Assembly: GCA_028282025.1 (NCBI GenBank)
Contig: JANQIT010000074.1
Location: forward strand, 1 to 64,000
Length of the DNA stretch: 64,000 nucleotides
From: Hwanghaeella sp.
Lineage (GTDB): Bacteria; Pseudomonadota; Alphaproteobacteria; UBA8366; Aestuariispiraceae
Direction: 5' to 3'
In this document: piece after piece, positions 1 through 64,000 of the stretch
Layout: each line of letters starts with the position of its first letter
How positions within the stretch are numbered: position 1 is the first letter of the stretch
Program-made: the position numbers and the translations under genes
The notes under the pieces: generated by a model
Database searches by the model: none
The model's input: the letters and a program-made list of their open reading frames with translations, nothing else
Told to the model about the DNA's origin: nothing

Positions 1-2352
1 GCGTGAAGCGAAGTTGATGCCGGCTATATCCTTGGAAGCCGGCGCTGTCCCCCCACCGCCGCCGGCGGCCAGCTGACGCCGCAGGTCGGAAACCTCGCGT
101 TCCAGCTTCTTGCGCTCTTCCAGCAGACTGACAACACGCGCCGCCGCATCGGAGGGCGACGTTTTCAAGCTGCCCGCAATGTCCTGCAACTGCTGATCCC
201 GGGTGCGCGCATACTCAAGCGCGGCTTCTCCGGTCAGACATTCCACCCGGCGCACGCCCGCAGCGACCGCCGCCTCAGAGATGATGCGGAACGCCCCGAT
301 ATCCCCGGTCCGGTCGACATGGGTGCCTCCGCACAGTTCCGTGGAGAACACGGTCGTTTCGGTCTCCGGCGCGCCCATGGAAACCACCCGCACTTCTTCG
401 CCGTATTTTTCGCCGAACAAGGCCAGCGCGCCCGCTTCAACAGCGGCGTCCGGCGTCATCAACCGGGTGGCGACGTCCGCATTGCCCCGGATCTGCGCGT
501 TAACGATGCGCTCCACCGCCGCAATCTCTTCGGCGCTCATCGGTTTCGGATGGGCAAAGTCGAAACGCATGCTTTCAGGCGCAACCAGCGACCCTTTCTG
601 AGTGACATGATCGCCCAGGACTCGGCGCAAGGCTTCGTGCATCAGATGGGTAACGGAATGGTTGCCGCGCAGCTTCGCGCGCCTTTCTCCATCCACCTGC
701 AGGTCGAGAGCATCGCCAAGCGCCAAGCTCCCAGCTTCCAGCCGGCCGATATGCAGGAACAGATCATCCACCTTCTTCTGAGTGTCGGATACGCCGAAGG
801 ACTGGCCATCCGCCCCAGCGATACGCCCGGTATCGCCGACCTGCCCGCCAGATTCGCCATAGAACGGCGTCTGGTTCACCACGATGACCGCTTCGTCGCC
901 GGCGTCGATCCGCTCGACTTCCTGTCCATCCTTCACCAAAGCGGCGACCACGCCCTCCGCCCGCTCGGTTTCATAGCCCAGGAAATCAGTCGCCCCGACC
1001 TTCTCCTTCACGTCGAACCACACGGTTTCCGTCGCCGCTTCACCGGACCCGGCCCAGTTGGCGCGCGCCTTGGCCCGTTGCTCCTCCATGGCGGTCTCAA
1101 ACCCGGCCGTATCGACGGTACGGCCCTGGCCCCGCAGGATGTCCTGGGTCAGGTCAAGCGGGAATCCATAGGTGTCGTAAAGCGTAAACGCCATACGCCC
1201 ATTGAGCGGCTCGCCTTCCCCCAGCTTACCGGTTTCCTCCTCCAGCAGGCGAAGCCCCCGTCCGAGAGTGGCCTTGAAACGCTCCTCTTCAAGTTTCAAG
1301 GTTTCTGTAATCAGGGGTTCAGCGCGCAGAAGGTCGGGATAGTGCTGTCCCATCGTGCCGGTCAGCGCCGGAATCATCTTGTAAATGACCGGGTCGGACG
1401 CGCCCAGCATGTGCGCATGGCGCATGGCGCGGCGCATGATCCGGCGCAGCACGTACCCGCGTCCCTCGTTCGACGGCAGCACGCCATCGGCAATCAGGAA
1501 GGAACAGGCGCGTACATGATCGGCGATTACCTTGTGGCTGGCCCGTTGCGGACCGTCGGGATCGCTGTTTGTCAGATTGGCCGACGCCTCCATGATGGTG
1601 CGCAGCAGGTCGACATCGTAATTGTCGTGCTTACCCTGCAACACGGCGGTGATGCGCTCCAACCCCATCCCCGTATCGATGGAAGGACGCGGCAGCGCCA
1701 GGCGGTTGCCCGGTTCGATCTGTTCGAACTGCATGAAGACCAGGTTCCAGATCTCAATGAACCTGTCCCCGTCCTCATCGGGGGAACCCGGAGGGCCGCC
1801 CGGTATCGAGGGCCCATGGTCGAAGAAGATTTCAGAGCATGGGCCGCAGGGGCCGGTGTCGCCCATCTGCCAGAAATTATCCGAGGTTGGTATCCGGATG
1901 ATCTTGTCATCGCCAAGGCCGGCGATCTTCTTCCACAGGTCGGCAGCGTCCTCATCTTCCGAATAGACAGTGATCAGCATTTTGTCCTTGGGCAGTCCGA
2001 AATCGCGGGTGATCAGGTTCCAAGCCAGTTCGATGGCGAGATCCTTGAAGTAATCGCCGAACGAGAAATTCCCCAACATCTCGAAGAACGTGTGGTGGCG
2101 CGCGGTATAGCCGACATTTTCCAAGTCGTTATGCTTGCCGCCGGCGCGGACGCATTTCTGGGACGTCGCCGCGCGTTTATAGGGCCTCTCCTCCTGACCG
2201 GTGAAGACGTTCTTGAATTGCACCATTCCGGCATTCGTAAACATCAGCGTCGGATCGTTCCGCGGCACCAAGGGAGAGGAGTCCACCTGTTGATGGCCGT
2301 TCTCCTCGAAGTAGGACAAGAAGGCGGTTCGGATATCGTTCGCGCTGGTCAT
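1..2352 (-). CDS. alaS: Alanyl-tRNA synthetase, C-terminus truncated by window start
   Basis: Reverse-strand translation reads [50 protein letters not shown]...; class II AlaRS motifs, [11 protein letters not shown] and [13 protein letters not shown] editing-domain motifs. Start ATG at 2352 (or 2358). Not in the ORF track because it is open at the window edge. Confidence 0.96.
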
Positions 2353-2864
2353 ACTCATGCAACCCTGAAAGTGGCCCATTTCTGCCGTGCGGCGCACCTT
2401 CTGCGGCACGATCCACGGCGGGACGCACTTACTAGCCCGGCCCCGTGGCACTGTCCAGAAACTCACAGCCGAAATGCGGCCCGGAATTGTACGCCGATGT
2501 AAGGGCCGGGACTATTTTTCAAGGGCCCATCCGTTCAAGGTTCAAACACGGTTGCCGCAACCGTGCGGTTCAGCATCCGGATACCGTTGGAGCGTCCGAA
2601 CGGAAGAAGGGTCCCACAATGGCCGACGAAACCGTGGATATACGGCACCTATTCAACGCCGCTCATGGTTGGCCGAACACACGGGAAAAGACGAACATGC
2701 TGACGGGTTTCGCCGTCATGCAACCGGCCGCCCAAGAGAAAACAGCCAGCCGCCTAAAGCGGTCCGGACCTGGAACATCCGGTTGGGCGCCTACACCCTC
2801 GGCGCGGCTGTTGCTACAGGCCGCGCCGCGATGAACTCACCTTCCGCCAAAAGGCGGCCCGGTT

Positions 2865-3965
2865 CTATTTGACCGGGTCGTCTCCAGGCCCGAGATCCGC
2901 GTCCTTGGCCTCCGTGCCGGAAGGCCCTTCAAGCATGCTGCTGTCCAACACCCCGGCATTTTCCCGGATCTTCAGTTCGATCTCGTTCGCGATGTCCCGA
3001 TTTTCGGTAAGGAACCGTTTTGCGTTCTCCCGGCCCTGACCGATCCGCTGACCGCTATAGGAGAACCACGCGCCCGATTTCTCGACAATGTTGGCGTTTA
3101 CGCCGAGATCCAGCAACTCGCCGGTTTTGGAGATACCTTCCCCATACATGATGTCGAATTCGACCTGCCGGAACGGCGGCGCCACCTTGTTCTTCACAAC
3201 CTTCACCCGGGTCTGGTTGCCGACCACCTCGTCCCGGTCCTTGATCTGCCCAATCCGGCGGATGTCGAGGCGCACACTGGCGTAGAACTTCAGGGCGTTC
3301 CCGCCGGTCGTTGTTTCCGGGCTGCCGAACATGACGCCGATCTTCATCCGAATCTGGTTGATAAAGATCACCATGCAATTGGTGCGGTTGATCGACCCGG
3401 TCAGTTTGCGCAACGCTTGGCTCATCAGGCGAGCCTGCAAGCCGACATGGCTGTCGCCCATTTCGCCTTCCAGTTCCGCACGCGGCACCAGTGCGGCGAC
3501 GGAGTCGATAACCAGAACATCGACCGCACCGGACCGGACCAGCGTGTCGGCGATTTCAAGCGCCTGCTCGCCGGCATCGGGCTGAGAGATCAGCAGTTCG
3601 TCCACGTCGACGCCCAGTTTCTTGGCATAGGCCGGATCCAGGGCATGTTCCGCATCGACGAACGCACAGGTTCCGCCACGCTTCTGCGCCTCCGCAACCA
3701 CATGCAGGGCGAGCGTCGTCTTACCGGAGCTTTCCGGTCCATAAACCTCGATAATCCGGCCCTTCGGCAGTCCGCCGATCCCGAGCGCAATATCCAGCCC
3801 CAGAGAACCGGTCGAAACCTCTTCGATATCCAGTACCTTCTGCTGGCCCAATTTCATGATCGAGCCCTTGCCATAAGCCCGCTCGATTTGCCCGAGGGCC
3901 GCTTCCAACGCCTTGCTTTTGTCCATTTCGTCCTTGCCTACCAACCGCAGTGCCGACTGTGTCAT
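2865..3965 (-). CDS. recA: Recombinase RecA
   Basis: [19 protein letters not shown] Walker [37 protein letters not shown]; likely start [11 protein letters not shown] at 3965, not 4025. Confidence 0.98.
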
Positions 3966-4010
3966 CTCGCTGTCCCCGTTTCTGTCATAGGCGTTGAGTG
4001 CGTGCAATGC

Positions 4011-4046
4011 GAGAACTGTACACATTTTGTTCTCATTAACAAGTTC
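4011..4046 (-). promoter_or_regulatory. Putative LexA/SOS operator region upstream of recA
   Basis: gagaac-N12-gttctc inverted repeat (4011-4034); GTAC-N7-GTTC (4018-4032) is one base from the alphaproteobacterial GTTC-N7-GTTC LexA box; a further GTTC at 4043. Confidence 0.4.
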
Positions 4047-4206
4047 TATTTTTGTTTCATTTTTTACAACGTTAATTCAATGCGTTATGAAAATTTGATC
4101 GCGGATTCAGTTCTTTGTTCGCTCGATGTTCGTCTGGCGTGCCGCAATCCGAATTGGGCCTTTGGAGCGAATGTCCGCGTTCAGCCGCAGAAGAGATTCG
4201 CAGACG

Positions 4207-6333
4207 TCAGGCGTCCTGCTGAAGGGCGGTCTTTACCTTGGCGGCAAGCTGTTTCAGGCTGAATGGCTTGGGTAGGAAATAAACACGCGGCAAAGACGTA
4301 ATTTCTTCCGCAACCGCCTCCTGCGTATAGCCCGAGATACAGACGACAGGCAGGTCCGGCATATCGCCGCGAGCCGTTTTGATCAGAGTCGCGCCATCGA
4401 CCTCCGGCATCATCATGTCGGTGACGAGGAGGTCGAACTGGTTTTCCGCCAAAATCTCCAGCGCGGCCGCGCCGGTGCGGGCCTCGGTAACGATGTAGCC
4501 CTTGCTGCGCAGCGCCCGGGCGCTGAACAGACGGACCGGATCCTCATCTTCGACCAGCAGGATTTCCCCACCACCGGTGCTGTCGCCTTCAGGTCCGACA
4601 GCGGCGGTATCGTCATGAATCTCTGTACCGTGCGGTGCAGCTTCGGGGATATACAGGCTGAATGTAGTGCCGGTTTCCCCGGCGGTGCGACTGTCGACGC
4701 CGACGAATCCTTCCATCTGTTGCAGGCTGCCATATACCATCGACAGACCCAATCCGGTACCGGCGCCGATATCCTTGGTGGTGAAGAAAGGATCGAAAAT
4801 CCGGTCGATGATTTCTTCCGGAATACCGGTGCCGCTGTCCGCCACGTCGATCTTCAGATACCGGCCCGCCGGTGCGGTGACCCCGCCGATCGCCTCAGGT
4901 TCCTCGAACTCGACCATGCCGGTCTCTATGGACAGCTTGCCGTCGCCTTCGATGGCGTCCCGCGCATTCACGGCAAGGTTGATGATGACCTGTTCCAATT
5001 GGCTGTGATCGGCCTTCACCAACCCCAGATCCCGGCCATGGGTCAGATCGAAACTGACCCGCTCCCCAAGCACACGCTTCAACAATGAGGAAATATCCGC
5101 CAGAACGTCGGTGACGTTGGTCAGCTTCGGTTCCAGCGGCTGCTGGCGCGAAAACGCCAATAACTGCCTGACGAGGCGGGCCGCGCGTTTTGCATTCTGG
5201 GTAATCTGCATGACGTCGGCGAATGTCTGCTCGCCCTGATGATGGCGCTGCAAAACCAGATCGCAGAACCCGATGATCGCCGTGAGCATGTTGTTAAAGT
5301 CGTGCGCGACCCCGCCCGCCAGTTGGCCCAGCGCCTGCATTTTCTGCGACTGTGCGAACTGCATCTCCAGTCGCTTACGCTCGGTGGCATCCAGCACATA
5401 GAGCAGCGCGCCCCCTCGGCCTCCCCTGTTTTCAGCCGTGCGCGATGCATGTAGCGTCAAGGTGGTTTCCGGCTCGGACAAGGGCGCGGCGTCAACCGGA
5501 GAAGTGCGCCCCTCCGGTCCCTGCGCGCCCAGCATTGTCCCAATGGCGGGGCGGTCCTGTTCGCGGAAAAGGCCGGCGAAGTCATGGCCGCTCAACGTAT
5601 CGCGGCCGACCATCTGGCGGAAAGTCGCGTTCGCCTCGCGGACGGTCCCATCTTCCCCCAGCAGAATCAGACCGAACGGCGCTTGCTCCAGGGCGCGTGA
5701 CAGAACCGCCAACCGGTCTCGGGCCTTTTCTTCCCCCCGGCTCAATTGGGTGACATCCCGGATTATCCAGACCCGGGAGCCATCCTCGGTAGGTACGGTC
5801 CAGATATGGAACCGGCGCGAATCGTGGCGTGCCCCTGGCCCCACGACCACCGCATGGCGCACGTCGGCGCCCAGCGGGCCCGAGCACAAGCCCCGAAGCG
5901 CCTGCTCGGACTCTATCGCCCGTCCCCCTTCGACCGTCCCCACCAGCGCCGCGGCAAGCAGGGACTCCACCGTGCCAACGGGAACATCCTCGACACCACA
6001 CAATCGCGCAAAGACGGCGTTCAGATACAGTATGCGCTGCGCGGTTCCGTCTTTAGAAACCGCTTCCACCGCGACCGCGTCTTCCAAATGGTCCAACGCA
6101 TCCCGAACCGCCTTGGCGCCCACTGCAGGCGTTGCGTCCCGCCGGGGCCGCCGGAACAGCCAGGCAGCGACCCCCAGCGCAGCAATCACAGAAAGTGTCG
6201 CGGCGACCGCTAACGGGTCCGTGTCCGCCCCCCAGAGCATCGCACCGACCGCCATCATACCCAAGGCCCACAATACGGCCAGCAACGGACCGCCTATACC
6301 GGTGCGTCCGGCGCGCCCCCCGTTATCCGCCAA
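4207..6333 (-). CDS. cckA: CckA-like hybrid sensor histidine kinase (PAS, HisKA, HATPase, receiver)
   Basis: LAGGVAHDFNNMLTAIIGFCDLVL H-box, GTGLGLSMVYG, C-terminal receiver EILLVEDEDPVRLFSARALRSKGY; located beside flhB. Confidence 0.85.
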   Translation of the reverse strand: MADNGGRAGRTGIGGPLLAVLWALGMMAVGAMLWGADTDPLAVAATLSVIAALGVAAWLFRRPRRDATPAVGAKAVRDALDHLEDAVAVEAVSKDGTAQRILYLNAVFARLCGVEDVPVGTVESLLAAALVGTVEGGRAIESEQALRGLCSGPLGADVRHAVVVGPGARHDSRRFHIWTVPTEDGSRVWIIRDVTQLSRGEEKARDRLAVLSRALEQAPFGLILLGEDGTVREANATFRQMVGRDTLSGHDFAGLFREQDRPAIGTMLGAQGPEGRTSPVDAAPLSEPETTLTLHASRTAENRGGRGGALLYVLDATERKRLEMQFAQSQKMQALGQLAGGVAHDFNNMLTAIIGFCDLVLQRHHQGEQTFADVMQITQNAKRAARLVRQLLAFSRQQPLEPKLTNVTDVLADISSLLKRVLGERVSFDLTHGRDLGLVKADHSQLEQVIINLAVNARDAIEGDGKLSIETGMVEFEEPEAIGGVTAPAGRYLKIDVADSGTGIPEEIIDRIFDPFFTTKDIGAGTGLGLSMVYGSLQQMEGFVGVDSRTAGETGTTFSLYIPEAAPHGTEIHDDTAAVGPEGDSTGGGEILLVEDEDPVRLFSARALRSKGYIVTEARTGAAALEILAENQFDLLVTDMMMPEVDGATLIKTARGDMPDLPVVCISGYTQEAVAEEITSLPRVYFLPKPFSLKQLAAKVKTALQQDA

Positions 6334-7399
6334 CGGTCTGCCCCTTCAGACGCCAGACATAGCTGATCACTTCCGCCACCGCCTTGTAGTTTTCCTCGGG
6401 AATTTGTTGTTCGAGCTCACACCCCGCAAACAGCGCCCGGGCCAGGGGCGGGTTTTCGACGATCGGTATTTCCTGCTCCTCGGCAAGGTCGCGGATACGC
6501 TTGGCAACAAGGTCCTGCCCCTTCGCGACTAGGATCGGTGCTTCCATCGAATCCGGCTTGTAGGAAAGCGCGCAGGCAAAATGCGTCGGGTTGGTGATGA
6601 CGACGTCCGCTTGCGGGACCGCTTGCATCATCCGCGTCATAGCGCGCTCCATCCGGATCTGGCGCAGGCGCGCCTTAATCTGCGGATCCCCTTCCTGGTT
6701 CTTGAACTCTTCTTTAACCTCCTGCTTGGTCATGCGCAGTTGTTGGCGGTGCTGCATCCGTTGGAAAAAAATGTCGAACACCATGATCGCGAACAGGATG
6801 GCCAGCACCCCGGCCAGAATCCGCAGGATCAGAAACAGAATTTCGTACAGGTGATCCCCGATGGACAAGCTGGGCAGCACATCGAGGCGCTGGAAATACG
6901 GTGTGACCAGCAGAACCCCGACTGCCGCGACAACGGCCAGTTTCAGGAAGTTCTTCAGGAACTCCACATAGGTCTTCATCTGGATGTATTTCTTGGCGCC
7001 GGTCAGCGGGTTGATTTTGCTAAGCTTCGGCTTGACCGTTTCGGCGGTCATCAACCAACCGTTCTGAATCACATACCCGGACGCCGCCAAGACCGCAAAC
7101 AGGATCAACGGCCAGGCCATGATGCCGAGCAGGTCTAGCAGTAGTCTGGTAAATGTTGCACCCAGTTCGGACGGCCCATAAAGAACATCGTGCGGTCGCG
7201 CGACGAAGACATAAAGCGTCTGCTTCAGCGACGACACGACCGAGGGCGCCATCAAGGCCAGCATCACGGCGGTGCCGAACAGCATGATCCAGGTCGGCAC
7301 CTCACGGCTGGTCGGCAATTGCCCCTTGCTGCGCGCATCCGCCAGCCGTTTGCCGGTCGGTTCCTCTGTCTTTGTGCCGGGATCGTCGTCAGACGCCAT
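6323..7399 (-). CDS. flhB: Flagellar type III export protein FlhB
   Basis: KTEEPTGKRLADARSKGQLPTSREV N-terminus; NPTHFACALSYKPDSMEAPILVAKG autocleavage motif. Confidence 0.96.
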   Translation of the reverse strand: MASDDDPGTKTEEPTGKRLADARSKGQLPTSREVPTWIMLFGTAVMLALMAPSVVSSLKQTLYVFVARPHDVLYGPSELGATFTRLLLDLLGIMAWPLILFAVLAASGYVIQNGWLMTAETVKPKLSKINPLTGAKKYIQMKTYVEFLKNFLKLAVVAAVGVLLVTPYFQRLDVLPSLSIGDHLYEILFLILRILAGVLAILFAIMVFDIFFQRMQHRQQLRMTKQEVKEEFKNQEGDPQIKARLRQIRMERAMTRMMQAVPQADVVITNPTHFACALSYKPDSMEAPILVAKGQDLVAKRIRDLAEEQEIPIVENPPLARALFAGCELEQQIPEENYKAVAEVISYVWRLKGQTVGG

Positions 7400-7448
7400 T
7401 GGCCCTTCCTATATCCGGATCGCCGCAGCAGCGTGGCGGCGGCATCCG

Positions 7449-8216
7449 TCAGTTAAACCGGATAAACCGGGCGAGACCTTCGGAGAAGTCGCCCAGAAAT
7501 ACCATCATGATCGCCTGTATGGTGATCAAAAACACCATTAAACCCAATACAATCTGCAAGGGCATCGCCAGGAAGAAGACCTGTAGCTGCGGCATCAGGC
7601 GCGCCAACAACCCCAGCAGAGCATAGAACACCACACCAACGACAATGAAGGGCGAGGCTAGTTTCATGGCGAGCGAAAAACTGTCGGCGACGGCGCGCGC
7701 GACCATGAAGGAAAAATCCCCCATTTCAGGGACATCGCCTGGTGTGAAGACCATATAGCTTTCGACCAGGCCGGCGAGCATAACGTGATGCAGGTCGGTC
7801 GCGAGTATGAACAGCACGCCCAGCAACGTCAGAAAGACGGATTGCAAAGACCCTTGATCTTCCAAAGCCGGGTTGAACAACACCGCGTTGGCGAAACCCG
7901 TGATGAAGGCGATGATCGTTCCCGTCGTCGCCAGGGCGGAAACCATAATCCTCACCATGACACCCAAAAAAAGGCCAACCAGGATTTCCGCCAGGATCAG
8001 TAGGCCGGTTGCCAAGATTCCGGCGCTCGGCAACGGCGGCAAAACGTCCTGCACAACAGGGGTCACAATAACGCTGAATGCCATGGCGAAGAGCAGGCGG
8101 ATGCGCGGCGAAATATAAGCTTCGCCAAAAACCGGCAAAATCAGAAAAGCCGCGCCCAGCCTTACAAAAACAAGCAGCAGGGAAAAGAGGCTAAAGGCGA
8201 GGACTTCAGCAAGCAT
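7449..8216 (-). CDS. fliR: Flagellar biosynthesis protein FliR
   Basis: FliR-like multi-TM protein between flhB and fliQ; GLLARLMPQLQVFFLAMPLQIVLGL. Confidence 0.92.
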   Translation of the reverse strand: MLAEVLAFSLFSLLLVFVRLGAAFLILPVFGEAYISPRIRLLFAMAFSVIVTPVVQDVLPPLPSAGILATGLLILAEILVGLFLGVMVRIMVSALATTGTIIAFITGFANAVLFNPALEDQGSLQSVFLTLLGVLFILATDLHHVMLAGLVESYMVFTPGDVPEMGDFSFMVARAVADSFSLAMKLASPFIVVGVVFYALLGLLARLMPQLQVFFLAMPLQIVLGLMVFLITIQAIMMVFLGDFSEGLARFIRFN

Positions 8217-8237
8217 CGCGCCGTGCGTTCCCAGCCG

Positions 8238-8534
8238 TCATCCAAGCGAGACTACTTTGTCCATCACGAACTGCATCAGATCGGTCAGGACAGCAAGCAT
8301 GAAGGGCAGGAACACGAGCAGGGAGGCGAACACGACAAGAATCCGCGGAACGAATGTCAACGTCGCCTCCTGAATTTGAGTAAGCGCCTGGAACACCGCA
8401 ATCACAAGGCCGACGATCAAGCCGACAACCATGATTGGCCCGGACACGAGCAATGTCGCGCGGATGGCTTGGAAAGCGATGTCGAGTGCTTCGGATTCGT
8501 TCATGGCCGCCGCCGTTACAAGCAGTCGTCCCAC
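8238..8534 (-). CDS. fliQ: Flagellar biosynthesis protein FliQ
   Basis: ALTQIQEATLTFVPRILVVFASLLVFLPFML, typical FliQ. Confidence 0.93.
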   Translation of the reverse strand: MGRLLVTAAAMNESEALDIAFQAIRATLLVSGPIMVVGLIVGLVIAVFQALTQIQEATLTFVPRILVVFASLLVFLPFMLAVLTDLMQFVMDKVVSLG

Positions 8535-8595
8535 ACCCTATTGCGATTCTCAGGCACGCCAAATCGCCGCAACGCCGTCATGCCCGTTCACCGCA

Positions 8596-8913
8596 TCAGA
8601 TGGGCATTCGGAGAACCTGCTGATACGCGTTAATCATGCGGTCGCGCACCCGGACCACGGTGCGCAGCGTGTTTTCAGCGTGCGAAATGGCCGTCACCAC
8701 ATCGGTCAAATCGGCGCGTCCCGCAATCGCATCGATGGAAAGCTGTTCTGCGGCTTTGTTAGCCTTTACGGTTTCCTGAACACCCTCCCGGACCATATCC
8801 AGGAAACTGCTTCCCGGCGGTTCGGCGCCGGCGGCCGGTGCGTTTAGCGTCCCGGGAACCGGGGTCGCATGGGCGCGGTAGGCCGCGGCTGCATCTGACG
8901 GATTGATTGCCAT
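8596..8913 (-). CDS. fliE: Flagellar hook-basal body protein FliE
   Basis: VVTAISHAENTLRTVVRVRDRMINAYQQVLRMPI C-terminal FliE signature. Confidence 0.92.
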   Translation of the reverse strand: MAINPSDAAAAYRAHATPVPGTLNAPAAGAEPPGSSFLDMVREGVQETVKANKAAEQLSIDAIAGRADLTDVVTAISHAENTLRTVVRVRDRMINAYQQVLRMPI

Positions 8914-8999
8914 TTATCTAAAATCCAATCTATTCCCAACCCTACCCGGAAAATCCTTAACCGTTCGTTAACGGATGGGTTTCGAACAGCATAGCGCCC

Positions 9000-9413
9000 C
9001 TACCTCAAAAGGTCGACCGTGGCGCGGACCATACGGCGGGTATTGTCGATTACGCTGACATTGGCGCGATAGGTCCGCTGGGCCTCCAACATGTCCATGG
9101 TCTCGACCAGCCCTTTCACATTCGGCGTCCGGTAATAGCCGTTTTCGTCCGCCGCCGGATGACTTGGATCGAAGCGGAGACCGAAGGCCGACGGGTCCTC
9201 TGTGACCCGGCGAACCTTGACCGCGTCTACATTCAATTCGCGGTCCATGGCATTCTGAAAGGTTACAACCTTGCGGCGGTACGGATCGCCGCCCGGCACG
9301 TTCGCCGTGGAGTTCTGGTTCGCAATATTCTCCGCGATGACCCGGATCCGCGTTCCCTGGGCCCGCATCCCCGAACCGGCGACGAAGATGGCGCTTTTCA
9401 GACTGTCGATCAT
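9000..9413 (-). CDS. flgC: Flagellar basal-body rod protein FlgC
   Basis: MRAQGTRIRVIAENIANQNSTANVPGGDPYRRKVVTF; VIDNTRRMVRATVDLLR C-terminus. Confidence 0.94.
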   Translation of the reverse strand: MIDSLKSAIFVAGSGMRAQGTRIRVIAENIANQNSTANVPGGDPYRRKVVTFQNAMDRELNVDAVKVRRVTEDPSAFGLRFDPSHPAADENGYYRTPNVKGLVETMDMLEAQRTYRANVSVIDNTRRMVRATVDLLR

Positions 9414-9440
9414 GGTGGCTTCCTCTTCTATGCCGCTGCT

Positions 9441-9881
9441 TTAGGAGTTTTGATTTTGGCCCAACGCCAGACCGTAAAGCTGGCCGTATTTGCGAAAGAT
9501 CTGGGTCGCAAGCTGATAGTCGCCCTGAGTCTGATTCAACTTCATGACCTGCTCTTCCAAGATCACGCCGTTTTCGTCAGGGGTGACTTCATACGGATAC
9601 CGGTTGCGCGATACGCGATAGGCATCGGTATTGTTGCCCGCGGCAAAACTTTCCCCATCAGCCGAGGAAAGCCGAAGATTGGATTGAGTTTCCCGCAATG
9701 TCGCCCGGAAATCCAAAGCACGCAGATCCTGCGCGTTATAACCGGGCGTGTTTGCGTTCGCGACGTTTTGAGCCAGGACCCGCTGGCGCTGGGTGAGCCA
9801 CTGCATGCGCTCTCCCGTCATCAGCATAAGGGCCGTATCCTTCAACGGCATCTCTCTCTCCTTTTTAACGGGTCTCTCCAA
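9441..9881 (-). CDS. flgB: Flagellar basal-body rod protein FlgB (start possibly 9851)
   Basis: MTGERMQWLTQRQRVLAQNVANANTPGYNAQDLRALDF. Confidence 0.93.
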   Translation of the reverse strand: MERPVKKEREMPLKDTALMLMTGERMQWLTQRQRVLAQNVANANTPGYNAQDLRALDFRATLRETQSNLRLSSADGESFAAGNNTDAYRVSRNRYPYEVTPDENGVILEEQVMKLNQTQGDYQLATQIFRKYGQLYGLALGQNQNS

Positions 9882-9897
9882 ACCCGTAGAACACCCA

Positions 9898-9912
9898 GCA
9901 ATCCGTGTGCCA
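9898..9912 (-). promoter_or_regulatory. Sigma-54 (-24/-12) promoter for the flgB-flgC-fliE-fliQ-fliR-flhB operon
   Basis: Reverse strand TGGCAC-acgga-TTGC, matching the TGGCAC-N5-TTGC consensus exactly. Confidence 0.75.
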
Positions 9913-10096
9913 ATTCACAGAAACAAAGACGCTTAGCGGTTCTTGGAAGAAGATGAGGCGATTTTCAAAAGTTCACAAATATTACTTCAAGTATTACAAA
10001 ATAATCTGCGCTTCCGCGGAAATAAAATCGCGTTCTCGACCGGGTCCGCGCTTTGCTCTAGGTTTTCATCTTGAGGAACCATGAGAAGAGCGCGCC

Positions 10097-10447
10097 ATGT
10101 CCGGTTCGCAGAAAGATGGCAAGATTTTGCCGCACAGCCCCGGCGCGCCCGGCAACCGCGCCGTGGCCCTGTCGGACTCGGATGGGTCGGCCATTGGACC
10201 GACCGTGGTGGCCACCGGCGCCGGTTTTCTGGCCGATCGGATCGTCGAGGAAGCCTTGAAATCCGGAGTTCCCGTTCGCACCGACGCGGATCTTGTGCAA
10301 ATCCTGGCCGAGACTGAGGTGGGCGAAGAGGTTCCCGTCGAAGCGTTCGTCGCGCTGGTGGAAGTGCTCCGCTACGTCTATGACTGTAACAGGGCTTCGA
10401 AAGACGCCCGCGACGATGCGGTGCACGGTTCGGCGCCCATCTTCTGA
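10097..10447 (+). CDS. FlhB C-terminal domain-like protein (cytoplasmic FlhB homologue without TM region)
   Basis: AVALSDSDGSAIGPTVVATGAGFLADRIVEEALKSGVPVRTDADLVQILAETEVGEEVPVEAFVALVEVLRYVYDCNR resembles the FlhB cytoplasmic domain; no NPTH motif, no TM segments. Confidence 0.75.
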   Translation: MSGSQKDGKILPHSPGAPGNRAVALSDSDGSAIGPTVVATGAGFLADRIVEEALKSGVPVRTDADLVQILAETEVGEEVPVEAFVALVEVLRYVYDCNRASKDARDDAVHGSAPIF

Positions 10448-10464
10448 TCGAGAAGGGAACGGCC

Positions 10465-10770
10465 ATGCAACGCGACGAAATCGAACTCGAACTGCGAACC
10501 TTGATCGAGGAAGTCAACACCGGGCGCGAACGCCTGCTGGCTGGAGAGGATTTCGGGATGCAGGGCATTTCTCAGCGCATCGACACAGCCTGCAAGGCAG
10601 CCCTAGCCCTGGAAAACGAAGAAGTCGTCACCCTGCAACCGATCATGCTGGATCTGCGTAACCATCTGCGGGAATTCTCAGAACTGATGCACTCGGCCAT
10701 GAAACAGGCCGAAACCCCGTCCGAGGATACGGACGGAGGCCCGGACGGCGCTGCAGACGGCGGCGAATAG
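10465..10770 (+). CDS. Hypothetical small helical protein in flagellar cluster
   Basis: 101 aa, 17 bp after the FlhB-like gene, same strand; predicted coiled/helical; no family recognised. Confidence 0.55.
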   Translation: MQRDEIELELRTLIEEVNTGRERLLAGEDFGMQGISQRIDTACKAALALENEEVVTLQPIMLDLRNHLREFSELMHSAMKQAETPSEDTDGGPDGAADGGE

Positions 10771-11011
10771 CGCATCATCCCACCCCTAACACACGGTCGG
10801 CACACGCTTCTCAAGCCTGGATAAAGCTTTCGGCGGATTGTTCGCCGGGATCATCCGATGAAAGCTCACCTCTGGCGAATCGGATAGGCTTGCGTCTGGT
10901 AAATCAGGCGGACGGGAACAGTCCGAATGCGCTTGCCTCATTTTCCATGAAGGCTGGCGCAGAGGTCCACACCACGCCGTACCGAATCGACCACGGCAAG
11001 GCATCTCTCGC

Positions 11012-11428
11012 ATGGGCGAATTTTTCGACATTGCAGGCTATTTACGGTTCGTTATCGCCCTGGTGGCGGTGCTTGCCTTGATCCTCACCACCGCGCATGT
11101 GGCGAAGCGCTTCCTGCATGGCCGGGTTGCGCTTGCCAGGGCGGGCGCCGGGCGACGCCTGTCAGTCAGCGAGGTTTTGCCCCTGGACGCCCGCCGGCGC
11201 GTGGTGCTGCTGCGGCGGGACGGACAGGAACATCTGATATTGGTCGGCCCGGATGGCGACACTGTCATCGAGCGCGATATCGACGCCCCAGAGCGCAAGG
11301 CGGACAAAGACGAGACTGAGAAGAATGTGGCATCCGTGGAACGTCTCACTCAGACCACGGGCGGAACGCCTGACACGGAACGCCGATCAGGTCCCTTGAA
11401 GACATTGCTGCGGGCGGTTCAATCGTGA
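11012..11428 (+). CDS. fliO: Flagellar biosynthetic protein FliO-like
   Basis: N-terminal TM followed by LSVSEVLPLDARRRVVLLRRDGQEHLILVGPDGDTVIE; start overlaps fliP by 4 bp. Confidence 0.8.
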   Translation: MGEFFDIAGYLRFVIALVAVLALILTTAHVAKRFLHGRVALARAGAGRRLSVSEVLPLDARRRVVLLRRDGQEHLILVGPDGDTVIERDIDAPERKADKDETEKNVASVERLTQTTGGTPDTERRSGPLKTLLRAVQS

Positions 11429-12216
11429 AATTGCTCGTTGAAGCTACAAAGCGGCCATTCTCCTCTTCGGTCAAGCTGGCGTATTGGCTGCTGCCGGTTT
11501 GTTTCGTGGCAATCCCCGCCGCCCTTTGGGGCGGATCCGCTTTCGCACAATCGCTGAGCATCGACATCGGCGAGGGCGGGTCGGTGACCGGCCGCCTTGT
11601 GCAACTGGTCGTTCTGCTGACGGTTATCTCCCTAGCCCCGTCCGCGTTGGTGATGATTACCTCTTTCACCCGCATGGTCATCGTGCTGTCTCTGCTGAGG
11701 ACCGCCCTGGGCACGCAGCAGAGTCCGCCCAACACGGTCATGATCAGCCTCGCCCTGTTTCTGACCTTCTTCATCATGCAACCGGCGTTCGAAGAGGCCT
11801 ATAACACGGGCATCGCACCCTTGATCGAAGAGCGGATAACGGAAGAGGAAGCGTTCGATCGTTCGATCGCCCCGTTTCATGCTTTCATGCTGCGGCATGT
11901 GCGCGAAAAGGATCTGGCGCTGATGATGGATATCGGCCAGATCCCGGCGGTCGTGACCCCTTCGGAGACGCCGCTGCGGGCCCTGATCCCCGCCTTCATG
12001 ATTTCAGAATTGAGGCGGGCTTTCGAGATCGGCTTCCTGATCTTCGTTCCCTTCCTGGTCATCGATATGGTTGTTGCGTCGGTGCTGATGTCGATGGGTA
12101 TGATGATGCTGCCGCCCGTGATGATCGCCCTACCGTTCAAACTGATTTTCTTCGTCCTTGTGGACGGCTGGTATCTGGTGGTCGGCAGCCTGGTTCAAAG
12201 CTTCGACCCCGTTTAG
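11425..12216 (+). CDS. fliP: Flagellar biosynthetic protein FliP
   Basis: LTVISLAPSALVMITSFTRMVIVLSLLRTALGTQQSPPNTVMISLALFLTFFIM; FliP signature. Confidence 0.96.
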   Translation: MKLLVEATKRPFSSSVKLAYWLLPVCFVAIPAALWGGSAFAQSLSIDIGEGGSVTGRLVQLVVLLTVISLAPSALVMITSFTRMVIVLSLLRTALGTQQSPPNTVMISLALFLTFFIMQPAFEEAYNTGIAPLIEERITEEEAFDRSIAPFHAFMLRHVREKDLALMMDIGQIPAVVTPSETPLRALIPAFMISELRRAFEIGFLIFVPFLVIDMVVASVLMSMGMMMLPPVMIALPFKLIFFVLVDGWYLVVGSLVQSFDPV

Positions 12217-12276
12217 GAACCAGTTCGCCGTACAGACACGTATCGGCATTGGGCCAGTGGGACGAACGCCGTTTCT

Positions 12277-15200
12277 TTAGGAATCCTGCAAACTGTTCGT
12301 GCCGCTGGTCACGGGCGCACTGTCTTCCGATCCTAAGACCGGGGTCAGCAGCCGGTCGCGGTAGTTCTCCATAAAGGCATTGAAGCCGTCATTCGCCGCC
12401 AATTGCTGTAGGCTGGCCTGGAGGTTCGCGCCGCCTTCCTCGTTAGGCGCGACGATATAATTGAAAACATCCCGGAAGGCGGACAGGTTCATCGCCGGCC
12501 CATACAGTTCACGCACCTGGGCCAAGCCCGCCTCGTCCTTGTCCAATTTCAGGGCCACCGCCCAGTTCACGACATGGCGGGCGTTCTCCTCGTTGATTTC
12601 CTGATCCTCCTCCGGCGGATCCCCGGAGAGACGCTGCAACACCTTTGCCGCTTCAGTCCAATTTTCGCCTTTGCGGAAGATATCCTGCCGCAAAATGTCT
12701 GCGTCGATGCTGGTATCGCCGGCCAGCAGCTTGACGGCCTCCTCATCGCGGTCGAGTTCGAACATCGCCTTGGCTTCAAGCCGGCGGCGGTCGTCGTCGA
12801 GTTCCCGGTCGATCTGCGGAAAGTTGGTTTTCCGAAGCGCATCCACCGCGCCGATAGGATCGCTGTTCAGCAGACGGACAAAGGCCAGCTTCGTTCCGAT
12901 CCGCGCCTTCTCCCGGCCTTGCTCCTTCAAGCGGAACTCAATCTGTTGATCCAGCAGGGCCGAGGCGCGGTCGAGCAGATCAACATCGATCAGGCGGTTG
13001 GCAAGCAGTTCGATCAACAAATCACCGTCCGCCCCGGCCGGGGTCAGTTCCCGGAATTCATCGTACAAGGCCAGTGCACGCAACGGCGGCATCCGGTCTG
13101 CCTCGCCATCGATATAGAGACGCCGGAACAAGTCGGTCATATCCTCGGCCAGTTCGCGGGCGGAATCTTCCTCGGCGAAGTATGTCACCGCGAGGCGCCA
13201 TGTCGTCAGGCCATTCAGGTAGTCGCCCTTATCGATATAGCTTTGCCCAAGCCGGCGCAGGACCCGAAACTCAAAGCCGTCGCCGCGCCATTGAAAGCGC
13301 AACCTTTCCAGCCGTTCTACAACCTCGTCATCATCGATCTCGTTTTGCCGCCGCTGCATGTTAATAAGCAGAAATTCCGCGCGTGCGGCATATTTCGGAT
13401 CGCTTCCTTCGACCAATTCGGTCCAGTAATCGTAGGCCAGTTCCAGATCGTTCTGGGTAAAGGCGATCTGACCCTGATGGAAACGCAGACGGCTGTACTG
13501 TCCCCGAGTCAACAGTTCGACATCCGAATCGAGTTCATCGAGCCATCGGCTGGCGGATCGCCTGTCCTGTGTGGCGATGGCCGCCTCAACACGCAGCAGG
13601 CCGAGATAGGCTTTCAGAGGATAGGGGTAGTCGCGCAACAGCGTATCGCCGACGCGGAACTGATCGGCAGCCCCCTTCATATCGCCGAGTTCCGCCAGCA
13701 CCGCCCCGCGCCAAAGCGCCGCTTCCGCAAAACCGTCCAAACGGGGATCGCTTAGGTCCTGGCGCGCCGCTTCCAGGTCGTTGTTAAGAACCCGAACGGC
13801 GCCACGCAGCGCCCGCAGATCCGCCTTCTTGAAAATCGACTCATCCAGGCGCTCTATCACCTGCATGATGCCGTTGGCTTCGGGACCACGATGCCGGGCG
13901 GCATAGAATCTCACCATGTCGAGGCGAGCGTCCATCCGGCTATCTTCTGGAACTTCGGTCACGGCCTGCAGCAGTTTATACTCGCTGGGAAGATAATCTC
14001 CCTCGCCGCCACGCACCCATTCTTGGAAATTGAACAGCCGGCGGGCGGAATAGTTCTGAGCCGTGCTGGCGGGCGCCTCCGGCGACACCGCGGAGATATG
14101 CAGCCCGTCTGTGCCGGAAACGGCAAAACCGTCGAAACTGCGTTCGAACAGCACCTCGTCGCCATTCGATTCCACGACCACGCCCTGTGCCGAGGACAGC
14201 ACGCGAAACTCGGGATAGACCCGGGTACCAGCAACACCAGTCCCGGACTCGCGATATGTAGCCACCAGAAGGGTATCGCCAACGTCGGGATCGGGAATGG
14301 TGACCAGGCCGCCCGGATTGGCGGTCGGAAAGATCAGTTTCGGCCCGGCATCAGCGTCTGCCTCCGCGCGGATTTCGACCTGGTTCTGCGGCGCGTAGGG
14401 CTCGGTCCGGAAATCGACCACCCAGTTGAACCCTTCCAAACGGACTACGGGATGGACCTCCGGCTTGGTGCGTAAGCGCAAGGCCGTCGCATTGTTCAAC
14501 GGCAACTGTTCGATACGGTCTATCAGGGGTGCGCCCTGCTGGCGCAGCGGGTTCAGGTCGATGGGCGCGCGCCGGTCGAAGACAACCCAAACATACTCGC
14601 CGCGCCGATAAACCGCCGCACCGACCTCCTCTGGCCAATCGAAAGAGAAACTGACTGGCGCGGGTCCATCCGCGGAAACCGCCCGCCCGCTGTCGTCGCG
14701 CTTGAACTGGACGGTTCCCTCCTCCAACGCCCGCTGCACCGCGAGTTGCTCCGCGGTCCGGGGTCCCTGGACGTCGTCACCCGCTGTTCTGACGCGGGTT
14801 TGCAGGCTGTCGCCCGTCGTCGCAGGATCGGATTCGGGGGTTTCCTCCGGCTCTATCCCTTCCGTAGTTGCGGACGCTTCCGCTTCGGCCTGTGCCAGGG
14901 CCGCTGCTTCCTCTGCCGCGGCGTCCTCTTCCTCAAGAATGCGGCGGGCTTCCGCTTCTGCTTCGGCTTCCGCATCATCCAGCGGAGGGGCCAAACTGAC
15001 CGGACCTTCATCGGCAGCAGCGACACCGGAATCGGCCACCGCCGGCGATTCCTGATCCGTACCCGGCTGTTCGGCGGGTTGCTGTGCCGCCTCGGATTGC
15101 GTTTCCACCCCGGCGGTCTGTTCTTCCGCCGTCTCCGGCGTGAGTTCGACGGTGTTGGCCTCCGCCGTTTCCGGTTCCGGCTCCTGCACCTCGGCCTCGG

Positions 15201-16068
15201 TTTCCGGCGTCGGCGTCTCGGCGGTCTCCGTTTCCTCTGGCGGCGGGGTCACGGGGGTCAAAATCTCGGTCGCGCCCGCCGATGCTTCAGCCACCGGACC
15301 GCTGCCCAAGGTGATGTCGAACACCACTTTGTCGCCCGCAACGAGATCTCGCATTGTCGACCCGCCCGCGACCGGCAGCACGAAGACCATTTCGTCGGAC
15401 GACGCGGCGGATTGCGGCGGGCCGAATCCTCGCGGCAAACGGCCGGCAAGCTGCGCGGCGTCGACCCGTGCAGGCCGGTTGAAGCGCGCAGTGAGGACGC
15501 CCCCCGCCAGATCGACGGTGTAGTCCGTCGGTTCTGTCCAGTCGAAGACGATACGGGTGTAGGTCGGATGCCGCCCCACCCTTACGGGCACCACCGGCGT
15601 CTCCGTCTGCGCGGTCTGGGCGCTATCCGCGCTGCTATCCGGCCTGAGGTCGACCGCGATAGAGTTACCGCTTCTGAAACTGTTGACCGTAACCGGCTGC
15701 GCAAGTTCAAGGCGGACCGTCGCGCCGCCATCTTCCAAGCGGGCAGAACGGACATAAGCGCCCAAGATGTTGAGAAGGTTGGTAAAGTCCGTCGTCACCG
15801 GCTCCTGGAACCGGACCAGCAAGGCCCCGCCGGCCAGCTCCGTTTGAAAGTCGACCTGCCGCGGCCAATCGAAAACCACCCTGCCGTAATCGGGGTGGAA
15901 ACCGCCGCGCGTCTGTATCGCCTCCTGCGCGTTACTTGGCGCGGCGCTCGACAATAGCACCGGGGCCGTCAGGGCCGTCACCATCAAGAACGCGCGGAAC
16001 CGCCCCGCCGGCCTTTTGTCGCCGTTCGTGCAAAGGGCGTTCATGTCATCTGGCTTACCTGTGGCCAT
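12277..16068 (-). CDS. Large periplasmic AMIN-like/TPR protein in flagellar motor locus
   Basis: 1263 aa; signal peptide; repeated HPxYxRxVFDWxxxxDxxxxLAGGxLxxRF modules (three), Glu/Ala/Pro-rich linker, then TPR-like helices; adjacent to MotB-like genes. Confidence 0.7.
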   Translation of the reverse strand: MATGKPDDMNALCTNGDKRPAGRFRAFLMVTALTAPVLLSSAAPSNAQEAIQTRGGFHPDYGRVVFDWPRQVDFQTELAGGALLVRFQEPVTTDFTNLLNILGAYVRSARLEDGGATVRLELAQPVTVNSFRSGNSIAVDLRPDSSADSAQTAQTETPVVPVRVGRHPTYTRIVFDWTEPTDYTVDLAGGVLTARFNRPARVDAAQLAGRLPRGFGPPQSAASSDEMVFVLPVAGGSTMRDLVAGDKVVFDITLGSGPVAEASAGATEILTPVTPPPEETETAETPTPETEAEVQEPEPETAEANTVELTPETAEEQTAGVETQSEAAQQPAEQPGTDQESPAVADSGVAAADEGPVSLAPPLDDAEAEAEAEARRILEEEDAAAEEAAALAQAEAEASATTEGIEPEETPESDPATTGDSLQTRVRTAGDDVQGPRTAEQLAVQRALEEGTVQFKRDDSGRAVSADGPAPVSFSFDWPEEVGAAVYRRGEYVWVVFDRRAPIDLNPLRQQGAPLIDRIEQLPLNNATALRLRTKPEVHPVVRLEGFNWVVDFRTEPYAPQNQVEIRAEADADAGPKLIFPTANPGGLVTIPDPDVGDTLLVATYRESGTGVAGTRVYPEFRVLSSAQGVVVESNGDEVLFERSFDGFAVSGTDGLHISAVSPEAPASTAQNYSARRLFNFQEWVRGGEGDYLPSEYKLLQAVTEVPEDSRMDARLDMVRFYAARHRGPEANGIMQVIERLDESIFKKADLRALRGAVRVLNNDLEAARQDLSDPRLDGFAEAALWRGAVLAELGDMKGAADQFRVGDTLLRDYPYPLKAYLGLLRVEAAIATQDRRSASRWLDELDSDVELLTRGQYSRLRFHQGQIAFTQNDLELAYDYWTELVEGSDPKYAARAEFLLINMQRRQNEIDDDEVVERLERLRFQWRGDGFEFRVLRRLGQSYIDKGDYLNGLTTWRLAVTYFAEEDSARELAEDMTDLFRRLYIDGEADRMPPLRALALYDEFRELTPAGADGDLLIELLANRLIDVDLLDRASALLDQQIEFRLKEQGREKARIGTKLAFVRLLNSDPIGAVDALRKTNFPQIDRELDDDRRRLEAKAMFELDRDEEAVKLLAGDTSIDADILRQDIFRKGENWTEAAKVLQRLSGDPPEEDQEINEENARHVVNWAVALKLDKDEAGLAQVRELYGPAMNLSAFRDVFNYIVAPNEEGGANLQASLQQLAANDGFNAFMENYRDRLLTPVLGSEDSAPVTSGTNSLQDS

Positions 16069-16782
16069 CTATTGTCCGCCCGCAACCGAATACAAAACCA
16101 CATCGACACGCCGGGACATATCATACCGCTGTTCCTCCGGTATGCGCGGATCGAGATGCCGAAAACGGGAATCGCCGCGCCCGACTGCCGCGAACCGCCC
16201 CGTATATCCCGCCTCAGTCAAAATGTTCGCCACTCTCAAAGCGCGCGCCAGCGACAACTCCCAATTGCTCTCGTAGACGCCACCCTCCGGCGGCAGCGGG
16301 TCCGCGTGCCCGACAACCTCTATCTGGTTGCCGACAAGCGTCAGCACAGCCGCCAAATCCGAGATAGCGCGGACCGCCTCCTCGCTCAAGGCATCCTTTC
16401 CCGACTCGAACATCGCATCGCTTGGAAGCGAAATCACCATCGTCCCCTCTAAGGGCGTTAACACCGCGCGGGACAACACCGGATCGGCAGCAAGTTTCTC
16501 GGACAGGATTCGGTGCAGATAGTCGGTCGACAGGCCGGGCAGAACCTGCACGGTCGGTATATTCAATTCGCTTATGGGCGCGGGCTTGGTCAGATCCGTC
16601 GGTTGAAGCTTACGATTCAGCAGGCTGGTTACTTCATCCCATTTTTCCGACTTCACATAGGACATCGAGAAAAGCATGACGAAGAAAGTCAGCATCAGCG
16701 CCGTGACGTCGCCCATGCTGATCAACCAGGCGGGCGGCTTTTCCGTCGCATCCGGCTTTTCTTCCTGATCCAAGGGAGTCAT
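16069..16782 (-). CDS. MotB/OmpA-family flagellar motor protein
   Basis: Single N-terminal TM (MGDVTALMLTFFVMLFSMS) and OmpA-like domain IEVVGHADPLPPEGGVYESNWELSLARALRVANIL...RRVDVVLYSV. Confidence 0.85.
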   Translation of the reverse strand: MTPLDQEEKPDATEKPPAWLISMGDVTALMLTFFVMLFSMSYVKSEKWDEVTSLLNRKLQPTDLTKPAPISELNIPTVQVLPGLSTDYLHRILSEKLAADPVLSRAVLTPLEGTMVISLPSDAMFESGKDALSEEAVRAISDLAAVLTLVGNQIEVVGHADPLPPEGGVYESNWELSLARALRVANILTEAGYTGRFAAVGRGDSRFRHLDPRIPEEQRYDMSRRVDVVLYSVAGGQ

Positions 16783-17657
16783 TGCCCGCCCTCCCCTGCA
16801 CCGGCTTCGCCCGACACACTCTCGGAAAACGTCAATTGGGCCTGCGATGCATCCAGGATTTCAAACCGCAAGCGCAGACGATTGTTTCGGCGTTCGGAAA
16901 TGCCGACCGAGAGGCCGTCCGGCGGCGCGCCGGCATCCACCACAGCCGCCGCAAAACGGGCGGCGCGAAGGAAAGGTAAGTCGTTCGGCGCATAGGACGG
17001 ACCTTCGCCAACCAATGGTTCGCTGGTATCGGGATCCAGCAGGGCAAGGGCGTCGATCACGTCGACCGCATCAGCCTGGGCGTCCTCGCCCTCCGCCGAC
17101 CCGGCGGACTCGCCATCGGCTGCCCCATCAACGGACGGAGAAGCGGCGGTCGCGATTTCAACGTCTTCCAGATTTTCAGTTGGAATGGTGAAGTGAAGCT
17201 GGACGGAAAACCCCTCCAAGCGCGCCGCAAGGGCGAACGCCGTCGCCTTCAGCAGCGCTTGGCGGTCCCCACGCAGCGCCGGTTGGCCGCCGACGAAAAC
17301 CTCGGTCTGGGGCAGGGAAAGCTGCAAGGTGCGCCCCCGTGTAAGCGCATCGACCCGGGTAATCGGCACCGCGGTCAGCCACAAACGCTCCAGATCCTCA
17401 ATGACATCCTCAGGCTCCGGGACCGGGCCGAGGGTGGAAACCAGGATTTCCGCCGTATTGTCGGGGATAATGTCACTTTTGAATGTCGCCGCGAGGGAAC
17501 TCAGAACATCACGGGATTTGGTTTCTTCCAGTGTTGAGATCGCCGTCAGCAAAATGAAGAAAGCCAACAACAGCAGGAACAAGCTCAAAAACATCAGGGG
17601 TCCCGTATCGGGAACCGGTTTTTGAGCATCGATCTGCTTCTCGTCGTGCTGCAGCAT
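16779..17657 (-). CDS. MotB-like protein with divergent C-terminus
   Basis: N-terminal DTGPLMFLSLFLLLLAFFILLTAIST MotB-like TM; C-terminal RAARFAAAVVDAGAPPDGLSVGI; overlaps the OmpA gene by 4 bp. Confidence 0.65.
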   Translation of the reverse strand: MLQHDEKQIDAQKPVPDTGPLMFLSLFLLLLAFFILLTAISTLEETKSRDVLSSLAATFKSDIIPDNTAEILVSTLGPVPEPEDVIEDLERLWLTAVPITRVDALTRGRTLQLSLPQTEVFVGGQPALRGDRQALLKATAFALAARLEGFSVQLHFTIPTENLEDVEIATAASPSVDGAADGESAGSAEGEDAQADAVDVIDALALLDPDTSEPLVGEGPSYAPNDLPFLRAARFAAAVVDAGAPPDGLSVGISERRNNRLRLRFEILDASQAQLTFSESVSGEAGAGEGGQ

Positions 17658-17818
17658 GGCAGTTCATCTTTCAGGCACGGGTATCGCAGCCGAACCTAGC
17701 AAGAATCCGACCGACCGGCCGCGTGCGCACCGCGTCTAAGCCTGCAGTATAGTGTTGATTCCGCTCACCGCGCCACCATCCCGGACCGCGCAGTTTCCCC
17801 GCGCCCAAATACAAAGAA

Positions 17819-17836
17819 GGCGGCCAAAGGGCCGCC
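17819..17836 (-). terminator. Hairpin downstream of cheY-like gene
   Basis: ggcggcc-aaag-ggccgcc, 7-bp perfect stem, about 30 bp after the stop; T-rich on the minus strand (ttctttg). Confidence 0.5.
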
Positions 17837-17864
17837 CGCCTTGTCGTTTGCGTGATGGTCCGGC

Positions 17865-18251
17865 CTAGAATGGCCCCAGAACGCTGGTCAGCTTCTGCTT
17901 CAACGTCGCCGCGTTGAAGGGTTTAACAATATAATTGCTGACACCGGCCTGTTTGGCGGCGATGACGTTTTCGGTCTTGCTTTCCGCCGTGATCATGATG
18001 AACGGCAGATCCTGCATGCGTTTGTCCGCACGCACCTCCCGGAGCAACTGGATCCCGGTCATGGGTTCCATGTTCCAGTCCGAAATCACCAGACCATAAT
18101 CTTTCGCCCGCAATTTCTGCAGAGCTTCGCTTCCGTCCATCGCCTCATCGACGTTGTTGAAGCCAAGCTGTTTAAGCAGGTTGCGAATGATCCTGAGCAT
18201 CGTTTTGTAATCGTCGACAATCAAGACCTGCATGTTCAAATCGACAGCCAT
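17865..18251 (-). CDS. CheY-like single-domain response regulator
   Basis: [62 protein letters not shown]...[12 protein letters not shown]. Confidence 0.93.
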
Positions 18252-18541
18252 GCAACAACTCCGTCCCTTTAATTCTCTCAAGCCTCAGTCAGGCGCAGGC
18301 TCATACTTTCGACTGGCCTTCAAACAGTATGGGATCCGTTATGGCCCCATTCGGTTCAATGCGCGTTCCGAAGCGGCCCGCAGCACCACTATCTACCGCA
18401 TGGTGTTACCAATTGGTTAAATCCCATATAATTAGTTAAATCCCATATATACGTGGGTCAATTGCGGATTTTCTCTGTTTTGCCGCGTTGTTCCCGCAAC
18501 CGCGGCCCCACCCGCGGCACGATCACGGCGGACCGGCATGG

Positions 18542-19225
18542 TCACTCGGGTATTTGCGGCAGTTCGTTCCGCTCCGCAAGTTCACGGGTCAGTATACGGG
18601 CCCGGTCCGGGCTCATGGCGGCAATGATCGGCGCAACCTTTCGCGCGCTCATACCGCGCAGAACCCCAACCAATGTATCGAGTTCCAACTCGTTGAAGAT
18701 TGCGGCCGCCGATTTCGGTTTCATGGCGGAGTAGATGCTGCGCAGACGCTCCTGATCTTCGTCCTGCTCCTGATCGTACTCCTGGACCAGACTGCGGATA
18801 TCCTCGCGGATGCGCTCCAACTGCTGCTGCTTCACGACAAGTTGTTGTTCCGCGGCCCGCAGCAGGGCTTCGCGCTCCGACACTTCGCGTTCCTTCACCT
18901 CGATGGCGTCGCGGCGGCTGGAAAGATCGTAGAGGAGCCGCAGTTCACCCGGCGTCAATGACGCCAGCTCCGAGAGCTGGTCTTCCTGATCGGTCGTTTC
19001 CGCTTCGACAGCGCCGTCCGGCAGTTCGTCCTCAAAGGTCTCGAACCCTTCATCCGCCTCATCCAAGGCCGGTGCCGACTGAGCGGCGGCCTGCTGGGTT
19101 TGGACAGGCGCCTGCGCCAATGGCCGGCCCGCCGTGACAGCTTCCCAAATCGACCCGACCTTCACCGTCAGCATCAGGGCGGCGACGAAAATCGTGATAG
19201 GAAGTATCCGGAAACCCAGTTTCAT
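18542..19225 (-). CDS. MotE-like flagellar protein (MgtE-N-type C-terminal domain)
   Basis: N-terminal TM, coiled coil, IYSAMKPKSAAAIFNELELDTLVGVLRGMSARKVAPIIAAMSPDRARILTREL. Confidence 0.75.
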   Translation of the reverse strand: MKLGFRILPITIFVAALMLTVKVGSIWEAVTAGRPLAQAPVQTQQAAAQSAPALDEADEGFETFEDELPDGAVEAETTDQEDQLSELASLTPGELRLLYDLSSRRDAIEVKEREVSEREALLRAAEQQLVVKQQQLERIREDIRSLVQEYDQEQDEDQERLRSIYSAMKPKSAAAIFNELELDTLVGVLRGMSARKVAPIIAAMSPDRARILTRELAERNELPQIPE

Positions 19226-19292
19226 CGACTATCTTTCCAACGCGGAGACATGTACCGACTACCATATCGGCAAAGTGTTAACAGGCCGTTTT

Positions 19293-19901
19293 TTACCGCA
19301 TTCCCTGCAAGGCGCGCAATAAGGCCGATTTTTTCTTGGATTTGTCGTCCTCAACACCCTCTCTGGCATCCCCTGTCTTGGCAACGGTGGGTTCCGTGGA
19401 CCCACGCAGCGACGGCACCGTGGACGGCGCATCTGCTTGCGCGGGCTCCGCCCTCAGCGAGCGCGGCGGAGTCTCATTGCGTTTCTGCGGCGCATCGGCC
19501 GCCATCCGGGCCGCGCGCATGGCGTCCTCTATATCAGAGGCCGTATCGCCCGCCTTGCCCGTGGATTTACCGCGGTGTTCCGCAATCGACCCGTCCATGC
19601 GGTCGGCCACGCTGTTTCCACGCTCGATCATAAAAGAGAGGTCTTCGCGAAGCCCGTCGGCCTCGCCGAGCAGTTTGCCCAGCGTTTCCTTATTCTTGTT
19701 CGTTGCTTCCTTGACGTTCTGAATGGCGCGTTCCGCCTTGTCCGTTGCCTCCGTAAAGCCGGCGAGCAAGGTCTCGAGCTCTTCCTTGCTCCTCTGAAGG
19801 ACCGACAGGCTGCGGTTCAAGCGGACAGCATACACAATGACCGCGATCAGCAAGATCGCGATCAGAACATCGAGAACCAACGCCAGTTCGGGCTGAATCA
19901 A
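19293..19901 (-). CDS. DUF6468-type flagellar-cluster protein
   Basis: MIQPELALVLDVLIAILLIAVIVYAVRLNRSLSVLQRSKEELETLLAGF, upstream neighbour fliM. Confidence 0.65.
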   Translation of the reverse strand: MIQPELALVLDVLIAILLIAVIVYAVRLNRSLSVLQRSKEELETLLAGFTEATDKAERAIQNVKEATNKNKETLGKLLGEADGLREDLSFMIERGNSVADRMDGSIAEHRGKSTGKAGDTASDIEDAMRAARMAADAPQKRNETPPRSLRAEPAQADAPSTVPSLRGSTEPTVAKTGDAREGVEDDKSKKKSALLRALQGMR

Positions 19902-20995
19902 GCTTCGCCCTCCGCCTTTCCTTCGATCTTTACCGCAATGTTACCCGATTTCTGGCCCATATGCGCGCTGAACATCGGGATGCTGCCGCATCTTAGCATG
20001 ACTTCCGAATTCGGAGTCGCCGAGAGCGGCAGGAACGTACCGGGCTGCCATTCAAGCACATCGCCAAGGCTGCTGGCCATTTCATCCAGCACCACTTCAA
20101 TCGGCACTTCGGTAAACCACAATTCGGTCGCCAAGTGGTTTTCCCAAATAGAGTCACGGCCGAACTTCTCGCCCATGAACATCTGAAGCAGCAGTTCGCG
20201 GACCGGCTCCAGCGTGGCATAGGGCAGCATGAGTTCCAGACGGCCGCCGCGATCTTCCATATCGATCCGCAAACGGGCCAGGATGGCGGCGTTGGCCGGA
20301 CGGGCGATGGTTGCAAAGCGCGGGTTGGTCTCCAGCCGGTCGAACCGCATGGTTACAGAGGATAGCGGATCGAACGCAGCCGACAGGTCGGCCAGCACAA
20401 CCGCGATCATCCGCTCAACGAGATTTCGTTCAATGGTCGTATAAGGACGCCCCTCAATACGCATCGCCGCCGTGCCGCGGCGTCCACCGAGCAGCACGTC
20501 GACAATGGAATAGATCAAAGAGCTGTCGACCGTGATCAGACCGTAATTGTCCCATTCCTCCGCCTTGAACACAGTCAACATTGCGGGGAGCGGAATTGAG
20601 TTCAGGTAATCCCCGAAACGGATGGAGGTAATGTTATCCAAGCTGACTTCGACGTTGTCGGAGGTGAAATTCCGCAAGCTGGTCGACATCATCCGCACAA
20701 GCCGGTCATAGACGATTTCCAACATGGGCAGGCGTTCGTAGGACACCATGCCGCTGTCAATGATCGCTTCGATCCCCGACTGCGTACCGTCGTCTTCGCC
20801 CTCCTGGAACCCCAGAAGGCTGTCAATCTCATCCTGATTTAGAACGCGCGCCGTACCGCCGCCGCCACCGCCGACAAGGTCGTCGTCATCCTCGGCCATC
20901 GCGGCCCATTCTTCGGCCAGGGCGTCATCGCCGCCCTCTTCACCCTCGCCGGCCATTGCTTCCATCTGCTGGGCAATGTCTTCTTCGTCACTCAT
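19898..20995 (-). CDS. fliM: Flagellar motor switch protein FliM
   Basis: LNQDEIDSLLGF; YERLPMLEIVYDRLVRMMSTSLRNFTSDNVEVSLDNI. Confidence 0.96.
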   Translation of the reverse strand: MSDEEDIAQQMEAMAGEGEEGGDDALAEEWAAMAEDDDDLVGGGGGGTARVLNQDEIDSLLGFQEGEDDGTQSGIEAIIDSGMVSYERLPMLEIVYDRLVRMMSTSLRNFTSDNVEVSLDNITSIRFGDYLNSIPLPAMLTVFKAEEWDNYGLITVDSSLIYSIVDVLLGGRRGTAAMRIEGRPYTTIERNLVERMIAVVLADLSAAFDPLSSVTMRFDRLETNPRFATIARPANAAILARLRIDMEDRGGRLELMLPYATLEPVRELLLQMFMGEKFGRDSIWENHLATELWFTEVPIEVVLDEMASSLGDVLEWQPGTFLPLSATPNSEVMLRCGSIPMFSAHMGQKSGNIAVKIEGKAEGEA

Positions 20996-21066
20996 ATCCG
21001 CGTCTCATCAAAGATCGATCCGCATTCGCCCCCGCAACAAACGGGCCAATCCGCCGAACTACGTGC

Positions 21067-21594
21067 TTATTGTATCAGCATGTCCCCAATCAACACGTCC
21101 CGAACCTTTACCGGGTGCGCCGCCTGGTTGACCCGCGCCAGCATTTCTTCCTTCACCCGGTATAAACCTTCGCTGCCCTCCAGCTCCTCGACGCGAAGCT
21201 CGCGCAGGAAGACCTGAAAATTATCGATGATTTTCGGCATGAATGCCTCAATCGTCGGCTGATCCTCCGGCTGCATCAGTTCAAGACTGATCCGCAGCTT
21301 CAAAATCTGCTGCTTACGTCCCGAAGAGCGCAGAGAAACAATCATCTCCCGGACGTCGAGATAATGGCCCGGTGTCGCCACAACGGGCTCCTCACCCTCG
21401 CCCACACCTTCTTCGCCGCCTTCTTCCGCCGTTTCCTCGATGCCCAGAAGCGGGTCCAGCAGGCCACTCATGTATACGCCCACCCCCGCGCCCGCGAGCA
21501 CCACGATCGGCAGCAGAATGAACAGGACGAGTTTTTTGCCGCCGACTTTCTTTTTGCCGCCGCCGTCGCCTTCATCTTCGACTTCTTCGCTCAT
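21067..21594 (-). CDS. fliL: Flagellar basal body-associated protein FliL
   Basis: N-terminal TM after GGKKKVGGKKLVLFILLPIVVL; PGHYLDVREMIVSLRSSGRKQQILKLRISLEL. Confidence 0.9.
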   Translation of the reverse strand: MSEEVEDEGDGGGKKKVGGKKLVLFILLPIVVLAGAGVGVYMSGLLDPLLGIEETAEEGGEEGVGEGEEPVVATPGHYLDVREMIVSLRSSGRKQQILKLRISLELMQPEDQPTIEAFMPKIIDNFQVFLRELRVEELEGSEGLYRVKEEMLARVNQAAHPVKVRDVLIGDMLIQ

Positions 21595-21879
21595 AAGGCC
21601 CTTTGCCCCGTTTGATCGATGTCGGCAGGCATCCCGCCGCCACCCCTTACCTCTTCAGCCGAATATAGGCGATGCGCGCGATATTCTCAAATATACGAAA
21701 TAGTTAGAAGTAATCGCATAATATAGACCAGCCCTGTTCTACTAAGATACCGCCCTTGTCGCCGACGCCTCCCCACGGCAATTCCTGCCGGTACACATGG
21801 GCGTTTCCCGGCCCCGCCCTTGCCGGCTTCGATTTCCTGCGATCCTCGCCAGCCCATTGATATTCCTTGATTTTATTTC

Positions 21880-21894
21880 TGGCACACTCCTTGC
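21880..21894 (+). promoter_or_regulatory. Sigma-54 promoter upstream of flgF-flgG-flgA-flgH
   Basis: TGGCAC-actcc-TTGC, exact consensus, 93 bp before the flgF start. Confidence 0.75.
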
Positions 21895-21986
21895 GACTGG
21901 CTTTGTCGAGAGAGAGTACGTGATTTCGTATCGGCTGTTGACCTTGCAAGTGCGAGTTCAGCCGGGAGTGACGAGAGAGGTAGAGC

Positions 21987-22709
21987 ATGTCTAATTCCAT
22001 ATTCATTGCCCTATCGCGCCAATCGGCGCTGCAACGAGAACTGGACATCGTTGCGAACAATCTGGCGAACGTTAATACGCCCTCCTACAAGGCTGAGCGG
22101 CTGGTATTCCGGGAATTCCTGGTAGATACACAACCCCGCGCACCGGGCCTCTCCTATGTTCAGGACGTGGGCCAGTACAGGGTTCAGGACGAAGGCCCGA
22201 TCCGGCAGACCGGGAACCCGCTGGACGTTGCGATCAGCGGCGATGGCTATTTCGTTGTTGGGACGGACCTGGGCGACCGATACACACGCCACGGCCGTTT
22301 CCAACTGGATGCCGACGGCACCCTGACGACCGGCAATGGAGAGCCGATCCTGGGTCAGGCCGGACCGATCACGATCCCACAAGGCGAAACGGACATCTCG
22401 ATTTCGGGCGACGGGGTCATATCCGGGCGCGACGGTCAGCTTGGCCGGCTTCGGGTCGTCCGCTTCGATGAACCGCAGGAATTGCGGCACGCGGCCGACA
22501 GTCTTTTCACAACACTGGAAGACCCGATCGAGGTTCCCACACCCCGCGTCGTCCAGGGCAGCCTTGAAGACTCCAATGTCCAGGCGGTTCTGGAGCTGAC
22601 CAACATGATGCGGATTTCCAGATCCCACCAGTCGGTAAAGCGCTTCCTGGACCAGGAAGACAAACGCCAGCGCGACATGATGGACCGGCTCACCCGGGCG
22701 GTTTCCTAG
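21987..22709 (+). CDS. flgF: Flagellar basal-body rod protein FlgF
   Basis: SRQSALQRELDIVANNLANVNTPSYKAERLVF. Confidence 0.93.
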   Translation: MSNSIFIALSRQSALQRELDIVANNLANVNTPSYKAERLVFREFLVDTQPRAPGLSYVQDVGQYRVQDEGPIRQTGNPLDVAISGDGYFVVGTDLGDRYTRHGRFQLDADGTLTTGNGEPILGQAGPITIPQGETDISISGDGVISGRDGQLGRLRVVRFDEPQELRHAADSLFTTLEDPIEVPTPRVVQGSLEDSNVQAVLELTNMMRISRSHQSVKRFLDQEDKRQRDMMDRLTRAVS

Positions 22710-22750
22710 GCATGGACGCGGCACAAAAACTAAGTTTCAGGAGACCATAA

Positions 22751-23536
22751 ATGCGATCCCTATCCATCGGCGCGACAGGAATGCTGGCTCAGCAGCTCAA
22801 TGTCGAAGTGATCTCCCACAATATCGCGAACTTGAACACCACGGCGTTCCAGCGCCGCCGACCGGAGTTTCAGGATCTGCTGTATCAAAACCTGCGGCGT
22901 GTCGGGTCCGATTCCTCAGATGCGGGAACGATTGTCCCTGCCGGCGTACAGGTCGGGCTTGGCGTACGCACCGCCGCCGTATACCGCATCACCGAACAGG
23001 GAAACCTGTCCCTGACGGAAAACCCGCTGGACATCGCGATCAACGGCAACGGCTATTTCCAAGTTAGTCTGCCGAACGGCGATACGTCCTACACACGGGC
23101 GGGCTCTCTACAGCTCGACGCCAACGGACAGATCGTCACGGTCGACGGTTTCACCGTCCAACCGGGCATCACCGTGCCGCAGAACGCCATCGATATCTCG
23201 GTCAACGCCAGCGGCCAGGTTCTGGTCAGCTTGGATGGCCAGACCACACCGCAAAATGTCGGGCAATTCCAATTGGCGACCTTCCCGAACGAAGCGGGCC
23301 TGATCGCTGTTGGCGACAACCTGTTCCTTGAAACGCCCGCGTCCGGCGCTCCGGTCACGGGAACGCCGGGTTCCACCGGGTTCGGGACCCTGCAACAGGG
23401 CTTCCTGGAAACCTCTAACGTGAACGTTGTTGAAGAGATTACCAACCTGATCTCCGCCCAGCGCGCCTATGAAATGAACTCCAAGGTCATCGAGACCTCG
23501 GACCAGATGCTGCAGACCGTTTCCAACATTCGCTAG
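22751..23536 (+). CDS. flgG: Flagellar basal-body rod protein FlgG
   Basis: MRSLSIGATGMLAQQLNVEVISHNIANLNTTAFQRRRPEFQDLLYQ; LISAQRAYEMNSKVIETSDQMLQT. Confidence 0.96.
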   Translation: MRSLSIGATGMLAQQLNVEVISHNIANLNTTAFQRRRPEFQDLLYQNLRRVGSDSSDAGTIVPAGVQVGLGVRTAAVYRITEQGNLSLTENPLDIAINGNGYFQVSLPNGDTSYTRAGSLQLDANGQIVTVDGFTVQPGITVPQNAIDISVNASGQVLVSLDGQTTPQNVGQFQLATFPNEAGLIAVGDNLFLETPASGAPVTGTPGSTGFGTLQQGFLETSNVNVVEEITNLISAQRAYEMNSKVIETSDQMLQTVSNIR

Positions 23537-24618
23537 TGACGACGGTTGACCGGATCGAGAACATGGCCATGAGACACGACCAAACACCCGATACACTAAC
23601 CCGGTTCCGCCCGGTCTGCATCGCCACGCTTCGCGCCGGTGTCTTCGGACTGGCGGCTTTGTCGCTGGCCTTGGCCGCGACCGTGTGGGACGCCAACGCC
23701 AATCCTGCATCCAACACAGCCGAAGCGCCTGTGCGCCTGACACCGTCGGTTCAGATAATGGGCAAGAATCTGACCCTGGGCGATGTGTTCGAGAATGCCG
23801 GCGCCTATGCGGATCGCGTGATCGCCCGCGCCCCGGCGCCCGGACAATCGGTGACGCTGGAAGCCCGTTGGCTCGCCCGTGTAGCCCGTGCCTTCCGCCT
23901 GAACTGGCGTCCTCAATCGCGGTACGATACGGCGACGGTCACCCGGCTAAGCCATCATCTGTCCAGCGAAGTAATCCAGTCGCAGGTCAAAGCCGAGATA
24001 TTGTCGCTACGCGTGGATTTGCCGCCGGAAGAGGTTGAAGTCCAGTTGGACAACCGGCTGCTGACCCTGACGCTTCCGACTGACCGGCCCGCGACCCTTG
24101 CGGTCCGCCAACTTCAAGTCGACCCAAGGACAAACCGCTTCAGCGCCATGCTGGCCTCTCCGGCTCAACCGCCCTACGCGGTTCAGGTTCCGGTCACCGG
24201 CCAACTGCATCGAATGGTCGATGTTCCGGTTCCGGCTGACCGTATCCTGCGCGGAGAGATCATTTCCGCCAACGACCTCTCTTACGTACGCGTACGCCGT
24301 AACAGTTTGCCGGCAAATGCGATCCTGGATGTGGCGGAGCTGATCGGCCAAAGCGCCAAACAAAGCCTGACCTTGGGCAAGCCGATTTCCCTTAATGCGA
24401 TACAGCCGCCGGTTCTGGTGAAAAAGGGGGCGTTGGTCACCGTGAAACTGCAATCGAACAATCTGCTGCTGACGGCGCGCGGACGCGCCATGCAGAACGG
24501 CGGGCTGGACGATGTCATCCGCGTGCAAAACCTGCAGAGCAGCCGGACCTATGACGCCATCGTAACCGGATCGGGCCAAGCGAAAGTAAGCCTGCCAAGC
24601 CAGATCGCGCTGCAATAG
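23536..24618 (+). CDS. flgA: Flagellar P-ring assembly chaperone FlgA
   Basis: SAF-like C-terminal domain: ISLNAIQPPVLVKKGALVTVKLQSNNLLLTARGRAMQNGGLDDVIRVQN; follows flgG. True start may be ATG 23563. Confidence 0.9.
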   Translation: MTTVDRIENMAMRHDQTPDTLTRFRPVCIATLRAGVFGLAALSLALAATVWDANANPASNTAEAPVRLTPSVQIMGKNLTLGDVFENAGAYADRVIARAPAPGQSVTLEARWLARVARAFRLNWRPQSRYDTATVTRLSHHLSSEVIQSQVKAEILSLRVDLPPEEVEVQLDNRLLTLTLPTDRPATLAVRQLQVDPRTNRFSAMLASPAQPPYAVQVPVTGQLHRMVDVPVPADRILRGEIISANDLSYVRVRRNSLPANAILDVAELIGQSAKQSLTLGKPISLNAIQPPVLVKKGALVTVKLQSNNLLLTARGRAMQNGGLDDVIRVQNLQSSRTYDAIVTGSGQAKVSLPSQIALQ

Positions 24619-24652
24619 GCGCGGACGAACGGTGGGAATTGGAGGATTTGCG

Positions 24653-25423
24653 ATGAGAGTTCATTCAAGCAAGGGATCAAGAAAGCTTTTCCGCTTCAGC
24701 GCCCTGTTGCTGATGGGAACGCTTCTCGCCGGGTGCAACGCCCTGTCGCGGCTTGCCGATGTCGGCGATGAGCCCGGCCTCTCGGAGATCAAGAACCCGA
24801 CGCACAAGGTGGACTATCAGCCGGTCAGCATGCCAATGCCCCCGCCGACGATCGCCCGGCGTCTGCCGAATTCCCTGTGGCGTCCTGGATCGCGGGCCTT
24901 TTTCAAGGATCTGCGCGCCAGTCAGGTCGGCGACATCGTAACGGTCGTAATCGCCATCGATGATGACGCGGAGTTGGAAAATACCACGACGCGGTCTCGG
25001 ACGAATGTCGAAAACCTGGATATCGACTCGCTGCTGGGCTTCGAGGGCGACCTGGACACATTCCTGCCGGAAGCGGTCAACCCCGGCGACATCCTGGCCA
25101 CAGACAGCAACAGCAGCAACCAGGGTACGGGGGTCATCGACCGTGAAGAGGAAATCAACCTGCAGATCGCGGCCATCGTGACCCAGGTTCTACCGAACGG
25201 GAACCTCGTGATTCACGGACGTCAGGAGACTCGGGTGAACTATGAAATCCGAGAATTGCAACTCGCCGGAGTGATCCGTCCGCAAGACATCACCAACGAC
25301 AATACCGTGGCCTATCAGCAGATTGCCGAAGCGCGTCTTTCCTATGGCGGGCGGGGCCATATCACCGACGTACAGCAGCCGCGCTACGGATCGCAGATCG
25401 TCGACATCATCTTGCCGTTCTAA
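24653..25423 (+). CDS. flgH: Flagellar L-ring lipoprotein FlgH
   Basis: Lipobox LLAGCNAL; VIHGRQETRVNYEIRELQLAGVIRPQDITNDNTVAYQQIAEARLSYGGRG. Confidence 0.95.
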   Translation: MRVHSSKGSRKLFRFSALLLMGTLLAGCNALSRLADVGDEPGLSEIKNPTHKVDYQPVSMPMPPPTIARRLPNSLWRPGSRAFFKDLRASQVGDIVTVVIAIDDDAELENTTTRSRTNVENLDIDSLLGFEGDLDTFLPEAVNPGDILATDSNSSNQGTGVIDREEEINLQIAAIVTQVLPNGNLVIHGRQETRVNYEIRELQLAGVIRPQDITNDNTVAYQQIAEARLSYGGRGHITDVQQPRYGSQIVDIILPF

Positions 25424-25700
25424 CCGCGAACGGACGCTTGAAGCCGGATAAGACAAACGCACTGAGGACATACCGCTACGAACAGGAACCGATACAAAAC
25501 GTTTCGCATGGTTGAGGAAACGAGCGCCGGCGGCCGCGAATGCGGCGCAGGCGGCGGCGAGGAGACATCGAAACGTTAAAGGCCCATGGCGGCGCAGTAC
25601 AACCACGCCAACATGAGCCCGGCACATCGAATCCGGTTTGGATTTACGCCCGCACTCTCCTCTCTCTCATCTCTCCTCTCGCTGGCGTAGATCCGTTGGA

Positions 25701-25731
25701 GACGCCCCCCGAGTCCAACCGGGGGGCGTTC
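25701..25731 (+). terminator. GC-rich hairpin terminator downstream of the flgFGAH operon
   Basis: acgcccccc-gagtccaacc-ggggggcgt, 9-bp perfect stem followed by ttctccattt. Confidence 0.65.
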
Positions 25732-25816
25732 TCCATTTCAGCCGCGGCGTTGAGTTGACCGGCGGCTGCGGCTACAGGTGATGCTGACGGCTCGAACAAT
25801 TCGGAACGACAGCAGT

Positions 25817-26155
25817 ATGCCGCCACGCTCCAACCCTCTGAAACTGAACAAATTGCAACTCCGGACACTCGCCCTCATCCAGGTGCTGATCAATGAAGCC
25901 GGACAAGGCGACCGCGACCCGGATACGGGCGATGTCACCTTGCTGACCCTGCCGCAGCCGCATGGCGATCACGTTCATCTCGGGCCCTATACCGTATCCG
26001 CGCGGGAGATGAGCGGGTTTTCCAACGCCGGCGTCTGGGGCGCTCTGGCGCGCAAGGGCCTGGCCCGCGGAGGGCCGCCGGTAACGATCACGAAAGAAGG
26101 GCTTGCATACGATACCGGGCTGTCGGACAGGTTCATCAAACAGAGCGACCATTGA
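25817..26155 (+). CDS. Hypothetical protein
   Basis: ORF MPPRSNPLKLNKLQLRTLALIQVLINEAGQGDRDPDTGDVTLLTLPQPHGDHVHLGPYTVSAREMSGFSNAGVWGALARKGL; coherent composition. Confidence 0.6.
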   Translation: MPPRSNPLKLNKLQLRTLALIQVLINEAGQGDRDPDTGDVTLLTLPQPHGDHVHLGPYTVSAREMSGFSNAGVWGALARKGLARGGPPVTITKEGLAYDTGLSDRFIKQSDH

Positions 26156-26221
26156 AGCGGGCGAACAAGCGCTCCGTTTCAGACACCCGGAAAAACCCAA
26201 CAATATCAGGAAACGCCTTCC

Positions 26222-27811
26222 ATGCTGAAAACAGTCACCGGTTACCAGGGGATGGTGACCACCCCCCATCATTTAGCTTCGCAAGCAGGCGTCTCCGTCT
26301 TGAGGGACGGCGGCAACGCTGTCGAAGCGATGGTCGCCATGGCCGCGGCAATCGCGGTGGTTTATCCGCATATGACGGCAATCGGCGGCGATGGATTCTG
26401 GCTGATCACCGAGCCGGGCAAGGACCCCATCGGCATCGACGCATGCGGCGCGGCGGCGGAAAATGCGACACGTGCTTTCTATACGGACCAGGGTTTCGAC
26501 AGTATCCCCACCCGCGGCCGGCTCGCCGCCTTAACCGCCGCCGGCACGGTTTCAGGTTGGCGGGCCGCCCTGGCGCACGCGCAGTCTTGGGGAATGGCCA
26601 TGCCCTTGGGCCGGCTGATGCAGGATGCGGTGCGTCACGCCCATGAAGGGGTCGCGGTTGCGCCCAGTCAGGAAACCCTGACCCGGGAAAAACTGGCGGA
26701 GCTGAAGGACGCACCAGGCTTCGCCGAAACCTTCCTGCGGGACGGCGATGTGCCGTCCGCCCGTAGCAAGCTCGCCAATCCCCGGCTCGGCGAGACCCTT
26801 CGACATCTGGGCAAGGCCGGTCTTAGCGACTTTTATGACGGGGAACTCGCCGGACGCATTGCCGACGACCTTGCGGCCGTGGGCAGCCCCGTCTCAGCGG
26901 CGGATCTGCGCAGTCATGCGGCGACGCTGGTGAAGCCGCTCTCGGTTCGGACCAGCGACGGTGTCCTATACAACATGACGCCGCCGACTCAGGGTCTCGC
27001 CTCGCTGATTATTCTGGCGCTGTACGACCGGTTGACCGAGCCGGAAGCCGCCGAGTTCGACTTCGTCCACAGGCTGGTCGAAGCGACGAAACGCGCCTTT
27101 ATCGTCCGGGACAGCCATGTCACCGACCCGGCCTATATGACCCGGGATCCGCAAGAATTCCTGACCGACGCGTTCCTGGATGCGGAAGCTGCGAAAATCG
27201 ACCGTGCAACGGCGTTACCCTGGCCGCATGTCGCCGCACCGGGCGACACGATCTGGATGGGCGTTATCGACGGAGAAGGCCGGGCGGTCAGCTTCATCCA
27301 GAGCCTCTATTGGGAATTCGGATCGGGCGTCGTGCTGCCGGAAACCGGGATTCTTTGGCAGAACAGAGGCATCAGTTTCTCGCTGCAGGAAAACGGCCCG
27401 CATCCGCTGCAACCGGGCCGGAAGCCGTTTCATACCCTGAACCCGCCGCTCGCCGTTCTGAACGATGGCCGCACCGTCAGCTACGGCACCATGGGCGGAG
27501 AAGGCCAGCCACAAACCCAGGCCGCCCTGTACGCCCGTTACGTGAAGAAGGGGATGGACTTGCAACAGGCGATCAGCGCGCCCCGGTGGCTGCTGGGCAG
27601 AACCTGGGGGGACCAGTCGACGAACCTGAAGCTGGAGTCCCGTTTCGATCCGGTGACCGTTCAAGCGTTGAAAGACGCCGGCCATGACGTGGCCGTGGTT
27701 GACGCCATGACCGACATGATGGGGCATGCCGGCGCCATCGTGCATCACCCGGACGGCCTTTTCGAAGGCGCCACCGACCCACGCAGCGACGGGGCGGCGA
27801 TGGCCGTTTGA
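26222..27811 (+). CDS. Gamma-glutamyltransferase family protein
   Basis: GGNAVEAMVAMAAAIAVVYPHMTAIGGDGFW; GDTIWMGVIDGEGRAVSFIQSLYWEFGSGVVLPETGILWQNRG; TMGGEGQPQTQAAL. Confidence 0.93.
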   Translation: MLKTVTGYQGMVTTPHHLASQAGVSVLRDGGNAVEAMVAMAAAIAVVYPHMTAIGGDGFWLITEPGKDPIGIDACGAAAENATRAFYTDQGFDSIPTRGRLAALTAAGTVSGWRAALAHAQSWGMAMPLGRLMQDAVRHAHEGVAVAPSQETLTREKLAELKDAPGFAETFLRDGDVPSARSKLANPRLGETLRHLGKAGLSDFYDGELAGRIADDLAAVGSPVSAADLRSHAATLVKPLSVRTSDGVLYNMTPPTQGLASLIILALYDRLTEPEAAEFDFVHRLVEATKRAFIVRDSHVTDPAYMTRDPQEFLTDAFLDAEAAKIDRATALPWPHVAAPGDTIWMGVIDGEGRAVSFIQSLYWEFGSGVVLPETGILWQNRGISFSLQENGPHPLQPGRKPFHTLNPPLAVLNDGRTVSYGTMGGEGQPQTQAALYARYVKKGMDLQQAISAPRWLLGRTWGDQSTNLKLESRFDPVTVQALKDAGHDVAVVDAMTDMMGHAGAIVHHPDGLFEGATDPRSDGAAMAV

Positions 27812-27895
27812 GTCTCCGACCCTTTCGCCAATTTGCTAGGACCCGCCCTAAGCTTGCGATAGGCTTTCCGAATCGCAACGGCTGGGCGGCTTGGC

Positions 27896-28615
27896 ATGAC
27901 CCTGGATCAGTACATTGAGGATATTCTGAACATCGAAGGAGAAGACCTGCTGTTCGCGCGTCTTCTTTCGTTTCTGCATCAGTTTTCCGCCGATGTGCTG
28001 AGCTATCACGTCGTAACCGAACATTTGCGGCGGCTAAGGCTCGATCAGGGGCTCGTCTATCACTGTTTCCCCCCGGCCTGGGTGTCGCGGTACAAGGAAA
28101 TGGACTATTACGACATCGACCCGATTATCGAGCGCGCGATGCGGACCCGGGAACCCTTCTGTTGGTTCGATATCGATAAGCTGCAGCGCCTCTCGACAGC
28201 CCAGAAGGCGTTGCTCACGGACCTGCGGTCGCACGGCATGGTGGACGGTTACGCCGTTCCGATTTTCGGCCCGCAAGGAACGACCGCCTATTTCGGTGTG
28301 GGGTCCACATATGGCGACATGCATGTCGATGCGGTCGCGTTGCGGCAGATCCAATACGCCTGCAACACGCTCCACAACCGCTACCTGGAAATCCATGGCG
28401 AAATCGACAGCAGCCAACCGTCGCTGACCAACCGCGAACGCGAGGTCCTGACCTGGATCGCCCGCGGCAAAAGCAATTCGTCGATTGCCGGAATTCTCGG
28501 CATTTCCGAACATACGGTCGATACCTTGGTGCGGCGGTGTTTCCACAAACTGGCCGTCAGCGACCGGATTTCCGCGTCGCTCAAAGGTGTCGCCACCGGC
28601 GTGATTTCTCCGTAG
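27896..28615 (+). CDS. LuxR-family quorum-sensing-type transcriptional regulator (autoinducer-binding domain + HTH)
   Basis: AWVSRYKEMDYYDIDPIIERAMRTREPFCW autoinducer-binding motif; LTNREREVLTWIARGKSNSSIAGILGISEHTVDTLVRRCFHKL HTH. Confidence 0.9.
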   Translation: MTLDQYIEDILNIEGEDLLFARLLSFLHQFSADVLSYHVVTEHLRRLRLDQGLVYHCFPPAWVSRYKEMDYYDIDPIIERAMRTREPFCWFDIDKLQRLSTAQKALLTDLRSHGMVDGYAVPIFGPQGTTAYFGVGSTYGDMHVDAVALRQIQYACNTLHNRYLEIHGEIDSSQPSLTNREREVLTWIARGKSNSSIAGILGISEHTVDTLVRRCFHKLAVSDRISASLKGVATGVISP

Positions 28616-28718
28616 AGCCTGTCAGCAGTGACCTGAACGGATTTGTCACGTACCTGCGGGACAGACAGGAATACCGCATCTCCCTATAAACGCGCGAAAC
28701 TCCTTCAGGATTGAAGCA

Positions 28719-29261
28719 ATGCACACCGAGTTCGCGGAATGGCCCGACCCGGATCGGGCCGATTTTTCCTGCGACCGGGTAGCCGGCGTATTCGACTACT
28801 GGTCGGGGATCGACAAATCGTCATCCGGACTTCCTCTGCGCGAGGCCTGCGAGCCGCTGGTGGATATCCCCCGGCTGGTCACGATCATCATGCTTATTCA
28901 GATACCGGATCCCGACGATCTGGACACCATGTTCTACCGGGTCATCGGCAGTGAGTTGGCGGACTGGACCGGCGGACAAACGGGAGAAACGGTGAAACAC
29001 GTCTATCTGGGAACAGACTGGCAAACGGTCGAGACCCAGCATCGCTATGTGATCGAACAACGCAAACCGCAACTGGTGCGCCGTCAGCTCGGCCATATCC
29101 GGGAGCGGGACTTCCGGGCTTACGAACGTGTCCTGATGCCGTTGAGCCGGGACGGCGGTTCCGTGGATATGATCCTGGGCGCGTGCACTCAACTCTCCTT
29201 CTCCGGGCCAAACCTGCTGCGCTGCGGTGCAATGAGAAGGACTCCCGGCGAGAGCCGCTAG
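28719..29261 (+). CDS. PAS-like (PAS_5/DUF1488-region type) hypothetical protein
   Basis: RLVTIIMLIQIPDPDDLDTMFYRVIGSELADWTGGQTGETVKHV...RDFRAYERVLMPLSRDGGSVDMILGA resembles PAS_5-type proteins. Confidence 0.65.
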   Translation: MHTEFAEWPDPDRADFSCDRVAGVFDYWSGIDKSSSGLPLREACEPLVDIPRLVTIIMLIQIPDPDDLDTMFYRVIGSELADWTGGQTGETVKHVYLGTDWQTVETQHRYVIEQRKPQLVRRQLGHIRERDFRAYERVLMPLSRDGGSVDMILGACTQLSFSGPNLLRCGAMRRTPGESR

Positions 29262-30535
29262 CTGCTTGCGGTCTCGCCGTTCAGAAGCGTCAAGGCGGCC
29301 CCCGCCATAACCTTGGCGGATGTCATGATCGCGTCGATCTCAATATACTCGTCCGGCTGATGGGCCAGATCCAGGATACCGGGCCCATAGGCGATGCAAT
29401 CCTTCAACTGACCGATCCGGAAGACATGTTTCTGGTCGTAGGTCCCCGGGGAGCAGATGGTTTCCGGTTTGTGACCGAACTGCGCTTCGATCTGATCGGA
29501 GACCGCCTGAACTACCGGCGCTTCAAGATCGGTCAGCGTCGGCTCGAATTCCATGATGTCGCGCACATCGTAGCGGAATCCGGGACGTTCTTTCTCCAGC
29601 GCGTCCAGCAAGGCGACAATCTCCGCCTTCACCTGGTCCAACGGTTCTTCAATCAGGAAACGGCGATCCAGGATCACCTTGCACAGGTCCGGCACCAGGG
29701 AACTCGGCAATCCGTTGAAATTGTCGGGCAACCCGCCGTGAATGGACGCGATGTTCAAGGTGGATTGCTTCGCCCCTTCCGGAACCACCGGCATCGCCGT
29801 TTGGCGGTCGGCCAGCGCCGGATACAGATCGCTCTCCAACTTGTCCAGAAACGCCCCCATGTGGCGGACCGCGCAGTCCCCAAGAAACGGCATGGACCCG
29901 TGCGCGATGTGACCGTGTGTGCACACCTCCGCCCACCAAACGCCCCGGTGACCGACACACACCCGGTCGACATTCAGCGGTTCGGGAATGATCACATGAT
30001 CGACGCGGGGTTTGCTGAAAAAACCCTTGCCGGCCAGATAGGCGACACCGCCGTATCCCCCGGTCTCCTCGTCCACCGTCCCTGAAATCTCTATCGCACC
30101 ATCGAAGGGTACGCCTTCCTGCAGGATCGCTTCGGCGGCGATGATCGATGCCGCGATGCCGCCTTTCATATCGCACGACCCGCGGCCATAAATCCTGCCA
30201 TCCTCAACCTCCGCACCGTACGGATCGCGCGTCCAACCTTCCCCCGGTTCCACGACATCGATATGACCGTTGAAATGGAGACAGGGGCCGGGCCGCCGCC
30301 CCTCTCGGCGCGCCACGATATTCGTGCGGGGATGCTTGTCGCTGTCTCCGGGGGTTCCTTCGCCGCGTTCGTAAACGACATCGAACCCAGCCGCCCGCAA
30401 CCGCTCGCCAATCAACTCCGCGCAAGGAGTGTAGGCGTCGCCCGGGGGGTTGACGGTGGGGATGCGGATCAGGTCCTGTGTCAGGGAGACGGCAGCCTCC
30501 TCAAGTCCGTCGATTCGCTCAAACAGCTTTTGCAC
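29258..30535 (-). CDS. M20-family metallopeptidase/deacylase (ArgE/DapE-like); start approximate
   Basis: LHFNGHIDVVEPGEGWTRDPYGAEVEDGRIYGRGSCDMKGGIAASIIAAEAI; GTVDEETGGYGGV. ORF-track N-terminal extension to 30874 overlaps the divergent gene and looks spurious. Confidence 0.9.
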   Translation of the reverse strand: MQKLFERIDGLEEAAVSLTQDLIRIPTVNPPGDAYTPCAELIGERLRAAGFDVVYERGEGTPGDSDKHPRTNIVARREGRRPGPCLHFNGHIDVVEPGEGWTRDPYGAEVEDGRIYGRGSCDMKGGIAASIIAAEAILQEGVPFDGAIEISGTVDEETGGYGGVAYLAGKGFFSKPRVDHVIIPEPLNVDRVCVGHRGVWWAEVCTHGHIAHGSMPFLGDCAVRHMGAFLDKLESDLYPALADRQTAMPVVPEGAKQSTLNIASIHGGLPDNFNGLPSSLVPDLCKVILDRRFLIEEPLDQVKAEIVALLDALEKERPGFRYDVRDIMEFEPTLTDLEAPVVQAVSDQIEAQFGHKPETICSPGTYDQKHVFRIGQLKDCIAYGPGILDLAHQPDEYIEIDAIMTSAKVMAGAALTLLNGETASS

Positions 30536-30599
30536 CTCGGCCCCCCAGTCTTTGAAGACAATATGGTCGCGGGCAAATCCGGGTGAGGCAAGAGAAACG

Positions 30600-31331
30600 A
30601 TGCCGGCACAGGCGAAACTATCCAGGCGGCCAATGGTTCGCACCCTTCTACCGCCGAAGAACGACGTTATTGTGACATCGGTCGCGGTCGGCCTGAACTG
30701 GACATTGGTGGTGTCGGATGTGGGCGCCGGCGTTGTGCACACTCCCGCTAAGCCAAGCCAGGGATGCGGTCCGGTTGACGGCGCCGGCGTCTTGGCCGGC
30801 CAGCCGCTGCAGAATCTGATCGACCGGATCGACGGCCCGAACCCCATAGAGCAAGCTTTGGGGTTCGCCGCCATAAACGCCTACTGGAACCGATACGACC
30901 TGGATGCGCCAACGGCGAATGGGCTGGACGTTATGAACCCGGCCAGCGACAAAAAGACCGTCGTAGTGGGCCGTTTTCCCGACCTTGATAAAAAACTTCC
31001 CAATGCGGCGGTCATAGAACGGAATCCCCGCCCCGGCGACCACCCGGAAGAGGCGGCCGCGACCCTGATCCCCGATGCAGACCAGCTTGTCATCACCGGC
31101 TCCGCCCTCTCCAACGGATCGCTCGACGGCCTGTTGGCTCTGAGGATAAGGGCGCAGACCGCACTTGTCGGGCCCAGCACCCCGCTATGCCGCGACCTCT
31201 TTTCCTTCGGCATCGGCGCCCTGGCAGGTTTTCGCATCGAAGATCCGGACCGCGCGCTGCGCGCAGTTATCGAAGGTGGCGCGGCCAAGGCGTTGAAGGC
31301 GGCGGGAAAGCCCGTCAGCCTGTACGCGTAA
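30600..31331 (+). CDS. DUF364 Rossmann-like protein (with DUF4213-type N-terminus)
   Basis: LGFAAINAYWNRYDL; VVVGRFPDLDKKLPNAAVIERNPRPGDHPEEAAATLIPDADQLVITGSALSNGSLDGLLAL. Confidence 0.8.
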   Translation: MPAQAKLSRRPMVRTLLPPKNDVIVTSVAVGLNWTLVVSDVGAGVVHTPAKPSQGCGPVDGAGVLAGQPLQNLIDRIDGPNPIEQALGFAAINAYWNRYDLDAPTANGLDVMNPASDKKTVVVGRFPDLDKKLPNAAVIERNPRPGDHPEEAAATLIPDADQLVITGSALSNGSLDGLLALRIRAQTALVGPSTPLCRDLFSFGIGALAGFRIEDPDRALRAVIEGGAAKALKAAGKPVSLYA

Positions 31332-31425
31332 GTCGGAACAGTTCGACCGCTACCGAACCGATCTACTCTCCAGCCCCTTAGAACTCTGCGCATTTCCAGT
31401 CCGGCGAATACGGAGTGACATCAGG

Positions 31426-32685
31426 ATGCGGATCTATTTTGGCTGGTACGCGGTGGCGGCCGCTTTCGTTCTCGCGATCTTCGGATGGGGATTGGGTTTC
31501 TATGGACCGCCGATCTATCTGCAGGCCGTTCTAGACCGGACGGATTTCTCCATCGCAGCCGTATCGTGGGCCGTGACATTTCACTTCGTAATGGGCGCGG
31601 CCATGGTCCTCTGCCTCCCTGCTCTTTATCGGAAACTGGGCGTCGCCACCGTGACCTGCCTAGGTTGTCTCATATTGGTTGCCGGCCTTTTCGGATGGGC
31701 GCGGGCGGACAGTCTCCCATCGCTCTACCTCGCCGCATTTGGAACCGGCTTGGGTTGGGTGACAATGGGGGCCGCCGCACTGAACGCCATAGTCTCACCG
31801 TGGTTCGAGGCACGCCGCCCTCTCGCCCTTTCCATGGCCTACAATGGCTCCAGCCTGGGCGGCGTCGTCTTCTCCCCGCTTTGGGCCATCATGATCGCGG
31901 CGGTCGGATTTGCGGACGCCGTATTCGGCGTCGGCGTCCTGTTGGTCCTGGCCGTTCTCTCTTTATCGCTGACTATTCTTCGGAGAAGCCCGAACGGGAT
32001 GGAGGAAGACAGAGCAAAACAACTAAACCCGCACGCATCGAAGAGAGAAGTAGCGGCAAAAACACATTGCCGTGCATTCCCGACACTTGCGCTTGGGATG
32101 GCGCTTGGTCTGTTCGCACAAGTCGGCTTGATCGCACATCTGTTCTCGGTGCTGCACGATCTAATCGGACATCAACAGGCGGGTTGGGCCCTTAGTCTGG
32201 CAACCGTTTGCGCCGTAGCGGGCAGAACCTTGTGCGGTTGGTTTATGCCGCAAAATACCGACAGACGGCACGTGGCGGCCGCCAGCTATGCCGTTCAGAT
32301 CGTCGGTTGTCTCTGCCTCGGTGCGGGCGTCAATGGCGAATTGCCGCTCATATGGGCAGGCATAGCGCTATTTGGTCTCGGCATCGGCAACGCCACGTCC
32401 CTACCCCCTTTGATCGCTCAGGCCGAGTTCCCGCGCCAAAGCGTAACATCCATTGTCGCACGCACCGTCGCGGCGGCCCAGTTCTGCTATGCCTTCGCCC
32501 CAGCTGCCTTCGGCGCGTTACGTCAATACTGGCATGGATCGGATATCGGGCCGACGACTGCGATTCTGGCGTTCGCCGCCATGGTGAAACTGCTGGCCGC
32601 CGCTGTTTTCCTGTACGGCAGACGCCCTATAGTAGGACCAGAGCCGCAAGACCGAGAAATGCAAAGAAACCGACGACATCCGTGA
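31426..32685 (+). CDS. MFS transporter
   Basis: 12-TM-like hydrophobic protein, MRIYFGWYAVAAAFVLAIFGWGLGFYGPPIYLQAVLDRT, YNGSSLGGVVFSPLWAIMI. Confidence 0.9.
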   Translation: MRIYFGWYAVAAAFVLAIFGWGLGFYGPPIYLQAVLDRTDFSIAAVSWAVTFHFVMGAAMVLCLPALYRKLGVATVTCLGCLILVAGLFGWARADSLPSLYLAAFGTGLGWVTMGAAALNAIVSPWFEARRPLALSMAYNGSSLGGVVFSPLWAIMIAAVGFADAVFGVGVLLVLAVLSLSLTILRRSPNGMEEDRAKQLNPHASKREVAAKTHCRAFPTLALGMALGLFAQVGLIAHLFSVLHDLIGHQQAGWALSLATVCAVAGRTLCGWFMPQNTDRRHVAAASYAVQIVGCLCLGAGVNGELPLIWAGIALFGLGIGNATSLPPLIAQAEFPRQSVTSIVARTVAAAQFCYAFAPAAFGALRQYWHGSDIGPTTAILAFAAMVKLLAAAVFLYGRRPIVGPEPQDREMQRNRRHP

Positions 32686-34042
32686 CCGTCGTCAGGACGA
32701 CCGTCGACCCGATGGCCGGATCGATGTCCAGCCGGTCCAGGACCAGCGGGATCATGGTTCCGGCAAATCCGGCGATCAAAAGGTTGATCACCATGGCCGC
32801 CGCGATCACGCCGCCAATCGACGGATCGGAAAACCATAGCCAAGCCAGTGCACCCATGATGATGGCGAAGACGACCCCATTGGCGCTGCCGACCAGAACT
32901 TCCTTTAGAACGATGCGCATGGCGTTCGCAGGGGTCAGTTCGTTGACCGCGAGCGCACGGACCGCAACGGTCAGCGTCTGCGTCCCCGCATTGCCGCCCA
33001 TCGACGCCACGATGGGCATCAGCACCGCCAGCGCCACGACCTTCTCAATGGTTGCTTCGAAAAGCGCGATCACCAGGCTGGCCAGGATCGCCGTCATCAG
33101 GTTCACGAACAGCCAGGAAAAGCGCAACCGCGTGGTTTCCACAAAATCGGAATAGAAATCGTCCTCCCGCACCCCGCCGAGCTTCAGGATGTCCTCCTCA
33201 TGCTCCTCGTCCAGGACCTCGACGATATCGTCGACCGTAATGACGCCGACCAACCGGCCCGCATCGTCAACCACCGGCGCTTCGACCAGACCGTACTGCC
33301 GGAAGAAAAAGGCCACATCTTCCTGATCCATCGCCACCGGGATCTGCTTGGGCTCCGGTTCCATCACCTCGCCAACGGAAACCGGCCGGCGCGTACTGAG
33401 CAACTTGGAGAGGGGCAGGGAGCCCACAGGCTTCCGGCTGGGGTCGATAACGGTCACATTATAGAAATCGTCCGGCAATTCGCTGTCGTCGGAACGCATG
33501 TAGTCGATGGTTTCACCGACCGTCCAAATCTCGGGAACGGTCACCACTTCGTGCCGCATCAGACGGCCGGCGCTGTCTTCGGGATAGGACAGGGATTGCC
33601 GATAGATCAGCCGGTCATCCGCGGGAAGCGCTTCGAGGAGTTCCTGCTGCTCCTCCTCGTCCAGATCCTCGATCAGATCGACCGCGTCGTCGGTCTCCAG
33701 ATCGTTGACCAGATTCACCAGCTGTTCGGTGTCGAGGTAATCGACAATGTCCTCCCGCACGGAATAGTCCATGTAGGAGAGGATTTCCGGGTCCATTTCA
33801 TGGCCCAGCGCGTCGACCACCGTTTCGCGATCGCCGCTGGTCAGCCGCTCCATAAGATCGGCGATATCCGCGGCGTGCAGCGGTTCCAGAAGCTCGCGGA
33901 TCTGCACCTGGTCGCCGGCCTCGATGGCATCATCGATGGCGTCGGAGACCTCGTCGGTCAGACCGTAAAGTTCGTCGAACGCCTCGTCGGCCTCGGCGCT
34001 CGACAGCTTATCCGTCGCATCGATGGTGTGCGGATCCGCCAT
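32627..34042 (-). CDS. mgtE: Magnesium transporter MgtE
   Basis: CBS domains; NLMTAILASLVIALFEATIEKVVALAVLMPIVASMGGNAGTQTLTVAVRALA. Confidence 0.96.
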   Translation of the reverse strand: MADPHTIDATDKLSSAEADEAFDELYGLTDEVSDAIDDAIEAGDQVQIRELLEPLHAADIADLMERLTSGDRETVVDALGHEMDPEILSYMDYSVREDIVDYLDTEQLVNLVNDLETDDAVDLIEDLDEEEQQELLEALPADDRLIYRQSLSYPEDSAGRLMRHEVVTVPEIWTVGETIDYMRSDDSELPDDFYNVTVIDPSRKPVGSLPLSKLLSTRRPVSVGEVMEPEPKQIPVAMDQEDVAFFFRQYGLVEAPVVDDAGRLVGVITVDDIVEVLDEEHEEDILKLGGVREDDFYSDFVETTRLRFSWLFVNLMTAILASLVIALFEATIEKVVALAVLMPIVASMGGNAGTQTLTVAVRALAVNELTPANAMRIVLKEVLVGSANGVVFAIIMGALAWLWFSDPSIGGVIAAAMVINLLIAGFAGTMIPLVLDRLDIDPAIGSTVVLTTVTDVVGFFAFLGLAALVLL

Positions 34043-34103
34043 ACCAGACTGCCCTAACCTAACGCGCTGCTACGGACACTGGCGTGGCCGCCGCCACCCG
34101 GTC

Positions 34104-36410
34104 CTAGTCCGCCGCGTGCGCCTGCGCGTCGACAACTGCAAGGGCGGACATGTTCACGATACCACGCGCGGTCACCGAGTTTGTCAGGACGTGCGCCGGC
34201 TTGCCCGCGCCGATCAGCATCGGCCCGACCGTCAACCCGTTCGCAAGTTTCTTGACCACGTTATAGGCGATGTTGGCCGCGTCGATGGACGGCATGATCA
34301 GGATATTCGCCTCGCCCTGCAATTTGCTGCCGGGCAGAAGCGTGTCCCGCAAGCCCTGATCGAGCGCGGTATCGGCGTGCATTTCACCGTCCGCTTCCAG
34401 TTCCGGATGATCGCGGTGCAGAATCTCGACGGCGCGGCGCATGCGCTGCGAACAGCCTTCCTGTGAGGAACCGAAGTTGGAATGCGAAAGCAGGGCGATC
34501 TTCGGGTCTATCCCGAAACGCCGCGCTTCCACGGCCGCCATCACGGCCATCTCCGCCAGTTCTTCCGACGTCGGTTCAATTGTCACATGGGTGTCCGCCA
34601 GGAAATAGATCCCCTTCTCCAGCACCATCATGGTCAAGGCCGAGAGGTCCCTGACGCCGTCTTTAAGGCCGATGATATCGCGAACGTGGTCGATATGCCG
34701 GCGAAAGCGTCCGGTGACGCCGCACAGCATGGCGTCCGCTTCGCCGCGTTCCAGCATGATGGAGCCGATGACCGTCGTGTTGGTGCGCACGATGGTGCCC
34801 GCATTCACCGGCGTGACGCCGCAACGGCCGAGCGCCTGCTGGTAGTGCGTGCGGTATTCCGAAAAACGGGGATCGTTTTCCGGATCGCAAAGTTCGAAAT
34901 CCCTGTCCACTTTCAGGCGCAGGCCGAGCTTCTCGATCCGCCGCATCAGGACCTCCCGGCGCGCGATCAAAATAGGCCGGGCGATACCGTCATCGACGAC
35001 GATCTGCACGGCGCGCAGCACCCGGTCGTCCTCGCCTTCGCAATAGACAACGCGTTTCGGCGCTTCGATGGCCTGATCGAAGACCGGCTTCATAACCGTT
35101 CCGGACCGGAACACGAACTCGGACAGTTGTTGCCGGTACGCGTCGAAATCCTCAATGGGCCGAGTGGCCACACCGCTATCCATCGCCGCCTTGGCGATGG
35201 CCGGTGCGATTTCCATAATCAGGCGCGGGTCGAACGGCCGGGGAATGATGCTATCGCGCCCGAAACCGCCGGCCTGCTCGCCGTATGCCTTGGCCACAAC
35301 CTCCGACACTTCCCGGCGGGCCAGGCTGGCGATAGCCTTGACGCAGGCAATCTTCATTTCCTCGTTAATGGTGGTCGCCCCGACATCCAGCGCGCCTCTG
35401 AAGATAAAGGGAAAACACAGGACATTGTTCACCTGGTTCGGGAAATCCGAACGGCCGGTGCAGATGATGGCGTCCTCTCTGGCCTCCTTGGCCAGGGCCG
35501 GGTCGATTTCCGGCGTCGGGTTGGCAAGCGCCAGGATAACCGGGCTTTCCCCCATCTTCTTGACCATCTCGGGCTTGAGAACCCCCGGGCCGGACAGGCC
35601 CAGGAACACATCCGCCTTTTCAATCGCCTGATCGAGGGTGCGCAGATCGGTCTTTTGCGCAAAGACGGCCTTGTATTGGTCCATCTCCTCGTTGCGGTCG
35701 ACATGCACCACGCCGCTGCGGTCGCAGACCAGGATATTCTCCTGCTTCGCGCCCATCGACAGCATCATGTTCAGACAGGCCAGCGCCGCCGCACCGGCGC
35801 CGCTGCAGACAATTTTTATATCCTCGAACTTCTTACCGACCAGTTCCAGTGCGTTATAGACCGCCGCCGCGGCGATGATCGCAGTGCCGTGCTGGTCGTC
35901 GTGGAAGACGGGGATGTTCATCCGCTCCCGCAGCCGGGATTCGATTTCGAAACATTCCGGCGCCTTGATGTCCTCCAGATTGATTCCGCCGAAGGTCGGC
36001 TCCAGCGCGGCCACGACATCACAGAACTTCTCGATATCGTATTCATCCACCTCGATGTCGAAAACATCGACATTGGCGAACTTCTTGAACAGCACGGCCT
36101 TGCCTTCCATCACCGGCTTGGAGGCAAGCGGTCCGATATCGCCCAGGCCCAGGACCGCGGTGCCGTTGCTGATCACCCCGACGAGGTTTCCGCGCGCCGT
36201 CACCGTGGCGGCTTCCGCCGGATCGTCGACAATGGCGTTGCAGGCGGCCGCGACACCCGGAGAGTAAGCCAAACTAAGATCCCGCTGGTTCGCCATCGGC
36301 TTGGTGGCGACAATGCTGAGCTTCCCGGCCGGTTTCATCCGGTGGTAAATCAATGCGTGTTGGTCGAGATCTTCCATTGTTCTTCCCCCTGTGATGAACC
36401 GCGCCCGCAA
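34104..36410 (-). CDS. maeB: NADP-dependent malic enzyme with phosphotransacetylase-like domain (start likely 36377)
   Basis: [38 protein letters not shown]-terminal PTA-like domain ending [14 protein letters not shown]. Confidence 0.95.
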
Positions 36411-36519
36411 TCGGATCTAGAAGTTAACGGAGTGTGCGGGGAAACGCCGAAAAACGAAAGGGTTGTCAGCAAGATAAATCCGCCGCTAACGCTAAAGAGT
36501 GAATACAGCGCGGAACCGG

Positions 36520-37893
36520 TTATGGCCAGATCGGCGGATGCGTTCCCAGCGGAACCGCCGGTTGCGCCCATCGCGCCGGTGTCTCGGATAGAATCGCGGC
36601 ATGACTGGTATGGGTCAATGTCCCAAATCCCGACTGGGCCTCTGTAAGGAATGACGCTGTTTCCCCGTCCGACGGCTCCGGACAGATAGGCCCTTCGGGA
36701 ACCCGTCCCAATCCGTCCAGCCAGCGCGCGGTCGACGCCAGCGCAACGCGGACATGCCAACTGCCGCCTTCCTGCGCCCGCCGCATCAGTCCCGCCATCG
36801 CCCCCAGCGCGATAAAGTAGCCGGACGCATGGTCGAGCGCCTGACACGGCATCGGCTTCGGCCCCTCGACACCGGCGGCCGCGGCCTCCATGTGGTTCAT
36901 GCCCGTGGCGGTCTGGACCAGGGAATCGAAACCGCGCTTGTCCGCCCAGGGGCCCTTGTGACCATAGGCGGACAGGGAGACATAGACGATCCCCGGCCGG
37001 ACCTCCGCGGCCCGCTCCGGCGAAAACCCCCGTGCGGCGATACCGCCCGGCCGGTACCCTTGGATGAAGACATCGGCGTCGCCCAGCAGTCGTTCCAATC
37101 CGGCGCGCCCGGCATCGCTTTCCAAATCCAAATGGGTGGAAAGTTTACCGCGGCCCGTTTCCATCACCAGAACGGGAATACTGGGTAGATAGGGCGATGC
37201 GACCCGCATCACCGTCGCCCCATGGGCCGCCAAGGCCCGGCCGCCCGTGGGTCCCGCGATAATCCGGGTCAGATCCAGAACGCGCACACCGCTCAAAGGG
37301 CGGTCCCCCGGCCCAAAGCCTTGCGCGGGCGCTTCACCGATCCGTTCGATCAGGATCGGTGGGATGTCCGCCTGAGGGTGCGCCAGCCACTCTTCCCGGC
37401 TGCGCATCAGCGCGACCACCAGACCCTGGCTGGACGCTTCCTCCTCGAAATCCGCGCCGCTCCAATCTTGCAGCGCGTCGGCAACGGCCTTCCGGTCGTT
37501 GTCGCAGCCCAGGATGCGCAGAACGCCGTCGCGGTGATGGTCGAAATTGGTGTGCAGACGCACCCAGCGTCCGTCGCCGCATCGATAGGTCCCGGCGATG
37601 GCATCCCAAAGCTCCGGCGCTTCGCCGCCATTCACCCGAAGCAGACGCTCGCTGCGGAATTCCGCTGCGGCATGGCGCATATCGACGGATACAATCTGTT
37701 CGGCACCGGTGCGGAGACGGTGCAGTTCGGCAGCCGCCAGACCGGTTGCGGCAATAGAGGCCTGGGCCGCCTCCCCAACCTTATAGACCGACGGGAGAAC
37801 CGGATCCGCTCCTGTAAGACTAAGCGCGGAGAGAGCTTCTCCCCTCAATTCGAGGAGAGACCAAAGATCGCCGACGGCACCCAAGTCAGTCAT
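36520..37893 (-). CDS. CaiB/BaiF family CoA-transferase
   Basis: LSGVRVLDLTRIIAGPTGGRALAAHGATVMRVASP; DLESDAGRAGLERLLGDADVFIQGYRPG; start MTDLGAVG at 37893. Confidence 0.93.
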   Translation of the reverse strand: MTDLGAVGDLWSLLELRGEALSALSLTGADPVLPSVYKVGEAAQASIAATGLAAAELHRLRTGAEQIVSVDMRHAAAEFRSERLLRVNGGEAPELWDAIAGTYRCGDGRWVRLHTNFDHHRDGVLRILGCDNDRKAVADALQDWSGADFEEEASSQGLVVALMRSREEWLAHPQADIPPILIERIGEAPAQGFGPGDRPLSGVRVLDLTRIIAGPTGGRALAAHGATVMRVASPYLPSIPVLVMETGRGKLSTHLDLESDAGRAGLERLLGDADVFIQGYRPGGIAARGFSPERAAEVRPGIVYVSLSAYGHKGPWADKRGFDSLVQTATGMNHMEAAAAGVEGPKPMPCQALDHASGYFIALGAMAGLMRRAQEGGSWHVRVALASTARWLDGLGRVPEGPICPEPSDGETASFLTEAQSGFGTLTHTSHAAILSETPARWAQPAVPLGTHPPIWP

Positions 37894-37973
37894 ACCGCCT
37901 TGTACCGGCCCACCTTGGCCCCCGGCAAGGAAAAGCAATCTTTCCGTCTGGGCCGTCCAGGCGGGACGGGTGA

Positions 37974-40013
37974 TTAGTACCGGTAGCGCAGCGTGCCTTG
38001 GACACGCCCGTCCATGCCCGCCCCGGCATCCGGATCGCGGGCTCGGAGCCCGTCCAGGATCAGGCTCATGTCCAGCCGGCCGATGTCGTCGCTGTAGCCC
38101 AGGCCCAGGCCCGCCTCCACCTGAGCCGCCGACATGCCGAAGGAGAGGCGCGGTGTGAAGGTGCCCACGATATCCTGCAAGGCCATCCCCTTCACGACAT
38201 TGCCGCGCAGGTTCCATTGTTCGTAATCGTCGCGCCCGACCAGGCTGGTCGCCTCCAGCGAGGCCGTCATGCCCAGGCTTCGCGACGTCCAAGTCGCCCC
38301 GCCGCCGACCTCCGCCGCCACCGGATCGTTGTTCGTCAGGTCCTGGAATTCGAACGTACCCTGCGCCGTCACGAAGGGCGTCAGCAGATTGTTGGGGTTA
38401 AGGGTCAGCGCATAGGCCGCCTCCGCCCCCGTGCGGACCAGACTGGTGTTGGATGTGACGAACTCGGTAAAGGCACCCTGGCTGTCCGTAAAGGAATCCA
38501 CCCGGCGGCGGGACCGCACATAGCCGACCGAACCCGCCACGGTGATTTTATCCAGACGATAGGTCCCCTTCGCCCCGACGCTGAGATAGAGCGTATGGGC
38601 GTTGGGGTTGGACTCCGCGACCGTGGTACTGCGGTTCTGGGACTGGTCGATGCGGCTATAGGTATAGCCGGCGCTGGCGTTCAGCACCAACCAGTCAAAC
38701 GGTGTGTAAACGAAGTACGGGGCCAACGTATAGCCGTCCTCGTCATACCGCCCGTCGTTAAAATCCGTATCCAGGGCGACCGAGGAATAACCCGCGCTGA
38801 CGCCGGCCAGCAGGTCGGTCCGGAACCAATGGTCGATCCCCCCCGACACAGTCAGGATATCGCCGTCGAACCGCTGGTCGTCGCCGGGCAGATTGCGTTC
38901 GTTGGTGAGGCTGGAATAGCCGCCGTATAGCCAGACGTTGGTATCGGTATCGGCTCGCTCCAAGCGCTGGGGCGGGCCCGGCTCCGGGCGGTCGGATTGG
39001 TTTTCCGTCTGGTTGAGTCGCCGGTCCGCGCCCAGGAACGTGTCCAGCGTGTCGCCCTTGGCGGAATCGAAATTCAGCTTGGGCAGCAGGAAGCGCGCCG
39101 CCTCCCGCGTCGTGTTCGCGCCCACCATGTTGCGGCGGGGGGCCTTCTCATCCTCCCGGAGAAAGGCCGAGAGTAGCCTCTCGGAGAACGGATCGTCCCG
39201 CGATACCGCCACCCTCGGCGCGGCGCTGGCCGGTTGCTCAGGCTCCCCAAAGTTCTCAGATCCCGATGGACCGCCGGGAGTCGGCTCAGGCACTCCAGCG
39301 CCGTCCCCTGCGCCTGCGCCGGCCCCTGCACCCACGACGCCGCCGCCGGTCAACAGGTCCACATGCCGCTGAATGTTCTGGGTCGTGAAGCGAGTCTGCG
39401 TCTTGGCTACCGTCGCCGTTAGGACCGGCGCGGCGGAGGAAGGCGTACCCGCGACCGGCGCGGCATCGATCTCCGTCAGGCTGGCGAAGGCGGCGGTGAC
39501 CGTCGCGGAACCGGTACCATCGGCGGTCGCGGTGAACCTGACCTGATTCAACTCGCCCGTGACCGAGTTGACGTTACCGAGGGTCACTGTGCCGCTAAAC
39601 GGGTTGCCCCCTGACGGGAACGCCTGACAGCTCGCCGTCGACGCCGACGTGCCCGGCATGTCGCAGGTTTCGAGAGCGGCAGCACTCGCACTTGTCCCGT
39701 CCCCGACAAAACCCAGAAGTTCGTCGGCATCGGATGAGAAGGTGATCACGTTCGCGGCATTCGAACCTGCGGCCAGGATTTGTCCTGAACCCAGAACCGA
39801 AACTGTACAGACCCTTGTATCCGGATTGAAAACCACAGCGATATTTAAGATTGCATCCGTCGTTGCCGGCAAGCCGGAACAGGCGATCTGCTGCGCAACG
39901 GCTGTTTTCGGTGTGAAAACGGTCCCCAAAAACGCAAGTGAAACTACAAAGAACGCAAAGACCGACGCAAAGATGCGCGTACCCCGTACCATCCTCAGAA
40001 ACCCTCTCACCAC
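37974..40013 (-). CDS. Autotransporter outer-membrane beta-barrel protein
   Basis: Signal peptide; Gly/Ala linker; C-terminal barrel strands NVWLYGGYSSL...FRTDLLAGVSAGYSSV...ending VQGTLRYRY. Confidence 0.85.
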   Translation of the reverse strand: MVRGFLRMVRGTRIFASVFAFFVVSLAFLGTVFTPKTAVAQQIACSGLPATTDAILNIAVVFNPDTRVCTVSVLGSGQILAAGSNAANVITFSSDADELLGFVGDGTSASAAALETCDMPGTSASTASCQAFPSGGNPFSGTVTLGNVNSVTGELNQVRFTATADGTGSATVTAAFASLTEIDAAPVAGTPSSAAPVLTATVAKTQTRFTTQNIQRHVDLLTGGGVVGAGAGAGAGDGAGVPEPTPGGPSGSENFGEPEQPASAAPRVAVSRDDPFSERLLSAFLREDEKAPRRNMVGANTTREAARFLLPKLNFDSAKGDTLDTFLGADRRLNQTENQSDRPEPGPPQRLERADTDTNVWLYGGYSSLTNERNLPGDDQRFDGDILTVSGGIDHWFRTDLLAGVSAGYSSVALDTDFNDGRYDEDGYTLAPYFVYTPFDWLVLNASAGYTYSRIDQSQNRSTTVAESNPNAHTLYLSVGAKGTYRLDKITVAGSVGYVRSRRRVDSFTDSQGAFTEFVTSNTSLVRTGAEAAYALTLNPNNLLTPFVTAQGTFEFQDLTNNDPVAAEVGGGATWTSRSLGMTASLEATSLVGRDDYEQWNLRGNVVKGMALQDIVGTFTPRLSFGMSAAQVEAGLGLGYSDDIGRLDMSLILDGLRARDPDAGAGMDGRVQGTLRYRY

Positions 40014-40489
40014 TCAAGACCGGACAAATCGAAACAGCCGGCATCCAAAGACTTACTGCCCCACTTTCTTCAATCAAAACGAGATTATCTCACTCTGCAT
40101 AACGGAGCTGAAGCACCATCCAGAAGTCGGCATGAAGCACGTGGGGAAAAAGAACCTATCTTAGATATATTGCAGTTTAAACGTAAAAAATCCTTTAAAA
40201 TCAATAATTTATATTACTATATTTTTATATTAAAAATCCTGCGAAACCTGCACACGCGATCTTCCGGGCCTGACGCCGGTGACCTGCCCAAAGTCAGGGC
40301 CCAGAGATTATTCTATTATAGATAGTGATTGAGTTTCGAAGCTGCCTGGACTCCGGATATCGCGTGCGTCGTCCGAACCGGCGCATACCAGCGTATGCAC
40401 AACCCGCGTCACGCAGAAACGGCGTTCAGTTTATCAAGATTGAAGGGACCCGGGCCCCGTACAGGGCGAGAAGACCTTGCAAAAAGGCT

Positions 40490-40506
40490 TGGTGCGGTCG
40501 AGAAGA
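40490..40506. repeat. att direct repeat (distal end of island)
   Basis: tggtgcggtcgagaaga, identical to 55279-55295 (3' end of tRNA-Leu). Confidence 0.9.
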
Positions 40507-40590
40507 GACGGACGATGACTCGACACACAGCCCATAAGATACTGAATTTAATCAAATTATTCCACGAAATCTATAACACAAATAATTCAT

Positions 40591-40625
40591 AACATTAGTG
40601 TATAGCAAAAACCAACACTAATGTT
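40591..40625. promoter_or_regulatory. Perfect 11-bp inverted repeat, putative operator
   Basis: aacattagtgt-atagcaaaaacca-acactaatgtt, about 95 bp upstream of the 40720 gene. Confidence 0.4.
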
Positions 40626-40719
40626 GAAACCGAAACGCTCGAATCCCGCTATATGATCTTGAGTCTCTTAAAACAGCGAAAACTGAAACACCGAAGCCAT
40701 CTAAATAGAGGTAATATTG

Positions 40720-41679
40720 ATGGTCGCCGACCTCTCAGAATGCCCGATTTGTGGGTCCAAACTGACGACTCCGTCATCGACAATCGGGATGCTCGATGCG
40801 TATCGCTACGACTGTCCAAACTGCGGGCCTTACGAGCTTACAGGAACCGCAGATCATCTGATAGTACCATCGTTGGCCGGCGCACCAGCAAAACGGCCTA
40901 TTGTCTCACACCATGTTCGGAGGTGGTCTACCGGGTCGGAAGTGCCAAGGTTGGATTGGGATCAGTGCAAAAATTTGCTCGAACGCGGGGAACTGCCGAC
41001 AGTTCATGAGCAGTCCGAGAACCTTATTCGATTCATTGGTGATTCAACGACTGACCCAGGGAAGGGCCACACGTTTAAAGCTTCGAGTGCTCTTGCAACC
41101 GTTGGAGCGCTATCGCCAGAGTCAATTGCGTTTTGCTTGAGCGGCCTTGCAGAAGAAGACTTAGTCAAAGTCAGATCAAGGACACTCGATGGCGAGTCTA
41201 CAGTAGTTCTAACGTTTCACGGCTGGGGTCGATATGAAGAACTTCGCCGTGGTAAAACGTCGGGCACAAAGGCATTCATGGCGATGGCCTTTGGCGATGG
41301 AGTTCTAAATAGCCTGCTCAATGACCATTTCAGGTCGGCGGTGGCGCAAACTGGGTTCCATCTCACAAGGCTTGATGACGCCCCGAAGGCAGGGAACATC
41401 GACAATCGAATGCTGGCAGAAATCCGCTCATCACGCTTTCTAATCGCCGACCTTACCCACGATAATTCGGGGGCATACTGGGAGGCTGGCTTTGCGGAGG
41501 GACTGGGCAAACCCGTTATCTACACCTGCTCAAATGAAGTTTTCAGCGATAAAGGGACGCATTTTGACACGAACCACCATCAAACTGTTCTGTGGGATGC
41601 CGCTAGCCCTGAAGCTGCGTGCGACTTGCTTAAGGCCACGATCCGGAACACGTTCCCAGATGCCAAACAGGAGGACTAA
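40720..41679 (+). CDS. Zinc-ribbon plus nucleoside 2-deoxyribosyltransferase-like (TIR-like fold) protein; candidate defence protein
   Basis: CPICGSKL...CPNCG zinc ribbon; AFMAMAFGDGVLNSLLNDHFRSAVAQTGFHLTRLDDAPKAGNIDNRMLAEIRSSRFLIADLTHDNSGAYWEAGFAEGLGKPVIYTCS. ATG 40720 with gagg upstream. Confidence 0.8.
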   Translation: MVADLSECPICGSKLTTPSSTIGMLDAYRYDCPNCGPYELTGTADHLIVPSLAGAPAKRPIVSHHVRRWSTGSEVPRLDWDQCKNLLERGELPTVHEQSENLIRFIGDSTTDPGKGHTFKASSALATVGALSPESIAFCLSGLAEEDLVKVRSRTLDGESTVVLTFHGWGRYEELRRGKTSGTKAFMAMAFGDGVLNSLLNDHFRSAVAQTGFHLTRLDDAPKAGNIDNRMLAEIRSSRFLIADLTHDNSGAYWEAGFAEGLGKPVIYTCSNEVFSDKGTHFDTNHHQTVLWDAASPEAACDLLKATIRNTFPDAKQED

Positions 41680-41724
41680 AAAAATCAGACCAGAGCAGAG
41701 TTGCCCCTACTCCGGCCCATTGCA

Positions 41725-41889
41725 CTACGCCTTATCCGCTAGGCGGACACGACGCTTTATAGGACGTCTCTCAATGCGCCCGCCCCCGGCAGTGCGATAG
41801 ACAATCCGCCCTGAGTCGTATTCCTCGTCGTCGCGTTTACCACCGCCGCCTTGGAGCGCCTCAAACCTCTTCTGGTCAAAACCAGCCAC
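41725..41889 (-). CDS. Small basic protein (54 aa), translationally linked to terminase
   Basis: GTG start with aggaggttaggt upstream: MAGFDQKRFEALQGGGGKRDDEEYDSGRIVYRTAGGGRIERRPIKRRVRLADKA*. Absent from ORF track because it is <60 aa. Confidence 0.6.
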   Translation of the reverse strand: MAGFDQKRFEALQGGGGKRDDEEYDSGRIVYRTAGGGRIERRPIKRRVRLADKA

Positions 41890-41891
41890 AC

Positions 41892-44186
41892 CTAACCTCC
41901 TAATTTCTCTGCAATTCGATCTTGGAAACTGTCAAACGTCATCCCGTGTCGAACGTGATGACCACCTTGTTCGTATTGTGCGAGTTGTGCCTTTAACTGC
42001 TCAATGAGCAGCGCAAGGTCCGACGAAGGAAGCCCCATAGCGACTTCATCGGCATGGGTCTCTATCACCGCGTTCAAGCGCTCCCTTAGCTCCTCAGCGT
42101 TCTCATCTTGAGCCGCCCAGGCGTCCAACATGTCGTCTGGAACCGCGCACATACGGATTGGGAGCTTTCGAAGCCGCTCAGCGCTGAAGCGAGCACTTGC
42201 AATGTAGGCTGCTGGATCTGCGCACAGGATGTCCTTGAACGCGGCTACGGCGTAGCTGAGAGCGTCTACAATGTCGTCGTGCTTGAGCCGCCGCCCATCG
42301 TAATTGATGCCAGTAAGTTGGTTTACAAATTCGATACCGCTATCTGGTGACGTTAGCACCGCCTTGCAAACAAACACTCGTTTCGAGGCGAAGGCCGGAA
42401 CCAATGTCCCAATGATACGCGCACCTTTCTTTTGCTTCCCGGTTGTGACCGGCTCCACATTGAGTGGATAGCCCCTAGCCGCCAGTTCACGCGACAACTG
42501 GCTCGCAAACAGACCATCACGCTCTTGTTCCACATAAACACAGTTCGCCCTGTGCAAAGCGATCAAACGTGCGCACTCCTGGATAGATGACTGAACGGTT
42601 TCGGTTCTGACCCCAACAGCCTGTCTAACGATGACAGCGCCCCCGCCGGTCGATGATGCTATTGCCAGCCCAATCGCGTCACCTTTACCAACAAGCCCAC
42701 CCGCAGGGTCAACAGCCGCTACTGTCAAAGTGTAGGGACTCGAGTCACTTGAAACCTCAGACACGCCCCTCCAGTTGTCGTCTTTGGCGGCATTTCCCTT
42801 AGAAAGCCCAGAGATCACTCCACCCCCACCTCTCAGCACAATCGGTGCTGTCGGTAACAGCGGATCGAGATCGACCACACTTAGTGACGATATCCTGATG
42901 GGCCGCTCATCGGTCGCGGCTTGGGACAGATCAATGCGCCAGTGCAGGGCGAAGAGCCGCGCGGACATATTTCGCTTTCTTCCAGCAATATCGTCTGCGC
43001 TAAACCGATCCGGCCAACGGCTATGGAACACCTCCTGGCCGTTAAGAACGTCGGACTGGAAAAGACATGCTCTATGCACGTCCCACTCCCCCGACTCCAC
43101 AAGGCGTCCATACAGAGACATTTGGGACTGGGGTGTGCCCAAAACGATGATGCGGCTTTGCGGTCCAGGAACGATGACATTGTGAGCCTCAGAAATTTGG
43201 TCCGACAGCTTGTCGATTGCCTCAGCGCTGTCATGCTTTGGGGTCTCCACATCGTCCAGGATGATTAGGCGTGCACGCTTACCTGTGATCTGTCCGGTGA
43301 TACCGATTGATCGGAAACTCACAGACATCCCAAGTTGCCCGGTCGCGGGCCCAACGACGAATTGGGACATGTTGTCTGGGCTGTCGTCTGCAGGTGTCAG
43401 CTCACCAAGAACGGGGGAACGCTCAATGAGATCTCGAACCATACGGAGCATATCGCGCGCATGGCTTTCACCTTGTGACACTACGAGAATCGTCTCGTTC
43501 TCTGGGTCCCGCCACAACCGCCAGAGTGCGTAGAAGGCTGTGAAGGTGGACTTTGCAGAGCCCCTTGAGGCCAAGACGAGAATGTTGCGGCACTCGGACA
43601 TTAGCCCACTCACGATGTCATCATGGATCGGCCCAGGATCACACCAGCCGGTAACCAAGGGTCTCACCACCGCTCGGACGAAAACCCAGAAAGCTATCGT
43701 CTCATCACTCATTCGGCCAAAGCCAGCGGGATCAGTCTTCAGCCGCGTTGCGGCTTTGATTGCCGTCAGTAGTTCGTCCTGACGCACTAGATCTGGCCGC
43801 TTGGAGCCAATCAGCTCTGTTAGCTCGGCCACTGAACCCGACACCTCTTCAATGAAGCGCTCTATGTTCGATTCCGGTTTTGCTGTATACGTAGATACCG
43901 AGGCAGGGACTCCGACACTTGTCGACCACTTTTTGTTTTCACGTCCGATAGCCTCGCCGTTTGGAGCGGTCGCTGATTTTCTTCCCTGACACTGGCGACA
44001 CGTCGTGTGCCACCCAGTCTCCGAAGACTTCAACAGCGCAAAATTTTCGTGCCCCAAAGATTTAGTCGATCCGCAAGAAACGCACTTGAAGGGCTGACCT
44101 AGGTGAGCTTCGGCAACTGGCCCCGGAACGAGGGCTCTGGACTTTCTCTGTGTGCCTTTGAATTGGCCTTTTGTTTCTTTCGTCAT
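41892..44186 (-). CDS. terL: Phage terminase large subunit (T7 gp19-like) with N-terminal zinc-binding module
   Basis: NILVLASRGSAKSTFTAFYALWRLW Walker A; RLIILDDVETPKH Walker B; VAAVDPAGG...RRLKHDDIVDALSYAVAAF nuclease domain; N-terminal CVSCGSTKSLGHENF...CRQCQG. Confidence 0.88.
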   Translation of the reverse strand: MTKETKGQFKGTQRKSRALVPGPVAEAHLGQPFKCVSCGSTKSLGHENFALLKSSETGWHTTCRQCQGRKSATAPNGEAIGRENKKWSTSVGVPASVSTYTAKPESNIERFIEEVSGSVAELTELIGSKRPDLVRQDELLTAIKAATRLKTDPAGFGRMSDETIAFWVFVRAVVRPLVTGWCDPGPIHDDIVSGLMSECRNILVLASRGSAKSTFTAFYALWRLWRDPENETILVVSQGESHARDMLRMVRDLIERSPVLGELTPADDSPDNMSQFVVGPATGQLGMSVSFRSIGITGQITGKRARLIILDDVETPKHDSAEAIDKLSDQISEAHNVIVPGPQSRIIVLGTPQSQMSLYGRLVESGEWDVHRACLFQSDVLNGQEVFHSRWPDRFSADDIAGRKRNMSARLFALHWRIDLSQAATDERPIRISSLSVVDLDPLLPTAPIVLRGGGGVISGLSKGNAAKDDNWRGVSEVSSDSSPYTLTVAAVDPAGGLVGKGDAIGLAIASSTGGGAVIVRQAVGVRTETVQSSIQECARLIALHRANCVYVEQERDGLFASQLSRELAARGYPLNVEPVTTGKQKKGARIIGTLVPAFASKRVFVCKAVLTSPDSGIEFVNQLTGINYDGRRLKHDDIVDALSYAVAAFKDILCADPAAYIASARFSAERLRKLPIRMCAVPDDMLDAWAAQDENAEELRERLNAVIETHADEVAMGLPSSDLALLIEQLKAQLAQYEQGGHHVRHGMTFDSFQDRIAEKLGG

Positions 44187-44246
44187 TTGTCTCCAAAATG
44201 AGAGAAGGGAGCCGCAGCCCCCTCATTCTCAACGTCCTGATCTTCC

Positions 44247-44786
44247 TCAGGTCTCTCTTTCTTTTTTGCTTATGTCGCGTAGGTCCTTGCCCAACTGTAA
44301 GCCGGAACCGATGGCGTTGAACAATGCCCCCCGGCTCGAGGCTCTGGACTGTTCCCGCAGCCCTTGGATTTGGGCCAAGGTTCCCAGCTGGGACGACTTC
44401 GACTGGGCTTGTATGCGTTGAACTTCGTTCTCCGCGTTCCGCTCAATCCGACTAATGTCTATTCCTTCATTGGCACCAACTTCGACCACGAACGGGGTGA
44501 GGTTAGCGATTCCCATCTCACCAGCAGCGGCCTGGATGGTGGCGAGCTCCTGGTTTGCTAAACGTTCGCGATCTGAGATTTGTTCGGTCTCAATTTCACG
44601 AACCTCTCGTTGGAGCCTTTGGTTCTCTTGAACAATGAAGGCATGGTTTTGGTTTGCAATAGCCGCCGACCGTTCTGCGGCCTTGGTCTGCTGACGTGCT
44701 TGGGCAAAGCCGTTCGCAGTGCTAGCCAATGCTGAACCAGCGGCCAGGACTTTTCCAAGTGTCAGAGCCTCAAGTCCTGTGCACAT
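44247..44786 (-). CDS. T7 gp14-like internal virion (core) protein
   Basis: AAGSALASTANGFAQARQQTKAAERSAAIANQNHAFIVQENQRLQREVREIE...AAAGEMGIANLTPF resembles T7-like internal virion protein B; strong RBS ggaggt. Confidence 0.65.
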   Translation of the reverse strand: MCTGLEALTLGKVLAAGSALASTANGFAQARQQTKAAERSAAIANQNHAFIVQENQRLQREVREIETEQISDRERLANQELATIQAAAGEMGIANLTPFVVEVGANEGIDISRIERNAENEVQRIQAQSKSSQLGTLAQIQGLREQSRASSRGALFNAIGSGLQLGKDLRDISKKERET

Positions 44787-44792
44787 ATAAAG

Positions 44793-45686
44793 TTACCTCC
44801 GAATTACTTGGGCATCACGATAGCGGGACGGGTTATTCCGCTTGAGTGTGTCCCATGCAGATTTTTCAACTTCGATCTTACGACCCTCAACCATAACCAA
44901 GACAGTGTGCGAGGAGCACTGGCCAGTTTCTCGACGGCCTCCTTCAAGCCCGGGCAGAGTTGCTGTTGAAGTCACATACTTTGCGGCCCAGCTCTCAAAC
45001 GTGCTCATCTGGCCTAGCCGGACCACCTCAATTCCAACGCTGTAGACTTTGTCGGAACCGTACTGCTGGTGAGCCCAGTGCCAGAAACCATCGAAGTCAG
45101 TCAGCCCAGCAGATTGCTGAAGGTGTTGGTTTATGGACTGCTCCACGTCGTGTACCACTGCTTGGGCCTGAGCGACGAACTCCGACTTGCCGATGCCGTG
45201 GGCATCTGCCAATTCGTCCACTCCTGACGGCAGTCGAGTCCGATCAAGTAGAAACTCAGACATAGCCTGTGTACCTGCTCCTTTGCCAAGTTCGTTGTCG
45301 ATAAAGGGGAGCCAGTTGCCCAACGCATCTGCTGTTTCAGAGGATACTTCTAGATCACCGCCCTGGGCTTCTTGGTTCGTGTCTGCTGTGTCGGCAGAAA
45401 AAGTCTCTTCGAGCAGCGTGTCCTCATAGAGGCCCTCAGTGTTCTTGCGTATGAACCCGCGATTGGCGGCAGCGTCGACGGTCATCTCAATGCCTTTGAC
45501 CGTAACAAGGTCGTCCGGCTGTGGAGCCCTACCACCCAAAGAGCTGCCATTTCGGCCAACTGCGGTAGACATAATCGGACCGCCGTTTTGAATGGAAGTG
45601 TGGCAGGGATCGAGCAAGTGACGTTCACCTCCCGACTCGTATCTGGAGACCCGGACTTCCGGCTCCGACGTTTCAAGCTCTGACAT
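44793..45686 (-). CDS. Unknown island protein, possible structural or scaffold-like protein
   Basis: Starts MSELETSEPEVRVSRYESGGERHLLDP, RBS caggag; ends 6 bp before gp14-like start; two VxVxGxxxxVxxxA motifs near N- and C-termini. Confidence 0.6.
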   Translation of the reverse strand: MSELETSEPEVRVSRYESGGERHLLDPCHTSIQNGGPIMSTAVGRNGSSLGGRAPQPDDLVTVKGIEMTVDAAANRGFIRKNTEGLYEDTLLEETFSADTADTNQEAQGGDLEVSSETADALGNWLPFIDNELGKGAGTQAMSEFLLDRTRLPSGVDELADAHGIGKSEFVAQAQAVVHDVEQSINQHLQQSAGLTDFDGFWHWAHQQYGSDKVYSVGIEVVRLGQMSTFESWAAKYVTSTATLPGLEGGRRETGQCSSHTVLVMVEGRKIEVEKSAWDTLKRNNPSRYRDAQVIRR

Positions 45687-45775
45687 ATTTTCTCCTGTGT
45701 TGTCAGCGTTCGATGTAAAAAAAAGCGGCCCAATTAGGACCGCCAAATCTAGTTGTCTGTATTTTGATAGGCCGG

Positions 45776-45976
45776 CTACGCTGCTCCAATAAGAGCATTC
45801 AGGTTTCCGACCACGGTTGCCTCCCGCAGCGGGCAGTGTGGACTCTGAACCTCCCAGGATTGCTCCCCAGACATTACTTCTGAGGATGGGCCCAACTTCT
45901 TCATGGTGATCTCTCCTGCACCATCAATTCGGACTACATATGTGTCCGAGGCGTGGTGGTGGATGAATTTAGGCAT
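45776..45976 (-). CDS. Unknown small island protein (66 aa)
   Basis: MPKFIHHHASDTYVVRIDGAGEITMKKLGPSSEVMSGEQSWEVQSPHCPLREATVVGNLNALIGAA; RBS aagga. Confidence 0.55.
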   Translation of the reverse strand: MPKFIHHHASDTYVVRIDGAGEITMKKLGPSSEVMSGEQSWEVQSPHCPLREATVVGNLNALIGAA

Positions 45977-46313
45977 CGAATTTCCTTTTCTGTTTGGGTT
46001 TGCTAGCCTTACGTTTGGACTGCAACAAACGTCCGAGAGACGCACGTAACCACCCCGACATAATTCAGGTAATTAGGTGCTCTGAGGTAGATTGAGTGGA
46101 TCTGTTGGGCTTAAGGCGGACCTAGAGTTTTTCTCAAACACTAATTGGATTGACCGACACAACGACCCCTCTGAGGATCAAATTTAGGTCCGTCTATTGA
46201 GTGGCTCTTAATTTGCGGCCTTGCCCCGCCGCGAATAAAGCACAAATCCATTGAGGGGGTATAGTCACCCTAAGAACAGTATAAGGGCTACAGTACCCCC
46301 CTTAGTGTCTGAA

Positions 46314-48095
46314 CTAGGCCGCCTTTGAGAAGGCTTTCGCTTGGCCGCATTTCACGACCGACACACCAAGGTCATACATACTATCGATGACCTTCTCCTT
46401 CTTCGTCAGCTTCCTGAAGTTCTCTTTGGATACACCGAGCCGACCTCTAGCTACTGGAAATGTCAGCGTTTGTCCGGGACTAAGGTCGGCCAAAGTGCGA
46501 ACCAAACGGTCCGCTTGGGTAGTACCTTCACCAGCCATACGCGTACCAATTGGAACCCAAGTCTGAACTTTAGCGCCTGGAAACCATTCAGGAAGTCTGT
46601 GTCTTATTCCTGTATTCGGCGCAGCCATAACCCAAGCCTCACACGCACCACAATCTCCACCATTCGGCAATCTAACAGAGGCTCTGCACAGTGCTTGCAA
46701 GATGTGGTGTCCGTGCTCACCGAGACGGACTTCAGCGCGTTCTTCGGAGCTTACCTCTTCGTCGGAACTCAGCTCCGCAGAAGCCCGTTTCATAGATTCA
46801 TAGTTGTATTCCGGATAGAACAGTGTTCCGGCCAGAATGACATTGGGAACGTCCAAGTGTTCGTTGGTTGCTGTGTGGCGGCCCCAGTTGAGAAATGAGA
46901 CATTACTCGGTTGGTTCAAGAGTCTCTTGAGTTCCTTCGGGACATCATTGATACCAATGTTGGAACGACCGATCTTGTTCTCCGCCTTGTGGTGCACAAC
47001 GAGCCATTTTTCATTCGGTTTAGTGTTTATTGTGTTCGCTATGGCTTGAACGTATTCCGCAAACCTGTCCGGCTTACGCCATGCGGTCTTTGAACCAGAA
47101 ACTGGCCAAAAATTCACAGTCAGATTTCTGTACATCTTCCGAGCAGAGGGCAGCTGACACGCGACACCTAGCCGTTCTTGATCTGCGTACTGTTGACGAA
47201 TCCTACCCGAGGCATCCGTAACCACGACCGGGTATATGTCCTTAGGCAGAGTTGGTCTGTAGTGCAGAGCAGCTGTGTCACTACCGTGCCGGCAAACACG
47301 GGTCTGCTTGCCGGAAATCGCGGCAAGATCTAACACCATTTCTCTACCGAGATCATATCCAAGGGCGCAATCATGATAGTCTTCCACATGTGTGTGGTGG
47401 AGAAGGCGGACCCAATCCGGGAAATCAAACTCCGTACGGTCTTTCCACCCCTTGAGCGCCGTTAGGGCCTCAGCTAAAGCCTCTGCCGCATCAGACTCTC
47501 CGAACTTGGAAAGTAGTCCGATGGCCTCCCCAAGGGCCTTCTTGTTAGCGTTGATTGGGCGGGTCGTAGAGAACGTTTCATCCCATATGCGAAGCGACCG
47601 ACAATCGCCCTCGAAGTAGAGTTCATGTGCCTCGCGTAAGGGCCGACTTTTGGTCAACCTTCGGACCCGTTCGTGGGTGGTCAACAGGATCGGCTTGGAG
47701 TCTAAAGCGTCAGATTTTTCCTCGGACGTCCAAAAACCGACCCTAGTGCCACACACACGCATACCTACAATTTGGTCGCGTACGTCGCGCGCTTGGTCAA
47801 TCCGCTCCACACAGACGAGAGCCCCCGGGTGCGTCGAATTCGCGTGGGCTTCGTCCAGCGCCGCCAAGAAACTGACAATGGCGGTCGTTTTGCCTATACC
47901 TGGGTCCAGCGTGGCCAAATAGGCTAGAGGCTTTGCCCGCCCATGCGCAGCGTCGTCAAAGGCCGTCAGGAGCGCTCCAAGTGCAGTCCACTGATCCTCT
48001 GAGAGGGTCGCCCCTCTTGTGTCCATAGACTGTTTGAGACGCCAATGCGCGGCACTGGCGACTTCGGGTAACTGTACCGCCAATTCTTTCTCCAA
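46314..48095 (-). CDS. SF2/P-loop helicase-like protein (possible island replication protein)
   Basis: YLATLDPGIGKTTAIVSFLAAL Walker A; RSLRIWDETFSTTRPI Walker B; C-terminal ILQALCRASVRLPNGGDC motif VI-like; TTG start. Confidence 0.65.
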   Translation of the reverse strand: MEKELAVQLPEVASAAHWRLKQSMDTRGATLSEDQWTALGALLTAFDDAAHGRAKPLAYLATLDPGIGKTTAIVSFLAALDEAHANSTHPGALVCVERIDQARDVRDQIVGMRVCGTRVGFWTSEEKSDALDSKPILLTTHERVRRLTKSRPLREAHELYFEGDCRSLRIWDETFSTTRPINANKKALGEAIGLLSKFGESDAAEALAEALTALKGWKDRTEFDFPDWVRLLHHTHVEDYHDCALGYDLGREMVLDLAAISGKQTRVCRHGSDTAALHYRPTLPKDIYPVVVTDASGRIRQQYADQERLGVACQLPSARKMYRNLTVNFWPVSGSKTAWRKPDRFAEYVQAIANTINTKPNEKWLVVHHKAENKIGRSNIGINDVPKELKRLLNQPSNVSFLNWGRHTATNEHLDVPNVILAGTLFYPEYNYESMKRASAELSSDEEVSSEERAEVRLGEHGHHILQALCRASVRLPNGGDCGACEAWVMAAPNTGIRHRLPEWFPGAKVQTWVPIGTRMAGEGTTQADRLVRTLADLSPGQTLTFPVARGRLGVSKENFRKLTKKEKVIDSMYDLGVSVVKCGQAKAFSKAA

Positions 48096-48550
48096 AGCTG
48101 TGATTAAAATATCCTGTGGGCGCGGCCCGCCCTAGCGGTTGAGACCACCAGAGCGGGGCGTGAACAGACCGCACAGGAGATTGAGGCTCCGTACTGGCCG
48201 GAACCTTCGCGGTGGCTTCAGGCACCATCGCAAAAAAAGGGTGTAGTCAATCCTGCCGGAACTTAGCTGATCGCTTGGTGAATTCTTATCCGTCTGTTCT
48301 CTCAGGCGGATGATCTGGTCTACGACTTCGAGACCGTTCTTCTGTTGAGCTGGGGCCCTCAGGTGTTACATGACAGAGGAAAGCGCGAGCAAACACCTCA
48401 GAACTAGCGGGTGGCTGCGTGTCTAGGTGTCTCGTCGTGTTTCCCTGGTTCGGTCACCAGACCTAAGTCTCCGAACAGAGGTACTACCTCCCTCTAGGTG
48501 AAGCCTTTTTCTGTTACCTGTCCTGCACCTGACGAAGGTGGCTTTAGCAC

Positions 48551-48844
48551 CTAGTTTTGCGGACCGAGATTGTCTGGGCGAGACGAACGCCTCAGGTTCG
48601 CGACCACTGGGCCCGCAACGACCCAAGGCCTCAAAGGATTCAAAACCTCGTGGCTTATGAAAACCGCCACGCCTTCTAACCCGGTCAGATATCCTTCAAT
48701 GTACTGGCATTCCGCTTCGATGACAGGCGCGCCCCAAGCCACGCCCGGAAACTCTCTCTCAAGCGATGCTCTTATGCCAGCCGTAGCTTGGATCAGAGCA
48801 TGGGCTGACTTTTCGCTTGGGAACTGGATAACGTTGTCGGACAT
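48551..48844 (-). CDS. Unknown small island protein
   Basis: MSDNVIQFPSEKSAHALIQATAGIRASLEREFPGVAWGAPVIEAECQYIEGYLTGLEGVAVFISHEV; RBS aggag. Confidence 0.6.
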   Translation of the reverse strand: MSDNVIQFPSEKSAHALIQATAGIRASLEREFPGVAWGAPVIEAECQYIEGYLTGLEGVAVFISHEVLNPLRPWVVAGPVVANLRRSSRPDNLGPQN

Positions 48845-48913
48845 TTTTGGTCTCCTAGTCGGCACCTAAACCACTTGGCATCGCTGGACTTCAATTACAG
48901 TAGTTGGTTCTTG

Positions 48914-49585
48914 CTATTTTTCGGCAGCCTCCAAAACGCGCTTCACTTGTTGCGGGTGCCACACCCCACCACGGGCAGACGGAATGCCGCGTGCCGTCAG
49001 CTCCGATGCGATGGCCCGAAGAGACGACGCCCCACCCTCCCGAATGTGGTTGATCACATGCATTAGGTCTGCCGACCGCTCCTGCGCTATTTGGCGGACT
49101 TTAGCTGAACCCAAGGCCCTCCCCTTCGCGGCCGCCTCGGCAGACAGATTCGCGGGATTGCCCAGAACCCTACCCCGCCGCTTGGCGGCTTTAAGTGCGG
49201 CCTTGGTGCGTTCCGAGATGGCTTTGCGTTCTTGCTGAGCGACGACAGCCATAATCCCAACAGTCATCTCGTTGGCGTCCGGCATGTCTGCGGCAACGAA
49301 GCGCGTCTTGCTGTTCTGCAGCGTCAATAGGAATGCTGCATCACGAGACAGCCGGTCCAGCTTTGCTACCACTAACGTCGCATTGTAGAGACGACAAACA
49401 GAGAACGCCTCGGTCAACCTCGGACGATCATTCTTTCCACCGCTCTCAACCTCGGTGAACTCTGCCGCCATAGACCAATTCCTGCCTCTGACGAGGTCGG
49501 TGACCGCAGACTTCTGGGCGTCTAACCCAAGCCCCGACCTACCCTGCTGGTCCGTCGATACGCGATAGTATGCAACGTATTTCAT
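48914..49585 (-). CDS. Serine recombinase (resolvase/invertase family)
   Basis: MKYVAYYRVSTDQQGRSGLGLDAQKSAV; VVAKLDRLSRDAAFLLTL; QQERKAISERTKAALKAAKRRG; C-terminal HTH SSLRAIASELTARGIPSARGGVWHPQQVKRVL. Confidence 0.93.
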   Translation of the reverse strand: MKYVAYYRVSTDQQGRSGLGLDAQKSAVTDLVRGRNWSMAAEFTEVESGGKNDRPRLTEAFSVCRLYNATLVVAKLDRLSRDAAFLLTLQNSKTRFVAADMPDANEMTVGIMAVVAQQERKAISERTKAALKAAKRRGRVLGNPANLSAEAAAKGRALGSAKVRQIAQERSADLMHVINHIREGGASSLRAIASELTARGIPSARGGVWHPQQVKRVLEAAEK

Positions 49586-49930
49586 GTGTCCCAACCCTCT
49601 GAACGTCCATTTACTGCCTTGTGACAATCATATTGAGTCGGGTGAGTCCGCTTGCAAGGGAAATTTGTGTGCGATGGACCGCCGCTTTGGGCTCATAATC
49701 TGGCAGACACCAGGGTCGATTCTAGAGGCCACTGATGCGCGGCAAGCCCTGCGCCCTTGCACACTAGGAAGATCTCCACGAGTGAACCCAGCGACTCCAG
49801 AATGGCCTCCTGTGGCCCCCTATTCGACCAGCATTGGGGCGGGGGGAGGGGTCCGGGGGAAAATCAGAACACGCGCTGGGGAAACTGACATCGGGCACAA
49901 GTAGATTGGCACCCGGGGTGGCCAATGAGG

Positions 49931-50977
49931 TCACTTCCCGGGACCCAAACGCTCGACTATGGAAACAACAGATTGGTCGAGTGGTGGCAAGCCAAGGGAC
50001 AGGCCCAGCGAATAAAGATGGGCCACAGTCAAGATTCCCAGACCACCTTGGACCACTTTTCCGTAAGTGCTATTCGCCACCGCTCCCAGAAAGGCTTTGA
50101 TGTTGGCTCTCGCCGCCCTGGCGCTTTCCTCGAACTGCTTGTCAGAGGACTCGACAGAAAGCAGATCATTCAATCGCCGCAGCTCGTCACGTACTTCTCG
50201 CAACAGTGCGGTCAACCTTTCGGCGTCCTCAACGTCCCCCCAAAGCGGGTCCGCGTTTGTTGCTCGGTCATGCAGCCGCCCATCGTCATAGTCATCGATC
50301 AACCTAACCAAAGCTGACACTAGCAGTTTGTAATGGGCCGGGTTTGCTCTAATCCTTGCAGCGACCGACTGGTCTCTGTCCCGCCACGTGACTTTGGCTT
50401 CTACCTGCTCTTTGGAAAAGGGTGCGATTTCCCCTACTTCGCCAACGACCGGTTCCTCTTCAATTACGTTGAGAACTGAGTCGTCTTCTATCGACCCGTC
50501 TAGGAGTCCCGCACCTTCAACTAGTTTAGAAAGAGCGGACGAATGATCACCGTTGTCATCTACTTGGAAACCTTGGCCCCTCATGAATTGGACGGCTTGG
50601 TCCAAGTACTCATCGGAAGGATACTCAATCCAGATTGCGTCTGTTGACAAGTCAGTTGCCCCCGAGCCGCTTCCCCAACTCGACAGGCTTGCTGACTCAT
50701 TGTCAGCCCTCGGCACTTCAACCCGAACCGGGTAACTGCTCCCAACACAGGACTTATCGTCTACAACGGCAACTACTGATACAGTGGCCCGACTTCGCCA
50801 GGGGTTTAACGGAAGCTCCTTTTCAAGGGCCCATGACGCAGCTTTGTCAAAAGCTATATGTGCAATCTGCCTCGCGACATATTCGTTTGGAGCAGTCACG
50901 CGACAGCGCCCTTTCCGGATACTGCGCTCCAAGTCAGGATGGTTCAGGTCAACAGGCTCAAGAGTGTACTTCGGCAA
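49931..50977 (-). CDS. Unknown island protein with C-terminal hydrophobic segment
   Basis: 348 aa; TTG start; coiled region DAERLTALLREVRDELRRLNDLLSVESSDKQFEESARAARANIKAFLGAV then VVQGGLGILTVAHLYSLGLSLGL. Confidence 0.55.
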   Translation of the reverse strand: MPKYTLEPVDLNHPDLERSIRKGRCRVTAPNEYVARQIAHIAFDKAASWALEKELPLNPWRSRATVSVVAVVDDKSCVGSSYPVRVEVPRADNESASLSSWGSGSGATDLSTDAIWIEYPSDEYLDQAVQFMRGQGFQVDDNGDHSSALSKLVEGAGLLDGSIEDDSVLNVIEEEPVVGEVGEIAPFSKEQVEAKVTWRDRDQSVAARIRANPAHYKLLVSALVRLIDDYDDGRLHDRATNADPLWGDVEDAERLTALLREVRDELRRLNDLLSVESSDKQFEESARAARANIKAFLGAVANSTYGKVVQGGLGILTVAHLYSLGLSLGLPPLDQSVVSIVERLGPGK

Positions 50978-51183
50978 CCTTTCTGGCCCCCCTCCTTACA
51001 ATGCAACAAGCCCAAACGCGCACATTCAGCGACAAAAGAACTGATGGAGTATTGTTTCGCGGCCACTAACTTCAAGCCACTCATCGGCGACCTAAAATCT
51101 AGAACCTCAGTTGGGCTAGTTCACACTTTCCCGCTAAACTTGTCGAGCCGCTCGTCAGCTAATACGGTTTTCACTGCCATAAA

Positions 51184-52377
51184 TTGAAATGTGAGACAAA
51201 ATTGAAAATCGAAGATGTAACTCTGTTGGCTGGACTCGGACTGATTGGGGCGGTTTTTATTCTGTTCTCCAAATACAAGACTGCAAGGAAAGAGTTAGCG
51301 AGCACTTCACATCGAGCACTGATTGTGTCCCGCCGATTGGATGAGCTTGGTCCTCAGGCAAACAAGCTTGAGCGTAGGATTTACGAACTTGAGAAGGCGA
51401 TCCAAGCAAAAGACCTTATGTATGAGCGCCTATCTGCGGAAGATGGCGACCCGCTTCTAGGCATTGCCTCACTGGTCGCGGACCACGCAACTCGCCAATT
51501 TGAATACTCTGCAAGATATCTTGAGACCAAACAGCGTCCTGCACGCAAGGAAGCTGAGAGAATACGCACACTCAAGGAAGAGACCAGGGAGCATATCAAG
51601 AGGCTCAAACTGATGGAGTACAAGTACGAGTATTTGCTGGGGCTCTTTCCCGACCTCGCACTATACGCCGACGATGTTGAATCGCTGCGCAGTCTCTCCG
51701 AGGCGATAAGTGTAACCGAAGCCGAAGCTGAAGCCGACCGAACACGAAACTACCTTTCGCCTGAGGAATACCAGAAACTCCCTGAACGAAAGCGCAATCA
51801 GCTCGCTCTTGATCGCTACATCCGAGGTAAAAAATCGACGTGGCAGATTGGTCGTGACTATGAGCTCTTCGTTGGCCACCTCTACAAACAGGAAGGCTGG
51901 GAGGTACAGTACACGGGAATTGAGCACCGGCTCATGGACATGGGCCGTGATCTTGTCGCGAAGAATGGTGCGGAAATACATGTGGTACAGTGCAAATACT
52001 GGTCCCGCGATAAAGTAATCCACGAAAAGCATATATGCCAATTGTATGGTACAGCGGTCCAATACCAACTCGCGAATGGTGTCGAGGCCGTGACGCCTGT
52101 CTTTTACACCAACATCGAACTATCAAGAACAGCTCAAGAGTTCGCCGAACACCTGGGCGTCCTCGTCTTTCGAGAGGAACTAGGCGATTTCCCACGCATC
52201 AAATGCAACATCAATCGCGGAGCCGACGGAGAACGTGTCAAAATCTATCACCTTCCAATGGACCAGCAATACGACAGTACAAAGATTGACAAACCCGGCG
52301 AGTTCTTCGCGTTCAAGGTCAAAGACGCAGAGCGATCAGGCTTCCGACGCGCGCTCCGATGGCGAGGCTCCAAATGA
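51184..52377 (+). CDS. Membrane-anchored coiled-coil restriction endonuclease-like (Mrr-type) protein
   Basis: N-terminal TM TLLAGLGLIGAVFILFS, long coiled coil, C-terminal Mrr-like domain GRDYELFVGHLYKQEGWEVQYTGIEHRLMDMGRDLVAKNGAEIHVVQCKYW (D...QxK catalytic motif). TTG start; exact start uncertain. Confidence 0.8.
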   Translation: MKCETKLKIEDVTLLAGLGLIGAVFILFSKYKTARKELASTSHRALIVSRRLDELGPQANKLERRIYELEKAIQAKDLMYERLSAEDGDPLLGIASLVADHATRQFEYSARYLETKQRPARKEAERIRTLKEETREHIKRLKLMEYKYEYLLGLFPDLALYADDVESLRSLSEAISVTEAEAEADRTRNYLSPEEYQKLPERKRNQLALDRYIRGKKSTWQIGRDYELFVGHLYKQEGWEVQYTGIEHRLMDMGRDLVAKNGAEIHVVQCKYWSRDKVIHEKHICQLYGTAVQYQLANGVEAVTPVFYTNIELSRTAQEFAEHLGVLVFREELGDFPRIKCNINRGADGERVKIYHLPMDQQYDSTKIDKPGEFFAFKVKDAERSGFRRALRWRGSK

Positions 52378-52441
52378 CTTAGAGGCCGTTCGCCAATCAT
52401 TCGGTCCAATTGGTAGCTGATATGCGACATGGGGGCGTCTT

Positions 52442-53884
52442 ATGGACGTAGCTGTCCTCACATTGAACAGTCGGGAAATCTCGATTGTAGTGTGGACTAT
52501 TCTGTATCTGGTATTGTCGGTATCAGTCCCTCTCTTCCGACCAGTAGCCATCTCTTTAGGTCAATTCCTCTGGTCCGCTCGCAGCTACATCCTTCATAGG
52601 CGTGTCCGGAGAGCGATCTACGCCGCTGCGCTGTACAACCTTGCAGTGGTCTGGCTTCTGCACAACGTCGGTCTGTGGTTCCTCTCGGACATCAAAGCGA
52701 CCACATTGTGGTTCCTAACGGTCGTGTCCGTCGCAATGTTCCGCGTTCAGAAGCGGCTTGGCGACGTACCCGATATCCGCGAAAGCGTGAAGGAGCTTGC
52801 CGCGATCACAGTGGTGCTCGAATTCATCGTAGAGTTTCATACCTTGCCGCTATGGGCCGAAGTGATAGCAACACCTGTCATCCTAGGCATAGTGCTCTTC
52901 TACACTCTGCTCAGAAACGATGCCGACTTGAAAACCGCTAAGGGCGTAGCTCGCTGGGTACTCATTGGTTACGGATTAGTCGTCCTGGCTAATGGCGTGT
53001 ATCATGTATGGGAAACCCCCGGTCTCTTCTTCCAAATCTCCACGCTCAGGGATTTCCTCTTGATCCCAGTCTTGAGCGCCTTGTTTCTTCCTTTCCACTT
53101 CCTTATGTCGACTTTGGTCTCGTTCGAGATTGCCATCAGGGATCTACAAGGACTTATCCCCAATCTTTCGCTTCGCCGGTATACGGCCTTCAAGGCGTTG
53201 AGGGCGTTCTTTTGGCGGACCGAGTTACTAAAGTGGTGGATGATCAGATTTCGTAGGAATCCACCAGAGGACCGAAACCAAGTAGACGTCTCCATTGCGA
53301 AGGTACTCGCGCTGGCCAACGCTTCCGCCGATCCTCCAGCAGTCGATCCTAGTCTAGGCTGGTCTCCCTATTGGGCGGGGAAGATATTCGTCACGGAAGG
53401 TCTTCAGACAGGCTGGTACGATGAACTCGCGGGGCGTGAACATTGGTTCTCACACTCAGAATATCTAAAGTTCGGTCCAGGCATCGACGTGAACCACATT
53501 ACCTACCACGTCTATGGCAATGAGGAAGTGGCCCGTTGCTTGAAGCTTTTCTTGCACATCAACGAACCCCACGACGAGTCCGAGGCCCTAGCGGTGTTCG
53601 AAGCCCTAGCCCACAAGCTATGTCATCAAGTGACCTCCCAAGAGCTACCAGACGCTATCGACTTCAAGGCGCTGTTCCGAGACACCGTGAAAGCGCAGAT
53701 AGGCGACTATGAGGTAGTACTCAACCACTTTTCCTCCGAGTGGGACGGCCGCAAGGACTACGAGATGCGGTTCTCGGTCCGCAAACCTCCATCCACCGAA
53801 GAGGAGATGATTTGGCGATGTTCGCACGGAGCCGGAACCTCAAACGACGAACTCATCAAATCGCTCAACGGGTTTATCGATTGA
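52442..53884 (+). CDS. Multi-TM membrane protein with soluble C-terminal domain, operonic with Mrr-like nuclease
   Basis: Several hydrophobic segments in N-terminal half (ISIVVWTILYLVLSVSVPLF, ATTLWFLTVVSVAMF, WAEVIATPVILGIVLFYTLL, FLLIPVLSALFLPFHFLM); 64 bp after the nuclease gene. Confidence 0.7.
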   Translation: MDVAVLTLNSREISIVVWTILYLVLSVSVPLFRPVAISLGQFLWSARSYILHRRVRRAIYAAALYNLAVVWLLHNVGLWFLSDIKATTLWFLTVVSVAMFRVQKRLGDVPDIRESVKELAAITVVLEFIVEFHTLPLWAEVIATPVILGIVLFYTLLRNDADLKTAKGVARWVLIGYGLVVLANGVYHVWETPGLFFQISTLRDFLLIPVLSALFLPFHFLMSTLVSFEIAIRDLQGLIPNLSLRRYTAFKALRAFFWRTELLKWWMIRFRRNPPEDRNQVDVSIAKVLALANASADPPAVDPSLGWSPYWAGKIFVTEGLQTGWYDELAGREHWFSHSEYLKFGPGIDVNHITYHVYGNEEVARCLKLFLHINEPHDESEALAVFEALAHKLCHQVTSQELPDAIDFKALFRDTVKAQIGDYEVVLNHFSSEWDGRKDYEMRFSVRKPPSTEEEMIWRCSHGAGTSNDELIKSLNGFID

Positions 53885-53911
53885 ACCTCTCTTGACTCTC
53901 GCAGTGAAACC

Positions 53912-55201
53912 CTAGGAAACCCTCCTCAGCACATCCTTTGAATACACCTCAAAGCCCATCTTAATCCGCTTCTTTTCCGGTCCGCTCGAATACACGTCAG
54001 TCAGCAGCTTCCCGGTCTTATGGCCGATCATGCGTTCTTTTAGCGTCGGCTCTATGCCCTCTAAGTTCTCTAGAACTGTTCCGGCCCATCGGCGAATGCT
54101 GTGTAGGTCCAGGCCCTGCTCCTTGGCGTTCGGTAGGGCCTCGGCAAGGGTCGCCCTCATGCGCTTCGATAGAGAATGCCCAAGCTTGTGGTCCTGACCA
54201 CCGGGCCTTAGTTCCTCGAAGAGTTGGTCCTCAGGTTGTTTCCCTCCCGTACGTCGATTGAGCACCTCTTGTGCCCGCTCAGAAGGGAAGAACACGACGC
54301 GGTTCCCCGCCTGTGTCTTCGCGTCCCGGATATGAACCTCACCATTTGGTTGGACGTCTTTCACCCGCAGCTCGCAAATCTCGTTTAGGCGGCAGCCGCT
54401 CTCTATTAGCAACAACCCGACGTCGTACTGCTTGGGGCTCTGGTTCCAACGGCGCTCAAGAGCCTTGTAGAAGATCGTCAACTCCTTGTCGGTAAAGGCC
54501 CGCTTCTTCTTTGCCGCCTTCGGGAGTTCGCGAGCCAAGTCAGCGAAAGGCGAGATCCCCTGGCAATACTCTCGCTGGCGTGCCCACTTCCAAAGCAGGT
54601 TCATAGCACCAATGTACCGCCCGAGGGTCTTGGGAGAACGTCCTGATTTTTCCAGGTGATCGCTGAGCCACTTTGAGGCCGTCCTTGGCCGGACCTTGTT
54701 CATCATTAGGTCGCCCATAGCTTCTATGAACAAGCCAACAGCATGGCGACGGCCGTCTATGGTTCCCGGCGTAACCTTCCCTTGAAGAGACGCCAACCAC
54801 TGATCAGCCACCACCGATATGGGTACGCCCTTGCCGGTGGCGATATCAAAGTATCGCTGCGCTTCTGCCTCATGCCCTTTGTCGGCTATGTCCTGTGCAC
54901 GGTCGTCTATGATGCCCTCATAGATGTCCCTTAGGTCCTCCCTGGGCTCGTCCAGCAGCACGCCAGCGGCCTCTTGGGCCTCCTCGGTGCCGCCCAGCTT
55001 TGAGGCCACTAGTTGCTCAACCTCCCGAATGATCTCATCCAGCTTGGCGTGCTTCCTGCGCCGGGCCTGATCAAGGTCTCGGGTCTTCAGCGTTCTGGAT
55101 ATGGAGTCTTTGCCGACGATCTTCCGCCATTTGGTCGGAACTACGTACCGGACATACCAAGTATGCCCCTGCCGGTAGATGTTCTGGGTCATATAAGACA
55201 T
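53912..55201 (-). CDS. int: Tyrosine-type site-specific integrase
   Basis: LLLIESGCRLNEICELRVKDV; HSIRRWAGTVLENLEGIEPTLKERMIGHKTGKLLTDVYSSG (R..HxxR..H..Y); adjacent to tRNA-Leu. Confidence 0.95.
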   Translation of the reverse strand: MSYMTQNIYRQGHTWYVRYVVPTKWRKIVGKDSISRTLKTRDLDQARRRKHAKLDEIIREVEQLVASKLGGTEEAQEAAGVLLDEPREDLRDIYEGIIDDRAQDIADKGHEAEAQRYFDIATGKGVPISVVADQWLASLQGKVTPGTIDGRRHAVGLFIEAMGDLMMNKVRPRTASKWLSDHLEKSGRSPKTLGRYIGAMNLLWKWARQREYCQGISPFADLARELPKAAKKKRAFTDKELTIFYKALERRWNQSPKQYDVGLLLIESGCRLNEICELRVKDVQPNGEVHIRDAKTQAGNRVVFFPSERAQEVLNRRTGGKQPEDQLFEELRPGGQDHKLGHSLSKRMRATLAEALPNAKEQGLDLHSIRRWAGTVLENLEGIEPTLKERMIGHKTGKLLTDVYSSGPEKKRIKMGFEVYSKDVLRRVS

Positions 55202-55278
55202 GTAAGCCCCACGGATCTATAACACAATCAGGTGTTATAGATTTCGCAAGACTTTGATTTTACTGAATAAATCAGAAA

Positions 55279-55295
55279 TGGTGCGGTCGAGAAGA
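55279..55295. repeat. att direct repeat (tRNA end of island)
   Basis: tggtgcggtcgagaaga, identical to 40490-40506. Confidence 0.9.
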
Positions 55296-55365
55296 CTCGA
55301 ACTTCCACTCCGGTTAAGGAACAGCGACCTCAACGCTGCGCGTCTACCAATTCCGCCACGACCGC
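55279..55365 (-). tRNA. tRNA-Leu(GAG), CCA-encoded; 3' end is the island attachment site
   Basis: Reverse strand GCGGTCGTGGCGGAATTGGTAGACGCGCAGCGTTGAGGTCGCTGTTCCTTAACCGGAGTGGAAGTTCGAGTCTTCTCGACCGCACCA; anticodon stem-loop CAGCG-TTGAGGT-CGCTG; paired acceptor stem. Confidence 0.95.
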
Positions 55366-55547
55366 ATTGCACCAAGTGCCGGAACCGGGCGTGTAGCAAA
55401 AGCCCGCTGCCCAATCAAGCCCGCCCACGCCCTCATTGTGAGGCTTCGTTGCCCATGCTTCCAGTCTGCACAGAATACCCACACATTTTTTAATCCATTC
55501 TGCGCGCATCCCCGTACCCCTAGTGTGGATATTTTGGGGAGCTAAAC

Positions 55548-56090
55548 ATGGATGGCCAGCAGGACCAGGAAGCCGAGGATCAGCGCTTTTTCGAAGGATT
55601 CTCCAGAAGAATGGACGGGCTCGTCTACGAGATGCTGCCGGTAAGACGGTCCAGCGTTCAGATCGTCGCGCCGGAAACGGCCCATTCTAAGGCTAGTTTC
55701 TGGCGGGCTTGCCGCCTCTCCGACATCTGGCAAAGCCGCACCAAGAACGGCCTGCTGCCGCCTCCGGAAGTCTTTAACGGATTCACCATCGGCTTCAGCC
55801 TGTTGCCCTATGTATCGCTTTACGACCAAACGGGGGACGAATATCGCCGCCGGTCGCCCGCCAATGACGTAGGCCGGAAAACCGGGGCCGATCACCTGTT
55901 GGATTTCTCAGGAGAACATGGGTTTCAGACCGTGATGACCCTGGCGGCGGACCGTAAGGATCCGGTTTTCTTCTCCATCGACCTGGGCGGAGACGCCAAT
56001 ACGGCCCGCGGGCTGGACGGCGTCATCCTACCGTTGGCGGCAAACGGCCGGACCGTCACCGCCTTATGCGGTTGCATGGCCCCCCGATAA
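55548..56090 (+). CDS. Hypothetical protein (possible PAS_5-like)
   Basis: Coherent 180-aa ORF, MDGQQDQEAEDQRFFEGFSRRMDGLVYEMLP...; high GC3 host-like composition. Confidence 0.6.
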   Translation: MDGQQDQEAEDQRFFEGFSRRMDGLVYEMLPVRRSSVQIVAPETAHSKASFWRACRLSDIWQSRTKNGLLPPPEVFNGFTIGFSLLPYVSLYDQTGDEYRRRSPANDVGRKTGADHLLDFSGEHGFQTVMTLAADRKDPVFFSIDLGGDANTARGLDGVILPLAANGRTVTALCGCMAPR

Positions 56091-56156
56091 TGTCTTTATA
56101 GCTGTCCACCCGCGGCGGAAATGCAGTTCCCGCCGCCGCCTTGAAACGACAGCGGC

Positions 56157-56846
56157 ATGACGGAAAGATCGAACCACCCTGCGCCCTCATCCTCGGCGAA
56201 TGCGCCTGAATGGCGGCTTTCGCGCGCGCCGGTCGCCTATGACACGGCAGTGGCGGAGATGGAGCGCAGAGTGGCGGACATCCGCGCCGGCGCCGCATCG
56301 GAAATGGTCTGGCTGCTGGAACACCCGCCGCTCTACACAGCGGGCACCAGCGCAAAGCCGTCCGATCTCCTCACACCGGACCGTTTCCCAGTTCACAGAA
56401 CCGGACGCGGCGGCCAATACACCTATCATGGACCGGGTCAGCGGATCGGCTATGTGATGCTTGATCTGAAGCGCCACGGCGGCGACGTGCGCTGTTATGT
56501 CCACAAATTGGAAGAATGGGTGATCCGGGCGTTGGCCAGTTTCAACCTCTCGGCGGAACGGCGGGAGGGGCGCGTCGGTATCTGGGTGGACAGAGGCCAG
56601 GGCCGCGAAGACAAGATCGCCGCGATTGGCGTGCGGGTCCGCCACTGGGTCACCTTCCACGGGGTTTCCATCAATCTTGAACCGAATCTGGAGCATTTCG
56701 GCGGCATCGTTCCCTGCGGGATCGGCGAAGAGAATTTCGGCGTCACCTCACTGGTCGACCTGGGTTATCCGGTTACCATGGAAGACCTGGACCTCGCCCT
56801 GATGCGGGCGTTTGACGAGGTGTTCCTGAACGGAAAAGGCGATTGA
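56157..56846 (+). CDS. lipB: Octanoyltransferase LipB
   Basis: [79 protein letters not shown]. Confidence 0.97.
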
Positions 56847-56941
56847 ACACTCGGTTTCCCGAACATCCAATCGCCTTCGTATCCGTTGCGGCGGCGCGCC
56901 TTCGCCGGAAGCCCGGACCTTAAGCGCGGCGAGGTCTCTCC

Positions 56942-58756
56942 TTAAGCCGCCTCAGACTCCGCACCCTCTTCGCGGATCGACACCAGGAAGTTCCGGACTT
57001 CAGACGACAGTTTCTCCGCCTCCTCGGAGAGCTGGCGTGAGACATCCTGAACCTCCGTCGCGGCCTTGCCTGTTTCGCCCGCGGCCGAGTCCACCGCCTC
57101 CGCGGTTTGCGACACCGTTTCAGTACCGATGGACGCTTCTTGGATGTTCTTGGCGATTTCGTTGGTCGCCTGACTTTGCTGCTCGATAACGGACGCCACG
57201 TCGTTCGACGCCGCGCTCAGATCGGTCATCATCGACTCGATCTCCCGGATTGAGGAGACCGTGCCTTTGGTGGCGGTCTGCATGTCCGCGATTTGCCGCC
57301 GAATATCTTCGGTGGCGGTAGCGGTCTGATTGGCGAGGCTCTTCACCTCGTTCGCCACCACGGCGAACCCTTTCCCGGCTTCGCCGGCACGCGCGGATTC
57401 AATCGTTGCGTTAAGGGCAAGCAAGTTCGTCTGTTCGGCGATATCGCTGATCAAGGTGATCACGTCGCCGATCTTCTGCGCCGCGCTGTGCAACTCACCG
57501 ATCCGCTTGCTTGCATCTTCGATCTTAGTGACCGCCTTCTGCGCGGAAGCGTTGGAGGACGATACCTGATCGCTGGCTTCGCTGAGCGATGCGGATAGCT
57601 CCTCCGCCGCCGCCGCAACGGTCTGAACGTTCCGGGCGGTTTCAGCCGCCGCGTTCGTCACCGTGTTCGCACGGTCCGTGGTTTCAGTGGTGGTGGAAAT
57701 CATACCGTCCGCCGTGCTGGACATTCGCGCCGCCGCGGAACCCAATTCTCCAAGCATGCCGGTTACGGTGCGGTCGAAGGACCGGGTCATCCCCTCCATG
57801 GCTTCGCGTCTGCGTTCACGCGTTGCAAGGCGCTCCCGCTCGCGTTCGGCGGCTGCATCCTGCTCGCGCAGGGCTTCGCGGAAAACGCCGAGCGTCTTGA
57901 CGATATCGCCGATCTCGTCCGACCGGGCCGGCGGCAAGGATACATCGTAGTCACGTTCGGAAAGCCTTACCATCGCTTCCGACGTCTGCCTCAACGGCCA
58001 TGCCAGCCGACGGTTGCTGATCATTACCGTGACGGCGAGAACCGCGAGGGACACCAGCAGGATGACGGCGAAGACACCGTTCCGGACCAGGGACAGAAAC
58101 TCGGCCCCCTCTGCCGCTTCCGCGCGTGCGGTGGCCATTACTGTGTCGGAAACGGAATCGATGACCGTATTGCCCGTTCGCACCAGCCGCTCGGCCAGCC
58201 CCGTCAACACCCGCTCGCGATTAGCTTCCTCGAACGTATAGTTCGCGACAGCGGCCTCCCGCCCGGACTCTTCAAATACCTTGATCGTGCGCGCCCTCGA
58301 CTCGTTTAAAAAATCGATATAGCGCGACAGCGAATCGCTGCTGTGGACCAAAAACCTGACGGCGATTCTTACATCTTCATTCGCACCCGTCTCGAACTCC
58401 GGCTTCGACAGGGTTTTCTTGAACAAAGCCGCCATCTCGTCCGCGGCCTTACCCGCAGCCTGCGATTCCGACAGTGCCTGCTTGGACTTTTCAATCCGGC
58501 CGGTCGCCAGGCCGGAAAGATGCGATTCGGTGGAACGGTATAGCTGCGACAACAGCTTGTCCGTCGCCGCGACAATCGAGACGCCATCGTCGCGAATCTC
58601 GGCCACCTCTGTCAGTCCGGATACTTCGGCGTTCCTAACATCTTCTGCAATGGTTTCGATCACCAGATTCGAACCGATCGCCAGCCCTGCAAGAATCGCC
58701 AAAGGAATCGCCGCCAATAGAAAGGCAAGGCCGGATACACCTTTAAAACTGATCAT
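56942..58756 (-). CDS. Methyl-accepting chemotaxis protein
   Basis: [55 protein letters not shown]. Confidence 0.96.
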
Positions 58757-58768
58757 CTGCCGCCCCTC

Positions 58769-59683
58769 CTACTGAAGTCTTGTCAGGATCGTGTGGGCGG
58801 TTTCGAGCCGTTCAAAAACATCCGACGGCGTCATGCCCCCGACGGGCGGACGAAATTCGGTCTCGGCCTCAATCCCCAACTGCACTTTGGCAACCACAAG
58901 ATCAGCCAAAACCATGCCGAGCAAATCGTTGACATGCGCGGGTGTGATCCGCCCGGTCCGCATGGTCGGTTCGACAACGCCCGCCGGCAGTTGAACCAAC
59001 CTGTCGTCGCCGTTCAGATCTCTCAGCGCGGTTAAAAGGTCAGCGCCACGCTTATAGACGTCTCCGGGTTTCTTGCCGGCGACCGCCGGGCTGTTATCGG
59101 GAACGTTTTCCAACCCGCGGTGCCGCGCCAGTTCCTGTGTAACGCTGACGATCGTGTCGGCAACGCGATACACATCGTTCGGCAGCGGTGGCGGAACGTC
59201 CATCGCCTGGGCAAGTTGAAGGCTGCGCAGCAGGGCGCGATAGACATCCGTGGGGGATTTCTTGTCCGAAAGATCCTGCGCCGCAGCTGCCGGCAGCGCG
59301 AGCTTGCCCGCCAGCTCATTAGTGTCGGACAGCACGGAATCCACCAACTGCTTCACATCGACCGGCGTCAAATCGCGTCCGGGAATGGCCGGGAGAGAGC
59401 GCGCTTGAAGCCCGTTCAGTTTCCGGACCGTTTGCAGAATCTCGAACACCGCACGCGCTTTCTGAAAGACGTGCCGGGGCCGCCGGTTCGACAATTCAAT
59501 GGTCTCAGCCGCCGGGACCGGCAGCAGCGCCGCTCCCAGCAACTCTTCTAGTTGAGAATTCGTTGCCTGGACGACACTGTAAACTTGTGTTGGCGTGATC
59601 TTTGTCTGCGCATGCACCGGTGCAGCAGACAAACCAAGCCCGAACGCAATTGCCGAAAAGACGGCAAGACGCGGAATCGACAT
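58769..59683 (-). CDS. Periplasmic protein of degenerate helical repeats, cotranscribed with MCP
   Basis: Signal peptide MSIPRLAVFSAIAFGLGLSAAPVHAQ; recurrent (T)PxDVYxxxxxxxxxLxxL units; start 59683 with aggggag RBS. Confidence 0.75.
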   Translation of the reverse strand: MSIPRLAVFSAIAFGLGLSAAPVHAQTKITPTQVYSVVQATNSQLEELLGAALLPVPAAETIELSNRRPRHVFQKARAVFEILQTVRKLNGLQARSLPAIPGRDLTPVDVKQLVDSVLSDTNELAGKLALPAAAAQDLSDKKSPTDVYRALLRSLQLAQAMDVPPPLPNDVYRVADTIVSVTQELARHRGLENVPDNSPAVAGKKPGDVYKRGADLLTALRDLNGDDRLVQLPAGVVEPTMRTGRITPAHVNDLLGMVLADLVVAKVQLGIEAETEFRPPVGGMTPSDVFERLETAHTILTRLQ

Positions 59684-59861
59684 TTCATCTCCCCTTGGGA
59701 TCAGGTCTCTTTCATGCTGTCTAGATCGCATTCCAACGATTAACGATTGGTAAAAGAACTACCTGAAATCAAATGGCATTTAGGTTTTTATATTAAAATA
59801 ATATTAGGATATCATTTTATTCCTATTCTCTTGTTCGGCCGAAAACCCATCGCCGCCATCC

Positions 59862-61301
59862 TCACTTCAGAAGTGTCGTCGGCGCAGTACCGTTCTCCAC
59901 CCACTCTTCGAGAGCGGTCAACGGGTCGATGCTGAACTGATTCAACCCATCCTTACCGGGTAACAGGCCGCAATGGTCCATTCCGGGGATCATGAAAAGT
60001 CGCACCGTATCGTCCGCCTTGTCCACGCCAAGCGTGGCCTTAACTTTCTCATGCCAGTCGACCGTCTTGTATGGTGTAACAATAGCATCCGCCCAGCCGT
60101 GCCAGACAATCATCTTACCGCCGGCTTCCTGGAACTTGCCGATGTCCGGATTGTCCGAGTTGTAGACCGAGGCCATCGCAGCCAGGCGCGCCGGGTCCGC
60201 ATCGAAATCAAAGTCCAGAGGCGAATAAGACGGTCCCGGATCGTCGGCAAAAGCCATATAGGCCCCAAAATTCTTCGCGAAAAGCGGCACCAACTTGCCG
60301 CCACCACCAACCTTTCCAGTTAACCAAAGCCACCAGAACCGTTCCGACCCTTCCGGGATTCCACCGGGATAAAGTTGCTGACCTGCCGCATTCACCGGCC
60401 CCTGACGCCATTTTTCGACAACGCCCAACTCGGCATCCGTCAGACAGCTTTCCCCGGACTGGCCGGCGGCGCATTTTAGGACGCTGAGATCGACCGAACA
60501 TTGCCGCGGGTCTCCGATCAATCCGTCTACCGCGCCGTCGGCCCCGTCACACTGTTTCATCACCGCGTCACCGATCAGCTTATCCTTGCCCGCCACCAGG
60601 ATGGCCGCACCGTCGGCACCGGTATTCGCCTGTGTCAGCCACGCCATTTTCAAAGCGACGAGCCCGGTATAGTCCATCGCCGGCGCACCGGAGATGATGC
60701 CGTCGAACTGGTCCGGATATTTGAGAGAGGCCATATGGGCCATCCGTCCGCCGGTAGAGCAGCCCTGGAAATAGCTGTGCGCCGGCGCACCACCGTAGAA
60801 GGCGGCGATCATTTCCCTGGCGACCCGGTTGGTCTCACCGATAGAACGCCAACCCCAATCCCGCTCCGCATGCGGGTTGTTATGCGCCCAACCGGCGTCG
60901 ATGACATTCAGCCCATGGTGACCGCTGTCAGACGTGGCGGTTGCATAGCCCCTGCGCAGTCCCGGCCCCATGGCGTTGATGAAGGCGCCTTGACCGTCGG
61001 CGCGGCCAAGAATGCCGCAAAAACCGCCGCATCCCGCCTGATAGTATTTTCCGTTCCACCCTTCCATCGGCAGGCGCACTTCGATGGAGATTGCCGGCAA
61101 GGCGGTCGCACGGATCTGGCAATAGGCCGGGTTGTCGTCGGCGGCTGCGATAACATTCGCTGAGGAGACGAATCCGCCGTTCAACGGATAGTTCGCCAAC
61201 CCTTCGCAACGCCCCTTTGTTTCCGCCTTTGCCGCCGTCGCCACCGCCGCCAGCGCGGCGAAACCCAGGATTCCGATACGTGCGATCCGCCTCATACTCA
61301 C
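59862..61301 (-). CDS. Tannase/feruloyl esterase family protein
   Basis: YFQGCSTGGRMAHMASLKYPDQFDGIISGAPAMDYTGL; IVWHGWADAIVTPYKTVDWHEKV; signal peptide. Confidence 0.92.
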   Translation of the reverse strand: MSMRRIARIGILGFAALAAVATAAKAETKGRCEGLANYPLNGGFVSSANVIAAADDNPAYCQIRATALPAISIEVRLPMEGWNGKYYQAGCGGFCGILGRADGQGAFINAMGPGLRRGYATATSDSGHHGLNVIDAGWAHNNPHAERDWGWRSIGETNRVAREMIAAFYGGAPAHSYFQGCSTGGRMAHMASLKYPDQFDGIISGAPAMDYTGLVALKMAWLTQANTGADGAAILVAGKDKLIGDAVMKQCDGADGAVDGLIGDPRQCSVDLSVLKCAAGQSGESCLTDAELGVVEKWRQGPVNAAGQQLYPGGIPEGSERFWWLWLTGKVGGGGKLVPLFAKNFGAYMAFADDPGPSYSPLDFDFDADPARLAAMASVYNSDNPDIGKFQEAGGKMIVWHGWADAIVTPYKTVDWHEKVKATLGVDKADDTVRLFMIPGMDHCGLLPGKDGLNQFSIDPLTALEEWVENGTAPTTLLK

Positions 61302-61553
61302 CCCCTATGCTCGCAATCGTCTGTTGTGATACCGCTCATGTTTGCATACTGAGATACGCATATCCACGGCTGTTTTAAAGGATGCGTCGCGGTAGAGCTT
61401 TGGCGCAGATCAAGCGCATCCCGCGCGCAAAATGTCCGCTGGATGCTGCTGGTGCTGGGTGCGCCCCACGACCCCATCCGGTCGGGCGGGGCGGGTGGCA
61501 ATCCCGACCGAGCAGTCCTTCTGGACGGGTATGCGTAAGGGTCGGTCGTGGTA

Positions 61554-62897
61554 TCAGAGTTCCCGGCCCGCCCGCAGTTCCTTCCAACGAATCTGCGCCG
61601 TCGCACCGAGCCAAGCGAACGGTTCGGGGGGCAGTTTGGACGGTGTCCCTGCCGACAATTGCATCTGTGTGAACGTACTGTTCCTTCCGGCCGCCAAATC
61701 TGCCGCCGCAACCCCGGCAAATGTTCCTTTCGCGGTTCCCAGCCCGTTCTGGCAGCAGGCCGCGAACAGACCCTCCTCAATTTCTCCGAACGCCGGGGCG
61801 TTGTTGAGCGACAGACAGAGACGCCCGCCCCAGCGATACTCCATCGGAACATCTTTCAGTTCGGGAAAACGCGCGCGGAAGGAGCGGTCATGCTCGCCCG
61901 CGATCCGGGCGATCCTCATTTCGGAGATTTCCATGGAGGCATCGTAGGTGAAGCGGTTTCTAACGACGATGCGGTCGCCGCCCGCACCCGAAACACGCCG
62001 CACGGTCGTGCCCATCGGATCGGCCGGGGTCGCCCCCCAGGTCGGCAATCCCCCCAGACGTCTTACTTCATCCAGCGACAATTCCCGTGTCATCGACGCG
62101 TAGGTGAAGACATGCGCCAGCCGGCGGCGGAAGAAGCCGAAGCTCTCCGCATGCCCGTTTACCGCCAGGATCACCTTGGGGGCGGTGACTTGGCCCTTGG
62201 GCGTCGTGGCCGTCCACGCGCCGCCATCGCGCGTGAGATCGAGTACCGGCGTATTCTCATGAATTGAAACGCCGTTCAGTTTCAAGCCCTCCGCCACGCC
62301 ACGGACGAACATGGCCGGCTGCAGCATCGCCGCGTTAGGCGTGTACAAACCGCCCAAATAGTAATCCGAACCCGTTCGCTCCCGCATCGCCGCCGCATCG
62401 AGAAGCTCATAATCCTCTCCAAGGGCGGCTAGATGCCGTGCGTAATCCGCATTGTGTTTCAGCCCCTTATCCGTCGCCGCGGCGTTTATTTTCCCGGAAC
62501 GGGCAATGGATTCGGCCGGCATACCGAAGGAGGAAGCCGTGCTAAGGGCGAAATCTATGGCCGACCGGTTTACGGCAATCTGCAGCCGGTCGGCATCCAA
62601 CGATCCGCCGTAGTTGTCCGACGACAGGTCGTGCGGCAGGTCAATCATAAAACCGGAATTCCGCCCGGCGGGTCCCTCGCCAACCCGGACGGCATCCAGA
62701 ACGATTATCCGCTCCCCGGGCCCGATCTGCCGCAACCTTTGCGCAGCGGCCAGGCCGGCAAATCCCGCCCCGATGATAATCCAGTCGGCCATGACGGCGG
62801 TTTCCAACGGTTCCGGTTCGTCCGCCGGCGGCAGAAGCGCGTTCCATCCGGCCGGCCCGGTGTCTTTCGGCAGCCGTCTTACCTTGACTGAAGTCAT
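61554..62897 (-). CDS. FAD-dependent oxidoreductase (DAO family, PuuB-like)
   Basis: DWIIIGAGFAGLAAAQRLRQIGPGERIIVLDAVRVGEGPAGRNSGF. Confidence 0.9.
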   Translation of the reverse strand: MTSVKVRRLPKDTGPAGWNALLPPADEPEPLETAVMADWIIIGAGFAGLAAAQRLRQIGPGERIIVLDAVRVGEGPAGRNSGFMIDLPHDLSSDNYGGSLDADRLQIAVNRSAIDFALSTASSFGMPAESIARSGKINAAATDKGLKHNADYARHLAALGEDYELLDAAAMRERTGSDYYLGGLYTPNAAMLQPAMFVRGVAEGLKLNGVSIHENTPVLDLTRDGGAWTATTPKGQVTAPKVILAVNGHAESFGFFRRRLAHVFTYASMTRELSLDEVRRLGGLPTWGATPADPMGTTVRRVSGAGGDRIVVRNRFTYDASMEISEMRIARIAGEHDRSFRARFPELKDVPMEYRWGGRLCLSLNNAPAFGEIEEGLFAACCQNGLGTAKGTFAGVAAADLAAGRNSTFTQMQLSAGTPSKLPPEPFAWLGATAQIRWKELRAGREL

Positions 62898-62933
62898 CGC
62901 ACGGGAACGCCCGCCATTCCGGAATCGGACCGT

Positions 62934-64000
62934 CTAGCCAACCGCGTCGCCAGACGCCGGGTCGGTCAGATCGATCCAAATGGTTTTCAACTCCGTGTAC
63001 TGGTCATGCGCATGGACGCCATTGTCGCGTCCACCGAAACCCGACTGCTTGTACCCGCCGAACGGCGTCGAGATATCCCCCTCGCCATAGCAGTTGACCG
63101 TAACGGTGCCCGCCCGGATGGAGCGGGCCATGGAGATGGCGCGCCGCGCATTGGCGGTGAAGACCGATGCGGTCAGCCCGTAGTCGGTGTCATTCGCCAA
63201 CGCCACCGCCTCTTCATCAGACGAAACGGTTAGAACGGACAGTACGGGACCGAAGACCTCCTCCCGCGCCAGCCGGTGGGACGGGCCGACTTCATAGATC
63301 GTCGGCGGGACGAACGGTCCGTCCGCCTTGCCGCCCACGACCGCATCCTTTTTCAGGAAGGATTTGATCTTCTTGAGATGCGTCTTATCGACAATGGCCC
63401 CCAGATTGTTCACGGGGTCGAGCGGGTCGCCGGTACGCCAGTCACGCAGCCGCGCCAGCATTCTCTCCAGCAGCGGCGCCTTTACCGCCTCGTGAACGAT
63501 CAGGCGGGAGTTTGCGGAACAGTTCTCCCCCATGTTCCAGAAGGCCGCGTTGACAAGATGTTCGGCAACCAGATCGAGGTTCTCCGCATCCTCCAGAACC
63601 ACCGCGGGGTTCTTACCGCCGCATTCCAAGACGACTTTCTTGAGGTTCGAATCCGCCGAATAGCGCAGGAAGCGCCGGCCGGTCTCGGTAGAGCCGGTAA
63701 AGCTCACCATGTCGATGCCGGGATGGCGGCCCAGCGGCTCACCCACCGCGGGACCATCGCCGGGAAGAACCTGCAGCACCCCTGCGGGGACGCCTGCCTC
63801 GGCGGCGAGTTCCGCGACGCGCAAAGCGGTCAGGCTGGTCTGTTCCGCAGGTTTCACAATGACGGAACATCCGGACGCCAAGGCGGGCCCGATCTTCCAG
63901 GCCAGCATCAGAAGCGGGAAGTTCCAGGGTAAAACCGCAGCGACCACGCCAATCGGCTCCCGAACGATCATCGCGATGGCGTCGTCGCCGCCGGGGGCGG
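62934..64000 (-). CDS. Aldehyde dehydrogenase, N-terminus beyond window end
   Basis: EPIGVVAAVLPWNFPLLMLAWKIGPALASGCSVIVKPAEQTSLTAL; VVLECGGKNPAVVLEDAE; NMGENCSANSRLIV. Confidence 0.95.
   Translation of the reverse strand, partial: APGGDDAIAMIVREPIGVVAAVLPWNFPLLMLAWKIGPALASGCSVIVKPAEQTSLTALRVAELAAEAGVPAGVLQVLPGDGPAVGEPLGRHPGIDMVSFTGSTETGRRFLRYSADSNLKKVVLECGGKNPAVVLEDAENLDLVAEHLVNAAFWNMGENCSANSRLIVHEAVKAPLLERMLARLRDWRTGDPLDPVNNLGAIVDKTHLKKIKSFLKKDAVVGGKADGPFVPPTIYEVGPSHRLAREEVFGPVLSVLTVSSDEEAVALANDTDYGLTASVFTANARRAISMARSIRAGTVTVNCYGEGDISTPFGGYKQSGFGGRDNGVHAHDQYTELKTIWIDLTDPASGDAVG

What the first reader, a model, noticed from the sequence alone, without database searches (positions are those of the whole stretch)
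40490..55295. 14.8-kb tRNA-Leu(GAG)-integrated island: candidate podovirus-type phage satellite with defence cargo at both ends
Seen directly: an exact 17-bp repeat (tggtgcggtcgagaaga) at 40490 and 55279, where the second copy is the 3' end of tRNA-Leu; the integrase abuts the tRNA. Inside are two recombinases, a helicase-like protein, a T7-type TerL and a gp14-like core protein, but no recognisable capsid, portal, tail, lysis or RNA polymerase genes. ORFs look intact rather than decayed. Known families: PICIs, PLEs, tycheposons and VEIME-like marine satellites integrate at tRNAs and parasitise helper virions. Inference: an element that carries its own T7-like large terminase plus one internal virion protein, and relies on a podovirus for everything else, would be an unusual satellite architecture.
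Basis: partly seen in the sequence, partly recalled or inferred. Interest (0 to 1): 0.88.

Follow-up and report, generated by a model that had tools for sequence, protein, structure and literature searches.

The report
tRNA-Leu island with podovirus ejection genes
A 14.8-kb mobile island sits in a bacterial leucine-tRNA gene; it carries a DNA-packaging motor and a DNA-injection protein of a T7-like virus but no gene for the virus shell, and related islands elsewhere keep the injection proteins in the same way, so it is probably a parasite of short-tailed phages.

Summary
Confirmed: a 14,806-bp island (40490-55295) in tRNA-Leu(GAG), bounded by an exact 17-bp repeat. A same-genus genome has the site without the island. 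It encodes a tyrosine integrase, a small serine recombinase, a DinG/XPD-like helicase, an unknown protein (P9), a T7 gp14-type ejection protein and a T7-type TerL with its motifs intact. The last three lie close together and end in a strong terminator. No capsid, portal or tail gene was found.

It is not a lone decayed prophage. P9 recurs in six other islands, bounded by tRNA repeats where I could trace ends. Three of the seven have gp14 2-14 bp after P9, one a gp15-like protein; none has a capsid, portal or tail gene. A second type pairs gp13+gp14 with an integrase at tRNA-Ser. TerL occurs only here, so the shared theme is ejection proteins without a shell, not 'own TerL'.

Best reading (0.55): a phage satellite supplying its own ejection-core parts, and here a motor, to a podovirus helper's particles. 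Helper, induction and packaging are untested. Main rival: the phage genes are anti-phage decoys on a defence island. P9's function is unresolved; a scaffold reading was tested and not supported.

In passing: a conserved podoviral virion module beside DUF952-pyrD in several alphaproteobacterial families, a GTA candidate.

The parts
40490..40506 (+). attL: 17-bp direct repeat, island-distal copy
   Evidence: exact match
40717..41679 (+). 320-aa protein, zinc-ribbon-like N-terminus and TIR/nucleoside 2-deoxyribosyltransferase-like C-terminus; probable defence cargo
   Evidence: PF05014 E=1e-5, below cut-off; PADLOC TIR effector model 1.6e-4; homologue in the Geomonas DinG-helicase island L042 (26% id, 5e-24)
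41686..41719 (-). strong terminator-like hairpin, 15 pairs plus T run, downstream of TerL
41892..44186 (-). T7-type large terminase, 764 aa, about 140-aa N-terminal and about 100-aa C-terminal extension
   Evidence: phrog_38 8e-75, PF22530 1e-8, PDB 4bij 4e-35; 31% id to Rhizobium phage RHEph01 TerL and on its side of a tree, on a long branch
44247..44786 (-). T7 gp14-type internal virion (ejection core) protein, 179 aa
   Evidence: PF24072 1e-12; alignment A3 hits T7 gp14 structures 7ey7
44793..45746 (-). P9: 317-aa protein of an undescribed family, hallmark of the element; likely real start at ATG 45686
   Evidence: homologues in L029, L032, L103, L149, L150, L151; AF2 model poor, pLDDT 50
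45776..46045 (-). 89-aa ORF, unknown
   Evidence: no Pfam/PHROG/NCBIfam match
46314..48095 (-). 593-aa DinG/XPD-like SF2 helicase, probable replication helicase of the element family
   Evidence: AF2 pLDDT 82; Foldseek top hits XPD/DinG E=2e-10; 22+ relatives in islands, many beside tRNA genes
48551..48865 (-). 104-aa ORF, unknown
48914..49627 (-). small serine recombinase (resolvase/invertase type)
   Evidence: PF00239 1e-25; 50-57% id relatives in L027, L035, L103 islands
49931..50977 (-). 348-aa protein, unknown
   Evidence: no match
51184..52377 (+). 397-aa probably membrane-anchored Mrr-type restriction endonuclease; defence cargo
   Evidence: PF04471 6e-10
52442..53884 (+). 480-aa membrane protein, unknown; possible partner of the Mrr protein
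   Evidence: no family above cut-off; pairing is inferred from adjacency
53912..55201 (-). tyrosine integrase, 429 aa
   Evidence: DUF6538 4e-12 and Phage_integrase 4e-7; phrog_1 1e-37
55279..55295 (+). attR: 17-bp repeat, 3' end of tRNA-Leu
55279..55365 (-). tRNA-Leu(GAG), integration target
   Evidence: conserved tRNA-Leu-lipB synteny in family genomes

Best explanation
The island is a phage satellite of T7-like podoviruses with an unusual parasitic kit. Shown: it is integrated site-specifically in tRNA-Leu beside its own tyrosine integrase and carries a DinG/XPD-like helicase, a second recombinase, nuclease-type cargo, and a P9-gp14-TerL block that ends in a terminator. Inferred: on helper infection or induction it excises and replicates; its TerL docks on the helper's portal and packages island DNA; its gp14 (with P9) is built into the helper's internal core, so the particle ejects through the satellite's own version of the trans-envelope channel. 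Relatives without TerL would use the helper's motor. The cargo excludes competing phages.
For: att repeat, tRNA and empty site. TerL and gp14 intact and assigned by several methods. P9-gp14 tightly coupled (6, 2 and 14 bp apart) in three islands: the window (tRNA-Leu), L029 (tRNA-Val, 46-bp repeat, 11.5 kb) and L032. P9 next to a gp15-like protein (54 bits against at most 24.6 for shuffles) in a 12.8-kb island at tRNA-Leu(CAA), L151. P9 in a 7.0-kb island at tRNA-Ala, L149. gp13+gp14 in a 13.9-kb island at tRNA-Ser, L084. No portal, MCP or tail genes found in any of them. Sizes of 7-15 kb fit satellites. gp14/gp15/gp16 are the head core proteins that podophages eject to build the channel (PMC8954989, PMC11784390).
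Against: No helper identified, no packaging, no circle, no virion reads. No P9, gp14 or TerL relative in IMG/VR at the sensitivity used. Most DinG-helicase islands carry no recognised virion gene. TerL is on a long branch. P9's role is unknown.
Confidence: 0.55

Rival explanations
1. Defence island: the phage-derived gp14, gp15 and TerL are anti-phage decoys. Made during infection, they poison core assembly or packaging of an invading podovirus, and the island itself moves by integrase plus unknown means rather than in virions.
For: Restriction/TIR-like cargo; DinG-helicase relatives carry type I restriction-like genes; only single core proteins are kept, as expected for dominant-negative parts.
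Against: TerL keeps both ATPase and nuclease motifs, which a decoy would not need; P9 accompanies the ejection proteins in four elements.
Confidence: 0.25
2. Remnant of a T7-like prophage inside a tRNA island, with TerL, gp14 and P9 as leftovers.
For: All virion-type genes are podoviral; host contig C271 has a separate, interrupted podovirus-like module.
Against: ORFs intact; gene order gp14-TerL with P9 and a DinG helicase is not T7-like; the same subset recurs in unrelated hosts; G386 has the site empty.
Confidence: 0.08
3. The island exploits a resident podovirus-like module (helper prophage or GTA-like) in the same genome: C271 has portal, scaffold, MCP and tail tubes, but no T7-type TerL was found in the genome apart from the window's.
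For: C271 portal/scaffold/MCP/tail; the TerL search of the genome hits only the window.
Against: C271 is interrupted by an IS and other genes; another terminase-like gene lies 15 kb away; the assembly has 6.3% estimated contamination.
Confidence: 0.07

Closest known systems
PICIs / SaPIs
   Same: att-site island of about 10-15 kb, integrase, own replication gene, defence cargo, packaging genes
   Different: PICIs redirect helper packaging with TerS or Rpp (PMC10690885); here a full T7-type TerL and an ejection core protein, and a DinG/XPD-like helicase
cf-PICIs and the MulchRoom/MiniFlayer satellites
   Same: encode their own large terminase
   Different: those encode MCP, portal and connectors (PMC10690885); this island has none
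PICMIs
   Same: small, integrase, no capsid remodelling genes, satellites of virulent phages
   Different: defined by AlpA plus DUF3987/DUF5906 primase beside fis (PMC10803314); none here
VEIMEs / tycheposons
   Same: integrative elements of marine bacteria found in virions, cargo islands
   Different: defined by recovery from virions or by their own hallmark genes, not tested here; I did not find ejection proteins reported for them in the papers I could read
T7-like (Autographiviridae) prophage
   Same: TerL and gp14 families
   Different: no portal, MCP, tail, RNA polymerase or gp15/16 in the window island

Membership tests
Phage satellite (general) | att-bounded integrated element with integrase, lacking structural genes for a virion | tested here: met
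Phage satellite (general) | mobilised in particles of a helper phage | not testable with these tools
   no virion or induction data; P9, gp14 and TerL not found in viral contigs
cf-PICI | own MCP, portal, connectors, TerS/TerL, HNH | tested here: not met
   only TerL present
PICMI | AlpA and DUF3987/DUF5906 primase, next to fis | tested here: not met
   no such Pfam hit; site is tRNA-Leu
PICI | own TerS or Rpp-type packaging redirection | tested here: inconclusive
   no TerS family hit; small ORFs 45776-46045 and 48551-48865 unassigned
P4-like / PLE | family marker genes (Sid/Psu/alpha primase; PLE core genes) | tested here: not met
   no Pfam or PHROG hit to such families
VEIME / tycheposon | recovered from virion DNA; family hallmark genes | not tested
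   metagenome scans not available
Intact T7-like prophage | portal, MCP, tail tubes, gp15/gp16, RNA polymerase | tested here: not met
   RHEph01 virion proteins hit only TerL in the window by tblastn; no such family among the 12 ORFs, RNA polymerase included
P9/DinG-helicase island family (defined here) | tyrosine integrase + serine recombinase + DinG-like helicase + P9 | tested here: met
   members vary in which of these genes they hold

The most novel reading that the evidence does not exclude
A family of satellites that specialises in the delivery step: instead of remodelling the capsid, each island supplies its own podoviral ejection-core protein (gp14, gp13+gp14 or gp15), usually with a new partner protein, P9, so that helper particles carrying satellite DNA inject through a satellite-defined channel; one lineage also captured the packaging motor.
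Probability: 0.38. Interest if true: 0.88.

Novelty: new variant of a known kind. Interest (0 to 1): 0.72.

Why it matters
The satellites described in the papers read here take over capsid size or DNA choice. An element that keeps only the injection proteins would show that delivery into the next cell can be parasitised too, and would suggest why ejection proteins are mosaic. It also gives a new marker (P9) for finding satellites of podoviruses in Alphaproteobacteria, where few are known, and a defined capsid-less, ejection-protein-bearing island for testing what gp14 does.

Tried and rejected
P9 as a T7-type scaffolding protein: a local pattern resembled scaffolds (W-A-x-x-N...), but profile-profile comparison was not significant (E about 0.2, while two scaffold groups gave 2e-6 as control), and PF05396 did not hit the window P9. 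P9 AF2 model too poor for a fold search. P9 as gp13-like: rejected. Direct relatives of TerL, helicase and gp14 in viral contigs or phage records: only distant TerLs; one viral contig with the helicase (L048) has no virion gene recognised. The 60 TerL matches in the class are mostly a different thing, the conserved podoviral module listed under Noticed in passing. The weak P9 matches in G070 and G464 (L152, L153) were not accepted.

Full report
Observation. The island is real. The 17-bp repeat is exact at both ends, is one of two directly repeated 17-mers in the window, and its right copy is the 3' end of tRNA-Leu(GAG). Matches to the tRNA-Leu-lipB stretch lie close together in the family genomes searched. 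In the only same-genus genome, G386, the homologous autotransporter gene, tRNA-Leu and lipB are neighbours, with 1.4 kb and no island between the first two. That genome also has a near-copy of the att core (16 of 17) 1.07 kb from the tRNA, possibly a trace of an earlier occupant.

Gene content. The integrase is a DUF6538/Phage_integrase tyrosine recombinase next to the tRNA; a second recombinase is a small resolvase. The 593-aa helicase-like protein has no sequence family, but a confident model (pLDDT 82) matches XPD and DinG. gp14 passes Pfam (1e-12) and its alignment finds T7 gp14 structures. TerL belongs to the T7-type PHROG (8e-75) and aligns to 4bij and 8dgc through the Walker motifs and the three acidic nuclease motifs; that these make it active is inference. 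It groups with RHEph01 and a T7-like prophage rather than with the podoviral module found in many alphaproteobacteria, but on a long branch. P9, gp14 and TerL are 6 and 60 bp apart and a 15-pair terminator follows TerL. A weaker terminator-like hairpin lies at the annotated TTG of P9, so P9 probably starts at the ATG at 45686.

Relatives. The helicase marks a family of islands, many beside tRNA genes, with an integrase of the same cluster (13 of 24 loci), a small serine recombinase (10 of 24) and type I restriction-like or other cargo; most carry no recognised virion gene. Boundaries could be drawn for several: L025 (repeat of at least 60 bp, 10 kb), L031 and L043 (duplicated tRNA), L035 (18 bp).

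P9 is the more telling marker. It occurs in L029, a MAG labelled Gammaproteobacteria (46-bp tRNA-Val repeat, 11.5 kb: helicase, zinc protein, P9, gp14, excisionase, integrase); L032, a Rhodospirillales MAG (helicase, HNH-like, P9, gp14); L103 (large serine recombinase, resolvase, distant helicase, HNH, P9, beside a ComM-like gene); L149 (29-bp tRNA-Ala repeat, 7.0 kb: integrase, resolvase, zinc protein, P9); L150 (P9 beside another tRNA-Ala); and L151 (16-bp tRNA-Leu(CAA) repeat, 12.8 kb: integrase, P9, gp15-like, resolvase, ATPase). The gp15-like match scores 54 bits to RHEph01 gp15 against at most 24.6 for 50 shuffles, though no PHROG picks it up. None of these loci matched portal, MCP or tail proteins of RHEph01, or, for the later loci, of the alphaproteobacterial module. 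A different build, gp13+gp14 with an integrase at tRNA-Ser (29-bp repeat, 13.9 kb), is in Aestuariispira insulae (L084), and gp14 with a similar serine recombinase and an integrase is in G280 (L087).

Interpretation. Repeated retention of the same capsid-less subset, tightly coupled and intact, in islands at different att sites argues against decay and for use. In podophages gp14, gp15 and gp16 sit inside the head and are ejected first to make the trans-envelope channel (PMC8954989, PMC11784390). The simplest use is in particles that deliver the island: a satellite that customises ejection and, here, packaging. The rival use is as decoys against incoming podoviruses. The intact TerL favours the first. 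No experiment or virion data decide it, and no helper is identified. P9's own function is open.

Known kinds. PICIs, cf-PICIs, P4, PLE, PICMI, VEIMEs and tycheposons are the comparison set (PMC11389934, PMC10690885, PMC10803314). Tested defining features of cf-PICIs, PICMIs and P4/PLE are not met; the general satellite definition is met except for the untestable helper step. Hence 'new variant of a known kind'.

Limits. The host assembly is a 361-contig draft with 6.3% estimated contamination. The L029 host label rests on a MAG title.

Noticed in passing
L128, L130, L131, L133, L134, L135 (family f1), L089 and L140 (f94), L139 (f128), L142 (f52), L138 (f156, DUF952 only): A compact podovirus-like virion module (MCP-tail tubes-fibre-TerL-hydrolase, no integrase or replication genes recognised in the stretches read) lies near DUF952-pyrD in several alphaproteobacterial families. 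MCP identity to the G105 copy is 67-97% in these; TerL of the same module is in many more genomes. Shared site and conservation suggest an old, vertically inherited module: a candidate podovirus-type gene transfer agent.
   Followed up: partly
L080, L081 (family f91): The same kind of module, with portal and scaffold, lies near murJ and an HTH-lnt pair in two species: same site, MCP about 52% to the f1 copy.
   Followed up: partly
G000:C271:17253-39872 (L115, L116): The window's own genome carries a second podovirus-like module (portal, scaffold, MCP, tail tubes, fibre), split by a transposase and duplicated small genes; MCP only about 43% to the f1 module. Possible helper or decaying prophage.
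   Followed up: partly
L111:14187 and 15257: In the same-genus genome a 16/17 copy of the att core lies 1.07 kb from the tRNA-Leu, perhaps a trace of an earlier element.
   Followed up: no
L042:14098-14925 (Geomonas oryzae): Homologue of the window's 40717-41679 cargo protein in another DinG-helicase island, so this cargo gene may travel with the family.
   Followed up: no
L103:13900-14814: A P9 island flanked by a ComM/Mg-chelatase-like gene fragment, suggesting integration in comM by a large serine recombinase.
   Followed up: no
window, 17-mer GACCCACGCAGCGACGG: The only other directly repeated 17-mer of the window; its places were not examined.
   Followed up: no

Follow-up and report, generated by a model that had tools for sequence, protein, structure and literature searches.

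The closest working analogue of the protein described in this work, although unrelated to it in sequence, is SNIPE (PD-lambda-1). In the part of PMC13190303 that deals with its architecture and action, SNIPE is a TM-anchored protein, composed of a membrane helix, DUF4041 and a GIY-YIG nuclease, which cuts phage DNA during injection; it turns toxic when the transmembrane segment is removed, and the tether has been shown to spare host DNA. Zorya and Kiwa are presented, in the section of PMC12904381 concerned with them, as systems that couple a membrane sensor to a nuclease or a DNA-binding protein. A different arrangement is that of Streptococcus thermophilus phage TP-J34, whose exclusion gene ltp lies within the lysogeny module according to the portion of PMC3952083 that treats this gene. 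As for Mrr domains, the only role in which Mrr_cat is mentioned by the relevant passages of PMC9122126 is that of effector domain in STAND NTPases, and those of PMC9519451 describe an Mrr domain paired with a beta propeller. Searches of the open-licence literature turned up no account of an Mrr family anchored in the membrane.

The stretch of DNA analysed here, referred to as the window, comprises 64,000 nucleotides from Hwanghaeella sp. (contig JANQIT010000074.1). It contains two intact ORFs at 51184-52377 and 52442-53884; they lie on the same strand and 64 bp apart, as had been reported in a preliminary description that read them as a two-gene defence module. Like SNIPE, as far as this system is depicted in the part of its source cited above, the first product follows a one-gene plan with an N-terminal membrane helix, a helical middle and a C-terminal DNase predicted to lie in the cytoplasm. 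Unlike SNIPE, its nuclease is of the Mrr/PD-(D/E)xK type and not GIY-YIG, DUF4041 is absent (no Pfam match at E up to 1), and the family displays an extra C-terminal sunset-like domain as well as split TM-zinc-ribbon forms. Alignment of the nuclease family with six SNIPE relatives by hhalign gave a probability of 5.4%, and membership in SNIPE was ruled out by this value together with the lack of DUF4041 and GIY-YIG. Relatives of SNIPE, several of them partial, were detected in 18/299 genomes of a phylum draw at E up to 0.001. That the window nuclease works like SNIPE is nevertheless plausible by analogy.

The PADLOC scan covered seven proteins of the window, including both genes and their neighbours. 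It returned one match to protein 1 (E 0.049) and no fitting model for protein 1 or protein 2. Across the 59-member nuclease family, the matches were weak and scattered (best 3.8e-5, with no more than 3/59 members per model), including PD-Lambda-1 at 0.0038 in one member, mREase_IV in 3/59 and, weakly, ZorD1 in 3/59. The window protein shares with Zorya, whose ZorD has an Mrr-like nuclease, a putative action near the membrane, but among the seven window proteins there are no ZorA/ZorB motor genes, and PADLOC matched neither ZorA/ZorB nor the Kiwa partners KwaA/KwaB.

The nuclease and its relatives

The first gene (51184..52377, plus strand) encodes a 397-aa protein consisting of a TM segment, a helical stalk, a helical domain, Mrr_cat and a sunset-like domain. 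The ORF begins with TTG, and a start at a second in-frame TTG (51202) would also retain the membrane helix. This helix is the single hydrophobic segment of the protein (residues 11-29; 51214..51270, plus strand), assigned by hydropathy and charge only; the net charge is +4 in the following 20 residues and +1 in the preceding 10, a pattern that predicts a cytoplasmic nuclease domain. An AlphaFold2 model of the protein based on 48 relatives has high confidence (mean pLDDT 88.7, pTM 0.60) and contains one continuous helix from residue 9 to 85, which together with the hydrophobic segment is in keeping with the N-terminal TM and long coiled coil proposed before. The Mrr_cat (PD-(D/E)xK) domain occupies residues 224-323 (51853..52152, plus strand; Pfam E 6.4e-10, above the curated cut-off), and the motif cited in the preliminary description, residues 254-273, proved indeed intact. 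Residues E227, D252, G254, D256, Q269, C270 and K271 are identical in 59/59 aligned rows, so that the motif is not due to chance; several residues of the sunset region are also invariant in 59/59 rows, and those that we take to be catalytic are assigned by reference to the Mrr family. The C-terminal 'sunset'-like domain itself (residues 339-390; 52198..52353, plus strand) matches in this protein at E 9.3e-5, below the model's curated cut-off, while 48/59 members of the family reach E 0.01 or better. The literature searched contained nothing pertinent on a 'sunset domain', and Pfam found no DNA-recognition domain in the window nuclease. The best solved folds for the nuclease model were AF1548 (1y88, 2.0e-5) and MspJI (2.1e-4). 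Overall, the anatomy of the family is coherent and firm, and from its sequence protein 1 would be an active nuclease.

Relatives were collected by scanning 84,980 species, each represented by a single genome, where 99 stretches fitted the pattern and 62 loci were confirmed, as well as IMG/VR (8 nuclease loci out of 69 stretches) and plasmids (4 nuclease records), amounting to 74 loci in total. Members occur in Bacteroidota, Bacillota, Chloroflexota, Verrucomicrobiota and others, and the nuclease is a member of a widespread, so far uncatalogued family with many phyla. Within the window's own class, 2/385 genomes match the nuclease at E 1e-30 or better, corresponding to the window's own and one fragment, and phage records yielded no match to either window protein. 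The alignment comprises 59 rows, the window and 58 relatives, after omission of 16/74 near-duplicates, frameshifted or partial sequences; two of the 59 rows, which are short, were left out of the tree. The window nuclease groups with a sequence from Robiginitomaculum (Pseudomonadota; support 86/75). Both belong to a 13-row clade (96/96) otherwise made up of ten Bacteroidota and one viral contig, a placement that suggests horizontal gain. At the Hymenobacter loci (L002-L005, L033, L036, L038-L040), an ORF of 341-617 aa lies about 50 bp or less upstream of the nuclease, perhaps as another local pairing; the annotated 415-aa protein at these loci weakly resembles a type II restriction enzyme (5.1e-5).

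The N-terminal membrane helix is present in 42/59 aligned rows. Among the 17 rows that lack it, eight have a TM-bearing ORF at most 60 nt upstream, and a ninth, L061, follows a zinc-ribbon ORF whose reading frame contains a hydrophobic stretch ahead of its first common start codon. Seven helix-less members (L043, L045, L053, L057, L061, L063 and L067) stand directly 3' of a small gene combining a membrane helix with a topoisomerase-type zinc ribbon, and L051 and L069 directly after other small TM proteins; the Pfam model Zn_ribbon_Top1 was reached by 5/99 scanned neighbours. No TM partner was found for 8/17 of these rows, at least one of which (L028) is cut by a contig end. The small membrane-helix/zinc-ribbon gene and the adjoining soluble nuclease probably represent a split version of the nuclease, and membrane association, fused or split, is the rule across the family.

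The position of the relatives was assessed at 67 of the 74 loci, the near-duplicates L003, L004, L005, L038, L039, L040 and L076 having been dropped, with neighbour genes taken from crude longest-ORF models and with HTH and integrase HMMs iterated from seeds. Repressor-like HTH genes fill 22/120 slots at -1/-2 vs 6/482 at distances 3-8 (p 1e-11), and integrases or recombinases 15/125 slots at +1/+2 vs 7/482 at distances 3-8 (p 1e-6). This order is polar, with integrases or recombinases upstream in 1/120 slots and HTH genes downstream in 4/125. A separate Pfam scan, covering 189/243 neighbour proteins (the remainder being mostly short ORFs or nuclease pieces), agrees (Phage_integrase 8/90 and 6/99; HTH_3 8/90 and 9/99) and also places many relatives among ordinary metabolic or chromosomal genes. 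At 11/67 loci the nuclease has a repressor-like HTH gene on one side and an integrase or recombinase on the other. Ten of these loci are represented in the tree, seven from Bacillota, one from Melainabacteria and two from viral contigs, the lysogeny pattern being concentrated among Bacillota relatives. The 13-row clade of the window contains single lysogeny elements only (an integrase adjoins L056, and an HTH gene is near L071). In the setting of those 11 loci the family resembles Ltp of S. thermophilus phages, a membrane-tethered exclusion factor of the lysogeny module which, in the portion of PMC3952083 describing it, differs in being a lipoprotein outside the membrane that blocks injection and in having no nuclease. 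The window copy differs further from Ltp in that it is not in such an arrangement: no HTH gene adjoins it, and the integrase is two genes off on the opposite strand.

The integrated element and the second gene

Both window genes are carried as cargo by a 14.8 kb element inserted at a tRNA-Leu(GAG) gene (55279..55365, minus strand). A 24-nt att repeat at the 3' end of the tRNA (55279..55302) recurs as a direct repeat on the far side of the element (40490..40513; 88% identity over 24 nt). In the same-genus genome G001, the matches to the left flank and to the tRNA are 1,489 bp apart vs 15,383 bp in the window, so that the site is unoccupied there; the G+C content of the island is 53.8% vs 60.5-60.8% in the flanks. 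The two genes occupy one edge of the element on the plus strand, beside a tyrosine integrase (53912..55201; Phage_integrase 3.6e-7) that is encoded, as are the island core genes (41892-50977), on the minus strand, an orientation already pointed out in the preliminary description; the tRNA-Leu and att boundaries, as well as the sunset-like domain of protein 1, did not figure in it. The element also encodes a terminase large subunit of T7-like type (41892-44186; phrog_38) and, at 44247-44786, a product resembling an internal virion protein (phrog_805), with no capsid, portal or tail gene recognised among the scanned ORFs of the element (40490-55302), which may be read as a decayed podovirus prophage or satellite. 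At its far end, a plus-strand gene for a 320-aa protein (40717-41679), which matches a TIR-effector model of PADLOC weakly (1.6e-4) and has PHROG relatives of unassigned function, is a second candidate cargo gene. A 348-aa gene (49931-50977, minus strand) adjoins the nuclease gene in divergent orientation, with no Pfam or PADLOC family match above cut-off. A promoter and terminator scan across the two genes detected nothing exceeding shuffles.

The second gene (52442..53884, plus strand) starts with ATG, is intact and encodes an uncharacterised multi-pass membrane protein of 480 aa, with at least four strongly hydrophobic segments and a soluble C-terminal part, in keeping with what had been noted at the outset. 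Nothing above cut-off was found for it in Pfam, PADLOC, PHROGs or NCBIfam, and its AlphaFold2 model (pLDDT 44.6, from a two-row alignment) is unusable. Its homologues, which align across most of its length, are rare and scattered, appearing in two Arcobacter and two Salmonella plasmid records, one viral contig and the genomes G002, G331 and G495. Scans of viral collections with this gene gave one partial homologue. Counting the window's own, the protein was detected in 2/14 genomes of the family, 2/43 of the order, 3/385 of the class and 5/398 of the phylum, three of the last by the C-terminal domain alone. That domain stands by itself in short proteins of G554, G591 and G634, which look secreted on reading their N-termini. 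At L086, L087 and L088 it lies in short proteins with signal-like N-termini, whereas in the multi-pass protein it is expected in the cytoplasm. A DNA search of E. coli genomes with two of the homologues gave no match, and that of Salmonella had none among phage records.

Searches with profiles of both families found both in the window alone. The second gene occurs at 0/74 nuclease loci, for which 3.4 to 15.2 kb of DNA per locus was available, and the nuclease at 0/6 distinct loci of the second gene, two of whose contexts (L079 and L085) are shortened by contig ends. The two-gene defence module initially proposed was rejected because the families do not co-occur elsewhere, and the suggestion of a membrane-disrupting abortive complex found no support. 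We judge the pairing of the two genes to be a coincidence of cargo, and the 480-aa protein is probably an independent cargo gene rather than a partner of the nuclease.

Possible functions of the nuclease and its neighbour

The best explanation, to which we give about even chances, is that a membrane-tethered nuclease attacks incoming foreign DNA at entry. The element would then carry one relevant cargo gene, encoding a DNA nuclease that its N-terminal helix and long stalk keep on the cytoplasmic side of the inner membrane. This enzyme would attack foreign DNA, most likely that of phages, during the passage of such DNA through the membrane. The tether, by keeping the enzyme away from the nucleoid, would spare host DNA; the helical or the sunset domain could perhaps recognise injection proteins or keep the enzyme inactive, and the element would exclude its competitors through the nuclease, with the 480-aa neighbour as a separate cargo gene. 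Both the defence role and the entry step as its target are our inference, favoured because of the intact Mrr_cat domain, the family-wide membrane helix, the position relative to HTH and integrase genes, the att-flanked element and the precedent of SNIPE. Of the original proposal, an inner-membrane nuclease cutting DNA at entry thus stays plausible by anatomy, conservation and the position of relatives, while the membrane partner does not. Against an attack at entry stand the location of the window copy outside the repressor-integrase arrangement, the restriction of the lysogeny pattern largely to Bacillota relatives, the 8/17 TM-less rows for which no TM partner was found and the many ordinary chromosomal neighbours.

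Mrr proteins may be ordinary modification-dependent enzymes, as MspJI is, and the window protein could accordingly be a conventional type IV Mrr-like restriction enzyme, attached to the membrane by chance and deriving its specificity from DNA modification and not from the site of entry. The Mrr_cat domain with its intact motifs, the presence of MspJI among the PDB fold matches and the 3/59 rows that touch mREase_IV are in line with this, but we consider it rather unlikely, given that Pfam finds no separate DNA-recognition domain, that the protein possesses a membrane helix and stalk and that most members keep the helix or replace it by an adjoining TM gene, of which such a mode has no need. 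The occurrence of relatives on plasmids and at varied chromosomal places might instead point to a role in maintaining the element, in processing DNA at the membrane or in excluding plasmids during conjugation rather than in phage defence. This appears improbable, as the enriched order of repressor, nuclease and integrase coincides with the site of the known exclusion gene in S. thermophilus phages, as located in the cited portion of PMC3952083.

The two remaining alternatives concern the multi-pass protein. Its strand and the 64 bp gap, along with the pairs of membrane sensor and nuclease or DNA-binding protein known from Zorya and Kiwa (PMC12904381, in the section mentioned above), would fit a single system in which it detects phage at the membrane and thereupon activates the nuclease. 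Such a system is very improbable in view of the absence of any other locus with both genes, of the membrane helix that the nuclease itself has and of the company that the second gene keeps elsewhere, where it follows an unrelated AAA ATPase or a P4-like primase or lies among genes that are not defence-like. The protein might also be an independent one-gene defence or membrane effector sharing the cargo slot, which is doubtful although less so than the foregoing alternatives, and is compatible with attack at entry by the nuclease. A PADLOC candidate is near 2/6 distinct loci: the Arcobacter homologue comes directly after an AAA ATPase with similarity to PDC-S06 (3.6e-70), and that of Salmonella is near integrase pieces with a helicase ('Helicase' model, 3.3e-31) about 3.5 kb upstream. 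A third locus adjoins the P4-like primase, named by reading its sequence. These contexts are offset by two other homologues among apparent housekeeping genes, in a sarcosine-oxidase-like region and among ribosomal protein genes (both likewise named by reading), and by the lack of a family match and of a usable model.

Taken in its broadest form, and held tentatively, at somewhat less than even confidence, our proposal is that the relatives constitute a class of membrane-tethered Mrr nucleases, widespread and so far uncatalogued, fused and split, often located in prophage lysogeny modules and cutting DNA at injection, as a second, independently evolved location-based answer to the problem of self and non-self solved by SNIPE. 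If so, cleavage at the entry site by a tethered nuclease would not be peculiar to SNIPE and would have emerged on two or more occasions from nuclease folds that are unrelated. It would be apparent from the split forms that selection acts on the tether itself. The question would then follow whether removal of the tether turns a defence enzyme into a host-killing one. Likewise, the lysogeny-module setting would represent superinfection exclusion achieved by cutting the DNA and not by blocking it.
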